From: Bacteroidales bacterium
GTDB taxonomy: Bacteria; Bacteroidota; Bacteroidia; Bacteroidales; UBA3663
NCBI GenBank assembly: GCA_024694125.1
Contig: JAILKE010000036.1
Span: 1 to 64,000 of the forward strand
Length of the DNA stretch: 64,000 nucleotides
Reading direction: 5' to 3'
Shown: in pieces, positions 1-64,000 of the stretch
How the letters are laid out: each line of letters starts with the position of its first letter
How positions within the stretch are numbered: position 1 is the stretch's first letter
Notes under the pieces: model-generated
Database searches by the model: none
What the model was told of the DNA's origin: nothing
Seen by the model: the letters and a program-made list of their open reading frames with translations, nothing else
Made by a program: the position numbers and the translations under genes

Positions 1-338
1 AGAGAATGGCTGTGACGAGAGAATGGCTGTGACGAGAGAATGGCTGTGAGAAGAGAATGGCTGTGACAAGAGAATGGCTGTGACGAGAGAATGGCTGTGA
101 CAAGAGAATGGCTGTGACAAGAGAATGACTGTGACAAGAGAATGGCTGTGACAAGAGAATGGCTGTGACAAGAGAATGGTGGTGGCAAGGGAATGGCGGT
201 GACAAGGGAATGGCGGTGGCAAGAGAATGGCTGTGACGAGAGAATGGCTGTGACAAGAGAATGGCTGTGACGAGAGAATGACTGTGACGGGAGAATGGCG
301 GTGACAAGAGAATGGTGGTGACGAGAGAATGGCGGTGA
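1..338. repeat. 17-bp tandem repeat, 20 copies (AGAGAATGGCTGTGACA/G), may continue left of window
   Basis: Read directly; 20 consecutive 17-nt units with few substitutions, last unit truncated at 338. Unit length is not a multiple of 3, so it is not one coding frame. Confidence 0.97.
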
Positions 339-429
339 AGGGAAAGAAGCATAAAGGACTAAAATAATGAAATAAGTAAATGCAAAAAAAAGGACCTTCA
401 AATAATTATTAACAAATAGATTAGAAACA

Positions 430-2796
430 ATGAGATTAGAAAAGATCAATGAGAAGTATGGCAGTTATGCCAAGGGGCTATTGAAGTGGCGCTGGTTGGC
501 GTTGGCTTCTTTTGCCGTAGTTATGGTTTTGTCAATGGTCGGAATGTCGAAGATGGTCAAGGAGACTTCGTTCGATGACTATTTTATCGAGGGCGATCCG
601 ATGTTGGTCAAGACAAATGAGTTCAAGTCGCATTTCGGCAACGACTATTTCATAGGAGTACTGACCGAATGCGATGATCACTTCAAGCGGGAGCATCTGG
701 AGACGCTGCGGACACTGTCGGCAGAGTTGCTCGATAGTCTGTCGTATGCGGACAAGGTGACCTCGCTGACGGACATAGAGTTCATGGTGGGCGATGAAGA
801 GGGAATGACCATCGAGCAGATAGTGCCCGATGTCATTCCTGCCGAAGGGACGGCTGCCATGGATAGCATTCGGGCGCGAGCATACAGCAAGCCCAACGTG
901 GCACGTAAGTTGGTTTCGGCCGATGGTCGGTTGTCGTGGATAGTGGTCAAGCTGCGGCCCTTCCCAGCCGATAGTGTATGGAAGGCGACCAGTACCGTTT
1001 CGCCCGATATGGTGACGGGGCAGGAGGTGCACCGCATCATCAGTAAGGCCGAGTATGCCTCGTTGCATCCGCGTGGTACAGGCATGCCCTATGTCTCGGC
1101 GCGCAAGAATGACTTCATTGGTCAAGAGATGGGCCGACTGATGAAGTGGTCCGTCATCATCTGTCTGGTGGTGATGGTGTTGATGACCTGGTCACTGCGA
1201 GGGATGATAGCACCGTTGTTGTCCGTGGCAGGCGGATTGTTCATCACCTACGGCATAGCGGGCGCGACGCAGATGTACGTGGACAGCACCGTGCTGATGG
1301 TGCCGACGATATTGGCTTTTGCCGTTTCGATAGCATACAATATCCACATCTTCAGTTACTTCCGTGGGCGGATGCGCGTGCATGGAGAGCGCCGACGTGC
1401 GTTGGTGGAGAGTCTGTCCGAGATAGGATGGTCGATGACCTTCTGTGGCCTGACCACCATTGTCTCGTTGTTGTCCTTCCTGGTCATCCCCATCCGTCCG
1501 ATGCAGTGTACAGGCATCATTTGTTCGATGAGCGTGCTGTTCGTCCTGCTGGTCACCCTGGTAGTCACTCCGGTGCTGTTGTCATTTGGTCGGGACCGAC
1601 GTGTCAGCGGAGATGTATCCGATGACAGCGATACACTGTTCAGTGGGTGGTTGGTCCGACTGGGCGACTTCACGTTACGTTACAGCCGATGGGTGACCGT
1701 CCTCTTCGTGCTGATCTGCGTGGTGTTGTGTGTAGGTTTGGCCGATATCCAGCCTTCGTTTGACATAGAGCGGACGATGGGGTACAATGTCCCTTACGTC
1801 AAGGATGTAGTGGATGTGGGCCGATCCGAGCTTGGTTCGCTCTATTCGTACGACCTGGTTGTGGAGTTCGCCGACGATGATGAGGCCAAGCAGCCAGCCA
1901 ACCTGCGTCAGTTGGAGCAGCTCATCCGTCACGTGGAGACCTATCCCGACACCAAGCGTACCACCTCCATCCTGGATATACTGAAGGATCTGAATCAGAC
2001 GCTCCATTCGGGCGACACCGCCTTTTACCGCATCCCGGACAGCGAGGAGGAGGTAGCGCAACTGATGCTCCTGTACGAAAATGCCGGAGGAACCGAGGCA
2101 GAGTATTGGACCGACTACGAGTACAAGCGCCTGCGACTGATGGTGGAGTTGTCCGATTACCGTTCCGCCCAGGTTGAGGCGGACCTGCGCGACATCGAGT
2201 CCATCGCGGGCAGCATTTTCCCCAATGCCACCATCACGGCAGTGGGCAATATCCCCCAATACACCACGATGATGCAGTACCTGGTGCGCGGGCAGATGCA
2301 GTCGTTCGTGCTCTCCATCATCATCATCGGCATCATCATGATGATAGCGTTCCAGAGCGTCCGCATCGGGCTGATTGGCTTGATACCCAACATGATGCCT
2401 GCCGTCTTCGTTGGCGGATATATGGGTTGGGCGGGCATACCGCTCGACATGATGACTGCGACGTTGTTGCCAATGATGTTGGGCATGGCGGTCGATGACA
2501 CCATCCATTTCATCAATCACTCCAAGCTCGAGTTCGACCGTTCCGAGTCGCAGTTCGTCGGTCAGACCCGTCCGCACTACCTCTTCTCCGTGCGGCGCAC
2601 TTTCCGTGTGGTAGGTGTGGCGATTGTCACCACCTCCGTCATCACGTCGGCGGTCTTCTCCAGCTTTGTGGGTTCGACGTGCAATATGTGCATCCATTTC
2701 GGACTGCTCTCCATCATCGGCATCCTCTCGGCATTGTTGGCCGATCTCTTCATCACGCCTATCTTGATCCGTCAGTGTCGCGTTTTTGGCCGATGA
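430..2796 (+). CDS. RND superfamily / MMPL-type transporter
   Basis: 788 aa, two repeated multi-TM halves, GMAVDDTIHF motif typical of RND/MMPL exporters. Confidence 0.88.
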   Translation: MRLEKINEKYGSYAKGLLKWRWLALASFAVVMVLSMVGMSKMVKETSFDDYFIEGDPMLVKTNEFKSHFGNDYFIGVLTECDDHFKREHLETLRTLSAELLDSLSYADKVTSLTDIEFMVGDEEGMTIEQIVPDVIPAEGTAAMDSIRARAYSKPNVARKLVSADGRLSWIVVKLRPFPADSVWKATSTVSPDMVTGQEVHRIISKAEYASLHPRGTGMPYVSARKNDFIGQEMGRLMKWSVIICLVVMVLMTWSLRGMIAPLLSVAGGLFITYGIAGATQMYVDSTVLMVPTILAFAVSIAYNIHIFSYFRGRMRVHGERRRALVESLSEIGWSMTFCGLTTIVSLLSFLVIPIRPMQCTGIICSMSVLFVLLVTLVVTPVLLSFGRDRRVSGDVSDDSDTLFSGWLVRLGDFTLRYSRWVTVLFVLICVVLCVGLADIQPSFDIERTMGYNVPYVKDVVDVGRSELGSLYSYDLVVEFADDDEAKQPANLRQLEQLIRHVETYPDTKRTTSILDILKDLNQTLHSGDTAFYRIPDSEEEVAQLMLLYENAGGTEAEYWTDYEYKRLRLMVELSDYRSAQVEADLRDIESIAGSIFPNATITAVGNIPQYTTMMQYLVRGQMQSFVLSIIIIGIIMMIAFQSVRIGLIGLIPNMMPAVFVGGYMGWAGIPLDMMTATLLPMMLGMAVDDTIHFINHSKLEFDRSESQFVGQTRPHYLFSVRRTFRVVGVAIVTTSVITSAVFSSFVGSTCNMCIHFGLLSIIGILSALLADLFITPILIRQCRVFGR

Positions 2797-2844
2797 CCAG
2801 GCACAATAGAACATAGTCAATAACCAATTATAAAACAGAAAAGA

Positions 2845-3618
2845 ATGAAAAAGATATTATCCCTGGCTGCAGTCCTGTTCAGTGCTGCAGTCCTGAACGC
2901 CCAGACAATGACGGGGCGCGACGTGATGCAGTTGGTCAAGGACCGTCCCGACGGCGAGTCCCGCCAGTCCGAGATGGAGATGACCCTGTGCAAGAAGAAC
3001 GGCAAGGTCCGCCTGCGCCGCATCACCTCATGGTCCATCGACGATGGCCCGGACACCAAGAAAGTGATGTTCTTCACCTACCCCGGCGATGTGCGCGGCA
3101 CCGGTTTCCTGGTGTGGGACTACGATGAGGTGGGACGCGACGATGACAAGTGGCTCTACCTGCCAGCCCTGAAGAAGACCCGACGCATCAGCGGTTCGTC
3201 GTCCAAGGCCGATTACTTCATGGGCACCGATTTTACCTATGGCGACATGGGCAGCCGCAATGTCGATGAGGACACCCACCAGCTGTTGCGCGAGGAGGAT
3301 CGAGACGGGCATCGTTGCTGGGTGGTCCGTTCCACGCCTTTGGACAAGCGCGAAGTGTATGGATACAAGGTCTCCTGGGTCCGGCAGGACTGTGCCGTGC
3401 CCGTCTATGTCGAGTATTATGACAAGCTCGATGCCCTGCAGCGCGTGCTCACCATGAGCGACATCCGTCAGGTGCAGGGCTTCTGGACCGTGCACGTCAT
3501 GGAGATGCGCAACGTCCAGACCGGCCACAGCACCACGTTGAAGGTGCTCAATCCCCAGTACCAGGTCCAGGTCGATAGGTCGCTCTTCACGGTCAATAAA
3601 CTCGAGCAGGGCCTATGA
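2845..3618 (+). CDS. outer membrane lipoprotein-sorting protein-like (LolA-like fold)
   Basis: Signal peptide; [48 protein letters not shown] typical of this family; follows RND gene. Confidence 0.85.
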
Positions 3619-4751
3619 CACGTCGCACCCTCTACCTCCTCCTCCCTCTGCTCCTGGCCGTCCATTCGGTCCGGGGGCAGACCACCGTCGCAGGCATGCA
3701 GGTCGCGGCGCACGGTTTCGTCGATAGTTACCATGCCGTGCGCAGCGAGCGGCCCAACGACTGGATGTCGTCCCGCACCCGCCTGCGCACCGAGTTCAGC
3801 CTCACGCATGGTGGGGCAGGGGCATTCATTTCGGCCAATGTCATGTACAATGCCATCCTGCCCGACCGCAGCGGCTTCCAGTTGCGCGAGGCGTACCTCA
3901 CCTACGCCACCACGCGCTGGGACCTGCGCGCCGGCCAGCAGATCATCACATGGGGAGTGGCCGATGGTCTGCGGCTCACCGACGTCATCTCGCCCATGGA
4001 CTACACCGAGTTCCTCGCCGAGGACTACGACGATATCCGCGTGCCCGTAGGGGCGCTCCGCGTGCGCTATGGCGGCGACCGCGTCAGCCTGGATGCCGTC
4101 ATCGTGCCGGTGCCCCGGATGTACGTCCTGCCCACCGATGCAGCCAACCCCTGGTCCCTGGGCACCCTGCCCGATGTAGCCGCACCCTCCCGGCGGCTGT
4201 ACCATACCGAGTACGGCGCCCGCCTCACCGCCTACCTCTCTGGCATCGACTTTTCCCTCACCGCCCTGCACACGTGGCAGAAGGTCCCCGAGCTCCATCA
4301 CTCCGCCCTCTGCTACCGCCGCATGGGTATGTTCGGGGCCGATGTCTCCGTCCCCGTGGGCCAGGTCGTCCTGCGTGGCGAGGTCGCCAGTTATGTGTAC
4401 GATGCAGGGTCCGACCACGCGCTGATAGGACTGGACTGGTACATTCCCGGCAGCTGGACCCTCTCTGCCCAGTATGCCCATCAGCTGCTACATCACGGCC
4501 AGTCGCGCCACAGCGGTCTCGCCACCTTCCGGCTCTCCAAGGCGATGCTCAACAACACCCTCCAGCTCCAGACCTTTGCCTACGTCGATGTCACCTACGG
4601 CGGCCTCTTCGATCGCTCCAGCCTCGATTATGCCGTCAATGACCAGGTGCACCTCCTCCTCGGCTACGACCTGCTCCGAGGCGACCGCGGGCAGTTCGCC
4701 GTGTATAGGCACAACTCCGAAGCGTGGATCAAAGCCAAGTACAGCTTTTGA
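3615..4751 (+). CDS. outer-membrane beta-barrel protein (porin/DUF1302-like)
   Basis: Signal peptide, alternating beta-strand pattern ending in KAKYSF (terminal aromatic); ATGA overlap with preceding gene. Confidence 0.65.
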
Positions 4752-4767
4752 CTGCGGTCAAAAGCTG
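4742..4767 (+). terminator. 11-bp perfect hairpin spanning the stop codon of the porin gene
   Basis: CAGCTTTTGAC-TGCG-GTCAAAAGCTG; TGA stop at 4749-4751 lies in the left arm; no strong U tract. Confidence 0.5.
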
Positions 4768-4834
4768 CGCTTGGCTAATGAAAAATTAAAAAGTAAAAAT
4801 TAAAAATTCCTCCCCCGCCCAGGTCTCTGGTTGG

Positions 4835-4912
4835 GGGATTTTTTTCAATTTTCAATTTTCACCTTTCAATTTTTCAATTTTCACCTTTCAATTTTTCAAT
4901 TTTCATTTTCAA
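4835..4912. repeat. short-unit repeat TTTTCAATTTTCACCTTTCAA (reverse orientation of the TTGAAAATTGAAAG family)
   Basis: Direct reading of intergenic sequence. Confidence 0.8.
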
Positions 4913-5272
4913 AGGTGCCGCTCCGAATCGGTGAACTGACCGCCGATGACCGGAGTCCGTTCCGCTTCGGGAGGGTCAGTGGCTTTTTGCTATTCAATTG
5001 GCCGATATTTTAAGGTTTGATGACAAAAAGACAGGAGAAAAACTACAAATTTATACATATTTCTATCATTTTGCTTGATATATGGTAAATTTGCCCAATC
5101 AAATGGGATATTTGGTCAATTAAATGCCTCGGAAGGGCCTTTTTTAATACTTTTTTACATAAATTGAGCATTTTTTGTCATTCACTTGGAATATTTTTAC
5201 TGTTTTTATAAATTTTTTGGACATTTTGTTTAAAAAAATTAGCAAATTATTGCATTTGTCATATTTTTGCCA

Positions 5273-5280
5273 TAACTTTG
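5273..5280 (+). promoter_or_regulatory. Bacteroidetes -7 element TAACTTTG upstream of SusC1
   Basis: Matches TAnnTTTG; no consensus-spaced TTTG. Confidence 0.4.
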
Positions 5281-5482
5281 CATCACTATTTCAGCAAGCC
5301 AGCCCATTGCTGTAATAAAAATGTATGCAGGTATTAGAAAGCAAAGTTCTTTCTCTCTACCTTTACTTTTAGAAACGTTGTTGTCGCAGCCACGACCGGC
5401 TGTAGTTAAAACAACTTAATGTATGCTGTAGATGAATTAGTATCTTGTTTATTGTTTTTGCAAATTATTATTATTGTTTAAA

Positions 5483-8400
5483 ATGAGAAGTATTCTTTCC
5501 CTCATCGTGTGTCTCGTTATGAGCACGACGATGCTTATGGCGCAAAACCGCACAGTAACCGGTAGCGTCATTTCAGAAGAAGACGGAGAACCGATCGTAG
5601 GCGCAAGTGTCGTCGTCGATGGTACCACCAATGGTACAGTAACGGACGTTAATGGTGAGTTCTCTATCAAGGTGTCCGCTACGGACGAGACAATCACTAT
5701 CTCTTATATCGGTATGTTGCCAGCCAAGATTTCGGCCAAGACCAGCAAGCATCAGAAGGTGGTCCTGTCGGGCAATAACGAGGTCCTCGACGAGGTCATG
5801 GTAGTCGGTTACGGTACTGCCAAGAAGTCGTCATTCACCGGTTCTGCTGCCCAGCTCAAGGCCGAGGCCATCGAGGCTCACGTCAGCAGCAACGTAACCA
5901 GCACATTGGCAGGTGCCACTGCAGGTGTCCAGTTGATGACCACCAGTGGTGACCCTTCAAGCAACGAACCTAAGATCCGCATCCGTGGTATCGGTTCCAT
6001 GAGTGCCAGCAACAAGCCACTCTACATCCTGGATGGTGTTCCCTATTCAGGCTCAATCTCCAATATCAACCCTAACGACGTCGAGAGCATGACCGTGCTC
6101 AAGGATGCTGCAGCCAATGCCATCTACGGTGCACGTGGTGCCAACGGTGTCATCCTCATCACTACCAAGAAAGGTAAGACCGGTGAGGCTAAGGTGCGTT
6201 TCGATGCCAAGTTCGGTTCCAACTCACGCTTGATTCCTCGCTATGACGTAGTTACCGACCCAGGTGAGTACTACGAGGCTGTCTATGCCCGTATCTACAA
6301 CACTCAGCTCTATGCCGGTAAGACCGCAGCCGAGGCTTATGCTACGGCTCAGGCCAACCTGCTCGATGTCAACAATGGCGGTGTGGGTTATCAGGTTTAT
6401 ACAGTACCGGACGGCGAGACATTGATTGGCTCTAATGGCAAGCTCAATCCTAACGCTACACTGGGTTATACAGATGGTACATACACCTATATGCCAGATG
6501 ACTGGTACGATGAGACTTTCCACAACTCATTCCGTCAGGAGTACAACTTCAGCGTGACTGGTGGTACGGAAAAGATTTCTGCTTACATCGGTCTCGGTTT
6601 CCTGGACGATGGCGGTATCTGCGCCAACTCAGGCACCAAGCGTTACACCGCTCGAACCAACCTCGAGTATCAGGCCAAGAAGTGGCTGCGCATGACTTCC
6701 AGCATCAACTACGCTCACACCAACTCTGAGCAGCCAGGTTATAGCTCAACCTGGGGTTCATCGGGCAACCTCTTCTATATTACCAACAGCATGGGCCCTA
6801 TCTACCCACTCTATGTACGCGATGCCGAGGGCAACATCATGACCGAGAATGGCCGTACCGTTTATGACTCGGGTCAGACCAATTTCCGTCGTCCATCGGT
6901 CGTAGGTAATGCAGTCCGTGACAACGAGTACAATTATCGTAAGAGCTATACCGACTACATCAACGGTAAGTGGGGCCTCATCCTCACTCCTGTCAAGGGA
7001 TTGACCCTGACCGCCAACCTGGGTGTCAGCGCATACAACAAGCGTTACAGCCGTCTCTATAGCCGTTTCGGTTCATCATCTTCAACCGATGGTGGTGCAC
7101 TGGTTTCGCACAGCCGCTCATTCGACATCAACTCTCAGTATCTGGCCAACTACCAGATTACACTGGCTGAGAAGCACAATATCGACGTAATGGTAGGTTA
7201 TGAGCAGTATCAGATCAAGGATCAGTACCTCGAGGGTTACAATACCTATCTCTACAATCCATTCGTAGGTGAATTTTCTGACAATGCTACCGGTACTACC
7301 GATGATGGTATGAGCCTTGAGTCATACACCGTATCGTACATGACCGAGGGTATCCTGAGTCGCGTTCAGTACAACTATGCCGAGAAGTACTTCCTCTCTG
7401 GTTCATTCCGTCGCGATGCCTCCAGCCGTTTCGCTGTCGGTCATCAGTGGGGTAACTTCGGTTCAGCAGGTGCAGCCTGGCTGGTCAACAAGGAGGAGTT
7501 CATGGACTACGATTGGATTGAAGAGTTGAAGGTCAAGGCCAGCTACGGTGTGCAGGGTAACGATAACCTGCTCGATTCTGACGGCTACGAGACCTACTAC
7601 CCATACGCTACCATGTACGAGGTGACTGGCTCTAAGGGCTCATACAGCCTCAAGCTCAAGCAGCAGGGTAACGACGAGTTGACCTGGGAGACCTCTAAGT
7701 CATTCAACACAGGTTTCGACTTCAGCCTCTTCAAGTCTAAGTTGAATGGTACCATCGAGTACTTCTCACGTCGTACCAGCGATATGCTCTACTACAAGCC
7801 AGTTCCTACATCTTCAGGTATCTCTACTGGCGAGTATCCAGCCAACATCGGTGAGGTGCTCAACAATGGTATCGAAGTCGAGTTGAACGGTACTCTCTAC
7901 AAGGGCAATGGCATCACTGTAGCTGCCAACTTCAACATCACTCACTATAAGAACGAGATTAAGGAGTTGGATCCAACTGTGGCTGAGAATGGTATCAAGG
8001 GTAGCACCCGTATCTACAAGGTCGGTGGTTCTCTCTATCAGGCTTACCTCTACAAGTATGCCGGTGTAGATCCTGAGAACGGTATGGCACTCTTCTACAA
8101 GGAGGAGAGCGACGGTTCACTCTCTACTACCAACCAGATTTCCAAGGCTACCAAGTTCGACTGCGGTTGCACTCTGCCTAAGGTTTATGGTGGTTTCGGT
8201 CTCTCCGTATCGGGCTACGGCTTCGACCTGACTTCTCAGTTCCAGTATCAGTTGGGTGGCAAGTACTACGATGGTCAGTACCAGTCTTTGATGTGGACCC
8301 AGGAGAATGTCGGTTCTGCCCTCCACAAGGATTGGCGCAAGTGCTGGACACCTGAGAACCCAAGTTCCAAGTATCCACGTTGGAGCAGCGACAACATCAT

Positions 8401-8686
8401 TTCACAGCAGGCAGTGGATTGCTTCCAGATTGAGAGCGATTACCTCAGTGTCAACAACATCACTCTGGGCTATACTGTACCACAGAAGAAGTCTCGCCAG
8501 TGGAATATCGAGTCTCTCCGCGTCTATGTTGCAGGCGAGAACCTCGGTGTGCTGACCAAGCGTCGTGGCGTTGACCCACGTTCATCTGAGGGTATCGGTG
8601 GTTATACCAGCGGTAGCTCTTCAGCTGTCAACAATGGCTATTCAGCCATGCGTACCCTTACTGCAGGTTTGAGTGTAACATTCTAA
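5483..8686 (+). CDS. SusC/RagA family TonB-linked outer membrane protein
   Basis: CarboxypepD_reg-like N-terminus (VTGSVISEEDGEPIVGASVVVDGT), plug (DEVMVVGYGTAKKSSFTGSA), C-terminal barrel ending in F; ATG at 5483 preferred over upstream TTG. Confidence 0.97.
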   Translation: MRSILSLIVCLVMSTTMLMAQNRTVTGSVISEEDGEPIVGASVVVDGTTNGTVTDVNGEFSIKVSATDETITISYIGMLPAKISAKTSKHQKVVLSGNNEVLDEVMVVGYGTAKKSSFTGSAAQLKAEAIEAHVSSNVTSTLAGATAGVQLMTTSGDPSSNEPKIRIRGIGSMSASNKPLYILDGVPYSGSISNINPNDVESMTVLKDAAANAIYGARGANGVILITTKKGKTGEAKVRFDAKFGSNSRLIPRYDVVTDPGEYYEAVYARIYNTQLYAGKTAAEAYATAQANLLDVNNGGVGYQVYTVPDGETLIGSNGKLNPNATLGYTDGTYTYMPDDWYDETFHNSFRQEYNFSVTGGTEKISAYIGLGFLDDGGICANSGTKRYTARTNLEYQAKKWLRMTSSINYAHTNSEQPGYSSTWGSSGNLFYITNSMGPIYPLYVRDAEGNIMTENGRTVYDSGQTNFRRPSVVGNAVRDNEYNYRKSYTDYINGKWGLILTPVKGLTLTANLGVSAYNKRYSRLYSRFGSSSSTDGGALVSHSRSFDINSQYLANYQITLAEKHNIDVMVGYEQYQIKDQYLEGYNTYLYNPFVGEFSDNATGTTDDGMSLESYTVSYMTEGILSRVQYNYAEKYFLSGSFRRDASSRFAVGHQWGNFGSAGAAWLVNKEEFMDYDWIEELKVKASYGVQGNDNLLDSDGYETYYPYATMYEVTGSKGSYSLKLKQQGNDELTWETSKSFNTGFDFSLFKSKLNGTIEYFSRRTSDMLYYKPVPTSSGISTGEYPANIGEVLNNGIEVELNGTLYKGNGITVAANFNITHYKNEIKELDPTVAENGIKGSTRIYKVGGSLYQAYLYKYAGVDPENGMALFYKEESDGSLSTTNQISKATKFDCGCTLPKVYGGFGLSVSGYGFDLTSQFQYQLGGKYYDGQYQSLMWTQENVGSALHKDWRKCWTPENPSSKYPRWSSDNIISQQAVDCFQIESDYLSVNNITLGYTVPQKKSRQWNIESLRVYVAGENLGVLTKRRGVDPRSSEGIGGYTSGSSSAVNNGYSAMRTLTAGLSVTF

Positions 8687-8716
8687 ACAAAACAAACATT
8701 TATTTTAGTAGATATT

Positions 8717-10336
8717 ATGAAACTATATAAATATTCTTTGCCTGTATTTGCTCTCCTCCTGGGTGCAGGATGTGATGATATCGAAAATCAGTTGCCAAAG
8801 GGTAATGGCCTTACCGAAGCTCAGAATATTGCTGCTGTTGCGGCTGTTCCAGTGTTGGCCGAATCTACCTTCTCGGGTTTGTTTACCATGATGGGCTATC
8901 CTAACTATGCCCTCGGTGGTGATTCTCGTGCTGATGATTTCGGCTATATCACGATGGCGTTCAGTAATGACATAGAGGGTGCCGATGTGGTGTTGCCCAA
9001 CAACAATTACAACTGGTTCTCTGTCTGCGGTGAGTACTCTTCTCGTACAGCCAACTATGCCAATCCACGTATCCGTTATGCTACTCCATACAATCAGATC
9101 AAGATAGCTAACGATATTATTACGATGACCAAGTCATCTCCTGATTCAGCTAATGTCTGCAAGTTGGCCCAGTGCCGTGCCATGCGCGCCTTTGCCTACG
9201 AGCAGCTGGTCCCCAGTTTCCAGTTCCTCTCTAACCTGGACGATCTCTGTGTCCCTATCGTGACCGAGGAGACTACTGACTTCTTCAACAATCCTCGTGC
9301 TACCGTGCGTGAGATTTTTGACTTGATCATTGCAGACCTCGATTCGGCCATTGCCCACCTCGACGGCTATAATCGAGCCTCTAAAGCCTATATCAACCTC
9401 AACGTAGCTTACGGTTTGCGTGCCCGTGCTTATCTCGCATTGGGCAAGTATGCCGAGGCTGCTGCCGATGCCGAGAAGGCTATGGAAGGTTTCACTCCAG
9501 CTTCTATCAAGGATGTCAGCGTGCCTTCGTTCTATGATATTGCAGATGAGAACTGGATATGGGGTATCGACATGACTGCCTCTATTGCAGCTAAGAATGC
9601 ATATTCTACCAGTGACGCTTGGATTCGTTCATTCTCGGGTGATGGTTATTCTGCGGCATGTGCCACATACTCTATGATCAATACTCTGCTCTACGACAAG
9701 ATTCCTGACACCGACATCCGTAAGCAGTGGTGGGTTGACGAGAATCTCAAGTCAACTTTGCTCGATGACCTTACTTGGGATGACACTAAGGGTCAGGCAA
9801 TCGCCACACTCAAGATTACTAATGTCAAGGAGCCTTTTGAGCCGTACACCAACGTTAAGTTCGGTATGGCATCTGGTATCGGTTCTACTACCAACGATAG
9901 CGACTGGCCGCTGATGCGTGTTGAGGAGATGATCCTCATCCAGGCTGAGGGCTATGCCAAGAGCGGCAACACAGCCAAGGCTATTGAGGTGCTCAATAAT
10001 TTTGTCAAGACTTATCGTGATCCATCATACGATGCCTCGGCATTCAGCAACCTCGAGGACGAAATCTGGAAGCAGCGTCGTATCGAGCTTTGGGGTGAGG
10101 GATTCTTCATCTACGATGCTAATCGTCTGCAGAAGCCTATCGTTCGCTTCCACGGTGATGGTACCTCTAACCAGCCTGACGCATTCGCCTTCAACCTTGA
10201 TGTAACGGATGGATGGCGCCTGATGCGTTTCCCTCAGTCTGAGACTAATACCAATGCAGGCATTGTTGACAATACTGATGGTTCCAAGCCAACAGTCAGT
10301 CAGAACCCCAACCTGCTTGATGGTGTAACTGATTAA
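8717..10336 (+). CDS. SusD/RagB family nutrient-binding outer membrane lipoprotein
   Basis: Lipobox-like GAGC, SusD pattern (MRAFAYEQLV, RAEGYAKSGNTAKAIEVLN, QRRIELWGEG); directly follows SusC. Confidence 0.95.
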   Translation: MKLYKYSLPVFALLLGAGCDDIENQLPKGNGLTEAQNIAAVAAVPVLAESTFSGLFTMMGYPNYALGGDSRADDFGYITMAFSNDIEGADVVLPNNNYNWFSVCGEYSSRTANYANPRIRYATPYNQIKIANDIITMTKSSPDSANVCKLAQCRAMRAFAYEQLVPSFQFLSNLDDLCVPIVTEETTDFFNNPRATVREIFDLIIADLDSAIAHLDGYNRASKAYINLNVAYGLRARAYLALGKYAEAAADAEKAMEGFTPASIKDVSVPSFYDIADENWIWGIDMTASIAAKNAYSTSDAWIRSFSGDGYSAACATYSMINTLLYDKIPDTDIRKQWWVDENLKSTLLDDLTWDDTKGQAIATLKITNVKEPFEPYTNVKFGMASGIGSTTNDSDWPLMRVEEMILIQAEGYAKSGNTAKAIEVLNNFVKTYRDPSYDASAFSNLEDEIWKQRRIELWGEGFFIYDANRLQKPIVRFHGDGTSNQPDAFAFNLDVTDGWRLMRFPQSETNTNAGIVDNTDGSKPTVSQNPNLLDGVTD

Positions 10337-10361
10337 TTTACGATATTTAATTTATACGCAT

Positions 10362-11177
10362 ATGAAAATCAATCGAATTTTGCCATCAACATTAGTATGC
10401 CTCTCTATGGCAAGCCTGTTTGTTGGCTGTTATGATGAATATGATGATTATGAAGTTGGCGATGCTGCAAGTCAGTATAATGTAACTTTCGCTACAGCAT
10501 CGGATATTGTTGCAGCCAAGAGTGATAACGGGTGCACAGTCACCCTGCAACGTCCCAGCTCAGAGGCTGCCAGCGCACTTACGGTCGAACTTGATGTCCT
10601 GATCAGTGAGATTGCTTTCGATATTCCTAAGACGGTAACTTTCGCAGCCGGTGACACTTTGGCCGACCTCGTAATCACGTTTCCTGCCGATATGGAATTG
10701 AATGTCCCTTACTCCATTGAGCTAGAGATTGATGATGACTACACCAACCCATATTTGGCCCAGGAGTCTATTTCTAAACTTTATACCACTATCAGCAAGG
10801 AGGATTTTGATACGTATGCTGCAGTTACCTTCGTCGATGGATTCTGGTATGGTGAGGAGGAGTGCGAGTGGAATGCTACTGTAGAGTATTCACCTGCCCT
10901 CGATATATATCGTGTCAAGGATGCTTACTATACATCTAATCCTCTCTATTTTGCATGGGATAAGGAGGCTGGTACTGTCTCTCTTGTCGCTTCTGATGGT
11001 ACTGCAACTAAGAAATGGGTTACAGGTCTCGTAGATGATGATTATGGCGCTTTAACTGCAGTATATGTCAGTGGTGAATATGTAGCAGCGTCTAAGTCTA
11101 TCGAATTCCTCTTCTCATGGACAGTTTCTGATGGCTCGTTCGGCAAGTATCCTGTTTCTTTGGTATTCGCTGAATAA
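10362..11177 (+). CDS. hypothetical lipoprotein associated with SusC/D
   Basis: Signal peptide with VGC lipobox; follows SusD. Confidence 0.65.
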   Translation: MKINRILPSTLVCLSMASLFVGCYDEYDDYEVGDAASQYNVTFATASDIVAAKSDNGCTVTLQRPSSEAASALTVELDVLISEIAFDIPKTVTFAAGDTLADLVITFPADMELNVPYSIELEIDDDYTNPYLAQESISKLYTTISKEDFDTYAAVTFVDGFWYGEEECEWNATVEYSPALDIYRVKDAYYTSNPLYFAWDKEAGTVSLVASDGTATKKWVTGLVDDDYGALTAVYVSGEYVAASKSIEFLFSWTVSDGSFGKYPVSLVFAE

Positions 11178-11200
11178 ACTGCTTGGAAATAATATTTTAT

Positions 11201-11237
11201 GCGGGAATGAGACCTCACGGTTTCGTTCCCGCTTTTC
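11201..11237 (+). terminator. Rho-independent terminator after SusC/D locus 1
   Basis: GCGGGAATGAGA...TTTCGTTCCCGC followed by TTTTC. Confidence 0.75.
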
Positions 11238-11361
11238 TATCCGTATTACTCTTTTTTTAGATGTTCTGCAGCTTCGTCGCAATTATTTCTTGTTTTGTAG
11301 TTCTCTGTCTTTATCATTTTTACCCTCTTTTTCCGCTTTACATGATTTTCTGTATCAAAAA

Positions 11362-11393
11362 TTTGGTGATTTAGAGATAAATGATTAACTTTG
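11362..11393 (+). promoter_or_regulatory. Bacteroidetes-type promoter (TTTG-N20-TAACTTTG) of the thiamine operon
   Basis: TTTG at 11362-11365, TAACTTTG at 11386-11393, about 15 nt before the riboswitch. Confidence 0.75.
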
Positions 11394-11406
11394 CGGTCGA
11401 AAAAAT

Positions 11407-11490
11407 AACTCGGGGTGCTGAGGCCAGCGGGCCGAAGCTGAGATTATACCCATAGAACCTGATGCGGGTAATGCCGTCGTAGGAAGAAGC
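11407..11490 (+). ncRNA. TPP (THI element) riboswitch
   Basis: GGGGTGCT...GCTGAGATTATACCC...GAACCTGATGCGGGTAATGCCGTCGTAGGAA matches the TPP aptamer core; directly upstream of thi genes. Confidence 0.97.
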
Positions 11491-11537
11491 AAGCGCCACT
11501 TTATGTGGGTGCGTATTATATGAAAGGTATAGCCACT

Positions 11538-11574
11538 CGAGTAGCAGTCATACGGACTGTCTGCTCGTTTTTTT
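11538..11574 (+). terminator. probable expression-platform terminator of the TPP riboswitch
   Basis: CGAGTAGCAGTC-ATAC-GGACTGTCTGCTCG (one wobble, small bulge) followed by TTTTTTT. Confidence 0.7.
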
Positions 11575-11719
11575 ATTTTAGGCATACTGCTATTCAGATA
11601 TACTGACTGCGACACACCAATTCCCAAACCAAACATTATCCGTTGTCAGGATGGAGATTGAATCTTCGTCCCGGCTATTCCTGTTTATTCCCGAAACTCA
11701 AATCACAAATTTAATCCAA

Positions 11720-11917
11720 ATGAATATTCAGATCAATGGTAAAGAGACGGCAACCACTGCTGCTACTGTGGCAGAGTTGGCCGCCCAGATGCAGTTGCCC
11801 GAACAGGGCGTAGCCATAGCCGTCGGTAACCAGATGGTGCCACGTGCAGCATGGGCGGATACTCCGTTGGCGGAGGGCGCCCGCGTCACTATCATCAAGG
11901 CAGCCTGTGGTGGATGA
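11720..11917 (+). CDS. thiS: sulfur carrier protein ThiS
   Basis: 65 aa, ubiquitin-like, C-terminal GG; ATG 11720 chosen over 11651. Confidence 0.93.
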   Translation: MNIQINGKETATTAATVAELAAQMQLPEQGVAIAVGNQMVPRAAWADTPLAEGARVTIIKAACGG

Positions 11918-11965
11918 CATGCAGGTAGTAGTCCAATGAATCAATGACTGTCATCGAACGAACTA

Positions 11966-12631
11966 ATGAATAGTACAGAACAATACAAGTGGCGGGAGCA
12001 TCTGCCTATGTTGCAATTCATCTCGCATCACAACGAACGCTATGACTATCTCGATTCCATACGGCTGGCGCTCCAGGGCGGATGCCGTTGGGTCCAACTG
12101 CGCGTGAAGAAGGCCACCGATGCCGAGGTGCTGCCCCTGGCAGTGGAGGCACAACGTATGTGCCGTGAGGCTGGTGCCGTCTTCATCATTGACGATAGGG
12201 TAGAGCTGGTACAACGGCTAGGCGCCGATGGCGTTCACCTGGGCAAGGAGGATATGCCCATAGCCGAGGCACGTCGTGTGCTGGGTCCGGATTATATCAT
12301 CGGAGGAACGGCCAATACCATAGCCGATGTGCAGATGCACGCCGAGGCTGGTGCCGACTATATCGGTTGTGGACCGTTCCGTTTCACTACGACCAAGGAG
12401 CGTCTTTCGCCTGTCCTTGGCCTGGATGGTTATCGTCACATCATGGACCAGATGCGCCAGTTGGGACTCTCCCTGCCCGTGGTCGCCATTGGTGGCATCA
12501 CCGATGCCGACATCCTCGACGTACTCTCCACGGGTGTATCGGGCATAGCCCTGAGTGGAGCCGTGCTGCAGGCACCTGACCCAGTTGCAGAGATGCAGAG
12601 GCTGCTGGAGAGGGTAAAGGGTAAAGAGTAA
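11966..12631 (+). CDS. thiE: thiamine phosphate synthase
   Basis: VQLRVKKA, FIIDDRVELV, GVHLGKEDMP, GCGPFRFTTTKE, VAIGGI motifs. Confidence 0.95.
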   Translation: MNSTEQYKWREHLPMLQFISHHNERYDYLDSIRLALQGGCRWVQLRVKKATDAEVLPLAVEAQRMCREAGAVFIIDDRVELVQRLGADGVHLGKEDMPIAEARRVLGPDYIIGGTANTIADVQMHAEAGADYIGCGPFRFTTTKERLSPVLGLDGYRHIMDQMRQLGLSLPVVAIGGITDADILDVLSTGVSGIALSGAVLQAPDPVAEMQRLLERVKGKE

Positions 12632-12644
12632 AGAGTAGTGTCCC

Positions 12645-12684
12645 CTATAGAAACTATAGCAACTATAGTAACTATAGCTTCTAT
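12645..12684. repeat. 9-bp repeat CTATAGNAA x4
   Basis: CTATAGAAA CTATAGCAA CTATAGTAA CTATAGCTT. Confidence 0.9.
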
Positions 12685-12737
12685 CTCCTATCTTGTTTCT
12701 ATCGACTATAAATCAATCAAAATAAACATACACGACA

Positions 12738-13517
12738 ATGAAAAATCTTGTTATCGCCGGACGCGAGTTTTCGTCCAGACTCTTCCTGGGAACAGGCAAG
12801 TTCAGTAACAATACATTGATGGCTAAGGCCATCGAGGCATCACAGACAGAGATGGTAACTGTAGCCATGAAGCGAGTAGAGTTGGCCGACCGTCAGGACG
12901 ACCTGCTCACCCACATCACACAGCACCCCAACATACAGCTGTTGCCCAATACATCGGGCGTGCGCAATGCCGAGGAGGCAGTCTTTGCAGCCCAGATGGC
13001 GCGTGAGGCTTTCGGCACCAATTGGCTCAAACTCGAGATACATCCCGATCCACGTTACCTGTTGCCCGATTCGATCGAGACACTCCGTGCCACGGAGCAG
13101 TTGGTCAAGATGGGCTTCGTCGTCTTGCCCTACTGTCAGGCTGACCCAACGCTCTGCAAGCATCTGGAGGAGGCTGGCGCTGCTACCGTGATGCCATTGG
13201 CTGCACCTATCGGTACGAACAAGGGCTTGCGCATGCGCGACTTCCTGCAGATCATCATTGAGCAGGCCACTGTTCCTGTCGTGGTCGATGCCGGTATCGG
13301 AGCCCCCAGCCACGCTGCCGAGGCTATGGAGATGGGCGCCGACTGCTGTCTGGTCAATACCGCCATTGCCGTAGCAGGCGACCCTGTAGCTATGGCCGAT
13401 GCCTTCCGCCAGGCCGTCATCGCCGGTCGTCAGGCATACGAAGCCGGTCTGGGCGCCATCAGTGATTGTGCCGAGGCTTCCAGCCCACTCACTGCTTTCT
13501 TGGAAGAAAGCAAAATA

Positions 13518-13520
<3 letters not shown>
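12738..13520 (+). CDS. thiG: thiazole synthase
   Basis: [51 protein letters not shown] motifs. Confidence 0.97.
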
Positions 13521-15360
<1,840 letters not shown>

Positions 15361-15362
15361 CC

Positions 15363-16088
15363 ATGGCACTCTCGGCAACACAACAACAGCGTTATAGCCG
15401 GCACCTGCTGCTCGATGGCTTCGGCACCGAGGGGCAGGAGCGGCTGCTGCGCGCCAAGGTCCTCGTCGTGGGCGCAGGTGGACTCGGTTCGCCCGTGTCG
15501 CTCTACCTGGCGGCTGCGGGCGTGGGTACTATCGGCATAGTGGACGGTGACGAAGTGGCTCTCTCCAACCTGCAGCGCCAGGTGATACACTCCACCGCAG
15601 CAGTTGGTACCCCCAAGGTCGATTCCGCCGCCCAGCGACTCTCGGCGCTCAATCCCGACGTACAGGTCGAGAGGCATCCGGTCTTTCTCACTCCGGACAA
15701 TGCCGCACAGCTCATTGAGCCCTATGACTTTGTCCTGGACTGCACGGACAATTTCGTGGTCAAGTATCTGATCAACGACGTCTGCGTGCAGTTGGGCAAA
15801 CCTTTCAGTATGGGTGGCATTGCCCAATATTCAGGCCAACTGATGACGCACGTGCCGGGTACGGCCGATTACCGCTGCATCTTCCCCGAACCGCCTCACA
15901 CTGACTCTGCCCAACCGGTACAGCCTGCGGGTGTCCTGGGCAGCATAGTGGGCATACTCGGCACGATGCAGGCCACCGAGTGCATCAAGTACCTGACCGG
16001 CGTGGGCGAACTGCTCACCGATACGCTTCTCACGTTCGATGCGCGCGACTTCGAGATCAACAAGGTAGCTGTTGCAATTGATAATTGA
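15363..16088 (+). CDS. thiF: ThiF/HesA/MoeB family adenylyltransferase
   Basis: VLVVGAGGLGSPVSLYLAAAGVGTIGIVDGDEVALSNLQRQVIH; in thi operon. Confidence 0.92.
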   Translation: MALSATQQQRYSRHLLLDGFGTEGQERLLRAKVLVVGAGGLGSPVSLYLAAAGVGTIGIVDGDEVALSNLQRQVIHSTAAVGTPKVDSAAQRLSALNPDVQVERHPVFLTPDNAAQLIEPYDFVLDCTDNFVVKYLINDVCVQLGKPFSMGGIAQYSGQLMTHVPGTADYRCIFPEPPHTDSAQPVQPAGVLGSIVGILGTMQATECIKYLTGVGELLTDTLLTFDARDFEINKVAVAIDN

Positions 16089-16141
16089 TAATTGATAATT
16101 GATAATTGATAAATAATTGAAAAATATTGGCCCGCAAGTAA

Positions 16142-16220
16142 CCCTTTGTACTTTGTACTTTGTCCCCTTGTACTTTGTACATTGTCCCTTTGTCCTTCGT
16201 ACTTAGTCCCTTTGTACTTT
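16142..16220. repeat. CTTTGTACTTTGTCCCTTTGTAC repeat array upstream of thiH
   Basis: Direct reading. Confidence 0.9.
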
Positions 16221-16249
16221 AATTGGCCAATAATTAAACATTTTTTCCC

Positions 16250-17383
16250 GTGTTTACAGACGAACTTTCCAAAATAAGTTGGGACGAGACTACCGAGCGG
16301 ATAGCCTCCATGACCGACAATGACGTACGGCGGGCTCTCACCAAGACCCATTGTGACGTCAATGATTTCATGGCGTTGCTCTCACCTGCAGCAACACCTT
16401 ACCTCGAGACCATGGCGCGACTGTCGCGCCGATACACCGAAGAGCGTTTCGGCCGCACCATGTCGATGTTCATACCGCTCTACATCACCAATTCCTGCTC
16501 GAACTCGTGCGTCTATTGCGGCTTCCATCGCGAGAACCCCATGGCACGCACCATCCTCACCCCCGAGCAGATCGAGGACGAATATCGCGCCATCAAGCAG
16601 TTGGCACCCTTTGAGAACATCCTCCTGGTGACCGGCGAGAATCCTGCCAAGGCGGGCGTGCCCTACCTCGCCAAGGCCATCGACATTGCCAAGCGTTACT
16701 TCTCGAACATCAAGATCGAGGTGATGCCGCTGTCGGCCGAGGACTATGCCACCCTGACCCATCACGGACTGAACGGCGTGATCTGTTTCCAGGAGACCTA
16801 CCATCGCGAGAACTACAACCTGTACCACCCGCGTGGCATGAAGAGCAAGTTCGACTGGCGTTGCAACGGCTTCGACCGTATGGGTCAGGCTGGTGTGCAC
16901 TCCATCGGTATGGGTGTGCTGATAGGTCTGGAGCGTGAGTGGCGCACGGACGTCACGATGATGGCCTATCACCTGCGCTATCTGCAGAAGCACTATTGGC
17001 GCACCAAGTATTCAATCAATTTCCCCCGTATGCGCCCGGCGCAGAATGAGGGATTCCAGCCCAACTGCTTCATGACCGACCGTGAGTTGGCCCAGGCCAC
17101 CTTCGCCATGCGCATCTTCGACCACGATGTCGATATCTCGTACTCAACCCGCGAACCGGCCTACATCCGCGACAATATGTGCACGCTGGGCGTCACGACC
17201 ATGTCAGCCGGTAGCCGAGTCAACCCTGGCGGTTATCATACCTATCCGCAGGCTCTCGAACAGTTCACCGTCAGCGACGAACGCGCTCCACAAATCATCG
17301 ATGCCCGCCTGCGCCAACTGGGCCGTGAACCAGTCTGGAAGGATTGGGACGCATCGTTCGACCTGTTCCGCCCGGCATTGTAA
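16250..17383 (+). CDS. thiH: 2-iminoacetate synthase (tyrosine lyase) ThiH
   Basis: Radical SAM motif CSNSCVYCGF, YHRENYNLYHPRG; GTG start. Confidence 0.95.
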   Translation: MFTDELSKISWDETTERIASMTDNDVRRALTKTHCDVNDFMALLSPAATPYLETMARLSRRYTEERFGRTMSMFIPLYITNSCSNSCVYCGFHRENPMARTILTPEQIEDEYRAIKQLAPFENILLVTGENPAKAGVPYLAKAIDIAKRYFSNIKIEVMPLSAEDYATLTHHGLNGVICFQETYHRENYNLYHPRGMKSKFDWRCNGFDRMGQAGVHSIGMGVLIGLEREWRTDVTMMAYHLRYLQKHYWRTKYSINFPRMRPAQNEGFQPNCFMTDRELAQATFAMRIFDHDVDISYSTREPAYIRDNMCTLGVTTMSAGSRVNPGGYHTYPQALEQFTVSDERAPQIIDARLRQLGREPVWKDWDASFDLFRPAL

Positions 17384-17410
17384 AATAACCTCTCAACTGT
17401 ACAACCTTCC

Positions 17411-17947
17411 ATGACCATCGTCATAACTCTGCCAGATTTTGTGCCCGACGAGGCACGACGCATCGAGGCGCTCCTGCAGCGCGGCGATGTTGACCTGGTG
17501 CATATACGCAAGCCCCAGGCTACGGAACGTGAAGTGGCTCAGCTCATCGAGCAGATCCAGCCCGTGTGGTACGATAGGTTGGTGGTGCACGATCATCATG
17601 CTCTGGCGCTACGGTATGGGTTGCACGGCATTCACTTGAATGGGCGTCATCCCGTGCCGCCGCCTGCGTGGCACGGGGCGCTCAGTATCTCGTGTCACTC
17701 ATTGGACGAATTGGCTCGATGTCGCCAGCAGCCCTTTGCCTATATGAGTCTCAGTCCTATCTTTGACAGCATCTCGAAGCAGGGCTATCACTCGGCCTTC
17801 ACCGCCTCCGACATTGCTGCTGCCCGTGCTGAGGGTATCATTGACCAACGGGTCTTGGCCTTGGGTGGCGTCACCTTCGCTCGCCTCCCCGAGGTCCTCC
17901 GTATGGGCTTCGGCGGCGGAATGATACTGGGCGATGCGTGGAAGTAA
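17411..17947 (+). CDS. ThiE/TenI-family protein (second ThiE-like paralogue)
   Basis: VHIRKP, GIHLNGRHP, SPIFDSISKQGYHSAF, LALGGV motifs. Confidence 0.85.
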   Translation: MTIVITLPDFVPDEARRIEALLQRGDVDLVHIRKPQATEREVAQLIEQIQPVWYDRLVVHDHHALALRYGLHGIHLNGRHPVPPPAWHGALSISCHSLDELARCRQQPFAYMSLSPIFDSISKQGYHSAFTASDIAAARAEGIIDQRVLALGGVTFARLPEVLRMGFGGGMILGDAWK

Positions 17948-17965
17948 TCGTTAAAGTCTTTTTTA

Positions 17966-18076
17966 GGAAGTGACAAGGAATTGACAAAGAAGTGACAATT
18001 TTTTAAAGGAAGTGACAAGGAAGTGACAAAGAAGTGACAAGGAATTGACAGGGACGATACAAAGAATTGACAAGGA
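17966..18076. repeat. GGAAGTGACAA (11-bp) array, purine-rich strand on +, with GACAGGGACGATACAAA module
   Basis: Direct reading. Confidence 0.92.
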
Positions 18077-18195
18077 AGTGCCACCCAAGTCACGTCCATT
18101 GATACACTCCCCACGTTTTTTTGTATCGTCCCTGTAATTTCTATTGTTTTTTTGCATCGGCTTTTCCCCTTCCTTTAATTCCCATTAGTTTTTTC

Positions 18196-18310
18196 TATCG
18201 TCCTTGTCACTTCCCTGTCACTTCTTTGTCACTTCTTTGTCACTTCCTTTAAAAACTTCCTTGTCACTTCCCTGTCACTTCCCTGTCACTTCCTTGTCAC
18301 TTCCTTTAAT
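18196..18310. repeat. TTGTCACTTCC (11-bp) array, inverted relative to 17966-18076, directly upstream of thiD
   Basis: Direct reading. Confidence 0.92.
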
Positions 18311-18319
18311 TTTTTTATT

Positions 18320-19135
18320 ATGTCTATCATTCTTTCCATCGCCGGCAGCGATCCCTCGGCGGGAGCCGGCATCCAGCAGGACCTCAAGACCATAACCGCA
18401 TTAGGGGAGTATGGTGCAACTGTCATCACCGCCCTCACGTCGCAGAATACGATGGGCGTAGATGCCGTCATGTCCGTACCCGCCGATGTGGTATGTTCCC
18501 AGATGGAGTCTGTGCTGAGCGACCTGGACGTGGCAGCCATCAAGATTGGGATGGTGCCCAATGTCGAGGTGGCGCGTGTGGTGGCCGATAAGTTGCGCCG
18601 CTATCTGTCAGGGCACAGGGTGTCCGTGGTCTATGATCCCGTGATGGTATCGACCAGTGGGAGGGAGCTGATGACCACGGAGTGTGTGGAGTTCGTCCGC
18701 CAATCTCTTTTCCCCCTCTGCACCTTGGTCACGCCCAATCTGTCCGAGACTGCCTGCCTGTCGGGCATCCCCTTGGAGCAGCTCGATGGGAGTGAACCGC
18801 ACAATGACCGTAGAGAGAAGGCGGGGAAACTGCTCTCGGCCAAATGCGGTGTGGCGTTCCTGCTCAAAGGAGGGCACGCCCATTCCGCCCAGATGACCGA
18901 CCACCTCTATTTGCCCGATGGTACTGTCCATACCTACTCGGCTCCGCGCATAGAGAGCACCAACCTGCACGGCACAGGTTGTACCCTTTCGTCGGCCATA
19001 GCCACCTATCTGGCCAACGGCCACCCACTACCCGATGCCGTCCGTGCTGCCAAAGAGGTGCTGCAGCGCGCCGTGATTCAGGGACGCGACCTCCACATCG
19101 GTCACGGCAATGGTCCACTGTGGGTAAATAATTGA
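18320..19135 (+). CDS. thiD: hydroxymethylpyrimidine/phosphomethylpyrimidine kinase
   Basis: ILSIAGSDPSAGAGIQQDLKT, VYDPVMVSTSG, LHGTGCTLSSAIA motifs. Confidence 0.96.
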   Translation: MSIILSIAGSDPSAGAGIQQDLKTITALGEYGATVITALTSQNTMGVDAVMSVPADVVCSQMESVLSDLDVAAIKIGMVPNVEVARVVADKLRRYLSGHRVSVVYDPVMVSTSGRELMTTECVEFVRQSLFPLCTLVTPNLSETACLSGIPLEQLDGSEPHNDRREKAGKLLSAKCGVAFLLKGGHAHSAQMTDHLYLPDGTVHTYSAPRIESTNLHGTGCTLSSAIATYLANGHPLPDAVRAAKEVLQRAVIQGRDLHIGHGNGPLWVNN

Positions 19136-19448
19136 CAATTGATAATTTATAATTGATACTCCTCGATTAAAAAAATCCAAACTGTACGGTTAGAAAACGA
19201 ATAATATTTTATTTAATTTTTGAGAGAAAGCGAAACTTTCGAAATAAACGAAAACCTACGGTTTAAAAGTTGTGCGAAGATGATTTTCGCTTTTTTCGAG
19301 TTTTTCGTGTTCAAAAAAAATAAATTTTGCTTTCTAAAAATAATATTTTTTGCGTTGTTCATATCAACCGTACAGGTCGAAAAAATCTACAAATAGTGTT
19401 ATCGTACGAAGTTTACAATATCCATCTTCTGTGTCTATGCGTTCATAG

Positions 19449-19492
19449 TGCGATTGGTGTGCGATTGGAATGCGATTGGTGTGCGATTGGTT
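19449..19492. repeat. 11-bp tandem repeat TGCGATTGGTG x4
   Basis: Four contiguous units. Confidence 0.93.
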
Positions 19493-19997
19493 ATCCCAAG
19501 CCTATCGTACAATAACCGCAGGGCAATCGCGTTCCGAGCGAAATGCGATGGTGGCGTGATAATAGGCTTATGGTCGGTGCCAGGAAGGGTTAATGTTCAA
19601 TGGAGGTTTGGCTGCAGGGGTAATATAGCGCTTATGAATTTTCACTGAAGACATTATGCTATTGAATAACGGAAATATTCCTTGAAATGTATAATGATGC
19701 AATGAATATGCATTATTAATTTCGTTTAAATGTCATTTTGCCATTGATGTTCGATTTTAGATGCCAAAATATAGGTTTGTTTGATGTTTGATGAGGTTGC
19801 TTGCTAAAGGGAGAAAGAGGAGAGCGCAAATCATTTTGATGCTAAAAAGTGCAAAAATATGGTACATTTGATATTGATTAATCTATAGAAAGCCCGTTTT
19901 TGCTAAATGGAGTTTATAAAAATACTCTTTTTATGCTAATATGGACAATAGGTTAAAATTATATTGTTAAAAAATACTATAAAAATGCAAAATTGTT

Positions 19998-20005
19998 TAA
20001 CTTTG
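19998..20005 (+). promoter_or_regulatory. -7 element TAACTTTG upstream of SusC2
   Basis: Matches TAnnTTTG; gives an approx. 330-nt leader. Confidence 0.4.
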
Positions 20006-20333
20006 CATTGTTTTTTCGAACAAATTGGGTGTTTGCAATAGAAGTTGTTGACAAAAAAATTAGTATTGGAGCAAAAAGAAACAATGTCTATTTAAGGTTA
20101 TATTGGGTGTTCTTTATTTTCTAAACTATTTTTTTAGACTCAATTGGTAAGAATAGCAAGCCGGACGCTGCCAGCCCCAGCCGTCGGACTGGCTCATATA
20201 GGTTGCCATATCCGCTTCCACCGTTCATTCCAGCACAGTAAATGAAAGCGGATTGACAATAGAATTCGCTTACCCCAGATAAAATGAAAAGACAAAAAAG
20301 CATAACAAATAAACAAAACAACAACGATTAGAA

Positions 20334-23300
20334 ATGAGGAAATTACTATCCCTCATCGTCCTGTCCGTGATGGGCTTGACGATGCTTATGGCACAGGTCA
20401 AACAAGTGACCGGTACCGTCATCTCTAATGAGGATGGAGAACCCGTAATCGGAGCCTCTGTATTGGTCAAGGGTACCCAGTTGGGTGTCACGACCGATAT
20501 AGACGGTAACTTCGTACTGTCCAATCTCCCCTCGGATGCCAAGACATTGGTAATCTCATACCTAGGTATGAAGACTCAGGAAGTACCCGTCAAGAGTGTG
20601 GTCAAGGTGACCCTGGAGAGCGCCATGGAGGTGCTCAGCGACGTTGTCGTGACGGGTATGGCCAAGGTGGACAAGCGCCTCTTCACCGGTGCAGCTACCA
20701 AACTGAGCAGTGAGGATATGAAGATAGCCGGTGTGGCCGATGTCTCACGTTCACTGGAAGGTCGTGCAGCTGGTGTATCAGTACAGAATGTGTCTGGTAC
20801 ATTCGGTACTGCGCCCAAGATCCGCGTGCGTGGTGCAACATCTATCTACGGTTCGTCCAAGCCTCTGTGGGTCGTCGATGGCGTCATCATGGAGGATGTG
20901 ACCGAAGTCAGCGCTGACCAGTTGTCGTCCGGTGATGCCAACACCCTGATTTCGTCAGCCATAGCAGGACTCAACTCGGACGATATTGAGTCGTTCGACA
21001 TCCTGAAGGATGGTTCCGCTACCTCTATATATGGTGCGCGCGCCATGGCAGGTGTGATTGTCATCACTACCAAGAAGGGTAAGGCCGGTCAGTCGCACAT
21101 CACCTATACCGGCGAGTACTCTATGCGCCTCAAGCCAAGCTACCGCACGTTCAACATCATGAACTCGCAGGACCAGATGGCCATCTATCAGGAGATGCAG
21201 CAGAAGGGTTACCTCAATTATGCCGAGATCTCCAATGCCGCATCCAGTGGTGTGTATGGCAAGATGTATCAGCTCATCACCGAGTATGATGCAACTTCAG
21301 GTCAGTTCGGTCTGCCCAATACTGCCGAAGCCAAGGCCAACTACCTGCGTGAAGCCGAGTACCGCAACACGGACTGGTTCGACGAGCTCTTCAGCAACGC
21401 CATCCAGCACAATCACTCGGTGAGCATCTCGACCGGTACGGAGAAGTCGCAGACCTACGCCTCTATCTCGGCCTTGTTCGACCCAGGTTGGACCAAGCAG
21501 AGCGAAGTGAAGCGTTATACTGCCAACCTGAACAATACGTACAAGATTAACAAGAAGTTGACCTTCAATATGATAGCCAATATGAGCTATCGTCAGCAGA
21601 AGGCCCCTGGTACACTGTCCAGCGAGACTGATGTCGTGACAGGCAAGGTTCACCGTTCGTTCGATATCAACCCATATTCGTACGCCCTCAATACATCGCG
21701 TGCACTGGATCCCCATACCTACTATACACGTAACTATGCACCATTCAACATCCTGCACGAGTTGGACAACAACTACATCGACCTCGATGTGTTCGATACC
21801 CGTGTACAGGGCGAGTTGAAGTACAAGCCTATCCTCAATGCCGAAATTTCGGTATTGGGCGCATACAAGTACAATGGCTCTACCCAGGCGCACCACATCC
21901 TGGATGGTTCGAACCAGGCACAGGCATACCGTGCTATGAATACTCCAGTCATCCGTGATAGCAACCCATTCCTTTATTCAGATCCTGATAATCCGTATGC
22001 ACTGCCTGTTTCTATTCTCCCTTATGGCGGTATCTACGAGAAAACTGCTAACAAGATGAACTCTTGGGACTTCCGTGCCACAGCATCGTACAACAATGAA
22101 TATGACGAACAGCACATCGTCAACTTCTATGGCGGTATGGAGGTGAACAGCATTGACCGTACTAAGGACTGGTTCCGAGGATGGGGTCGCCAGTCTGAAT
22201 ATGGAGATAAGGCAAAATATGATTATAGAGTCTTCAAAAAGGGTGAAGAGAATAATTCCGAATATTTTACTCTCGATAATACACACCAGCGTCGTGTTGC
22301 GTACTTCGGTACAGCTACCTACTCATGGAAGAGCCGCTACACCCTCAATGGTACCTGGCGATACGAGGGCTCTAACCGTCTCGGCAAGTCCCGTTCTGCC
22401 CGCTGGTTGCCTACATGGAATGTATCGACCGCATGGAATGCCCACGAGGAAGAGTGGTTCAAGGACCTGTGTGGTGACGTGCTTACGCACGCAACCGTCA
22501 AGGGGTCATACTCTCTGACTGCTGAAAGTGGCCCAGAGTGGGTTACTAATTCAATGCATATCATTCAAAGTAAGAATCCATGGCGTCCATTTACTTCTGT
22601 GGGTGAGAATGGCTTGAGCGAAAAGTATCCTGTCAATGAAGACTTGACCTACGAGAAGAAACACGAGTTGAACTTTGGAGTTGCTATGGGCTTCCTGGAC
22701 AACCGTATCAATGTCGAGTTTGACTGGTACAAGCGTGACAATTATGACCTGATAGGCATATCCAATACTGAGTTGATCGGTCAACAATATGGTAATGTAG
22801 CTACGATGAAGTCCAACGGTGTCGAGCTGAGCATCTCTACTACCAACATCAAGAAGAAGGATTTCTCATGGACTACCAGTTTCGTTTATTCGCACACCCA
22901 CAATGAGGTGACCGAACTTGATAACAATCAGCGAGTCATCGACCTCGTCTCGGGCAGTGGTTTCGCCCTGGTAGGTTATCCAGTCCGCTCACTCTTCTCT
23001 ATCCCATTCAAGGGACTGAATGACGAGGGTCTGCCTACCTTCCTGGATCAGGATGGAAATATCTCGACCACAGGCATCAATTTCCAGGAGAGCAATTCTG
23101 ATAAATTGAAGTTCCTGGAGTATTCGGGAAGTGTAGATCCAACCGACGTAGGTTCATTGGGCAACGTATTCACCTACAAGAACTTCTCGCTCAATCTCTT
23201 CATCACCTACTCATTCGGCAACGTAGTTCGTCTGGACCCAGTTTTCAGCAACGAGTACAACGACCTCAACTCTATGCCTAAGGAGTTCGCCAACCGATGG

Positions 23301-23654
23301 GTGGTTCCGGGTGACGAGAAAGTTACCACTATTCCTGTCATCGCTTCACGTCGTCAGAACCAGAATGATTCTAGCCTGAGCTATGCTTACAATGCGTACA
23401 ACTATTCGACCGAGCGTATCGCCAAGGGTGACTTCATCCGTATGAAGGAGATATCGTTGGGCTACAACTTCCCTAAGTCAACATTGGAGAAGCTCCAGCT
23501 CAATACTCTGTCACTTAAGTTGCAGGCAACCAACCTCTTCCTGATCTATGCCGACAAGAAGCTCAATGGTCAGGATCCTGAGTTCTTCAATACTGGTGGT
23601 GTGGCTGTGCCTATGCCAAAGCAGTTCACCCTGACACTTAAGGTAGGAATCTAA
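20334..23654 (+). CDS. SusC/RagA family TonB-linked outer membrane protein
   Basis: VTGTVISNEDGEPVIGASVLVKGT, DVVVTGMAKVDKRLFTGAATKL, C-terminal barrel. Confidence 0.97.
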   Translation: MRKLLSLIVLSVMGLTMLMAQVKQVTGTVISNEDGEPVIGASVLVKGTQLGVTTDIDGNFVLSNLPSDAKTLVISYLGMKTQEVPVKSVVKVTLESAMEVLSDVVVTGMAKVDKRLFTGAATKLSSEDMKIAGVADVSRSLEGRAAGVSVQNVSGTFGTAPKIRVRGATSIYGSSKPLWVVDGVIMEDVTEVSADQLSSGDANTLISSAIAGLNSDDIESFDILKDGSATSIYGARAMAGVIVITTKKGKAGQSHITYTGEYSMRLKPSYRTFNIMNSQDQMAIYQEMQQKGYLNYAEISNAASSGVYGKMYQLITEYDATSGQFGLPNTAEAKANYLREAEYRNTDWFDELFSNAIQHNHSVSISTGTEKSQTYASISALFDPGWTKQSEVKRYTANLNNTYKINKKLTFNMIANMSYRQQKAPGTLSSETDVVTGKVHRSFDINPYSYALNTSRALDPHTYYTRNYAPFNILHELDNNYIDLDVFDTRVQGELKYKPILNAEISVLGAYKYNGSTQAHHILDGSNQAQAYRAMNTPVIRDSNPFLYSDPDNPYALPVSILPYGGIYEKTANKMNSWDFRATASYNNEYDEQHIVNFYGGMEVNSIDRTKDWFRGWGRQSEYGDKAKYDYRVFKKGEENNSEYFTLDNTHQRRVAYFGTATYSWKSRYTLNGTWRYEGSNRLGKSRSARWLPTWNVSTAWNAHEEEWFKDLCGDVLTHATVKGSYSLTAESGPEWVTNSMHIIQSKNPWRPFTSVGENGLSEKYPVNEDLTYEKKHELNFGVAMGFLDNRINVEFDWYKRDNYDLIGISNTELIGQQYGNVATMKSNGVELSISTTNIKKKDFSWTTSFVYSHTHNEVTELDNNQRVIDLVSGSGFALVGYPVRSLFSIPFKGLNDEGLPTFLDQDGNISTTGINFQESNSDKLKFLEYSGSVDPTDVGSLGNVFTYKNFSLNLFITYSFGNVVRLDPVFSNEYNDLNSMPKEFANRWVVPGDEKVTTIPVIASRRQNQNDSSLSYAYNAYNYSTERIAKGDFIRMKEISLGYNFPKSTLEKLQLNTLSLKLQATNLFLIYADKKLNGQDPEFFNTGGVAVPMPKQFTLTLKVGI

Positions 23655-23670
23655 AAATCGACTTACAGTA

Positions 23671-25344
23671 ATGAAACAATCTATTATATTTAAAACAGCA
23701 CTCGTTGCCCTGTCGGCCGTCACCATGACTGCCTGCAACGACTTCCTCGATACGATGCCTGATAATCGTACCGAACTGGATACTAAGGAGAAAATCCAAA
23801 AGTTGCTTGTGTCTGCCTATCCTACGATTGATCCAATCAGCATCGGAGAGTTCATGTCCGACAATGTGGATGATATGGGCCCCAAGAATCCTAATTATAA
23901 TCGTCTCTTGCAACAATTGTTTCGTTGGCAGGATGTGACGGAAGATTATTTCTGCTGTCCAGATGAGTTTTGGACTAATCTCAATATGTGTGTGGAGACT
24001 GCCAATACTGCATTGGAAGCAATCGAAAAGAGTGATGATCCATCACTCCTCACTGCTGAACGGGCCGAGGCACTTCTCTGTCGTGCGTATGCAGACTTCT
24101 TGTTGGTCAACTATTTTGCTCTTCATTATAATCCTAATGATCCAGAACGCTTGGGTATCACTTGCGTTAAGGAGCCGATGACGACTATTGAAGTACATTA
24201 CGAGCGTGAGACGGTACTTGAGAACTATGCGAGCATACAGGCTGACCTGGAGGAGGCTCTCCCCTTGGTCCGTGATGATTATTACGTCGTGCCCAAGTAT
24301 CATTTTACCAAGATGGCTGCTAATGCCTTTGCATGTCAGTTCTATCTCTTTTCTGAGCAGTGGGACAAGGCAAAGCTTTATGCCGATTACGTGTTGGGAT
24401 CTAATCCTTCCAGCATGATCCGAAACTGGAAACAGTTGGGCAGCATGGATCAGGATTTCGATGCACGTTCACAGTATTATGTCAATGCCGACCTTAATAA
24501 CAATATCATGTTGTTGACTTCCGCCAGTCTGGCAGGACGCTTGTTCGGCCCAACTTACCTAGGCAAAAGATATGCCCATAATGCTTACATCGGCACCAAC
24601 GAGACTGTAGCTGCTCTTGCAGCTCTTTGGAAAGGCGACAAGGAGAATTTCTTTTTTCCTATCAGCAGATATTCAGGCACAAATTTGGATACATGGATAA
24701 TGGAGTCATTGCCTGACATGTTCGAATATACGGATCCAGTGGCAGGTATCGGTATTCCCCATACGGTTTATGCTGCATTCTCGGGAGATGAAGTATTGCT
24801 CAATCGTGCTGAAGCCAAAATCATGTTAGGTCAATATGATGCCGCAGCTGAGGATATGAATGTGTGGTTGGGCAACGTAGCCGACTCGATTGTAATCAGA
24901 GGATTGTATTTTACTCCCCAAGATATGAAGCAATTCATGGATTCTATTAAGTATAGTTACGATGATTCTCTCCATCTCTCATCAACGATCAAGAAGCACC
25001 TCCATCCGCTTTTCTCCATCGATGCTGAAGGTTCCATTCAGGAGAGTATGTTGCAGCTTCTCCTCGCAATGCGCCGCTATGAGACTCTTCACATGGGTAA
25101 GAGGTGGTTGGACATCAAGCGTTATGGCATCGTCATTCCACGTCGTGTAATGAATGCTTCCGGCAAACCAGAGAAGGTTATTGATTGGTTGACGGTCGAT
25201 GACCCACGTCGAGCAGTCCAGATTCCTCAGAATTCAATCTCTGCAGGATATGAGGCTAACCCTCGAGTCATCAGTGGTTCAGATTCTGAATCTTGTGAAG
25301 GGTTGAAAGAAGTGAGCTTCGAATCTTTCCTTAAAAATAATTAA
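23671..25344 (+). CDS. SusD/RagB family nutrient-binding outer membrane lipoprotein
   Basis: TAC lipobox, DFLDTMPDNRTEL, NRAEAKIMLGQYDAAAEDMN; follows SusC. Confidence 0.95.
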   Translation: MKQSIIFKTALVALSAVTMTACNDFLDTMPDNRTELDTKEKIQKLLVSAYPTIDPISIGEFMSDNVDDMGPKNPNYNRLLQQLFRWQDVTEDYFCCPDEFWTNLNMCVETANTALEAIEKSDDPSLLTAERAEALLCRAYADFLLVNYFALHYNPNDPERLGITCVKEPMTTIEVHYERETVLENYASIQADLEEALPLVRDDYYVVPKYHFTKMAANAFACQFYLFSEQWDKAKLYADYVLGSNPSSMIRNWKQLGSMDQDFDARSQYYVNADLNNNIMLLTSASLAGRLFGPTYLGKRYAHNAYIGTNETVAALAALWKGDKENFFFPISRYSGTNLDTWIMESLPDMFEYTDPVAGIGIPHTVYAAFSGDEVLLNRAEAKIMLGQYDAAAEDMNVWLGNVADSIVIRGLYFTPQDMKQFMDSIKYSYDDSLHLSSTIKKHLHPLFSIDAEGSIQESMLQLLLAMRRYETLHMGKRWLDIKRYGIVIPRRVMNASGKPEKVIDWLTVDDPRRAVQIPQNSISAGYEANPRVISGSDSESCEGLKEVSFESFLKNN

Positions 25345-25355
25345 TTCTGTAAGTT

Positions 25356-26285
25356 ATGAAACACTATATTATTTCGACTTTGTCACTGCTGGCATTATTC
25401 TCTTTCTCAGCCTGCGATGACGACAATGCTATACAAAGTGAGTCGATCATAACGGTTGACGGATATACACAGAACGCTTTCGATAAGTGGCTTGAAAAGA
25501 ATTATGTACTCCCATATAATATTGAATTCAAGTATCGATATGAGGAAATCGAGGCGGACTACAATCATTACACAGTCCCAGCGGGTTTGTATAGCTCTAT
25601 CAAGATGGCTAATCTCATCAAGTATCTCTGCATTGAGACCTACAATGAGGTGGCTAATGTCGAGTTCACCCGAAGCTACTTCCCGAAGGAATTCTTCATG
25701 ATAGGTGAGTTCGAGTATCAGAACAATGGTACAATGGTGCTCGGTACAGCAGAGGGAGGTCGTAAAATCATCATGGCTGGTCTGAATAACCTTGATTATA
25801 TAATGGAATCTGGAATGGATGATTTGAATGAGTATTACATCAAAACCATTCATCATGAGTTCACTCATATTATGAATCAAGTCGTCAGTTATCCTACTGA
25901 TTTCCAAAATATAAATGGTGATAGATTCGTAAACGATTCATGGAATAACCCTCCATATAAATCTGATTATCTGAAGAGAGGATTCATTACAAGTTATGCA
26001 CAGAAGGAACATCGTGAGGATTTCGCCGAGATGTTGTCTGTATATGTGACTCACGACTCCGTTTGGTGGGAGAAACAGATGGTCGAGGCTGACGAAAAGT
26101 ATGCAGATAATTCAAAGGTCAAGGACATGACCGGTCGCGAGTTGATAGAAATGAAACTCAAGATTGTCCGCGAATATCTGCTCGAATCATTTAACATCGA
26201 CATCGATGACATACGTAGGTCTGTCATGCGCCGTCAGGAGGATGTCGAGAATGGTCTGGTGAATCTGACCAATATTGATTTGTAA
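25356..26285 (+). CDS. SusC/D-associated zinc metallohydrolase lipoprotein (HExxH)
   Basis: SAC lipobox; HHEFTHIMNQ and downstream HREDFAEMLSVYV; operon position matches the substrate import-associated zinc metallohydrolase lipoprotein family. Confidence 0.85.
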   Translation: MKHYIISTLSLLALFSFSACDDDNAIQSESIITVDGYTQNAFDKWLEKNYVLPYNIEFKYRYEEIEADYNHYTVPAGLYSSIKMANLIKYLCIETYNEVANVEFTRSYFPKEFFMIGEFEYQNNGTMVLGTAEGGRKIIMAGLNNLDYIMESGMDDLNEYYIKTIHHEFTHIMNQVVSYPTDFQNINGDRFVNDSWNNPPYKSDYLKRGFITSYAQKEHREDFAEMLSVYVTHDSVWWEKQMVEADEKYADNSKVKDMTGRELIEMKLKIVREYLLESFNIDIDDIRRSVMRRQEDVENGLVNLTNIDL

Positions 26286-26305
26286 TTCTAATTTGCTTAA
26301 TCGTA

Positions 26306-27646
26306 ATGAAAAAGATTAAAATATTTACAGGCTTAAGCCTCTTGACTTTTGCTTTGGCATTCTCCTCTTGTCTGAAGGATCAAGAGGATCTCTTTGAAGA
26401 GTCTGCCACCAAGCGTCTCACCACTTATTTGAGTGATGTCCAGTCAACGTTGATTGGAGCCGAGTATGGGTGGAAATTAAGCTATTTCCCTGACAGAGAA
26501 CAGTCGTACGGCGGTTACAACTATACCCTCCGTTTCTCTACTGACAATGTCACTGCGCAATGGGAGTTGTCTGATGAATCTTCGGAGTCTGTTACCTCAA
26601 CCTATAAACTATGTAATGAAGATGGCCCATGTATCCTGTTCGATACATACAATGATTTTCTTCATTACTTCGCAACTCCAAGTGGCGATTCTGGCCCTGG
26701 CGGCTATGAGGCTTATGATGGCGACTTCATGTTCATCGTCATGGGTATAGAGGATGACGGCAAAACGATTCGCCTGAAGGGTGCACGTTCTGGCAATGAG
26801 ATGTATCTATACAAACTCGAGGAGCCAGCATCTTCCTATTTGGATAAACTTGCAAATGTGGAAGATACTATGATTTTCAGAAAGTTCAATTATTCTAAAG
26901 TTTTGCCAGTGCAGCATATCGTATTGCCTGATACTGCTTTCGACTACATTGATACGGTAACTGTTAAAATCAATGTTACTGACTATCGAGTGTTTGATTT
27001 CTCATATTCTAAGATGGAGGTGGTCGAGAACCGTTTCGAAGCTGTAGAATATGAAGCTATGGCATCGGGAATATATGATTTGGATGGAATTCATTTCTAT
27101 CAGCCTGTCGAAATCATGGGTGATACATTCGAAGGTTTTAATCCCGTCTGCAATGCTGATAGTACATACTCAGTCTTCGGCTCTGATGTAGTGTGGAATT
27201 TCATTCGATTGACTCCATACGAAGAACTTATAGATGGTGAGTGGTATTTAAGCTATAAAAACTTGAGTCCTTCGCTCCAGGCAGATTGGACAATTGCGAA
27301 AAATGAATTCAATAACACTTTCAATTCTCTCAGTATAGATAATTGCATTATGTCAGCAAATGAATTTGATGTTGTTTTTAGCGGTTATCTTACCAGATAT
27401 TCTATGGAAATAACTAAAATTGCAGACAATGAAGTCGCCCTTGAGATTACGGGTATCGATCCAGAGGATGTAAATGCCGAATTTATTGAAGGTTATTGTT
27501 CGCATTATCGTTTGCTTACGAATCCAGGTAATGGTACTTACAAGATGAAAGCCTTGAATAAACGACAATCTGAAATGTTGTTGGTGAACCAAAAGGATCC
27601 ATCTATTTACTATATTATTTCCAGAAAACAGGTAAATGCTTTTTAA
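26306..27646 (+). CDS. DUF4302-like lipoprotein
   Basis: SSC lipobox; GWKLSYFPD...GGYNYTLRFS pattern; operon context. Confidence 0.75.
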   Translation: MKKIKIFTGLSLLTFALAFSSCLKDQEDLFEESATKRLTTYLSDVQSTLIGAEYGWKLSYFPDREQSYGGYNYTLRFSTDNVTAQWELSDESSESVTSTYKLCNEDGPCILFDTYNDFLHYFATPSGDSGPGGYEAYDGDFMFIVMGIEDDGKTIRLKGARSGNEMYLYKLEEPASSYLDKLANVEDTMIFRKFNYSKVLPVQHIVLPDTAFDYIDTVTVKINVTDYRVFDFSYSKMEVVENRFEAVEYEAMASGIYDLDGIHFYQPVEIMGDTFEGFNPVCNADSTYSVFGSDVVWNFIRLTPYEELIDGEWYLSYKNLSPSLQADWTIAKNEFNNTFNSLSIDNCIMSANEFDVVFSGYLTRYSMEITKIADNEVALEITGIDPEDVNAEFIEGYCSHYRLLTNPGNGTYKMKALNKRQSEMLLVNQKDPSIYYIISRKQVNAF

Positions 27647-27664
27647 ATCTAAGGACGAGTTGTT

Positions 27665-28840
27665 ATGAAAAAGTTTTTTAGTCTTCTCGCATCTTCTGTC
27701 ATTATCGCTGCAGGCTTCACCGCCTGCGGCGAGGATGATGCAACATATACGCCTGTCACCAGTAATATCAAGATTACTTCGACAGCTATTGACTTCACGG
27801 CACTGGGTGGCGAGGGTTACATCACCTATACCTCCTCATCTGCCATAACCTACGACTGCGATGCTGAATGGGTCAGTGTATCCGAGGCTGAGCAGGGTAA
27901 GTTGACCCTCACTGTCGCCAAGAACTACGAGCTGGATGGCCGTGTGGCTATCGTTACTTTGTCCGACAAGCAGGGCGACACGGAGGTTTCTGTCATTCAG
28001 CAGGGTGTAACACAGGATTACTCGATCGAAGTGACTTCGGGTGGCGAGGCTGCGCTCTTCTACACAGACGAGGGTAATTTCCCTGCTATCAACATCCCAA
28101 GTGACTCTGCTGGTACATTCGCATTCGGTATCGAGGCTCCCATGGCAGTGGAGTTCGCCTACGATGCAGACTGGTTGTCTGTCTCTGCCAGCGATGACTC
28201 TATCTATGTTACCGTCACTGACAATGAGACGGGCCACATCCGCCAGACTCAGATCGCCTATGAGTGCGGAGCCAAGCGTGATGCTATCGTTCTGACTCAG
28301 AGCGAACCATCTGACCTGTACGGCCTCGGTATCATGACTTATAAGTATGTTGAGGGTGATAAAGTCAAGGATTCTGTTCAGTATGTGTATATAACTGCCA
28401 AGGGTATAGCTATCCTCGATTGTGATGGTTTAGACCCTAATGGCGGTTCATGGTTATTGCCTGCTACTATCAACGAGGGTACGGCTGACTTCACCTTCTC
28501 TTGCCCTGGTTATGTAGGTGACTATGGTGGAGTATTCGATATCTATGCTCTCGCTGTCAACTCCAAATTGAATCCAGTTTTGACCAGCTCATCGGACGTT
28601 CGCAGTGCTATCTACGATGCGGAAAATGGTTGCAGTACCATACCTGTGTCTTTCGGTTCTGGCTATCTCGGATTCGCGCTCGGTGCATTTACTCAGAACA
28701 AGCCTGTAAATGAAAATAACTATCAGGGTCCCGCCCAGATCAGCCTTCTCCCTTGCATCTATCGACTTGATCCATCTTCAGAGGCTGCCCCTGCACGCGT
28801 CCTCGAAGCCGCCAAGGCTTTTGAGGCCATCCTGAAGTAA
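27665..28840 (+). CDS. lipoprotein with BACON-like domains
   Basis: TAC lipobox; repeated W-x-S-V-S...R.A.V.L....TEVSVIQQG pattern. Confidence 0.75.
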   Translation: MKKFFSLLASSVIIAAGFTACGEDDATYTPVTSNIKITSTAIDFTALGGEGYITYTSSSAITYDCDAEWVSVSEAEQGKLTLTVAKNYELDGRVAIVTLSDKQGDTEVSVIQQGVTQDYSIEVTSGGEAALFYTDEGNFPAINIPSDSAGTFAFGIEAPMAVEFAYDADWLSVSASDDSIYVTVTDNETGHIRQTQIAYECGAKRDAIVLTQSEPSDLYGLGIMTYKYVEGDKVKDSVQYVYITAKGIAILDCDGLDPNGGSWLLPATINEGTADFTFSCPGYVGDYGGVFDIYALAVNSKLNPVLTSSSDVRSAIYDAENGCSTIPVSFGSGYLGFALGAFTQNKPVNENNYQGPAQISLLPCIYRLDPSSEAAPARVLEAAKAFEAILK

Positions 28841-28889
28841 TCCTCCATTCAGACGATTTCAAGTAAAACCCCCCATCTATTATAATTTT

Positions 28890-28931
28890 CGGGAGTAACG
28901 TTTTGCCACGCAATCCGTTACTCCCGTTTGT
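28890..28931 (+). terminator. terminator of SusC/D locus 2
   Basis: Perfect 11-bp stem CGGGAGTAACG...CGTTACTCCCG then TTTGTTAT. Confidence 0.8.
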
Positions 28932-28933
28932 TA

Positions 28934-29027
28934 TATTCTCCATTAATCAAAATTGATTGAAATCAATCCAGTCAGTCGAGGAAATTCCTCCATAGATTGA
29001 AATCAATAGACATTAATCCAGTCAGTT
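28934..29027. repeat. CTCCATTAAT...ATTAATCCAGTCAGT repeat, 2 diverged copies
   Basis: Same family as 43998-44202. Confidence 0.8.
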
Positions 29028-29077
29028 GGTAGCTTGTGTAAGAGTGGAAGTGTCCGTACAAGATCAGGAAACAGCTA

Positions 29078-31009
29078 TCAGCGGCGAGAGACGCGCTGGA
29101 TTTCGTGCAGTTTCTTCAGCTCATTGCAGATGAGGGAGATGGTCTTGTTGTCGGCCGTGTCGAGAGTGATGTGGCCCGAGAAGATACCCTCGTTGCTCTT
29201 GATCTGAATGTCGGTGATGCTGGCGCTGCTGCAGTCGAAGATGACGCGTGTGATGGTGTTGATGGCGCCGCGTGCATCGATGCCCTGCAGGTCGATGGTG
29301 GTTGATTTCTCGACAGGGCGGAAGACATCGTTGACGGGTTTCTCCTTTTTCTTCTTCTTGAGATGGAGCATGCCGAGCAGTTTCTGCGTGGTCGAGGTGT
29401 GCTGCTGCTCCTTCTGCTTCTTGAGGGCGATGGCCATCTCGTTGGGGAAGTGCTTGTTGAGGTAGCTGCGCACGGCGCTGCGGGCCTTGGATGTAGTGAC
29501 GAACGATGCCCAACCCAGTTGGCAGGTCTCCTTGTCGGCAGTGATAATTTCCACCTGAACGCCCGATTCCAGTTTGGTGCTGAGCGGCATCAGTTCGTGG
29601 TTGATGCGGGCAGCCTCGGCACAGAGTCCGATGTGCGTATGCAAGTCGAAGGCGAAGTCGAGGGCGGTGGAGCCTTTCGGCATCTCGCGCAGGTCTCCTG
29701 CTGGAGTGAAGACATAAATCTCGGTGCTGAGTACGTTCAGCTTGATGGTGTCGAGGAAGTCGAGCGCGTTCGGGTTCGGATCGTCCAGGATGTTCTTGAT
29801 GCTCTTGACCCACTTGTCCAGGTCATTGTCAGCCTCGTTGACCTGTTTGCCGCGTTTGTATTTCCAATGGACAGCCAGACCGTGTTCGGCAATCTCGTCC
29901 ATACGCTCCGAACGGATCTGAATCTCAATCCAGTTGCCGTCCGGGCCCATCACAGTGACGTGGAGCGCTTCGTAGCCATTGGACTTGGGGTGGCTGATCC
30001 AGTCGCGTATGCGGTCAGGGTGCAGTTTATAGACCGATGTGATGGCGGTGTAGATGCGCCAGCAGTCGGTCTTCTCGTCCTCGTCATTCTGTGGCGTGAA
30101 GACGATGCGCGCGGCAAAGAGGTCATACACCTGTTCGAAGGGCACGTGCTTGGTGTGCATCTTGTTCCAGATGGAGTAGAGGCTCTTCATGCGGGCCTTG
30201 AAGGTGTACTTGATGCCCAATCCGTCGAGCAGGCCGATGATAGGGGCGGAGAAGGTGGCGAACAGACGGTCGCGGCTCTCCTCGCTGTCCTTGAGTTTCT
30301 GGCGCAGTTCCTCGTACTCCTCGGGGTGTTCGTACTTGAGACTGAGGTCCTCCAGTTCGCTCTTGATGCTGAACAGACCCAGTCGGTAGGCGAGAGGGGC
30401 GTAGAGGTAGAGCGTCTCGTTGGCAATGCGTTTCTGCTTGAATGGAGACAGGGCCGAGAGCGTGCGCATGTTGTGCAGTCGGTCAGCAATCTTGACGAGG
30501 ATGACGCGTATGTCCTCGCACATGGTGAGCAGCAGGTTGCGGAAGTTCTCCGCCTGTTCCTCGGGGTTCTTGATGCCACGGTGCGAGGCGTCGGAGGTCT
30601 CCTCGGTGACGAAGCGGAAGTTGCCGCCCGATATGCGGTTCAGTCCACGGATGAGTTTGCCGATTCGTTCGCCGAAGGTATCGTCAATCTCCTCGAACGT
30701 GATGTCGGTATTGGGCACAACGTCGTGCAGCAGGGCAGCGCAGATGGAGGTCGAACCCATGCCGATGTCGTGCGATACAATGCGCGCTACCGCCAGGAGA
30801 TGACATATCTGTGGGTCGCCCGACAAACGACGTTGGTTGCCGGTCGCCTTCTTGGCAAATTCAAATACACAGGTGATGAGCTCGGCCTTGTCGCCCTTGC
30901 GTGTATGGGCGTAGTCGTCGAGCAAGCCTTGAAATTCCTGTTGGATATACTGCTCCTCTTCGGGAGTGATGGGCTTTTCGGGTATGGGCGTCTGTGTCTT
31001 ATTCTTCAT
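29078..31009 (-). CDS. bifunctional (p)ppGpp synthetase/hydrolase (RelA/SpoT homologue)
   Basis: HD, synthetase and TGS domains recognisable: LLHDVVPNTDITFEEID, KIADRLHNMRT, VFTPAGDLREMPKGSTALDFAF. Confidence 0.96.
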   Translation of the reverse strand: MKNKTQTPIPEKPITPEEEQYIQQEFQGLLDDYAHTRKGDKAELITCVFEFAKKATGNQRRLSGDPQICHLLAVARIVSHDIGMGSTSICAALLHDVVPNTDITFEEIDDTFGERIGKLIRGLNRISGGNFRFVTEETSDASHRGIKNPEEQAENFRNLLLTMCEDIRVILVKIADRLHNMRTLSALSPFKQKRIANETLYLYAPLAYRLGLFSIKSELEDLSLKYEHPEEYEELRQKLKDSEESRDRLFATFSAPIIGLLDGLGIKYTFKARMKSLYSIWNKMHTKHVPFEQVYDLFAARIVFTPQNDEDEKTDCWRIYTAITSVYKLHPDRIRDWISHPKSNGYEALHVTVMGPDGNWIEIQIRSERMDEIAEHGLAVHWKYKRGKQVNEADNDLDKWVKSIKNILDDPNPNALDFLDTIKLNVLSTEIYVFTPAGDLREMPKGSTALDFAFDLHTHIGLCAEAARINHELMPLSTKLESGVQVEIITADKETCQLGWASFVTTSKARSAVRSYLNKHFPNEMAIALKKQKEQQHTSTTQKLLGMLHLKKKKKEKPVNDVFRPVEKSTTIDLQGIDARGAINTITRVIFDCSSASITDIQIKSNEGIFSGHITLDTADNKTISLICNELKKLHEIQRVSRR

Positions 31010-31030
31010 GGGAGGGGAAAGTTTTTAAAG

Positions 31031-31136
31031 AAGGGAAGTGACAAAGAAGTGACAGGGAAGTGACAAGGAAGTGACAAAGTACAAAGTACAAAGTACAAAG
31101 TGACAAAGTACAAAGCGACAAAGGAGAGACAGGGAC
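31031..31136. repeat. GGAAGTGACAA array followed by GTACAAA array and GACAGGGACGAT module, upstream of spoT/relA
   Basis: Direct reading. Confidence 0.92.
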
Positions 31137-31361
31137 GATGCCAAATACTGATGGTTCGTGTGCTCATTTCATCCAATTACAACGTTGCCATTGTTATCCA
31201 ATTACAGCTTTGCCATTGTTGTCCAATCCGCTGCAGTGTCTTCCGGTTCAATGCTCTTCCGGTCTAATCTGATACTCGATTTGTAGTTCTTTATTTCGTT
31301 CAATGGCATCTTCCAGAGGCAGCCGCTACATACGGTTACCTCTGGAGGATGGATATATGGG

Positions 31362-32681
31362 TTATCGGACGCGTAGGCGTTGGCCGATGCTGATGCGGTC
31401 ACTCTTCAGGCCGTTGAGGCGCTTGATCTTCTTGACCGTCGTATGGTTGCGGTAGGCGATGCCGCCCAGGGTGTCACCGCGGCGGACACGGTAGATACCG
31501 TTGGAGTCCGCTACGCCGCTGCCATAGCTGCCGCTCTTGATGTAACTGTTGCGGCGACCGCGCTTAGGAATCTCCTTCAGATCACCGTTGTGAGGCAGGA
31601 GCGAGTCGGCGCGGAAGGCGAAGATAGAGTCCTGCATCTCGATGAAGGCGAGGGCCTGGTCCTGGGGCAGCGTGAGGGAGTAAGCCTTCTCGGGGCTGCC
31701 CGGCACGATGTCATAGACATACTGCGGATTGAGGCTCTCGATCTGGGTCTTGGGCATGCCCAGCACCTGGCTGATCTGCTCGAAGTTGACCATTGTATTG
31801 AGCATCAATGTGTCGCATACCGGAGGCAGTTCGGCTACCGATCCGCACATGTTGTGTTCGCAGTGATAGTTCATCACATAGGTAGCCGCGATGAAGAGCG
31901 GTACGTAGCTGCGGGTCTCGCGGGGCAGGAAATTGTAAATCTCCCAGAATGTACGCTTGCCGCCCGAGCGGACCATCGCTTTGCGGATGTTGCCGGGACC
32001 GCAGTTGTAGGCGGCTATGGCCAGGTTCCAGTCTCCGAAGGTATTGTAGAGCTGGAGCAGGAAGCGGCAGGCGGCGTCGGTACTCTTGTAGAGGTCGTAG
32101 CGCTCGTCCATGAAGGAGTTAATCTCCAGTCCCTGCAGCATGGCGCTGGATGGAATGAACTGCCACAGACCGGCAGCGCGGGCGCGGCTATAGGCATTGA
32201 TGTGGAGACTGCTCTCGATGCATGCCAGGTACTTCAGTTCGGAGGGCATGCCGTAGCGCTGCAGGGCATCCTCGAATACGGGGAAGTAATAATTGTAGCC
32301 TACACCTACCATGCGCTCGACGAGTTGTCGGCGCTTGTGTACAAACATATCGATGCACTGGCGTACAGGCTGATTGAACGGCATGTCAATCTTGGTAGGC
32401 AGGGCGCGCAGTCGCATTATGTAGATCGAGTCAGGAACGGGCGGTACGTCGGCATCCGATACACAGGTAGAGTCGATGTGGATGTAGAACCGTTCGTTCC
32501 AGTTATAGACATTGACAGTATCGATGCTGTCGGCCATACTCTCAGGTAGGACGATGGCAGAGTCGGTGACGTTGAGCATAGCCTGAAGAGCAGGGTCGCT
32601 GACGTCCGGGGTAGAACTTTGCGCATATACGCTTGCGCACGCGTAAAAGAGAGATGCTAAAACGGTATATAAAGTTTTCAT
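31362..32681 (-). CDS. lytic transglycosylase with LysM domain (MltD-like)
   Basis: ESSLHINAYSRARAAGLWQFIPSSA, AIAAYNCGPGNIRKA; C-terminal LysM YRVRRGDTLGGIAYRNHTTVKKIKRLNGL. Confidence 0.93.
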   Translation of the reverse strand: MKTLYTVLASLFYACASVYAQSSTPDVSDPALQAMLNVTDSAIVLPESMADSIDTVNVYNWNERFYIHIDSTCVSDADVPPVPDSIYIMRLRALPTKIDMPFNQPVRQCIDMFVHKRRQLVERMVGVGYNYYFPVFEDALQRYGMPSELKYLACIESSLHINAYSRARAAGLWQFIPSSAMLQGLEINSFMDERYDLYKSTDAACRFLLQLYNTFGDWNLAIAAYNCGPGNIRKAMVRSGGKRTFWEIYNFLPRETRSYVPLFIAATYVMNYHCEHNMCGSVAELPPVCDTLMLNTMVNFEQISQVLGMPKTQIESLNPQYVYDIVPGSPEKAYSLTLPQDQALAFIEMQDSIFAFRADSLLPHNGDLKEIPKRGRRNSYIKSGSYGSGVADSNGIYRVRRGDTLGGIAYRNHTTVKKIKRLNGLKSDRISIGQRLRVR

Positions 32682-32684
32682 AAA

Positions 32685-33401
32685 TCAGAAGTCGAGATGG
32701 TAGCCAACCATCAGGGTTGGGTGATTGTTGGCATCCAGGTCGGAGGATACATCAAAGTGATAGAGTGAGGCATCGACGTAGGCATCTACTATCGAGATGA
32801 GATATACGCCGATCATCCCCACCAAGCAGTAGTCTCGGTAGTTGCGGTAGGAGTTGCGTTTGCGCTTGAAGGCGCTCTCCAGGTAGGAGCGGTGCGCCTC
32901 GACATCGTAGTTGGGCGACAGGAAGTCGCGGTAACTGGCATTGGGGCTGTCCAATACCAGGTCACGGTAGGCGTTGGCGTAGGTACGATAGTACTTCTGG
33001 TTCCAACGGTAGCCGTAGATCAGTCCCAGGTATCCGCCGTAGATGATGGGCAGTTTCCAGTACTTGCGGTTGTAAATCTGTCCACCGCCGGGGAAGAGGG
33101 CTGCATACCAGACAGCCTTGGCTGGTACGGGGTTGAAGCGTGCGAAGTAGGTGTCATCGTCGGGCTTCCAGCGCTCCATGGCCTCCTCGTGTCGTTTCTT
33201 GTCGAACGCCCACAGCAGCGAGTCGGTATTGACACGGTGCAGCTCCGGGTCCCTCTGTCGGGGTGCGGTCGTGGGGTCGGTGTACGAACTGGGGTCAGGC
33301 TCCTGGTCGGGCCTGATGACCAACACCGAGTCGGTCTGAGCGACGCTCATACCGCACAGCAGCCCTATGGCGAGGGTGGAGAGGAGATGTTTAATGTTCA
33401 A
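32685..33401 (-). CDS. DUF5683 family protein
   Basis: ALFPGGGQIYNRKYWKLPIIYGGYLGLIYGYRWNQKYYRTYANAYRDL; position after parB. Confidence 0.85.
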   Translation of the reverse strand: MNIKHLLSTLAIGLLCGMSVAQTDSVLVIRPDQEPDPSSYTDPTTAPRQRDPELHRVNTDSLLWAFDKKRHEEAMERWKPDDDTYFARFNPVPAKAVWYAALFPGGGQIYNRKYWKLPIIYGGYLGLIYGYRWNQKYYRTYANAYRDLVLDSPNASYRDFLSPNYDVEAHRSYLESAFKRKRNSYRNYRDYCLVGMIGVYLISIVDAYVDASLYHFDVSSDLDANNHPTLMVGYHLDF

Positions 33402-34305
33402 CTTTATCCAGCAGGGTTACGATGTTCTGAAGTTCCTGGTCGTTCTTGAAAGCAATGGTGATCTTGCCCTGGCCCTTGTCGTTGCAGGTCATGCGTACGC
33501 GTGCTGCAAAGAGCTGGGAGAGGTGATCGGCCATAGACTTGCACAGTTCGCCGGCGGCGTTGTCGTCCGACTTGGCTGGTCGGGCAGCAGGGGCACCGTT
33601 CAGTTCGGCGAAGTCGAGTATGCGGCCCTCGGCGAAGTCACGGACCAACTGCTCGACGCGGCGTACGGAGAGGTCCTGGTCCAGTGTGAGGCGGAAGAGC
33701 TTGACCTGCTGTTCGGGATCCTCGACAGGGAGCATGGCACGGGCATGGCCCATGCTGAGACGTTTCTCCTTGAGAGCCAGCTGAATCTCGGCTGGCAGTT
33801 TGAGCAGTCGCATGAAGTTGGCGACCGATGCGCGGCTCTTGCCCACGCGCTGGGCGAGTTGTTCCTGGGTGAGGTTACCCTTGGCCTGCAGTTGCTGGTA
33901 GGCGAGGGCTACCTCTATGGCATTGAGGTCTTCGCGCTGAATATTCTCGATGAGGGCCATCTCCATCACGTCATCGTCGCTCACCTTGCGGATGTAGGCT
34001 GGAATCGACTCGAGTCCAGCTATCTGCGATGCGCGGAAACGACGTTCGCCGGCCACTATCATGTAGGTGCCGTCAGCCTCCTGTCTCAGTGTGACAGGCT
34101 GTATGATACCGATGTTGCGTATTGACTCGGCGAGCTCCTCCAGCGCCTGTTGGTCGAAGTCCTTACGAGGCTGCGTGGGGTTAGCATGTATCAGGTCAAT
34201 TTCAACTTCGTTGATTGACGAGGGTGCGTTGTTGACCGAGAGGGCGTCGTCTGTCTGCATCAAGGCATCCAGTCCACGGCCGAGGCCCATTGTTCGTTTT
34301 GCCAT
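33391..34305 (-). CDS. parB: chromosome partitioning protein ParB
   Basis: GLGRGLDALM, IIQPVTLRQEADGTYMIVAGERRFRA, ALIENIQREDLNAIEVA; HTH; overlaps DUF5683 by 11 bp. Confidence 0.97.
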   Translation of the reverse strand: MAKRTMGLGRGLDALMQTDDALSVNNAPSSINEVEIDLIHANPTQPRKDFDQQALEELAESIRNIGIIQPVTLRQEADGTYMIVAGERRFRASQIAGLESIPAYIRKVSDDDVMEMALIENIQREDLNAIEVALAYQQLQAKGNLTQEQLAQRVGKSRASVANFMRLLKLPAEIQLALKEKRLSMGHARAMLPVEDPEQQVKLFRLTLDQDLSVRRVEQLVRDFAEGRILDFAELNGAPAARPAKSDDNAAGELCKSMADHLSQLFAARVRMTCNDKGQGKITIAFKNDQELQNIVTLLDKVEH

Positions 34306-34330
34306 TATTTCAAATAATACGGGAAGTTAA

Positions 34331-34397
34331 AGGAATTGACAGGGAAGTGACAGGGAAGTGACAAAGAAGTGACAGGGAAGTGACAAGGACGATACAA
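34331..34397. repeat. GGAAGTGACAG array with GACAAGGACGATACAA module, upstream of parB
   Basis: Direct reading. Confidence 0.92.
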
Positions 34398-34429
34398 CTA
34401 CTTAATTTAATGGGTAGAGGGTCCAATTC

Positions 34430-34527
34430 CCAACTTTCACTTTTCAACTTTCACCTTTCATCTTTCAATTTTCACCTTTCAATTTTCAATTGTTTATCAA
34501 TTGTCAATTGTCAATTATCAATTGTCC
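34430..34527. repeat. TTTCAATTTTCACC / CAATTGTCAATTATCAATTG repeat spacer
   Basis: Direct reading. Confidence 0.88.
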
Positions 34528-34532
34528 ATTGA

Positions 34533-35309
<777 letters not shown>

Positions 35310-35511
35310 AGTTGTAAAGAATGAGGGTTTTCAACGATGCAAAGATAGGTTGCTTTTTGCAAGTAACCAACTTTTTTTATTTTATTTAATAAAATTTGTT
35401 GATAACTCGGCTTTTTGTTGATAACTTTCACACTCAATTTGTATAAAAATAAGTATTTCTTTGGATAATAGCCAAAAAATTGCTATCTTCGCGCCATATT
35501 TTTTTGTATAT

Positions 35512-36405
35512 ATGTCACAGAATAAACCCAAAGAGCACTTTACGAGTCAGGCTGCAGCCAATATGGCACAGGCCAATGGATCGATGGATTACTTTCCCGA
35601 ACCCTCAGGCTACGGCCAGTTGCCGTCCGATGCACAGGGTCGTCCCACACTGCTGGTTACCAACGATGATGGCTATCAGGCAGGCGGAATCCAGAGTCTG
35701 GTAGAGTCGCTCCGCGGATTGGGTCGTATCATAGTCTGTGCGCCCGATGGACCCCGTTCGGGTTTCTCGGCCAGTTTCACCTGTACACGTCCAGTGACAT
35801 TGCGTCGCATCAGTGACGATGGCGACGTGGCAGTGTATGCCTGCAGCGGTACGCCGGTCGATTGCACCAAACTTGCCCTGCACCGCTTCTTCAGCCAGCA
35901 GGCGCCCGACCTGATCGTGTCGGGCATCAATCACGGTGGCAACGACTCGGTCTGCATCATGTACAGTGGTACGATGGGCGCAGTGCTGGAGGGATGCGTG
36001 GTCGGTGTGCCGGCAGTGGGATTCTCGTTGCTGGATCACAGGCACGATGCCGACTTCACAGCAGCGCAGCAATACACGCGCCGTATCGTGGCCCAGCTGT
36101 TGCAGCACCCGATGCCGCAGGGCGTGGGGCTCAATGTCAATATCCCTGCCACAGACCAACTGAAGGGCGTCCGCGTGTGCCGTCAGGCCGATGGATATTG
36201 GACCAAGGAGTTCCACTACATCGATGGCGACGAGAACGAGGGCGAAGCCACATTCCAGGTGACGGGCGAATATGCGTGCCGTGAGGCCGACTGCCCCGAG
36301 GCGGACCGTTACTGGTTGGAGCGTGATTATGTGACGGTGGTTCCGGTCGATGTGGACTATACGAGTCACCGCAACATTGGGGCATTCCAGTACCTCGAAC
36401 AATGA
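35512..36405 (+). CDS. surE: 5'/3'-nucleotidase SurE
   Basis: LLVTNDDGYQAGGIQSLVESL, APDGPRSGFSA, SGINHGGNDSVCIMYSGTMGAVLEG; extra N-terminal segment before the SurE core. Confidence 0.93.
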   Translation: MSQNKPKEHFTSQAAANMAQANGSMDYFPEPSGYGQLPSDAQGRPTLLVTNDDGYQAGGIQSLVESLRGLGRIIVCAPDGPRSGFSASFTCTRPVTLRRISDDGDVAVYACSGTPVDCTKLALHRFFSQQAPDLIVSGINHGGNDSVCIMYSGTMGAVLEGCVVGVPAVGFSLLDHRHDADFTAAQQYTRRIVAQLLQHPMPQGVGLNVNIPATDQLKGVRVCRQADGYWTKEFHYIDGDENEGEATFQVTGEYACREADCPEADRYWLERDYVTVVPVDVDYTSHRNIGAFQYLEQ

Positions 36406-36428
36406 TACCTAACTAATACCTTGAGTCG

Positions 36429-37598
36429 ATGAAATACTATCTGATAGCAGGTGAGGCCAGTGGAGACCTGCACGCATCGAGGCTGATGCGTCAGTTGCGC
36501 CTCCAGGACCCTGAAGCCGAGTTCCGCTACTACGGTGGCGATGCAATGCGTGCCGAGGGCGGTACGCTGGTGTGCCACTACTCGCAGTTGGCCTATATGG
36601 GCTTCGTGCAGGTGGCACTGCATGCCCGCACCATACTCAAGGGTATGCAGCGCTGCAAGGAGGACATCGCCGCCTTTGCGCCCCATGCCATCATCCTGAT
36701 CGACTATCCGGGCTTCAACCTGGGCATAGCCAAGTGGGCACGACGTCATCTGCCCACGGCGCGGGTGTGCTATTATATCTCGCCCAAGATCTGGGCGTGG
36801 AAGTCCTACCGACTCAAGGCCATACGCCGTGACGTGGACCTGATGTTGTCTATATTGCCGTTCGAAGTCGATTGGTACGGACGTCGGGGCTACACGGTGC
36901 AGTATGTGGGCAATCCGACTGTGGATGAACTGGCTCCGATGTTGGAACAACTGCATGAGGAGCAGGCTGAACGCTACATCCTGCTCGTGCCGGGCAGCCG
37001 CCGTGCTGAGGTGCGCGACAACCTCGCCGTGATGATGGCTGCCACGCGTGGTATGGGTCAACGCATCATCGCGGGTGCGCCTGGTCTGAGCGCCGAATAT
37101 TATGCCGAGGTCCTCGCCGATATACCCGATGCCGAACACGATGTGCAGGTGCGCTTCGGCCAGACCCACCAACTGATGCAGCATGCCTGGGTGGCTGCCG
37201 TCACATCGGGCACCGCTACGTTGGAGTGCGCCTATCTGGGTTGCCCCCAGGTGGTGTGTTACAACTTCAAAGGCGGCAAGGTGGTCTATAATGCAATGAA
37301 AGTGGCTCTGCGCAGCATACGTTATGTGTCGTTGGTCAATCTGCTCATCTACGGCATCACGGGCGACAAGTCTCTGCCCGACGAACGTCATGCCGCCGTG
37401 TGCGAACTGCTCGGTCCCTACCTCACACCCCAGTCGCTGCGCACGGAACTGCTCCGCCTGATGCCTGCCGATGCTCCGGCACGCCAGACGATGCTGGCTC
37501 AATATGCCGAGATGCGCCGACGCCTGGGCGACACGGGAGCGCCCGGTCGAGCTGCCTCCGCAATAGTCGAGCTATTGCGGAGTCGGCTCGACAATTGA
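36429..37598 (+). CDS. lpxB: lipid-A-disaccharide synthase
   Basis: YYLIAGEASGDLHASRLM, LIDYPGFNL, YYISPKIWAWK, LPGSRRAEV. Confidence 0.96.
   Translation: MKYYLIAGEASGDLHASRLMRQLRLQDPEAEFRYYGGDAMRAEGGTLVCHYSQLAYMGFVQVALHARTILKGMQRCKEDIAAFAPHAIILIDYPGFNLGIAKWARRHLPTARVCYYISPKIWAWKSYRLKAIRRDVDLMLSILPFEVDWYGRRGYTVQYVGNPTVDELAPMLEQLHEEQAERYILLVPGSRRAEVRDNLAVMMAATRGMGQRIIAGAPGLSAEYYAEVLADIPDAEHDVQVRFGQTHQLMQHAWVAAVTSGTATLECAYLGCPQVVCYNFKGGKVVYNAMKVALRSIRYVSLVNLLIYGITGDKSLPDERHAAVCELLGPYLTPQSLRTELLRLMPADAPARQTMLAQYAEMRRRLGDTGAPGRAASAIVELLRSRLDN
37547..37591 (+). other. 20-bp inverted repeat inside the 3' end of lpxB
   Basis: TCGAGCTGCCTCCGCAATAG - TCGAG - CTATTGCGGAGTCGGCTCGA; two non-identical pairs, one of them G-U. 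Confidence 0.9.
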
Positions 37599-37617
37599 CT
37601 ACGTCGGCTCCGCCGAC

Positions 37618-37705
37618 AATTGAAAATTGATAATTGACAATTGATAAACAATGCAATTGAAAGTTGAAAATTGACAATTGAAAGTTGAAAATTGAAAACC
37701 TCCAA
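37618..37705. repeat. AATTGAAAATTGATAATTGAC / AATTGAAAGTTGAAAATTG repeat spacer
   Basis: Direct reading; a copy of GACAATTGA also forms the lpxB stop. Confidence 0.9.
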
Positions 37706-37839
37706 TGCAATTTTCGGTGGGCAATTGTAGAATAACTAAATGGCTCAATAAATTGTAAATAGTAAATTGTCAAATAGTAAATAATTCTAATAGTAAATAA
37801 TTCAAATCGTAAATAATTATATTTTAAATTTTAACAACA

Positions 37840-38247
37840 ATGATTGACAAGATTTTATCTATCTCGGGCAAGCCAGGTCTCTACAAACTGATAGGCCGTG
37901 GCAAGAACATGCTGATTTGTGAGAACCTCGCTGACAAGCATCGCGTTCCAGCTTTGCAGCGCGACAAGGTGCTCTCCCTGGCCGATATCGCTATGTACAC
38001 TGTCGATGGCGAGGTTTCGCTGAACAGTGTCTTTGCCAAGGCTAAGGCCCTGACTGGTGGCACGGTCGCTCCTGTCGAACTGAAGGCTCCAGCCGATGAG
38101 CAGCGCGCATGGTTCGCTCAGGTCATGCCTGAGTATGATGCTGACCGCGTTCGCTCCAGCGATATCAAGAAGTTCATTCAGTGGTACAACATCTTGATCG
38201 AGACTGGTAATGATGACTTCTCTGAACCTGAGAAGACTGAGGAGTAA
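37840..38247 (+). CDS. DUF5606 family protein
   Basis: MIDKILSISGKPGLYKLIGRGKNMLICENLADKHRVPA characteristic N-terminus. Confidence 0.85.
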   Translation: MIDKILSISGKPGLYKLIGRGKNMLICENLADKHRVPALQRDKVLSLADIAMYTVDGEVSLNSVFAKAKALTGGTVAPVELKAPADEQRAWFAQVMPEYDADRVRSSDIKKFIQWYNILIETGNDDFSEPEKTEE

Positions 38248-38255
38248 AACAAACT

Positions 38256-38700
38256 TCGTACGATAACGAAGACGAAAACGAAAAACTTCGTACGATAACG
38301 AAGACGAAAACGAAAAGTTCGTTACCAATTCGTTTAATTTTTAGAACACGAAAATAACAAAAAATACGAAATTGTTGGTGTTAATTCGTTAAATTCGGTG
38401 ATAAAGAAAACAACGAAACGAATCGTACGAATTCAAAGACGAAAACGAAAAGTTCGTTACCAATTCGTTTAATTTTTAGAACACGAATTTAACAAAAAAT
38501 ACGAAATTATTGGTATTAATTCGTTAAATTCGGTGATAAAGAAAACAACGAAAAACTTCGTACGATAACGAAGACGAAAACGAAAAAGCGCTTCCGTTGA
38601 GCTTTTTTAGAACACGAAAATAACCAAAAATACAAAATTATTGGTATTAATTCGTTAAATTCGGTGATAAAGAAAACAACGAAGCGAATCGTACGAAAAC
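38256..38700. repeat. three 131-135-bp direct repeats built from TTCGTACGATAACGAAGACGAAAACGAAA plus AGAACACGAAAATAACAAAAAATACGAAATT
   Basis: AGAACACG anchors at 38343, 38478, 38609. Confidence 0.92.
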
Positions 38701-38836
38701 TAATAGAAAACTAAAACGAAGACTTCGTACCATGATGAAAGAGACGAAGTCTTCGTTGTTTCCGTTATTTATTTCAATTCTCTCACGGTTGGATATTTTT
38801 GTATCTTCCTTTAATTTTTTTTTCGGTTATTATATT

Positions 38837-40261
38837 ATGTTTGCGCGTACATTATTATTAAGTGTCATTGGTCTGTATGCCGTGGGTATGCAGGCTCAGA
38901 GTGCCATAACCCCCGAAGTCCTCGGCCGTCTGCAGCAGCAACCAGCACAGCCGGCTGACCGTGCCATACGCAATGCAATGGCGCACAGCAGTGTGGCTAT
39001 CCTGGCTCGCGATGCCAGCACATTGCAGATGGGCGATACCCACTTCACCTACCGTGTGCCCAACAAGGGCATCACTGACCAGGAGAGCTCCGGCCGTTGC
39101 TGGCTCTTCACCGGCATGAATGTGTTGCGTAGTCAGGCCATCAACCGTTACAATCTGGATGGCCTCGAACTGTCGCAGGTCTATCTTTTCTTCTATGACC
39201 AGTTGGAGAAGTCGAACCTCTTCCTGCAGGGCGTCATCGATACCCGCAAGCAGGACGATGATGACCGCATGGTCGATTGGCTCTTCCAGAATCCGCTCAG
39301 CGATGGCGGTACCTACTGCGGTGTGGCTGACCTGGTGCAGAAGTACGGTGTGTGCCCCAAGTCTGCCATGGCCGAGACCTATTCGAGCAACAATACCAGT
39401 CAGATTGACCAGTTGCTCAAACTGAAATTGCGTGAGATGGGTCTGGAACTGCGCACCATGGGCCGTCAGACCAAACCACGCGTCAATGACAAGGTGATGG
39501 CTCAACGTCTGGAGGCTCGCAAGGTCGAGATGCTCGGCGAGATCTACCGTATTCTCACCCTCGCCTATGGTGTGCCCCCTACTGAGTTCGAATATACGTT
39601 GCGCGACAGCAAGGACAAGGTCATCAGCACCAAGACCTACACCCCACAGAGTTTCTACCAGGAGTTGTGGCAGGGTGCCGAGTTGTACGACAACTGCATT
39701 ATGTTGATGAACGATCCCCTGCGCGAATACTACAAGACCTATCGCATCGACTATGACCGCCACACCTACGACGGCCACGACTGGGTCTATCTCAACCTGC
39801 CAGTGGACGAGATCAAGCCTATGGCTGTAGCCTCTATCCGTGACTCGGTCGCCATGTACTTCTCGTGCGACGTGGCCAAGTTCCTCAACCGCAAGAACGG
39901 TACCCTGGACCTGAAGAACTTCGACTACGAGGCTCTGCTCGGTACCACTTTCGGCATGAACAAGCGTGAGCGTGTGCAGACTCATGCCTCGGGCTCAAGC
40001 CATGCCATGACTCTGGTCGCTGCCGACGTCGATACCACCTGTACGGACTCTCTCTTGGTACGCAAGTGGATGGTCGAGAACAGCTGGGGCGCCAGCAACG
40101 GTTGGAAGGGTCACCTCATCATGACCGATGAGTGGTTCGACAACTATATGTTCCGCCTGGTGGTGGACAAGAAGTATGTCGATCCCAAGTACCTCGATAT
40201 GCTCAAGCAGGAGCCTACTCTCTTGCCTGCCTGGGACCCCATGTTCATGGGTGAGGAGTAA
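38837..40261 (+). CDS. C1 family cysteine peptidase (aminopeptidase C / bleomycin hydrolase-like)
   Basis: QESSGRCWLF catalytic Cys region, SHAMTLVAAD catalytic His region, WMVENSWG; ATG at 38837 followed by signal peptide. Confidence 0.94.
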   Translation: MFARTLLLSVIGLYAVGMQAQSAITPEVLGRLQQQPAQPADRAIRNAMAHSSVAILARDASTLQMGDTHFTYRVPNKGITDQESSGRCWLFTGMNVLRSQAINRYNLDGLELSQVYLFFYDQLEKSNLFLQGVIDTRKQDDDDRMVDWLFQNPLSDGGTYCGVADLVQKYGVCPKSAMAETYSSNNTSQIDQLLKLKLREMGLELRTMGRQTKPRVNDKVMAQRLEARKVEMLGEIYRILTLAYGVPPTEFEYTLRDSKDKVISTKTYTPQSFYQELWQGAELYDNCIMLMNDPLREYYKTYRIDYDRHTYDGHDWVYLNLPVDEIKPMAVASIRDSVAMYFSCDVAKFLNRKNGTLDLKNFDYEALLGTTFGMNKRERVQTHASGSSHAMTLVAADVDTTCTDSLLVRKWMVENSWGASNGWKGHLIMTDEWFDNYMFRLVVDKKYVDPKYLDMLKQEPTLLPAWDPMFMGEE

Positions 40262-40301
40262 GGACTTCGTACGAAAACGAAAACGAAGACTAAAACAAAA
40301 A

Positions 40302-40358
40302 ATACTCCGGCGTAAGTGTGGGTGGACAATTGGTCCATTGGCACTTACGCCGGAGTAT
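40302..40358. terminator. 17-bp perfect-stem hairpin between convergent genes
   Basis: ATACTCCGGCGTAAGTG...CACTTACGCCGGAGTAT with inner TGGAC-AATTG-GTCCA. Confidence 0.75.
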
Positions 40359-40382
40359 TATGTATATTGTTGGAGGTGTGGG

Positions 40383-40556
40383 TCAGTGAGCTGGTTCCCA
40401 CTTACAGCGTACGGGAGAGACGATGGAGCCCTCCTTCTTCAGTTCGGCGAAGGCCTTGTCCACCTCCTTGCGGTCGGCGCCCAGAGCCTTGGTCACATCA
40501 CCGGCAGAGACAGGTTTGCCTGCCTCGCGCATGGCTTTCAGAACTTGCTCTTTCAT
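40383..40556 (-). CDS. 57-aa winged-helix-like small protein (absent from ORF track)
   Basis: Read on - strand: MKEQVLKAMREAGKPVSAGDVTKALGADRKEVDKAFAELKKEGSIVSPVRCKWEPAH*; start 2 nt downstream of the stop of the PNPOx-like gene. Confidence 0.8.
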   Translation of the reverse strand: MKEQVLKAMREAGKPVSAGDVTKALGADRKEVDKAFAELKKEGSIVSPVRCKWEPAH

Positions 40557-40557
40557 A

Positions 40558-40956
40558 TCAGAAACAGATTGATTCTTCCAGTTCCATCATCTTGAAGAAG
40601 TCTGCCTTGGCATCCTTCAGGTAGTACATCACGCCGTTCTCGCCATTTTCGCCGAGGGCTGGTTTCAGTACAGGCATCTTGTCCACCAGAGCCTTGCCCA
40701 CTTCAGGACGGTTGTCCTGCACGAGCTTGCATTCGATGCGCAGGGTCTTGCCCTTGAATGCACAGATCTCGGCCTTGGCGTTGGCGGCTATCTGACGGGT
40801 GGCATTGGTCTGGCCGAATGCCATGATGTAGATCTTATTCTCGAAGAACAACATTGCGCCGTAAGGGCGTACACGAGGCTGGTCACCCTCTACGGTTGCC
40901 AGGTAAAACGTTCCTGCGTCCTGCAGGAAGTCGAAAACTTTCTTGATTCCTTCCAT
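40558..40956 (-). CDS. pyridoxamine 5'-phosphate oxidase family protein
   Basis: FYLATVEGDQPRVRPYGAMLFFENKIYIMAFGQTNATRQIAANAKAEICAF. Confidence 0.88.
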   Translation of the reverse strand: MEGIKKVFDFLQDAGTFYLATVEGDQPRVRPYGAMLFFENKIYIMAFGQTNATRQIAANAKAEICAFKGKTLRIECKLVQDNRPEVGKALVDKMPVLKPALGENGENGVMYYLKDAKADFFKMMELEESICF

Positions 40957-40958
40957 AG

Positions 40959-41420
40959 TTACATCATTGCGATTAAGAAATTATCATATCCGAGTTTCTC
41001 GATGAAGTTGAGGTACTGGGCCTCCCACGCCATGTGATCCTTCTCTCCGTCGATCCACTTCTGAATCAGCTTCTGTGTGGGGTAGTCGTCGTTGAAGGCT
41101 ACAGCGAGTTCGCTCAACTGCTTGACAGCTTCGGGCTGGAAGTCCGACTCGATCTGCTTCTTCGGGTCATCGTAGAATGGGAATTCGGTGGTCTTCATTG
41201 CCTCCTGCAGGTCGGCAGGCTTGCAGCCCAGTTCCACCAGGCGGTTCAGGACCTCTTCGGCTTCGTCCCACTCCTCTTCGGCCTCCTCTTTCCACTTGTC
41301 GGCCAACTTGTTCCAACCCTGCAGGCGGCAATATGCAGAGAATGCAAAGTGTTGCTTGCTATTTCCAAACCAAACCGATCCTAACTCGGCAAACTGTTTC
41401 AAAGCTTCGTCTTTCGTCAT
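40959..41420 (-). CDS. ferritin-like helical protein
   Basis: FGNSKQHFAFSAYCRLQGWNKLADKWKEEAEEEWDEAEEVLNRLVELG...; helical acidic pattern. Confidence 0.6.
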   Translation of the reverse strand: MTKDEALKQFAELGSVWFGNSKQHFAFSAYCRLQGWNKLADKWKEEAEEEWDEAEEVLNRLVELGCKPADLQEAMKTTEFPFYDDPKKQIESDFQPEAVKQLSELAVAFNDDYPTQKLIQKWIDGEKDHMAWEAQYLNFIEKLGYDNFLIAMM

Positions 41421-41632
41421 AATCTTCTTCGTTTTAATTAAATAGGTAAATAATGATTGAATGAAATTTCCGTTTAAATGCGGATGATTCCTTGGAAGTT
41501 AGGCAAGTATCAACTTGCGAAACTTGGGAATGAAAATTTATTTTTTGCAAAGATACGGCTATTATTTTGTTCCAACAAATACAAAATTGTACAAAATTTG
41601 TCTTAAACGATATAAATTTGATTTTTTATTTG

Positions 41633-41640
41633 TATCTTTG
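41633..41640 (+). promoter_or_regulatory. -7 element TATCTTTG upstream of AraC-family gene
   Basis: Matches TAnnTTTG. Confidence 0.45.
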
Positions 41641-41705
41641 CACCAGTGAATACATTATTGATTACATAAATGCTCCATTTATAGTCAATCCAGCAATTGT
41701 GCAAT

Positions 41706-41772
41706 CAGTCCTTTGTCCTTTGTACTTAGTCCTTTGTCCTTTGTACTTCGTACTTCGTCCCTTTGTCCTTAA
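41706..41772. repeat. CCTTTGTCCTTTGTACTTAGT repeat array directly upstream of AraC-family gene
   Basis: Direct reading; same family as 16142-16220. Confidence 0.9.
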
Positions 41773-41777
41773 TTCTT

Positions 41778-42665
41778 ATGTTTACCCTCAAAGAAACCTG
41801 GCTGCAGAATTATGATGAACTTCCCTCCCGCGAGTGGGACGGGAAGATGATTTGTATGGCCTTGAACGCCGATATGTCGTTCAAGGCCAATACTACGTCA
41901 GGGTACAGCCTGCATTATTCCTTCACCATCGTGACGCGAGGGTGGTTGACCTTGTCCTACGGCGGCAAGCAGTACACCATCAGGCCCAACGATTTCTATA
42001 TCTATTCGCCGGGATTCTCCATCAATATCCTCGATGCCAGCAGCGACTATCAGTCGGTCTGCATATTGATAGACGAACAGACCGCCCTCGAGATTCCCAC
42101 CATCCGCCACTTGGTCAGCATAGCCTACCAGCCATTGGTCCTGATGGATGGCCCGATACGTACGTTGCCCCCTGCCGCGGCCGCTACGCTGGTGGCGCGC
42201 ATCCGTGAGATGATTGGGTACTACACATCGACCCATATCTACAAGTCGCAAGTGCTGCAGTTGCTGTTCTCCGTGTTCATCCTCGATGTGCAGAACCTGG
42301 TGGAGCATGTCTCCGCCGACCTCCAGCCGCCGCAGCGCGTGGAGGAGTTGTTCGTCACCTTCCTGCGCCTGTTGCAGAAGCATTTCGTCGAGCGTCACGA
42401 CATCGCCTATTACGCCGAACAGATGAATATCTCCACCGTCTATCTGTCGCGCATCGTGAAACAGATGACCGGCAGGACCGTGGGCGAGTACGTCAACCAG
42501 ATGTTGGCCATGGAGGCCACGTTCCTGCTGACCACTACGTCGGACAGCATCTCGCAGATAGCCGACCGGCTCCACTTCGCGGACATTGCATCCTTCAGCA
42601 AGTTCTACCTGCGCATGAAGGGAATGACGCCCAAGGAGTACCGCAGGCTCTCCCTGTCCAGGTAG
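41778..42665 (+). CDS. AraC family transcriptional regulator
   Basis: C-terminal HTH: YYAEQMNISTVYLSRIVKQMTGRTVGEYVNQML...ISQIADRLHFADIASFSKFYLRMKGMTPKEYR. Confidence 0.95.
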   Translation: MFTLKETWLQNYDELPSREWDGKMICMALNADMSFKANTTSGYSLHYSFTIVTRGWLTLSYGGKQYTIRPNDFYIYSPGFSINILDASSDYQSVCILIDEQTALEIPTIRHLVSIAYQPLVLMDGPIRTLPPAAAATLVARIREMIGYYTSTHIYKSQVLQLLFSVFILDVQNLVEHVSADLQPPQRVEELFVTFLRLLQKHFVERHDIAYYAEQMNISTVYLSRIVKQMTGRTVGEYVNQMLAMEATFLLTTTSDSISQIADRLHFADIASFSKFYLRMKGMTPKEYRRLSLSR

Positions 42666-42723
42666 CCTGTCGTTACTATTGGCCAATGCCCGGCGGGCTC
42701 GCAGCCTAAGTGCAGCGTAAGAC

Positions 42724-42760
42724 CAGCGTAAGTGATTTCACTTACTCTCCACTTACGCTG
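42724..42760. other. inverted repeat CAGCGTAAGTG...CACTTACGCTG after AraC-family gene
   Basis: 11-bp perfect arms. Confidence 0.85.
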
Positions 42761-43108
42761 ACGCTGTGCAGGACACTGGCAGGAGGGTCCCCAACAGTAG
42801 CCCCACCGATGGGATATGACATTTTGATAGCAAATTGTCAGCGGCGACCATCGGCCCCTCTATATATAAATAGGTATAAGGAAAGTTGAAAATGCGCCGT
42901 ACGGGTAGCTGAACATATCATTTTGTGACTGATTTGCAATGTGTAATGCGCAAATGTACAGAAAGTAAGAACCTGACTTTTTTCTGGCAAAACGAGGAAA
43001 AGTGGGGCCTTCTCAGACAAAAATATGTTATAAAACATGTTTTTTGATTAGCATATTTAGCAAAATAGGGCATAAATGAGGGGTTTTGATAAAAAAAAGA
43101 GTGCAAAC

Positions 43109-43141
43109 TATTGCACAATCGAAAAAAACACCCTACCTTTG
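43109..43141 (+). promoter_or_regulatory. promoter ATTG-N20-TACCTTTG of small secreted protein 1
   Basis: Bacteroidetes -33/-7 geometry; flanks shared with the promoter at 45013-45044. Confidence 0.65.
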
Positions 43142-43331
43142 CACTGTCAAAAAGAAAAAGCGACAAGCTCGATCCGGATGACAAAGCGTTATTGAAGTGT
43201 ATTGTATTTCTCATATATGATTGGATAAGTGTTGTTCTGGAAAGTAAGAGATTATAAAGGTAAATTTTTTTAGTTAAATTTAAGGTATCGTTTTAAGTTA
43301 TTAAGGTATCGTTAAAAAAGGTATTAGTGTT

Positions 43332-43784
43332 ATGAAAAAGGTTATGTTGATTGCAATGGCTCTTATCTCGTTGAGCATTGCTGATGTAAAGGCCGAAGGC
43401 GTAAAGAACGGTAATGATACCGTTAAAGGTATTGAGAACAATAATGTAGTAGAGGAAACTCAGGTGAATGCTGACTCCGTGATCTATAAGTTCCATATCC
43501 GCCTTCGCGACATGTACAAAGCTATGAAGCTGGACGTCGATCAGGTTGAGGAGCTCCGTTTCGCTAACAACGCAATGAGCCGCAACATCGCAAGACTGGC
43601 TCATGTTGATGCTGAGGATCGTCAGGAGAAACTCTCTACCATCTTGGCTCAGAATCTGGCTACCGTACATGAAATTGTTGACGAGGAGCAATATCGTGCT
43701 TACCTCTATCTGTTGAACAATGAGTTCAATAAGACTGGTTTGAACACCATCCTGTACGGCTACGAAGCTCTTGCAGCGAAGTAA
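43332..43784 (+). CDS. small secreted helical protein (paralogue 1)
   Basis: Signal peptide MKKVMLIAMALISLSIADVKAEG; homologous to 45210-45659. Confidence 0.85.
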   Translation: MKKVMLIAMALISLSIADVKAEGVKNGNDTVKGIENNNVVEETQVNADSVIYKFHIRLRDMYKAMKLDVDQVEELRFANNAMSRNIARLAHVDAEDRQEKLSTILAQNLATVHEIVDEEQYRAYLYLLNNEFNKTGLNTILYGYEALAAK

Positions 43785-43801
43785 AAACCTCTTTTGGATA
43801 T

Positions 43802-43845
43802 TAGGGTAAGACTGCCACTCTTAATGAGTTGCGGCCTTATTTTTT
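43802..43845 (+). terminator. probable terminator of small secreted protein 1
   Basis: TAAGACTGCCACTC..GAGTTGCGGCCTTA imperfect stem then T8. Confidence 0.6.
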
Positions 43846-43997
43846 TTGCCTGTTCACGTTCCGTGGATAGGCCTTTAATTTATACCAAATCCCTCAGTTA
43901 TTGTTATTGTTTTCGTTTCCGTCCGAAGTTTATTTTTTTTTGTTTGTTTCCGTCCGAAGTTTTTTTTCGTTTTCGTTATCGTTTTGGTACGAAGTTT

Positions 43998-44202
43998 ATT
44001 CTCCATTAATTGAAATCAATATACATTAATTCAGTCAGTTGTAGGGTATTCTCCATTAATCAACATTAATATACATTAATATACATTAATTCAGTCAGTT
44101 GGGGGAATATTCTCCATTAATTGAAATTAATATACATTAATTCAGTCAGTTGTTGGGTATTCTCCATTAATCAACATTAATATACATTAATTCAGTCAGT
44201 TG
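43998..44202. repeat. about 50-bp repeat ATTCTCCATTAAT(T/C)...ATACATTAATTCAGTCAGTTG x4
   Basis: Four tandem copies read directly. Confidence 0.95.
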
Positions 44203-44297
44203 ATGGGGTATTTTTCTTTTTTTTAATTGGATTCAATTCAGTTTATTCGAGGAACCATTAACCCTTATCCTTAAATTCTACCCTTTTAAGTTTGGCA

Positions 44298-44626
44298 GCA
44301 CGCCGAAGGTGTGCGAGAATACAGGCGGGGGTTTTTAACCCCCGCTCTCGATGAAGAGAGCGCAGGAGATTGTATCGGCACGCCGAAGGTGTGCTAAGAG
44401 TATAAAGGGGGCAACGCCCCCGGTGCGAACGTTATGTCAGCAGACATGGTGTGTTGGGTGTGTCTGTTGACCTGTTATGTGCCCGACATTATGTATCTGC
44501 GTTACGGGGACTTACGCCCCCTAAAAATTCTGTCGCACCTTCGGCGCTTGATACAATATACTGCCTGCTACTGTGGATAGCGGGGGCTTACGCCCTCGCC
44601 TGTATTCCCGCGGACCTTCGGCCCGC
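44298..44626. other. inverted pair of composite multi-hairpin elements
   Basis: Hairpins and linkers GAATACAGGC / ATTGTATC appear in mirrored order in both halves. Confidence 0.8.
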
Positions 44627-45011
44627 TGACTCAATTAACTACGAACGAAACAAACTTCGTACTAAAACGATAACGAAAACGAAAAACTCCCCTAAACTCT
44701 GAAACAAACTTCGTACTAAAACGATAACGAAAACGAAACAACTCTCTTACGCTCCTTTCTCTCTGCGAGATATAAATTTGTACGATTACTCTCATAATCC
44801 GTTTAAATCTTGTTCAATCCGTTCAATCTGTGTTCTTTTATTCGATCTGTTCGATCGGCGTTCTTTATCCAATATGGTGTCGCTTAGTGGCTAAATATCC
44901 TAATTTGCCTATGATTATGGACCTTTGACGATGTAATAACTGCTTAATTGACTACTATATATGACAAAATTTATTCAAAAACGCCCAAAAAACAAGAAAA
45001 TCTGCGCAAAC

Positions 45012-45044
45012 TATTGCACAAACTAAAAAAAGGTCGTAACTTTG
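45012..45044 (+). promoter_or_regulatory. promoter ATTG-N20-TAACTTTG of small secreted protein 2
   Basis: GCAAACTATTGCACAA shared with 43104-region promoter. Confidence 0.65.
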
Positions 45045-45209
45045 CATCGTCAAAAGGAAAAAAGCTCATCAGTGGATGAGTTCCGGATGACGGAGATGAT
45101 TTGAGTGGGAGACAGTGAAGGACAAGAAATCTAAGCGATGGAAATGATCAATCTCACATTTATTAATTTATTATTAAAACTGACTTATTAAATTTAAGGT
45201 ATTAGTGTT

Positions 45210-45659
45210 ATGAAAAAGGTTATGTTAGTTTTCGCAATGTCTGCCATGATAATGGCAGTTGCAACAGTTAAGGCTGAAGGTGCAGTTGAGCGTATCGCTA
45301 ATGACGCTGACAAGGTAGCTGTAGTAGAGGAGGACATGCAGAATGCTGACTCCGTGAACTATAAGATCCGCCTGCGCCTCCGCGACTTGAACAAGGTAAT
45401 GCGTCTCGATGCCGAGCAGGTCGAGAGCCTGCAGTTCACCTGCAGCGACTTGAGCCGTCGTGTATCACGCCTGCAGAAGGCTCCAGCTGACGAGCGTCAG
45501 GCTCTTCTCTCGGTTATCGTAGCAGAGAACCTCGCAGCTGTTCACGAACTGGTTACTCCAGCACAGTATCGTCAGTATCTCGCATACTTGAACCAGGAGT
45601 TCGTCAAGAACGGTCTGAACTCGGTACTCTTCAGCGACAATATGTTGGCCGATAAGTAA
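45210..45659 (+). CDS. small secreted helical protein (paralogue 2)
   Basis: MKKVMLVFAMSAMIMAVATVKAEG; homologous to 43332-43784. Confidence 0.88.
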   Translation: MKKVMLVFAMSAMIMAVATVKAEGAVERIANDADKVAVVEEDMQNADSVNYKIRLRLRDLNKVMRLDAEQVESLQFTCSDLSRRVSRLQKAPADERQALLSVIVAENLAAVHELVTPAQYRQYLAYLNQEFVKNGLNSVLFSDNMLADK

Positions 45660-45695
45660 TCCGAGGCACCCTATATATAGCCCATAAGAATAAGA

Positions 45696-45727
45696 AAGGA
45701 CAGACTCCCTGAGTCTGCCCTTTTTTT
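45696..45727 (+). terminator. Rho-independent terminator of small secreted protein 2
   Basis: GGACAGACTC-CCT-GAGTCTGCCC then T7 (one mismatch). Confidence 0.85.
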
Positions 45728-45909
45728 ATGAACATTCCTATTTGAACTATCCTTTACACTTTTATCAAGATAAAAATGTAGTTTGATTACACTTTTATCA
45801 AGATAATATGTCGATTGACAAATCTTATACTCCCGAGAGTATAGTTTTACTTATGTTTATTAATGAATAGTTGTCGTATGCATTGGTAAACTTTGATACT
45901 ATGTCCCCT

Positions 45910-47010
45910 TTATTCGCGGGAACACAGTGTGAGAATGGTCAGTTCGGGTTCAACGCCGATGCGGACGCGGGGACCGACACCGCCTATGCCTGTGTTGACA
46001 TAGATGAACTGAGGGTGCTCCGGCGTCGTGGACTTGAGGACAGAGCCATCGTCGGTGGTGCGGGCCGAGGCTTCGTATAGGCCGCTCCACTCGGGGTACT
46101 TCCATTTGGATGGGCTCCAGGAACCGATCTTGAACTGAGTGGCGTGCGTGTGGCCGGACAGAGTGAGGTCGATACCGGTGCGGGGCAGAATTTCCGAGCG
46201 CCAATGGGTAGGATTGTGCGAGAGCAAGATACTGAAGGTCTCGGCAGGAGCAGATTCCACGCAACGCATGGCGCGCGAGAGGTCTCCGTAGGTCGAGAAG
46301 GGCGGTTCGCCGATGTTCTCGACGCCCATCAGGGCTATGCAGTTGTCTGCCTGTGCCAATGAATCAGCTACAGGACGGCCATCGGTGCCGATGAGGATGC
46401 CCTCGTTGCGGAACAGGGTCCAGCCGGATTCGGTCTGCATGTCGCACAGTTGGTGCAGGTCAATGACCTTCTCGCGGGGAGACTTGTGGGTATAGTCGGC
46501 ATAGTCGTGGTTGCCCAGTATCGAATAGATGGGTATGAATCCGTTGCCGTCTCGGGCTGGTATATGTGCCAGACGATGCAGTACATCACGGAAGGGCTCA
46601 GCCTCGCAGGCTTGAGTGGTGACCAGATCGCCGGTGAAGACTATCAGGTCTGGCTGTTGCTCGCCTATGGCAGTGATGAGTTTGTCGTAGAAGGCATGGC
46701 CAGGTACCGAGTCGAACCAATCCAGGTGCATGTCCGAAATCTGGGCAATGCGCAGCCCATCGAATGACGCAGGAATGCGCGGAGACACTATGTTGGTCTG
46801 GGTGACCTGCAACTGGTGTCGTGTCACCAGATTGCCCCATATAGCTGCCGTAGCGACAATCAGTATTATGACTCCCATTGTAATCCAGTGTATCACCGCT
46901 GCTGTATGACGCTCCACGAAGATGCGTGAAGTCCAGTACACCACTTGTCCAAACAGAACAAACGGCAAAACACATATCACAATGATGAATGTATAAAATA
47001 GGATGCGCAT
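45910..47010 (-). CDS. membrane-anchored metallophosphoesterase
   Basis: RIAQISDMHLDWF, VFTGDLVTTQ, ILGNHDYAD, LSGHTHATQ motifs; start chosen at MRILFYTFIIV, excluding repeat-encoded upstream extension. Confidence 0.93.
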   Translation of the reverse strand: MRILFYTFIIVICVLPFVLFGQVVYWTSRIFVERHTAAVIHWITMGVIILIVATAAIWGNLVTRHQLQVTQTNIVSPRIPASFDGLRIAQISDMHLDWFDSVPGHAFYDKLITAIGEQQPDLIVFTGDLVTTQACEAEPFRDVLHRLAHIPARDGNGFIPIYSILGNHDYADYTHKSPREKVIDLHQLCDMQTESGWTLFRNEGILIGTDGRPVADSLAQADNCIALMGVENIGEPPFSTYGDLSRAMRCVESAPAETFSILLSHNPTHWRSEILPRTGIDLTLSGHTHATQFKIGSWSPSKWKYPEWSGLYEASARTTDDGSVLKSTTPEHPQFIYVNTGIGGVGPRVRIGVEPELTILTLCSRE

Positions 47011-47023
47011 AATAAATAATTTT

Positions 47024-47187
47024 AAAGGAATTGACAGGGAAGTGACAAAGAAGTGACAGGGAATTGACAGGGACGATACAAAAAGGAATTGACAAGGAAT
47101 TGACAGGAAAGTGACAGGGACGATACAAAAAGGAATTGACAAGGAATTGACAGGGAAGTGACAGGGACGATACAAAAGGAAAATTGA
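47024..47187. repeat. GGAATTGACAGGGAAGTGACA array with three GACAGGGACGATACAAAA modules spaced exactly 47 bp
   Basis: Modules begin at 47066, 47113, 47160. Confidence 0.95.
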
Positions 47188-47297
47188 CAAATAATAGAAA
47201 AGGACTATACAATGACATATTCAGAATTATCATCGAACAAATCACGTCCTTTTCAACTCGTATTTGTATTTTTAATTCTCCCTCCCTCTTAGGGAGG

Positions 47298-47382
47298 GTT
47301 GGGGAGAGTCCTCTGTTGGGGAGAGTCCTTTGTCGGGGAGAGTCCTTTGTTGGGGAGAGTCCTTTGTCGGGGAGAGTCCTCT
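47298..47382. repeat. 17-bp tandem repeat GTTGGGGAGAGTCCTTT x5
   Basis: Five exact-length units with T/C and T/C alternations. Confidence 0.96.
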
Positions 47383-47694
47383 AAAAAAACAACAGAGGCC
47401 CGTCTCTCGACGATCCTCTGCCTTTCTCTCATTTTATGAAGTTTTGTGGAATTACTCACGAGTGCAAAGATAGCTAATATTTTTTTAATTACCAAATAAA
47501 TCCTTGATAATTTTTAACAAATTATGTTGCAATATACACAAATTCGTCAAAAATGACTAATTTTGTATGGTCCAGTTTGTAACAGAATTGAAATATCAGC
47601 TCTTTTTTGTGCAATTGCACACGCTAAACCCCGTAACCTGATTGGAAAATAGGGATTTTTGCGTGTGCATATTTATACAAATTCCACAATAGGA

Positions 47695-48648
47695 TTACCA
47701 CTTGTAGGAGAGGCCGAAGCTGAGGAGCTCAGTGAACTGGAAGTAACCCCAGTCGCCGAACTTGTAGTCAGGGCCTACCGAATCGTCGAAACGAAGGTGG
47801 GTATAGAGCTTGGTCGAGAAGTACTGATTGAGAGGCATATCGAAGGTGTTCTCCCAGTCAAATACGGTATAGACATTGCCCTTGTACTTGCCGCAGTCAT
47901 AGAGAGGTGAGAAGTAGGTGGCCTGTGATGACCAGGTCAGGTACTTGCAGACCTTCCAGTCCATAGATGCCTTGGCGCTCACACCGAAGTCGTACAGGTT
48001 GTAGTCGTAAGAGTTGCGCAGACCGAAAGCCGATGCGTTGATGCGGCCGTCGTCATAGACGCCCTCTACGTCGCCGCTGGCGTTGACAGTGCGCTTGTAT
48101 GGATTGTTGACGAACTTCAAGTTGTAGGCCAAGGGACTCATGAAGATGGTCCATGAGATGTTCTCCAGTGACTTTTTGTAGTCCATACCGAGCGAGAGGG
48201 TGAAGTAGGCAGGGTTCATGAACTTGGACAACTCCTCGTCAACGTTGGTCTTGTAACCAGGGCAGAACTGAGTCTGGCCGATGGCCTGCAGGGTGTAGTA
48301 CCAGTCGCCGGCAGCCTTGTAGCCGAACTTCGTGGTGTACTTGATGTAGTCATTGTTGGTCATATAGTTGTGGCAGGTGTCGGATGGAGTAGTGACAAAT
48401 CCGAGTTTGCCTTCCAACTTGTTGTCCCAAGTGAAGTCTTCGTACTTGTAGTTGAAGGTATAGTCGGCAGTAGCCAAAAGCGAGAAGTTGCTCTCGCCGC
48501 CCTTATACCAGTTCTTGCTGACGAAACCCTGAGTGAATTGTAGTGAAGCACCGCCATTAGTGGTCCAGCGGCTGTCTGATGCAGGATCAGCTGCAAACGT
48601 AGTTACAGTGGTGGCCATCAGGAGGGCCAAAGTAAATGCTCTTTTCAT
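47695..48648 (-). CDS. DUF3078 family outer membrane protein
   Basis: FVSKNWYKGGESNFSLLATADYTFNYKYEDFTWDNKLEGKLGF typical of this family; C-terminal SYKW. Confidence 0.85.
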   Translation of the reverse strand: MKRAFTLALLMATTVTTFAADPASDSRWTTNGGASLQFTQGFVSKNWYKGGESNFSLLATADYTFNYKYEDFTWDNKLEGKLGFVTTPSDTCHNYMTNNDYIKYTTKFGYKAAGDWYYTLQAIGQTQFCPGYKTNVDEELSKFMNPAYFTLSLGMDYKKSLENISWTIFMSPLAYNLKFVNNPYKRTVNASGDVEGVYDDGRINASAFGLRNSYDYNLYDFGVSAKASMDWKVCKYLTWSSQATYFSPLYDCGKYKGNVYTVFDWENTFDMPLNQYFSTKLYTHLRFDDSVGPDYKFGDWGYFQFTELLSFGLSYKW

Positions 48649-48872
48649 TTTTAGTATTTATTTAGGATTTAGCTATGCAAAAATAGGAATTAAAAGTTAA
48701 AAAGTGCAAACGAAAACCATAATTGAGCACGGAATGCACTTTTTATCAAGGATGTGCGTCCGGTTTGATAAACGCAATTGGCAATTATTTCGGGTTTTGG
48801 AAGTCATAAACAATATCCCTGCTTCGCCATCGGACAAAAGAGAGCGGAGCAGGGATTAGGGATGATCAATGA

Positions 48873-51800
48873 TCAAGGGCGGGTCGGAACCACGCGCTGA
48901 TACTTGATGCGCTGGCGACGCCAGGTGTAGATGCAGTGCAGGGTTCCGTCACTGCCTACTATCATCGATGGATAGGAGTACTGGCTGATGGGCGAAGACT
49001 CGAGAGTGAGTGCCGGTGTCCAGTGTATGCCATCGGTGCTGGTGGCGAGGTAGAGCGGATTGCGCAGCGGCTTGTTGCGGGCAGGGTCCGTCTTGGGTCG
49101 CCAATCGACACAGCTGAATGGATTGTAAATGAGGGCGAAAGTGCCATCGGCCATAGTGACAGCATCGATGCCGGAGTTGTTGTTCGGAACATCGAGCAAC
49201 TGCATCTCGCTCCAGGTCAGACCGCCGTCGTCACTGAATGACGAGGTGATACGTGCCAGGTCTTCGCGTCCCTCCTCCTTGGGCTGGGCACTGCGGCACA
49301 CCATCTGTATGCGACCATCGGGATGAACGAGCAGGGCTGGCTGTATGGGACGGATCTCGTCACGCTGAGGTACAACCGGAGAGAGCGTCCAGGTTCGGCC
49401 GTCGTCCTCGCTGATTTCGACGTAGCAGCGCCAGTGACCTGCCTTGACCTTGCTGGCAGTCTCGGTCTCCTTGCTGGTAGGAGCGAGGATGCGCTGACGG
49501 CTGAGGACCTGACCATTGCGGCAACGGAAGCCAGCTGGCAGGGCGATAGGCTGATTCTTGATAGCGCCGAGCAGTGAGTCGCGTTCCACACAGGTTCCTG
49601 CTATCTGGCTGAACAGTGCAGCCTGTGCCGGTTGAATGCTGTCGCGGTGTGTGGTCCAGGTGTGACCATTGTCGGACGATGTCATCAGGTAGCCGGTCCA
49701 GTCGCGAACATCCTTGCCCAACTTGTAGAAGAGCAGCAGGTCGCCGCCGGGAACCTGGAATAGTACCGGGTTGTAGGCTGCCTTGCGCAAGGTGTCGGGT
49801 TGTCCGGGTTCGCGAGGAACGAACTTGGAGATTGAGGCATTCTGGTCCGAGGCTGCCCATTGGCGCCAACCCTGGCCTGCTACTGGTTGAAGTTTGCCAT
49901 CAGCCACCAGCTGCGGGGCGCTCCAACCATCCTGATAGAGGTGTGGCTGACCCTTCTTGCCGCGCTTGATGAGGCTCTTGCGCTGCGTCCAGATACAGAC
50001 GTCGGGACTGCCTTCGCGTGAACCGCCGAAGTAGGTAGCCAGCAGGTCTCCGTTGGCGCACTCTACTATCGATGCAGAGTGGCACGACGGGAAGTCGGCC
50101 TCCTCATAGAGGAACTCGTTGTCACGGACCTGCCAAGTGCTGCCGTAGTTGCGCTCCTTGTGCGGCAGGTCCTGTTCGATGTGCCAACTGCCGCTACCAT
50201 ATTCCTCGCTGCCGTTGGGCGTGATGACTATGGCCGATGTGTTGGCAGGAATGACGATGTCCCATGAGAGGTGTCCGGGAGTCTTCTTCCAGGTCGATAC
50301 AACCTGACCGTAGGGTGTCTTGTACGATACATTGGCCCACGAGAGCTCTTCCAGTTCGAAGTTAGGAGCGAGACAGATCTGCTTGAAGCCAGGAGCCGCA
50401 GGACGGATGCCGCCGACGTGCTCGAAGCACCAGGGCAACAGGTCGCCGAGCAGCATCACATGGTTGCCCGAGTTCATTCTTGGATTGGCAGTATCGCCGT
50501 TCCACAGTTCCCAGATGGTGGTGGCGCCGTTCTCAATCATATATCCCCACGAAGGGAAGGTACGGTTGGTGGCCAACAGATAGGCTATGTCCATACGGCC
50601 ACGCTTGGAGAGTTCGCGCATCAGCCACTGGATGCCTATCACGCCGCAGCACAGATGCCCGTCGGCAGGATTGAGCATTATCTTGGCCAATATCTGGCGG
50701 TGTACCATGTCGGCGTGCTCCTCGGGGACGATGCCAAAGGCCAGAGGCAGCAGGTTGGCTGTCACGGCATTGTTGGCATAGTAGATGGAGTCGGGGTAGA
50801 GCGGATGACTGGGCGCAGGCGAGGTGCCGCGCTTGACGTGCAGGAACTCGCGGTTGATGGCTTCGCGCAACTGGCGACGCATGTCATTGTACTCGTCGCG
50901 GTCGGCCTGCAACAGGTCAGGACTGATACCACGGCGGGCCAGTTCGCGTTGTGTTTTGAGGTCCGAGTGCTGTATGCGGGACAACAGAATCTCGTCGAAG
51001 TCGGTCATCACTTCGAGCAACTTGTACATATAGCAACTGCCTATCAGCACACCGTCAGTGACGCGCGATGGGTCCTTGCTGTGAATCAGCTCGGGTGACT
51101 CGGGAGTGACACACCAGTCTGCATACTTGTCGGCCTTGACCAGCCCCTCCTTGGTACGCTTGTCGTTGTACAGGTGTAGCAACCACTTGCGCATGGCGGG
51201 GTAGTGCTCGATGATAGCCTTGTCGTCGCCGAACTGGTTGTAGAGCATTTGGGCGCCAAAGACGAATACGCTGGGCCAGGTGACATTGTCCGAATAGTAG
51301 TTCCAGTATGTAGGAGCAACGTCCGGGATACAGCCGTCCTGGCGCTGTGACTCCTCGATGTCGCGCATCCACTTGTTGTACAGGTGGTGGTTGTCGAGCA
51401 GATAACTCTCGCCCAGGCAGCCCATGGCGCGGTCACCCAGCCACGGCATACGTTCGTCACGCTGTGGACAGTCTATAGGCATACCTTTGTAATTGTCGAG
51501 TATGCCCCAGAAGGAGTTCTTGACCAGTTGATTGAGGGTCTCGTTCTGGGTCTCGAAGTCGTAGAGCACATCCATGCGGTCGCTTACCACCTGAGCGGTG
51601 AAGGCGGAACGGAGTTGGTCGTCCGACAGTTGAGCCAGGCTCTTGGTTTTGCCCGATGACTGGTTGCGCAATACCGAAACCTCGACGTAACGTCCTCCGT
51701 GCGTGGTGAAACGTGGTGCCCAGGTACCCTTGTCCTTGCCGGCAGCGATGTAATAGTCGGTGCTCTGCGAGTGACGCAGATTCTCGACATAGAGTTGGCC

Positions 51801-53015
51801 AACGCTGTCCAGACGTTCGGCATAGCGCAGACGGAGTGTATCGCCCTCGCGCAGCGACATGCCGTCCAGCGAAGAACGTACCCAACCGGCGAAGTTCTGA
51901 CCGAAGTCCAGTATCACGCTGCCGTCAGCCTGCTTGGTCAGTTCGCGGACGCCGAGGCTGTCCACGATGCCCATGGCAGGTGTCACGTTGCCGAGCAATT
52001 CGCCATTGGGCAGGTTGCTGCGCTCGGCCATGAACCAGAGGGAGTCGGCGCTGAGGTCCGCCTTGCGGGCATCGTATATCTCGCCGTCGTACTCATTGGC
52101 CGAACGTATAGGACCGTCGCAGGTCATCTGCCAGGTCTTGTTCTCGGTGGCGATGGTCTGGGTCGATCCGTCGCTGTACTCGATGATGAGGTTGGCACGC
52201 AGGGTAGGATAGCCGAAGTTACGGATCTTGTATTTCTTCTTGTTCTGCTGCATCGTGTAGAAGCGGCCGTTGCTCACTGTCACCCGTATGTCGTTGGTGG
52301 CTTCCGACTGCACCAGGTCCGTCACATCGTACGTATTGTAGATGATGCTCTTGGTGTAGTAGGTCGGGGCGGGAGTCAGTACGTCGTTGCCCACTTTCTG
52401 GCCATTCAGGTAGGCCTCGTACAGACCCAGGCCTGCTATATGCAGCGTGGCACGTTGAACCTGCTTCGTAGTGGCGAACGACGACTTGTAGTAACGGGCC
52501 GAGAGACGGCTGTGCTCGGTCTCGACGTCCCATTCATTGGCACGGTCCAACCCAATCCAGTATCCCTTCCAGTGCGTCTCGGAGAGTAGGCCTACGCCCC
52601 ATTCCGAGATCTCGCTCCAATCCGAGAGTGTGGTCTTGACCTTGTTCGACTTGCGGTTGGTCTGGTATGATGATTCAATCTGCACACGCCAGTAGCAACG
52701 CTGGTTGTGCTTCAGGGGCTTGCCTGCATAGGTGATGTATTGGCTGGTGGCGCTCTTGACGGTCACGTCCCACAGGTCGGGTTTGCCTTCTGTGAGGCGT
52801 TCGGGGCTGGATGCCACCTGTATGTGGTACTGGGTCTGCTTCACGTTCACCTCGCCGGCATCGGTGCTGAGTTGCCAACCCAGGCGGGGAGTGGTGATGT
52901 CCAGTCCAAGGGGTTGGTCCGCACGGCCCTCCACGGTCAGACGTGTGGGCTGGATGGCGGCTTGTCCGATGGCGCTGGCCAACAGCAGGCTGAGTGCTAA
53001 GAATGTTCTTTTCAT
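48873..53015 (-). CDS. fusion: GH78 alpha-L-rhamnosidase + C-terminal sialidase/BNR-like domain
   Basis: 1380 aa; GH78 motifs (LYEAYLNGQKVGNDVLTPAPTYY, DCPQRDERMPWLGD, WELWNGD) then SCHSASIVECANGDLLATYFGGSREGSPDVCIW and SxDxGxTW Asp-boxes. Confidence 0.92.
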   Translation of the reverse strand: MKRTFLALSLLLASAIGQAAIQPTRLTVEGRADQPLGLDITTPRLGWQLSTDAGEVNVKQTQYHIQVASSPERLTEGKPDLWDVTVKSATSQYITYAGKPLKHNQRCYWRVQIESSYQTNRKSNKVKTTLSDWSEISEWGVGLLSETHWKGYWIGLDRANEWDVETEHSRLSARYYKSSFATTKQVQRATLHIAGLGLYEAYLNGQKVGNDVLTPAPTYYTKSIIYNTYDVTDLVQSEATNDIRVTVSNGRFYTMQQNKKKYKIRNFGYPTLRANLIIEYSDGSTQTIATENKTWQMTCDGPIRSANEYDGEIYDARKADLSADSLWFMAERSNLPNGELLGNVTPAMGIVDSLGVRELTKQADGSVILDFGQNFAGWVRSSLDGMSLREGDTLRLRYAERLDSVGQLYVENLRHSQSTDYYIAAGKDKGTWAPRFTTHGGRYVEVSVLRNQSSGKTKSLAQLSDDQLRSAFTAQVVSDRMDVLYDFETQNETLNQLVKNSFWGILDNYKGMPIDCPQRDERMPWLGDRAMGCLGESYLLDNHHLYNKWMRDIEESQRQDGCIPDVAPTYWNYYSDNVTWPSVFVFGAQMLYNQFGDDKAIIEHYPAMRKWLLHLYNDKRTKEGLVKADKYADWCVTPESPELIHSKDPSRVTDGVLIGSCYMYKLLEVMTDFDEILLSRIQHSDLKTQRELARRGISPDLLQADRDEYNDMRRQLREAINREFLHVKRGTSPAPSHPLYPDSIYYANNAVTANLLPLAFGIVPEEHADMVHRQILAKIMLNPADGHLCCGVIGIQWLMRELSKRGRMDIAYLLATNRTFPSWGYMIENGATTIWELWNGDTANPRMNSGNHVMLLGDLLPWCFEHVGGIRPAAPGFKQICLAPNFELEELSWANVSYKTPYGQVVSTWKKTPGHLSWDIVIPANTSAIVITPNGSEEYGSGSWHIEQDLPHKERNYGSTWQVRDNEFLYEEADFPSCHSASIVECANGDLLATYFGGSREGSPDVCIWTQRKSLIKRGKKGQPHLYQDGWSAPQLVADGKLQPVAGQGWRQWAASDQNASISKFVPREPGQPDTLRKAAYNPVLFQVPGGDLLLFYKLGKDVRDWTGYLMTSSDNGHTWTTHRDSIQPAQAALFSQIAGTCVERDSLLGAIKNQPIALPAGFRCRNGQVLSRQRILAPTSKETETASKVKAGHWRCYVEISEDDGRTWTLSPVVPQRDEIRPIQPALLVHPDGRIQMVCRSAQPKEEGREDLARITSSFSDDGGLTWSEMQLLDVPNNNSGIDAVTMADGTFALIYNPFSCVDWRPKTDPARNKPLRNPLYLATSTDGIHWTPALTLESSPISQYSYPSMIVGSDGTLHCIYTWRRQRIKYQRVVPTRP

Positions 53016-53038
53016 ATTGAATTAAGGGGTTAAGAGGG

Positions 53039-53104
53039 GTTGACGAGTCAAAACTCGTGGAGTTGACGAACAGATGTTCGTAGAGTTGATAGAAGATTAT
53101 TCTA
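53039..53104. repeat. 23-bp tandem hairpin array x3 with differing but self-complementary arms
   Basis: GTTGA at 53039, 53062, 53085; arms ACGAGT/ACTCGT, ACGAAC/GTTCGT, TAGAA/TTCTA. Confidence 0.9.
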
Positions 53105-56100
53105 CATATCGCTTGCAGACCTTGCCATCGGCCATGATGGTCAGACCCTTGCCCTGATTGTAGTGGGTTCCGGTACGGTCATAGATGATGGTGACCAACT
53201 TGCCGCGCAGCATCACACCGTCCAGGCACCAGTAGTCCCACTCCTTGGGGGCCAATGGGTGCACGTCGGTCCAGTCTTCGGCCTGAGGATCCAGACCGCA
53301 CAGACCCGTGATGATCAGGTCATTGTAGGTCGAATGGTTGTAGTAGCGTGAACGCTGGTGGTCACCCCACAACCAGTAGCCGGTCTTCTCGTCCATATAC
53401 TCGCCCACATAGGGACGACCACGATAGTGCATCGACTCGGTATATTTCTTGAAGTGGTACCAGAAGAGATCATCGGGCAATGCTGCCGACATCTGTGGGT
53501 AGTGCTGCTCGATATTGATCAGTGCGGTCAATGTCTGACTGGTGGCAAATGGCCAGATGGCACCGTCCCACTCGCAGGTAGGACGACCCTTCCATGAGTG
53601 ACGGAACAATGGGTGACGACGCTCGGCAGTGGTCATGCCGGCAGGGGCATCGAAGCCCTTCTCGTCCAACAACTGCATCCACGAAGCACGGTATTTGGCC
53701 GAATCATCGGCAGGCAGACCGAAGTACCAGGGCAGATAGCCGATCAGTTCGCGTACCTGTGCGATGGAATCCTTCTCGGTGAGCGTGCCGTAGTGACCCA
53801 GCTGAGGGTCCCACAGTTTCTCCTCGATCTGTGCCAACAGACGGTCGGCCTTGTCGTTCATGCCGAGGGTGCGGTAGTTGGCCACCATATAACTGTTGAT
53901 GGTAGGACGGCGGTTCTTGACCTTGCGGCCACCCGAGATCTGCTCCTCCATGCCGTCCTGTACGTCGGCCTGCCAGAACATTCCGTCCTTGTACTGACGG
54001 TCACGTTCCCAGCGTGCCAGGTGTGCCTCGAGGTCCTTGCGGTAAGACTCGAACCAGGCTGTATCGCCCGACACGAGTACGCGCTGCCACATGGCGTATG
54101 GAATCCAGCTGGAGAACTTGAACAACTTGTGCATCGGGGCACCGTTGATAGAGTCTCCACCTATCTTGGGATTGTGATTGCCGCGCAACCACAGATGGGC
54201 GATGCCGTCAGCATATCGCTGGTCGTGCAACCAACGGCTCTCCATCAGGTGATGGCCGACGGCGCACGCAATCAGGTTCCATTTGTCCGAGTACTTGCGC
54301 TGCACCAGGAACTCGGTCATGCCGTATCCGTAGGGAGTCTCGACGATATGTTTGCGCAATGTCCACCAACGGTAGTAGTACATCTCCTCGACCTGCTTGT
54401 CCGGGCAGTCGAAGAGCGGGATGTTACGTTCCATCCATTGGGCGGACTCGCTGTTGGGGATGGCCTGTACCACATGTTCGTCCTCCATCGTGTTGAAGTA
54501 ATCGACGTAGTGCTGGTAGTTGTTCCAATGGAGCATGGCCGATGTCTGGGCCCCCTGCGAAGGCTTGGCCTCGACGTTGCTGATGGCCCAACGGGCCTCG
54601 CGTATAGGAGTAGCCGAATCGGGCAGGTCAGTATCGTTGTCGGCAGGAGTATTGACCGTAGGCATCTCGCGCTCAGCACCGGTGCGGAAGCATATACGCG
54701 TGATGGCCGACAGAGGGGCAAACAGCATCTTGGGGCGCTGTACCTTGCCATCGATGGAGAATATCACCATGCGGTTGTCGAGCGAAACCTCCATGCCGAT
54801 GCGGTAGGTGCGGCCCGCCTCCATATCCTTGATGATGGCGCTGCTGCGGGCACCGGTCTTGACCATCACCTGGCCGTTGTCCATCCACGAGAGTCGTGTA
54901 CATGGTGTGCCCTGGGCATCCTGGAGTTCGAGGTCCAGACGGCCGTGGTCAATCTGGTCGGCGCGGATGTCGAAACTGAGAGACAACTGGCGGGTAGCCG
55001 GGATGACACGCTCCAGCTTGGCATAGTCGTAGGGGTCACTGTCGTGCAGCGTGATGACGTCGCCCAGGTCCACACGGGCCAGTACGGGCGAGTAGATGTT
55101 CCATGGTTCATCGTAGCTGGTAGCCTCAGTGCGGACGGGAACAGGAATCTGGCTCACCCAGATGTCCTCCTTGTTCATCGAGTAGGTCACCCAGATGCAG
55201 GTGTCGGCAGTAGGGGCCGATGTCTGGGCAGCACCCTCGCCGCAGGGCCATACGCCGCGTGTATATTGAGGACCATAGCTCTTGTAGTTTCCGCCGTAGC
55301 GCATGGGAGGAACCTCGCCATTGATCAGGCTCAGGGTGGTGTAGTTCAATCCGTCGGTCGAGGTAGAGATAGCCAATGGCCAGCGGAACTCGGCAGGGTT
55401 ATAGACCGTGGCGAAGTTGCCGTCAGGCAGAGGCTGACCCCATATCTTGGCATTGCTGTTGACGAAACCCTGTGCTCTCTTGGCAGGCATGGTCCAGGTG
55501 CGGCCACCGTCGAAGCTGCGCGAAGTGAGCGCATGCTTCCAGAATGCCACCAGGCTGCCGTCGGCCAATGGATAGCAGCAGAATGCCTTGTAGGTATTGG
55601 TCACAGGCAGGCGTGAGTCCATACGGTCACACTCCTCGACCATCTGCATCCAGTAGAGCGGATCAGCCAGAATCTCCTCGCAGGCCTTGCGGAACTTCTT
55701 GTCCTTGGCCTTGGTGTATGGCTTGAAACGGGTGTTCTGCTCGTTGTAGTCGTGATTGTAGTAGAGGAAGTAGATAGGGCCCAACGTGCCGTCTGCCTTT
55801 ACCTCGCGTACCACGCGGCCTATGCCGTTGCCGTCGTTAGGGTCATCCTTGGGTGTGCGGCAGATGCCGTAGTGGCCCAATGCCAGCAACTTGTGACCGG
55901 TAGCCTGGCTCGATATGAACCAGCCCACACGTTGGTGCATCACCGTGGCAACCTCGTCCTCGCGGCCTTCGGTGGCATAGATAGGAAAGAGCACCTCGGG
56001 TTCGGTCCAGGTGTGACCGTCGGCCGAAGACTGGAGCAGCGTGCGTGAAGGATAGACGTGCTCCGAGCGTGGGTCGCTCAGGTAGTGCATCCACAGGCGG

Positions 56101-56357
56101 CCGTTCCAATGGGTGATCATCGGCTGGTGGTTGTAGGTCCATCCCTCCTTGTCGCCGAGTGCGTTCGGTTGGGTCAATGCACGCTGGGCGCGCATCGTCT
56201 GGATGTTGTGCACGCCGATGACAGGGCTCAGTCCGCCGTCGTGGCGATAGGGGTTGCTCAATGTCGTGCCCGTGTAGTGGGCCTGTATCGTGTCGGCCGC
56301 GAGCACCGCAGCGCAGCCGCACAGAGCCAAAAGGCTTAGAGTGAGTTTGCGTACCAT
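53097..56357 (-). CDS. N-terminal beta-propeller (BNR-like) + C-terminal six-hairpin glycosidase-like protein
   Basis: Signal peptide; SFDGGRTWTMP Asp-box; C-terminal WEWDGAIWPFATSQT-like and YWLWGDHQRSRYYNHSTYNDLIITGLCGL. Confidence 0.7.
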   Translation of the reverse strand: MVRKLTLSLLALCGCAAVLAADTIQAHYTGTTLSNPYRHDGGLSPVIGVHNIQTMRAQRALTQPNALGDKEGWTYNHQPMITHWNGRLWMHYLSDPRSEHVYPSRTLLQSSADGHTWTEPEVLFPIYATEGREDEVATVMHQRVGWFISSQATGHKLLALGHYGICRTPKDDPNDGNGIGRVVREVKADGTLGPIYFLYYNHDYNEQNTRFKPYTKAKDKKFRKACEEILADPLYWMQMVEECDRMDSRLPVTNTYKAFCCYPLADGSLVAFWKHALTSRSFDGGRTWTMPAKRAQGFVNSNAKIWGQPLPDGNFATVYNPAEFRWPLAISTSTDGLNYTTLSLINGEVPPMRYGGNYKSYGPQYTRGVWPCGEGAAQTSAPTADTCIWVTYSMNKEDIWVSQIPVPVRTEATSYDEPWNIYSPVLARVDLGDVITLHDSDPYDYAKLERVIPATRQLSLSFDIRADQIDHGRLDLELQDAQGTPCTRLSWMDNGQVMVKTGARSSAIIKDMEAGRTYRIGMEVSLDNRMVIFSIDGKVQRPKMLFAPLSAITRICFRTGAEREMPTVNTPADNDTDLPDSATPIREARWAISNVEAKPSQGAQTSAMLHWNNYQHYVDYFNTMEDEHVVQAIPNSESAQWMERNIPLFDCPDKQVEEMYYYRWWTLRKHIVETPYGYGMTEFLVQRKYSDKWNLIACAVGHHLMESRWLHDQRYADGIAHLWLRGNHNPKIGGDSINGAPMHKLFKFSSWIPYAMWQRVLVSGDTAWFESYRKDLEAHLARWERDRQYKDGMFWQADVQDGMEEQISGGRKVKNRRPTINSYMVANYRTLGMNDKADRLLAQIEEKLWDPQLGHYGTLTEKDSIAQVRELIGYLPWYFGLPADDSAKYRASWMQLLDEKGFDAPAGMTTAERRHPLFRHSWKGRPTCEWDGAIWPFATSQTLTALINIEQHYPQMSAALPDDLFWYHFKKYTESMHYRGRPYVGEYMDEKTGYWLWGDHQRSRYYNHSTYNDLIITGLCGLDPQAEDWTDVHPLAPKEWDYWCLDGVMLRGKLVTIIYDRTGTHYNQGKGLTIMADGKVCKRYVE

Positions 56358-57964
56358 TCGATATTCATATAGCCGTCCGGACGGACGAGTGTTGCATCAT
56401 TTGGGTCATTAGGATTGAGGCCATTTTTCAGCTCCCATTCATCAGGGATGCCGTCGTGGTCAGAGTCTTTGTATGGTTTGCCCTTGTACTGAGGCAGACC
56501 GCCCACCTGCTGAGGGTGAGTGATGATGCCGAGCTTGTAGCTGTCTTCGGGCAGACGACGGCGCACATAGGGTGAGGTGAAAGGCTTGGCACCGCGTACA
56601 TACTGAGGCTGGTTGGTGCGTACGTTGCGGATGATGCGTTCATCGACGGCATCACGCACGGGCTTGGTGGCACCTACACCCTGCAGGACCAATTCGTAGG
56701 CTTCGGTAGCTGAGTAGATGGTGTCGATGTAGGGCATCGGGAGTGGTTCGTTGCTGCGCAGGGAGTCGATGATGACCTGCTTGTCGGTCAATCCGGGAGG
56801 TTGAACACCGCCGTCCCAGTTATCGGCCGTGACGCGCTCGTTGCCCTCAATGACGTTGCCTGCCACATAGGCAGTGCCGAAGTGTCCGGCGCTCTCCTTG
56901 CGGCGGCCTGATTCGGGCTTGATCACACGCCAGCGGATAGGGGCATCGGGGTCGATAGCCTTCTTCTTCACATTGTAGCCTGTCACAGGACCTGGCTTGT
57001 AGTAGTTGTTGATGATGTTGTAGAGCGAAGTATCGTCACCACCATCAACGCTGCGGTTCCACCAGTTGTACAGTACGTTGTTGACAAAGTTGAAATCGCC
57101 ATTCATCGCAATACTTGGGTTGCGGCTGATGTTGTTGGCAAAGAGATTGCGCGCAAAGAGGGAGTTGTGTCCGCCGATGCTGGCGCCGAAACCGTGGTTG
57201 TACAGGTCCAATCCCTCGGCAAAGATACAATCCTGGATCGTGATGTTGACCGTAGGCAGTTTCTCACCGTATCCGTTGGCCTGTCGTGCATAGACGTGAC
57301 GGTACATGGACATTACCTCGTCCAGGCCCCACGATGCCGAACAGTGGTCGTAGATGATGTTGCCGATACCATTGCCGCCGCAAGCATCATCGCGGAAGGC
57401 AACATCGGTCGAACCACGACGGAAACGCATGTAGCGGATGATGACGTCGTGCGTGTCGATGAGCAATGTCTGGCCCGTGATGACCACTCCGTCGCCAGGA
57501 GCTGTCTGTCCGTAGATGCTGATGTAGGGTGCCTTGACGTTGATGGGGCGTTCCAGGTGAATCTCTCCAGCTACGTTGAAGACGATGATTCTCGCACCGC
57601 CAGCCTCGCAGGCTTCACGCAGGGTGCCAGGTCCGCTGTCTGCCAATGATGTTACTACATAGACCTTGCCGCCGCGACCGCCAAAGCTGTATCGGCCACC
57701 GCCCTCTGCCCCAGGGAATGCAGGAATGTCAGCCTGCTTCAACATGTCGGGGCGGCCGCACCACGGCACGTAGGGTTTGCCATTGAGCATGTCGCTCATT
57801 ACGGTAGGCACGGCTTTCTGCCAGGCTACATCGTCGATAGAGTCCCACAGGGCTTGTTGTTGTGCTCCACGCGCCTTGGTAGAATCGGGTATGGTTGGGT
57901 ACTGTGCCCAAAGTGGCATAGCAGCCATAGCCATACAAAGGAATGTTGCGTATAATTTGTTCAT
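56336..57964 (-). CDS. pectate lyase-like protein (PL1-like right-handed beta-helix)
   Basis: FPGAEGGGRYSFGGRGGKVYVVTSLADSGPGTLREACEAGGARIIVFNVAGEIHL; 22-bp overlap with next gene. Confidence 0.87.
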   Translation of the reverse strand: MNKLYATFLCMAMAAMPLWAQYPTIPDSTKARGAQQQALWDSIDDVAWQKAVPTVMSDMLNGKPYVPWCGRPDMLKQADIPAFPGAEGGGRYSFGGRGGKVYVVTSLADSGPGTLREACEAGGARIIVFNVAGEIHLERPINVKAPYISIYGQTAPGDGVVITGQTLLIDTHDVIIRYMRFRRGSTDVAFRDDACGGNGIGNIIYDHCSASWGLDEVMSMYRHVYARQANGYGEKLPTVNITIQDCIFAEGLDLYNHGFGASIGGHNSLFARNLFANNISRNPSIAMNGDFNFVNNVLYNWWNRSVDGGDDTSLYNIINNYYKPGPVTGYNVKKKAIDPDAPIRWRVIKPESGRRKESAGHFGTAYVAGNVIEGNERVTADNWDGGVQPPGLTDKQVIIDSLRSNEPLPMPYIDTIYSATEAYELVLQGVGATKPVRDAVDERIIRNVRTNQPQYVRGAKPFTSPYVRRRLPEDSYKLGIITHPQQVGGLPQYKGKPYKDSDHDGIPDEWELKNGLNPNDPNDATLVRPDGYMNIEWYANSL

Positions 57965-58093
57965 AAAAAGAGAGAATTTAAGGGGTTTCTTGTCGTGAGA
58001 GAGGGTGGGGTGGAGGCGAACGGAATTGGTAATACCTATATAATACCTATATAGTATCCATTTCCGTTGCGGGAACAGTCCCCATCCAGGGGG

Positions 58094-60529
58094 TCAGAAT
58101 GTCACCGAGAGCGAGACATTGAGCATACGACCAGTGAGGTAATTGGGCACGGCATACTGGTAGTTATCGACCGCAGTGACCCAATAGTACGAATTGGTGT
58201 TGCGTATGTCGAGCAGGTTGAAGATTTCGACTCCTGCCGACATCTCCTTGACCTTGCGCCAATTCTTCTTGGCCATGAACTTGGTGTTCTGGGCATTCCA
58301 CACACGGGTGGCACCCAGATCGACGCGGCGATAGGCCGGTGTGCGGAACATACCTGCCTGGCGTCCGGCTACGGGGCTGAAACAGGGCAGACCGTCATTG
58401 AGCATACCGCGCAGGTGAACCTTGTACGAGTCATTGCCTGGCCAATAGTCGCTGAAGAATATACCCATGGAGTAGCGCTGTTCGGTGGGGCGCGATGTCT
58501 CCAGTCCGTCGTAATCCTCCTTGGCATGCATCAGCGATAGCGATATCCACGAGTCCGTACCAGGGACAAATTCTCCGTACAGACGCATGTCTATGCCCGT
58601 GTTGTAGGCAGTGCCGTTGTTGTAGCCGAGGTAGATTATCTGGACATTATCGACGGTGTAGGGGATATAGTTCGATATGTGCTTGTAGTAGGCCTCAGCC
58701 GTGAACTTCATCGGTCGGCCATAGGCCTGGAAGGTGTAGTCTCCGCCCAAGATGACCTGGTAGCAACGCTGGCTGCGTATCTGTTTGTTCATCTGCACCA
58801 TGGTATTGCCCGATGCATCGAGGTAGGTCTTGCGGTACTCCTTGTAGAACGGGGCCTGGAAGTACCATCCTGTCGCCAGTCGGAAGACGGTCTGACGTGT
58901 GGTATTGTTGAGCGCATCAGGGGTGTAGCGCAACGAGAGGCGGGGCGAGATGAGTGTCTCCTGGTTGAAGGACCAGTGGCTCTCTCGGACACCGGCTATC
59001 ACCACCCATCGGCCCTGCCACATGTCCCAGCCGAACTGGTCGGTCAGGTAGGTGCTGAATCGGGTCATCCTGTGGTCAAACGACGAGTGTTTGTTATAGA
59101 CCATCTGTACGGCATTGCCTGTGTGGGGCAGGGTGTAGCCTGCCGAGTCTCGGCGTTCCCATTCAGCGATGCGGTCATCGATGTGTTCCCATTGTATCCC
59201 GATGCCGTAACTCACCTTGTGGTGTCCCAGCTGCGACACCCCCTTGAGCGAGAGGGCAGCCACGGTGGCGTTCAGGTAGTTGCGGGCGTGCTGGTGATAG
59301 GCGCCTACGCCACGGCCGGCTTGAGTCTCGCCCACGGTGGCACCGTCCAGCCAGTACTCGCCGCTGATGTCGTATGTGACCTCCTCGTCGGTAGCGAAGG
59401 CCGATGCCATCAGGCTCAGCTGGGTACCCTTGATGCGGTTGCAGTGCAGGGTCAATGCTCCGAAGTAGGTGTCGAACTCATCCTGCTCGTGCCCGTCGAA
59501 ATAGACGGTGAAGTTGTGCACGTCATCGAGCGTACCGAACGACGTCTCGCGCGTCTCGGGCTTGAACCGATAGTCGTTGATGGCGATGTTGCCCAGCAGT
59601 TGCAGGTCCCATCCTTTGGTCAGCTCGTAGGTGAGCAGCGTCTGGTAGTCCATGAAACGGGGGTCGTACTCACCCTGCGTGTCCAGGCTCGACAGGATCG
59701 AGGCATTGCGCTTGTAGCGGACTCCGTGCAGTTGCGAGAACCGCTTGGTGCGTTGGCCCAATGCGACCGATGCACCCATCAGGCTCACCTGTGCCTGTGC
59801 ATCGAGACTGTCCGGTTGCCGATAGCTGATATCGAGCACGGACGACATCTTGTCACCATATTCGGCCGAGAATCCGCCGGTCGAGAAGTCCACTTCGCGT
59901 ACCATGGCGGGATTGATGAACGACAATCCCTCCTGCTGGCCGCTGGTGATGAGTTGGGGACGATATACCTCGATGCCGTTCACATAGACCAGGTTCTCGT
60001 CGAAACTGCCTCCGCGCACCGAGTATTGGCTCGACAGTTCGTTGTTCATCGTCACGCCCTGCATCGTGCCCAGCATATCCTCTACAGCATTGCCCGATGC
60101 CGATGGCATGTGCTTCAGGTGCTCGGTGCTGAGTTTCTCGGTGGTCGATGCCCGTTGCTGCGTGGCGGTCACCTCCACGTCGTTGATGTAGGCGGCGTTG
60201 GTGCGCAGTTGTATGTTCAGGGTCAATGTGGGGCGTTCTCCATTGGCGTTCTCGACGATGCGTCGGGTGTTGAGCACCTTCTCCACGCGCTTGAACCCAA
60301 TGCTGGTGAAAACCACTACCAGCGAGTCGCTCTCGGGCAGGTTCAGGCTGTATTCGCCCTTGAAGTTGGTGAGCGTGCCTATGCTGCCGCGCGACAGGCG
60401 CACGTGAGCCATCTCGAGCGGTTGACCCTGGTCATCGGTCACCCTGCCCGTCAGGTGCACACCCTGTGCTACGAGGCTTGCGGCCACGGAGCAGAACAGG
60501 AGTAGCAAGAGGCATATTCTTTTTTTCAC
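58094..60529 (-). CDS. TonB-dependent receptor with carboxypeptidase-regulatory-like domain
   Basis: LTGRVTDDQGQPLEMAHVRLSRGSIGTLTNFKGEYSL, plug domain YSVRGGSFDENLVYVNGIEVYRPQL, C-terminal LNVSLSVTF. Confidence 0.94.
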   Translation of the reverse strand: MKKRICLLLLLFCSVAASLVAQGVHLTGRVTDDQGQPLEMAHVRLSRGSIGTLTNFKGEYSLNLPESDSLVVVFTSIGFKRVEKVLNTRRIVENANGERPTLTLNIQLRTNAAYINDVEVTATQQRASTTEKLSTEHLKHMPSASGNAVEDMLGTMQGVTMNNELSSQYSVRGGSFDENLVYVNGIEVYRPQLITSGQQEGLSFINPAMVREVDFSTGGFSAEYGDKMSSVLDISYRQPDSLDAQAQVSLMGASVALGQRTKRFSQLHGVRYKRNASILSSLDTQGEYDPRFMDYQTLLTYELTKGWDLQLLGNIAINDYRFKPETRETSFGTLDDVHNFTVYFDGHEQDEFDTYFGALTLHCNRIKGTQLSLMASAFATDEEVTYDISGEYWLDGATVGETQAGRGVGAYHQHARNYLNATVAALSLKGVSQLGHHKVSYGIGIQWEHIDDRIAEWERRDSAGYTLPHTGNAVQMVYNKHSSFDHRMTRFSTYLTDQFGWDMWQGRWVVIAGVRESHWSFNQETLISPRLSLRYTPDALNNTTRQTVFRLATGWYFQAPFYKEYRKTYLDASGNTMVQMNKQIRSQRCYQVILGGDYTFQAYGRPMKFTAEAYYKHISNYIPYTVDNVQIIYLGYNNGTAYNTGIDMRLYGEFVPGTDSWISLSLMHAKEDYDGLETSRPTEQRYSMGIFFSDYWPGNDSYKVHLRGMLNDGLPCFSPVAGRQAGMFRTPAYRRVDLGATRVWNAQNTKFMAKKNWRKVKEMSAGVEIFNLLDIRNTNSYYWVTAVDNYQYAVPNYLTGRMLNVSLSVTF

Positions 60530-60628
60530 TGTATTTTTCTATTCGTATAGAATCTGTTGGGATGAGAGCAATCTGGGTGCAGTCTGGTCCTGCCTCGGGC
60601 AGGAGCGCGTCTGTACGTGTGTATTGTA

Positions 60629-60919
60629 TTAACGTATGACGACGCTTTTTATTATCTGCCGCCCCAACTTTTCGTTCAGCCTGTTGGCTATCATGGTGCG
60701 TCGCATCATCAGCTCGGTCTTGAGCGACGGCGACTTGAGATTGACGAAGAGATAGCCGTTCTGCAGGAAAATGCGGTCCGTGGCAGCTGCAATGTCAGCC
60801 CCCAGCGTCTCCTCCCATATCTTGGCGATACGGTCCGAAAAGACGACGTTGTCCAGTTGCGAGATCTTCAGGTATTCGCGCAGAATCTCGCTTATCGATT
60901 GTTCATTCCTTCTCTGCAT
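60629..60919 (-). CDS. DUF721 family protein
   Basis: 96 aa; ISEILREYLKISQLDNVVFSDRIAKIWEETLG...LKSPSLKTELMMRRTMIANRLNEKLG; adjacent to recF. Confidence 0.88.
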   Translation of the reverse strand: MQRRNEQSISEILREYLKISQLDNVVFSDRIAKIWEETLGADIAAATDRIFLQNGYLFVNLKSPSLKTELMMRRTMIANRLNEKLGRQIIKSVVIR

Positions 60920-62003
60920 ATTCTCCCTCCTCTACGGTATAAAGTTTATACTCGCCCGAGACGTTTTCGATGATGCGGTCCAGATACTCGCGGTTGGTAT
61001 CGGTGATGAAGATCTGGCCGAACCTGTCGCTCGCCACCAGGCGGATGATCTGTTCCACGCGGCGGGAGTCGAGCCTGTCGAAGATGTCATCGAGCAACAA
61101 TATCGGGGTGGTCAATCCCTGGCGGCACAGGTAGTCGAACTGTGCCAGCTTCAGTCCCACCAGGTAGGTCTTGTTCTGTCCCTGGCTGCCCACCTGACGT
61201 ATCAGGTTGTCGCCCAGCTGCATGACCAGTTCGTCCTTGTGTATGCCGCGCGTGGTGTAGCCCAGGGCGAGGTCTCGCTGTCGGACCTCGTTGAGCAGGG
61301 GTAGGAGCGAGCCCCGTTCGAAGTGCGATGTGTACGATAGCCGTACCTGCTCGCTGTCCTGCGCTATCTGTTGGTAGAACTCCTGGAAGACCGGTTCGAA
61401 CTGCTCCGTGAACTGGCGCCTGGCCTCGAATATGCGTTGGCCATAGTAGTCCATCTGCTGTTCCCATACATCGTACAACGTGAGGTCCGTGCATGGCGGG
61501 TCCTGTTTCAGCAGGGAGTTGCGTTGCTGCAGGGCACTGTTGTAGCGGATGAGGGCGTCCAGGTAGGTCTTGTCGAACTGTGAGATGATCTGGTCCATCA
61601 GCCGGCGTCGCTCCTCGCTGCCACCCTGTATCAGCTCGCTGTCAGCCGGGGTGAGGGTCACCACGGGCAGCAGTCCGATGTGGTTCGAGAGGCGTTTGTA
61701 CTCTTTGCCGCCGCGCTTGAAGGACTTGCGTCCCTTGAGCGAGTATCCGCACTGTATGTCTTCGGGCTGCTCGTTCAGTTCGTAGCGGGCATTGAGCATG
61801 AAGAACTCCTCGCCATGCCGCACCACCTGTTTGTCGGTCAGCCCGCTCAGCGACTTGCAGAATGAGAGGTAGTAGATTGCATCGAGCAGATTGGTCTTGC
61901 CCATCCCGTTATTGCCTACCAGACAATTCACTCGTGGCGAAAACCTTATCTCAGCCTCGCGGATATTCTTATAGTTGACAATCGACAATTGTTCGAGTTT
62001 CAT
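60903..62003 (-). CDS. recF: DNA replication and repair protein RecF
   Basis: LVGNNGMGKTNLLDAIYYLSFCKS, LLLDDIFDRLDSRRVEQII; internal start MKLEQLSIVNYKNI preferred. Confidence 0.96.
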   Translation of the reverse strand: MKLEQLSIVNYKNIREAEIRFSPRVNCLVGNNGMGKTNLLDAIYYLSFCKSLSGLTDKQVVRHGEEFFMLNARYELNEQPEDIQCGYSLKGRKSFKRGGKEYKRLSNHIGLLPVVTLTPADSELIQGGSEERRRLMDQIISQFDKTYLDALIRYNSALQQRNSLLKQDPPCTDLTLYDVWEQQMDYYGQRIFEARRQFTEQFEPVFQEFYQQIAQDSEQVRLSYTSHFERGSLLPLLNEVRQRDLALGYTTRGIHKDELVMQLGDNLIRQVGSQGQNKTYLVGLKLAQFDYLCRQGLTTPILLLDDIFDRLDSRRVEQIIRLVASDRFGQIFITDTNREYLDRIIENVSGEYKLYTVEEGEYAEKE

Positions 62004-62084
62004 CTTTTCTTTGCAGTTCAACGTGGCAAATATAGGTAAATTATATTATATTTTCGCGAAAAAATGCATTTTTTTGTAAAAAAA

Positions 62085-62115
62085 CTTGGCTATTTCTACG
62101 GAAATAGTAATTTTG
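62085..62115 (+). promoter_or_regulatory. promoter CTTG-N19-TAATTTTG of TPR-ribH
   Basis: Bacteroidetes -33/-7 geometry. Confidence 0.5.
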
Positions 62116-62162
62116 CACCGCATTTTTAACACTTATACGAATATAAATCTTAAATAAATACA

Positions 62163-62813
62163 ATGGCAACAAATCAAAACCAGCAGCCAGAAGAGGCTCA
62201 GGTAAGCAAGACCGAACAGCTTGTAGCAAACAACACTAAGAACATTCTTGGTGTCGTAGCAGGTCTCATTCTTTTAGTAGTATGTGTTTTCGGCATTCGT
62301 GCATGCAATGCATCCGCTGATTCTGACGCCGCTCAGAGCGAAGCCCTGTACCAGGCTCAGTTCGACTTCGAGGCAGGCAACTACGCAGCAGCTCTTGAGA
62401 ACTTCCAGAGCGTCATCAATGAGTTCGGTTCTACCAAGTCTGGTAACCTCGCTAAGGCTTATGCTGGCCTCTGCCAGAAGAATCTCGGTGACTATGCTTC
62501 AGCTATCGAGTATCTCAAGGATTACTCAGGCGACGACAATATCCTCGCTCCTGCATTCCTCAGCGCCCTCGGTGACTGCTATGTAGATTGCGAGACTCCT
62601 GACTATGCAGCAGCTGCCAAGTCTTTCGAGAAGGCTGCTTCATTGGCTGCCAATGCACAGTTCTCTCCTCTCTATCTCTTCAAGGCTGGTTTGGCCTACG
62701 AGAAGAACAACGACAATGCTAAGGCTCTCAAGGCCTACGAGACCATCAAGGATAAATATGCTGATTCGGAGTTGGCTAACTCCATCGACAAGTATATTGT
62801 CCGCGTGAAGTAA
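62163..62813 (+). CDS. tetratricopeptide repeat membrane protein
   Basis: Single TM then TPR-like repeats (ALYQAQFDFEAGNYAAALENFQ..., KAYAGLCQKNLGDYASAIEYLK). Confidence 0.9.
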   Translation: MATNQNQQPEEAQVSKTEQLVANNTKNILGVVAGLILLVVCVFGIRACNASADSDAAQSEALYQAQFDFEAGNYAAALENFQSVINEFGSTKSGNLAKAYAGLCQKNLGDYASAIEYLKDYSGDDNILAPAFLSALGDCYVDCETPDYAAAAKSFEKAASLAANAQFSPLYLFKAGLAYEKNNDNAKALKAYETIKDKYADSELANSIDKYIVRVK

Positions 62814-62865
62814 CCCTCATCCAGTTGGGGCGTGGCTTCGCGAAGTCAAACTTAATTATATTCTT

Positions 62866-63339
62866 ATGAACCCTGATCCTGCGGCGGCGGCGGGCCCCGC
62901 GAATTTAACAGACGCCACTGTCGGAATAGTAGTTTCCGATTGGCACAGTGAATTGACAAGTGCAATGCTCGATGGTACCATACAATGCCTGCAGCGTTGC
63001 GGAGTAGAGCTCGATGACATCTTTGTGGCTCACGTACCTTCGGTATTGGAGTTACCCTTTGCGGCACGACAGATGTCTCTCACTCAGGAGCCTAAAGCGG
63101 TAGTGATGCTCGGCTGCAGTACCCTCGACGAGGATCCGCAGTACCAGATGGCAGTACACAGTATCGCTCACGCTACCACCGAACTCAACCTCCACAGTGA
63201 TATCCCTTGCTTGTGTGGGGTATTCTTCACCCAGTCTGTCGCCGAGGCCCAGTCATTGTGCACCTCTCAGCGTGGATCAGAAATAGCCGAAAAGGTTCAA
63301 AGCGTTGCCTCCATGATGGCAAATCTTGTCATCCGTTGA
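62866..63339 (+). CDS. ribH: divergent 6,7-dimethyl-8-ribityllumazine synthase homologue
   Basis: Ungapped alignment from memory to canonical RibH over ATVGIVVSDW...VPSVLELPFAA...LGC...IPCLCGVFFT. Confidence 0.8.
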   Translation: MNPDPAAAAGPANLTDATVGIVVSDWHSELTSAMLDGTIQCLQRCGVELDDIFVAHVPSVLELPFAARQMSLTQEPKAVVMLGCSTLDEDPQYQMAVHSIAHATTELNLHSDIPCLCGVFFTQSVAEAQSLCTSQRGSEIAEKVQSVASMMANLVIR

Positions 63340-63389
63340 CGGCACTTTTACATATCTTGGGCTGACCCCATAAGCGTTGGCCCATCATT

Positions 63390-63462
63390 GCGGTAGTGGC
63401 TCAGTTGGTAGAGCATTGGCTTCCCAAGCCGAGGGTCGCGGGTTCGAGTCCCGTCTACCGCT
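63390..63462 (+). tRNA. tRNA-Gly (anticodon CCC)
   Basis: Cloverleaf: GCGGTAG/CTACCGC acceptor, GCTC/GAGC D stem, TTGGC-TTCCCAA-GCCGA anticodon arm, GCGGG-TTCGAGT-CCCGT T arm. Confidence 0.97.
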
Positions 63463-63476
63463 CAAATATGTTATAA

Positions 63477-63526
63477 ACCATCAAGGGCGAAACTCAATTT
63501 GTAGAGTTTCGCCCTTGATGGTTTTT
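63477..63526. terminator. 19-bp perfect hairpin after tRNA-Gly (possibly bidirectional)
   Basis: ACCATCAAGGGCGAAACTC...GAGTTTCGCCCTTGATGGT then TTTTT. Confidence 0.88.
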
Positions 63527-63567
63527 ATATAAACTGAAAAACAAATAAGATACGTTCTGTAATTTGT

Positions 63568-64000
63568 TCAGTTGTTTGGAGTAATTCCGTCGTAGTTGTA
63601 TATAGCCTCACGCCAGTTGTTGGGGAAGGAGATAGAGCAACTTTTCTCCAGGTCGTACAGAACCATGACCGATGTGCAGCGGCTCTTGACCTCGTGCGTG
63701 TCTGTGCTCACTATTTCCTGCTCCAGTTGGAAGCTCTTGTTGCCCACGCGAGTGACGCGTGTCAGGGCCTCTACATGGCTGTCGGCCTTGACCTGAGCGA
63801 TGAACTCTGTCTCAATCTTGGCTGCTACGATAGCAATTTTGTTCCAATCGACGTTCTCGCAGACGTTGTCGAAGTAGTCTATCTTGGCTGTATCGTAGTA
63901 TTGGAAATAGATGGAGTTGTTGACGTGTCCGAACTTGTCAATGTCATTGAATCGGATCTGCAATGGCATTACATGGTGGAAGCGTTGTATGCTGTCTTCT
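63568..64000 (-). CDS. acyl-CoA thioesterase (hot-dog fold), 5' end probably beyond window
   Basis: MPLQIRFNDIDKFGHVNNSIYFQYYDTAKIDYF; frame stays open upstream (SIQRFHHVMPLQIRFND). Confidence 0.85.
   Translation of the reverse strand, partial: EDSIQRFHHVMPLQIRFNDIDKFGHVNNSIYFQYYDTAKIDYFDNVCENVDWNKIAIVAAKIETEFIAQVKADSHVEALTRVTRVGNKSFQLEQEIVSTDTHEVKSRCTSVMVLYDLEKSCSISFPNNWREAIYNYDGITPNN

Follow-up and report, generated by a model that had tools for sequence, protein, structure and literature searches.

The window analyzed here, a stretch of 64,000 nucleotides from a Bacteroidales metagenome assembly (2.97 Mb, 102 contigs, 79% complete; G000 below), contains two closely spaced clusters of hairpins that mirror each other, raising the question of what such a structure is and what maintains it. 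A sequence-only reading had left two answers open, a non-coding mobile element of the REP/BIME or MITE type and a structured RNA. The nearest named relatives of the genome are uncultured Bacteroidales such as RUG12191 and Candidatus Liminaster caballi, with 81% and 79% identity, respectively, for one neighbouring protein.

Structure and surroundings of the hairpin pair

Positions 44289-44633 form an inverted pair of ~135-bp units, each possessing hairpins A, B and C and a variable hairpin D. The module order is a leader AGTTNGGCA, hairpin A with a GAA loop, a linker GNGAATACAG, the G/C-rich hairpin B of 7-8 pairs, a variable spacer, TTGTATC, hairpin C, again with a GAA loop, ANAGAA, and the variable hairpin D. 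The hairpins named in the sequence-only reading were all located at the coordinates it gave, and the features of the pair are as follows.

44289..44426, plus strand: unit 1, forward A-B-C-D module including the conserved leader AGTTTGGCA / AGTTAGGCA (nhmmer, 99 bits against a 38-copy unit model)
44298..44314, plus strand: hairpin A, GCACGCC-GAA-GGTGTGC (cells 100% paired in 34 copies; two pairs changed on both sides)
44315..44324, plus strand: linker GAGAATACAG between A and B, conserved and unpaired (the same linker as AAGAATACAG/AAGATTACAG in another species, G012)
44325..44345, plus strand: hairpin B, GCGGGGG..CCCCCGC (sequence and alignment of copies)
44370..44376, plus strand: conserved TTGTATC preceding hairpin C (copy alignment)
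44378..44394, plus strand: hairpin C, a repeat of A with GAA loop (sequence, repeat search and copy alignment)
44407..44421, plus strand: hairpin D, GGGGGC-AAC-GCCCCC, the variable part (many other copies have GGTATATTTGCC..GGCAAATATACC at D)
44422..44499, no strand: central spacer between the units, with an imperfect stem 44437-44446 / 44461-44470 (sequence and folding)
44500..44633, minus strand: unit 2, same module as unit 1 (nhmmer, 122 bits)
44506..44521, minus strand: hairpin D' (sequence)
44535..44547, minus strand: hairpin C', GAA loop on the minus strand (sequence)
44580..44599, minus strand: hairpin B' (sequence)
44600..44607, minus strand: linker GAATACAG, read on the minus strand (sequence and copy alignment)
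44610..44626, minus strand: hairpin A' (sequence)

The proposal of an inverted pair of composite elements was borne out by two calculations: a mechanical inverted-repeat search recovered the inverted arms (I3: 46 nt, 78% complementary), and as single-stranded DNA the segment 44286-44640 folded far beyond its shuffled versions on either strand (z -8.6 and -9.3; 0/100 shuffles as good). The leader AGTTAGGCA preceding hairpin A could be part of the element.

As had been read from the sequence, the pair is located between two paralogous genes (43332-43784 and 45210-45659), which encode small, secreted-looking proteins of ~150 aa. In two relatives (L060 and L062) the flanking paralogue is present once, which places the repeat pair between genes that arose by duplication; these orthologous loci offer no clean empty site, and neither an empty site nor an excised circle was seen. 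The modules flanking the pair on the outside, CGAAAACGATAACG...TTCGTAC (CGTTTTCGTTATCGTTTT-GTACGAAGTT; 43909-44000 and 44647-44738), are real, but they constitute a separate dispersed repeat, for which 62 matches were counted in G000, most of them distant from hairpin units. The CGAAAACG modules were therefore rejected as part of the hairpin element; the supposed nested palindrome of 840 bp consists of two adjacent repeat families. An A+T-rich tandem array of about 4 copies of a ~50-bp unit (TATTCTCCATTAAT..ATTCAGTCAGTTG) occupies 43997-44212, and similar sequence adjoins another copy of the hairpin unit (L011, near 203-247). Elsewhere in the window, a TPP riboswitch is located at 11401-11504 (RF00059, 56.9 bits).

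Unit copies and the Y1 transposase gene of the genome

The paired-hairpin arrangement is not due to chance: BLAST returned 87 matches to the unit in G000, which a profile resolves into about 46 strong unit copies. Several of these are at contig ends, so that the true copy number is probably higher. Placement is mostly intergenic (12 convergent, 17 tandem, 3 divergent and 14 at edges); 7 of the ~46 units overlap an open reading frame of at least 110 aa, and those reading frames are probably spurious. Single units predominate over pairs. Further copies and covariation were among the checks that the sequence-only reading had proposed, and the stems also covary: in 34 aligned copies six pairs changed on both sides, giving a score of 0.167 compared to 0.086 +/- 0.007 for shuffled alignments (0/500 shuffles as high), and the signal was lost when partners were slid along the alignment (0.006-0.077). 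The compensatory changes comprise G-C to A-T and G-C to C-G in hairpin A, C-G to T-A in B, and G-C to A-T in C.

Three of the inverted pairs (L011, L015 and L018) are copies of one ~400-bp element, the similarity of which largely ends just outside GGCAGC..GCTGCC; L011 and L015 share ~50 bp of further similarity on one side. Because these whole-pair copies share their edges, pairs appear to travel as a unit, and it is from copy number together with such shared pairs that we infer movement. Hairpin D exists in two unrelated versions that have replaced each other as a whole, GGGGGCGTAAGTCCCC and GGTATATTTGCC..GGCAAATATACC. Among L009-L042, A-B-C stays the same and the D position has one or the other version, as though the inner end could be exchanged, and three inverted pairs combine one unit with each D type. 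In the left flanks of L010 and L011 the leader motif (AGTTAGGCAGC; GTTTGGCAATA) is tandemly repeated just outside the unit, which may be the mark of a target site or of slippage at the element edge.

The sequence-only reading had also suggested looking elsewhere in the genome for a Y1 transposase. A search of G000 with PF01797 (Y1_Tnp) identified exactly one gene (match C17:10553-10894, E 2.3e-17), a 151-aa open reading frame at C17:10538-10990, and this gene is close to units of the same family. An inverted pair of full units is located ~480 bp upstream, and a partial unit (model positions 30-87, E 1.7e-8; B to TTGTATCG) begins ~12 bp past the stop codon. This single partial unit is directly adjacent to the gene, which lacks the canonical symmetric flanks (z -0.2) described below for its relatives. 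The same PF01797 search of the 79%-complete assembly found no class 2 (Y---NP) transposase; another transposase could be missing from the assembly.

The encoded protein carries the motifs DHIH, WQ and YILHQFEHH (Y---Q--HH), and its HuH residues and Y-Q-HH are invariant in five genus members. By these motifs, its length and its phylum distribution it belongs to TnpA-Y1 subclass 1.2, which is defined by DH[IV]H, WQ and Y---Q--HH, a length of about 148 aa and occurrence in Bacteroidetes (Quentin et al. 2018, PMC6006769). In that study the subclass belongs to class 1, occurs in Bacteroidetes and Cyanobacteria at low copy number and shows no IS properties, and the table given there lists no REP sequences for it. 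A profile built from the five members matches IS608-type transposases of known structure (ISHp608 TnpA and relatives, PDB), and the protein scored below the NCBIfam cut-offs for both IS200 (41 bits, cut-off 55) and REP_Tyr_transpos (20 bits, cut-off 80).

Layout of gene and hairpins in relatives

Plain BLAST of the G000 unit returned almost nothing in relatives because the stems are species-specific, and the link emerged only via the transposase gene. In four members of the same genus (G012, G008, G011 and G006) the subclass-1.2 gene is invariably located between inverted multi-hairpin modules of the same order and different stem sequences. G012, which has the linker AAGAATACAG/AAGATTACAG in common with G000, yielded 23 matches, many as tail-to-tail inverted pairs; in G008 the gene is present and few copies were detectable with the G012 query. 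The transposase locus is orthologous in G012 and G008, with the same neighbouring genes, suggesting a resident gene. The exact A-B pattern was matched 32 times in G000, 12 times in G012 and once each in G007 and G003; eleven other genus members and the reversed-pattern control gave no match. Copy-number surveys cover four species, and dispersed copies are present in at least three genomes.

Of 247 Bacteroidales genomes, 140 have a subclass-1.2-like gene according to a profile search. The two gene flanks resembled each other in inverted orientation (z > 5) at 24 of 28 scored Bacteroidales loci, which, as the best matches to a one-genus profile, lean to closer relatives yet span many families, and at none of 53 control genes. 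The arrangement is present across many genera. Perfect G+C-rich hairpins numbered 2.7 and 3.0 per 250-bp flank, as against 0.27 and 0.29 in shuffled sequence and 0.47 and 0.41 in control flanks, an excess of ~10-fold and six- to seven-fold, respectively. Loops in the upstream flanks were GAA in 27 cases and TTC in 4, and downstream TTC in 22 and GAA in 8; the predominance of GAA on the upstream side and of TTC on the downstream side makes the flanks mirror images, and module polarity can be read from the strand that carries GAA. Typical spacing is A -95 to -125, B -70 to -97 and C -28 to -53 upstream, and C' +3 to +17, B' +39 to +57 and A' +70 to +88 downstream. The layout recurs outside the order, on the Persicobacter plasmid CP012861.1 (Cytophagales; z 12.6; A/B/C at -121/-95/-52 and C'/B'/A' at +4/+42/+74), and a gene on a Bernardetia plasmid has inverted flanks (z 11.3) from which perfect hairpins are absent. 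One specific A-B pattern was detected in 16 of the 247 genomes, and the gene is present in 15 of these 16 compared to 125 of the 231 genomes without the pattern (Fisher p = 0.001); the spacing between the two hairpins is 16 or 17 bases in nearly all matches, though 8-30 were permitted.

Proposed mechanism, alternatives and known systems

We consider it likely that the feature is a non-autonomous, mobile REPIN-like repeat and that its units serve as cognate ends for the one subclass-1.2 TnpA-Y1 (HuH tyrosine) transposase of the genome. The mobile-element option of the sequence-only reading gains from the ~46 copies, the stem covariation and the one Y1 transposase gene beside an inverted pair. 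Given the association of gene and units, the latter are probably mobilised by the subclass-1.2 TnpA as single-stranded DNA. When a strand becomes single, for example as lagging-strand template, the units would fold into the A-B-C hairpins, as in IS608 and TnpA-REP. On one of the strands, a TnpA dimer would then read the unpaired linkers together with the hairpins that have GAA loops, the tyrosine would cut at the outer edges, and the excised single strand would be re-joined elsewhere, by which copies could spread to intergenic DNA. Recognition, cleavage and its sites, and transposition by TnpA are modelled here on related enzymes: in E. coli, TnpA-REP recognition is strand-specific and cleavage occurs at the hairpin foot (PMC8266576), and REP doublets have been proposed as the replicating unit (PMC3116915). 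By the same analogy the folded A-B-C strand would be the substrate, and the linkers are candidate guide sequences because a GT[AG]G foot is absent.

An ordinary autonomous IS of the IS200/IS605 family with internal-deletion (MITE-like) derivatives, in which the A-B-C modules are the IS ends and the gene-bearing copy still jumps, is the strongest alternative, and we regard it as unlikely. Some genomes do have several subclass-1.2 genes (up to 10 matches), the modules box the gene like IS ends, whole-pair copies exist, and the protein profile hits PDB entries of ISHp608 TnpA and related enzymes. However, one gene copy stands against ~46 unit copies in G000, the orthologous locus in G012 and G008 points to a resident gene, the two ends of IS608-type elements do not repeat each other in inverted orientation, the protein is below the IS200 cut-off, and the subclass has been reported with low copy number and no IS properties (Quentin et al., PMC6006769).

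It is considerably less probable that the hairpins act as RNA, as a structured RNA, a bidirectional transcription terminator or an mRNA stabiliser. The convergent and tandem intergenic placement and weakly T-rich tails after hairpins B and D on the minus strand would suit such a role, which could also be a secondary effect of the repeats. An Rfam search of the window matched only a tRNA and the TPP riboswitch, with no family at the hairpin region, and the RNA option of the sequence-only reading received no positive support; moreover, an inverted pair puts hairpins equally on both strands, and the transposase linkage across genera would be left unexplained. A passive intergenic repeat (a nucleoid-protein site or a recombination-spread sequence) that neighbours a transposase by chance is hardly credible, since the linkage at 24 of 28 loci versus 0 of 53 control genes rules out chance adjacency, even if other dispersed and tandem repeats occupy the same intergenic regions.

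The preferred reading, a REPIN-like repeat with a cognate transposase, can be placed among known systems. REPs in the strict sense are single imperfect palindromes of 20-40 nt with GT[AG]G at the 5' hairpin foot and many, mostly extragenic copies. The units share the many extragenic copies, but each is ~105-135 bp long with hairpins A, B, C and D, and the feet are GGCA (A), ACAG (B) and ATCG/TCGA (C). As in BIMEs and REPINs, there are inverted doublets able to form a single long hairpin, namely the window pair, L011, L015 and L018, and the G012 pairs. IS200/IS605 elements have no terminal inverted repeats, their left and right ends are dissimilar, and they insert 3' to a fixed short target without duplication. 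The present system resembles IS608 and ISDra2 in its HuH/Y1 transposase fold, as judged by profile, and in its hairpin ends, and differs in that the ends are composite and inverted copies of each other (24/28 loci) and in having few gene copies and many non-coding ones. With TnpA-REP subclass 2.6 of Bacteroidetes ('atypical secondary structures') it has in common the phylum and repeats without a GTAG foot; that enzyme is of another class (YIH[QN]NP), and such a gene was not found in G000. In organization the system resembles REPtrons (REP/BIME/REPIN with TnpA-REP, or RAYT): the palindromes are dispersed and intergenic, form inverted doublets, have species-specific sequences and are linked to a Y1 HuH transposase gene that is present once and has repeats on its flanks. 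The differences are three or four hairpins per unit rather than one of 20-40 nt, and an enzyme of class 1 (Y---Q--HH; YILHQFEHH), not class 2 (Y---NP).

For subclass 1.2 itself, inverted A-B-C modules flank almost every locus examined, in contrast to the lack of REP sequences in the earlier survey (PMC6006769), and no earlier description of these repeats was found in the open-access literature, including a full-text search for the hairpin letters. The evidence leans, with some reserve, towards subclass-1.2 TnpA-Y1 being a separate Bacteroidota-wide system that maintains repeats composed of three hairpins each (A-linker-B-spacer-C, the recognised strand carrying the GAA triloops) and not GTAG-footed REPs; REPtron-like systems would hence have had a second origin, within class 1, and would use another recognition code. 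These enzymes are common in gut and environmental Bacteroidota and previously had no assigned substrate. Cognate repeats would provide a directly testable one, would explain a large class of hairpin-rich intergenic repeats in Bacteroidota genomes, and would offer an independent case for comparing DNA choice among domesticated single-strand transposases.
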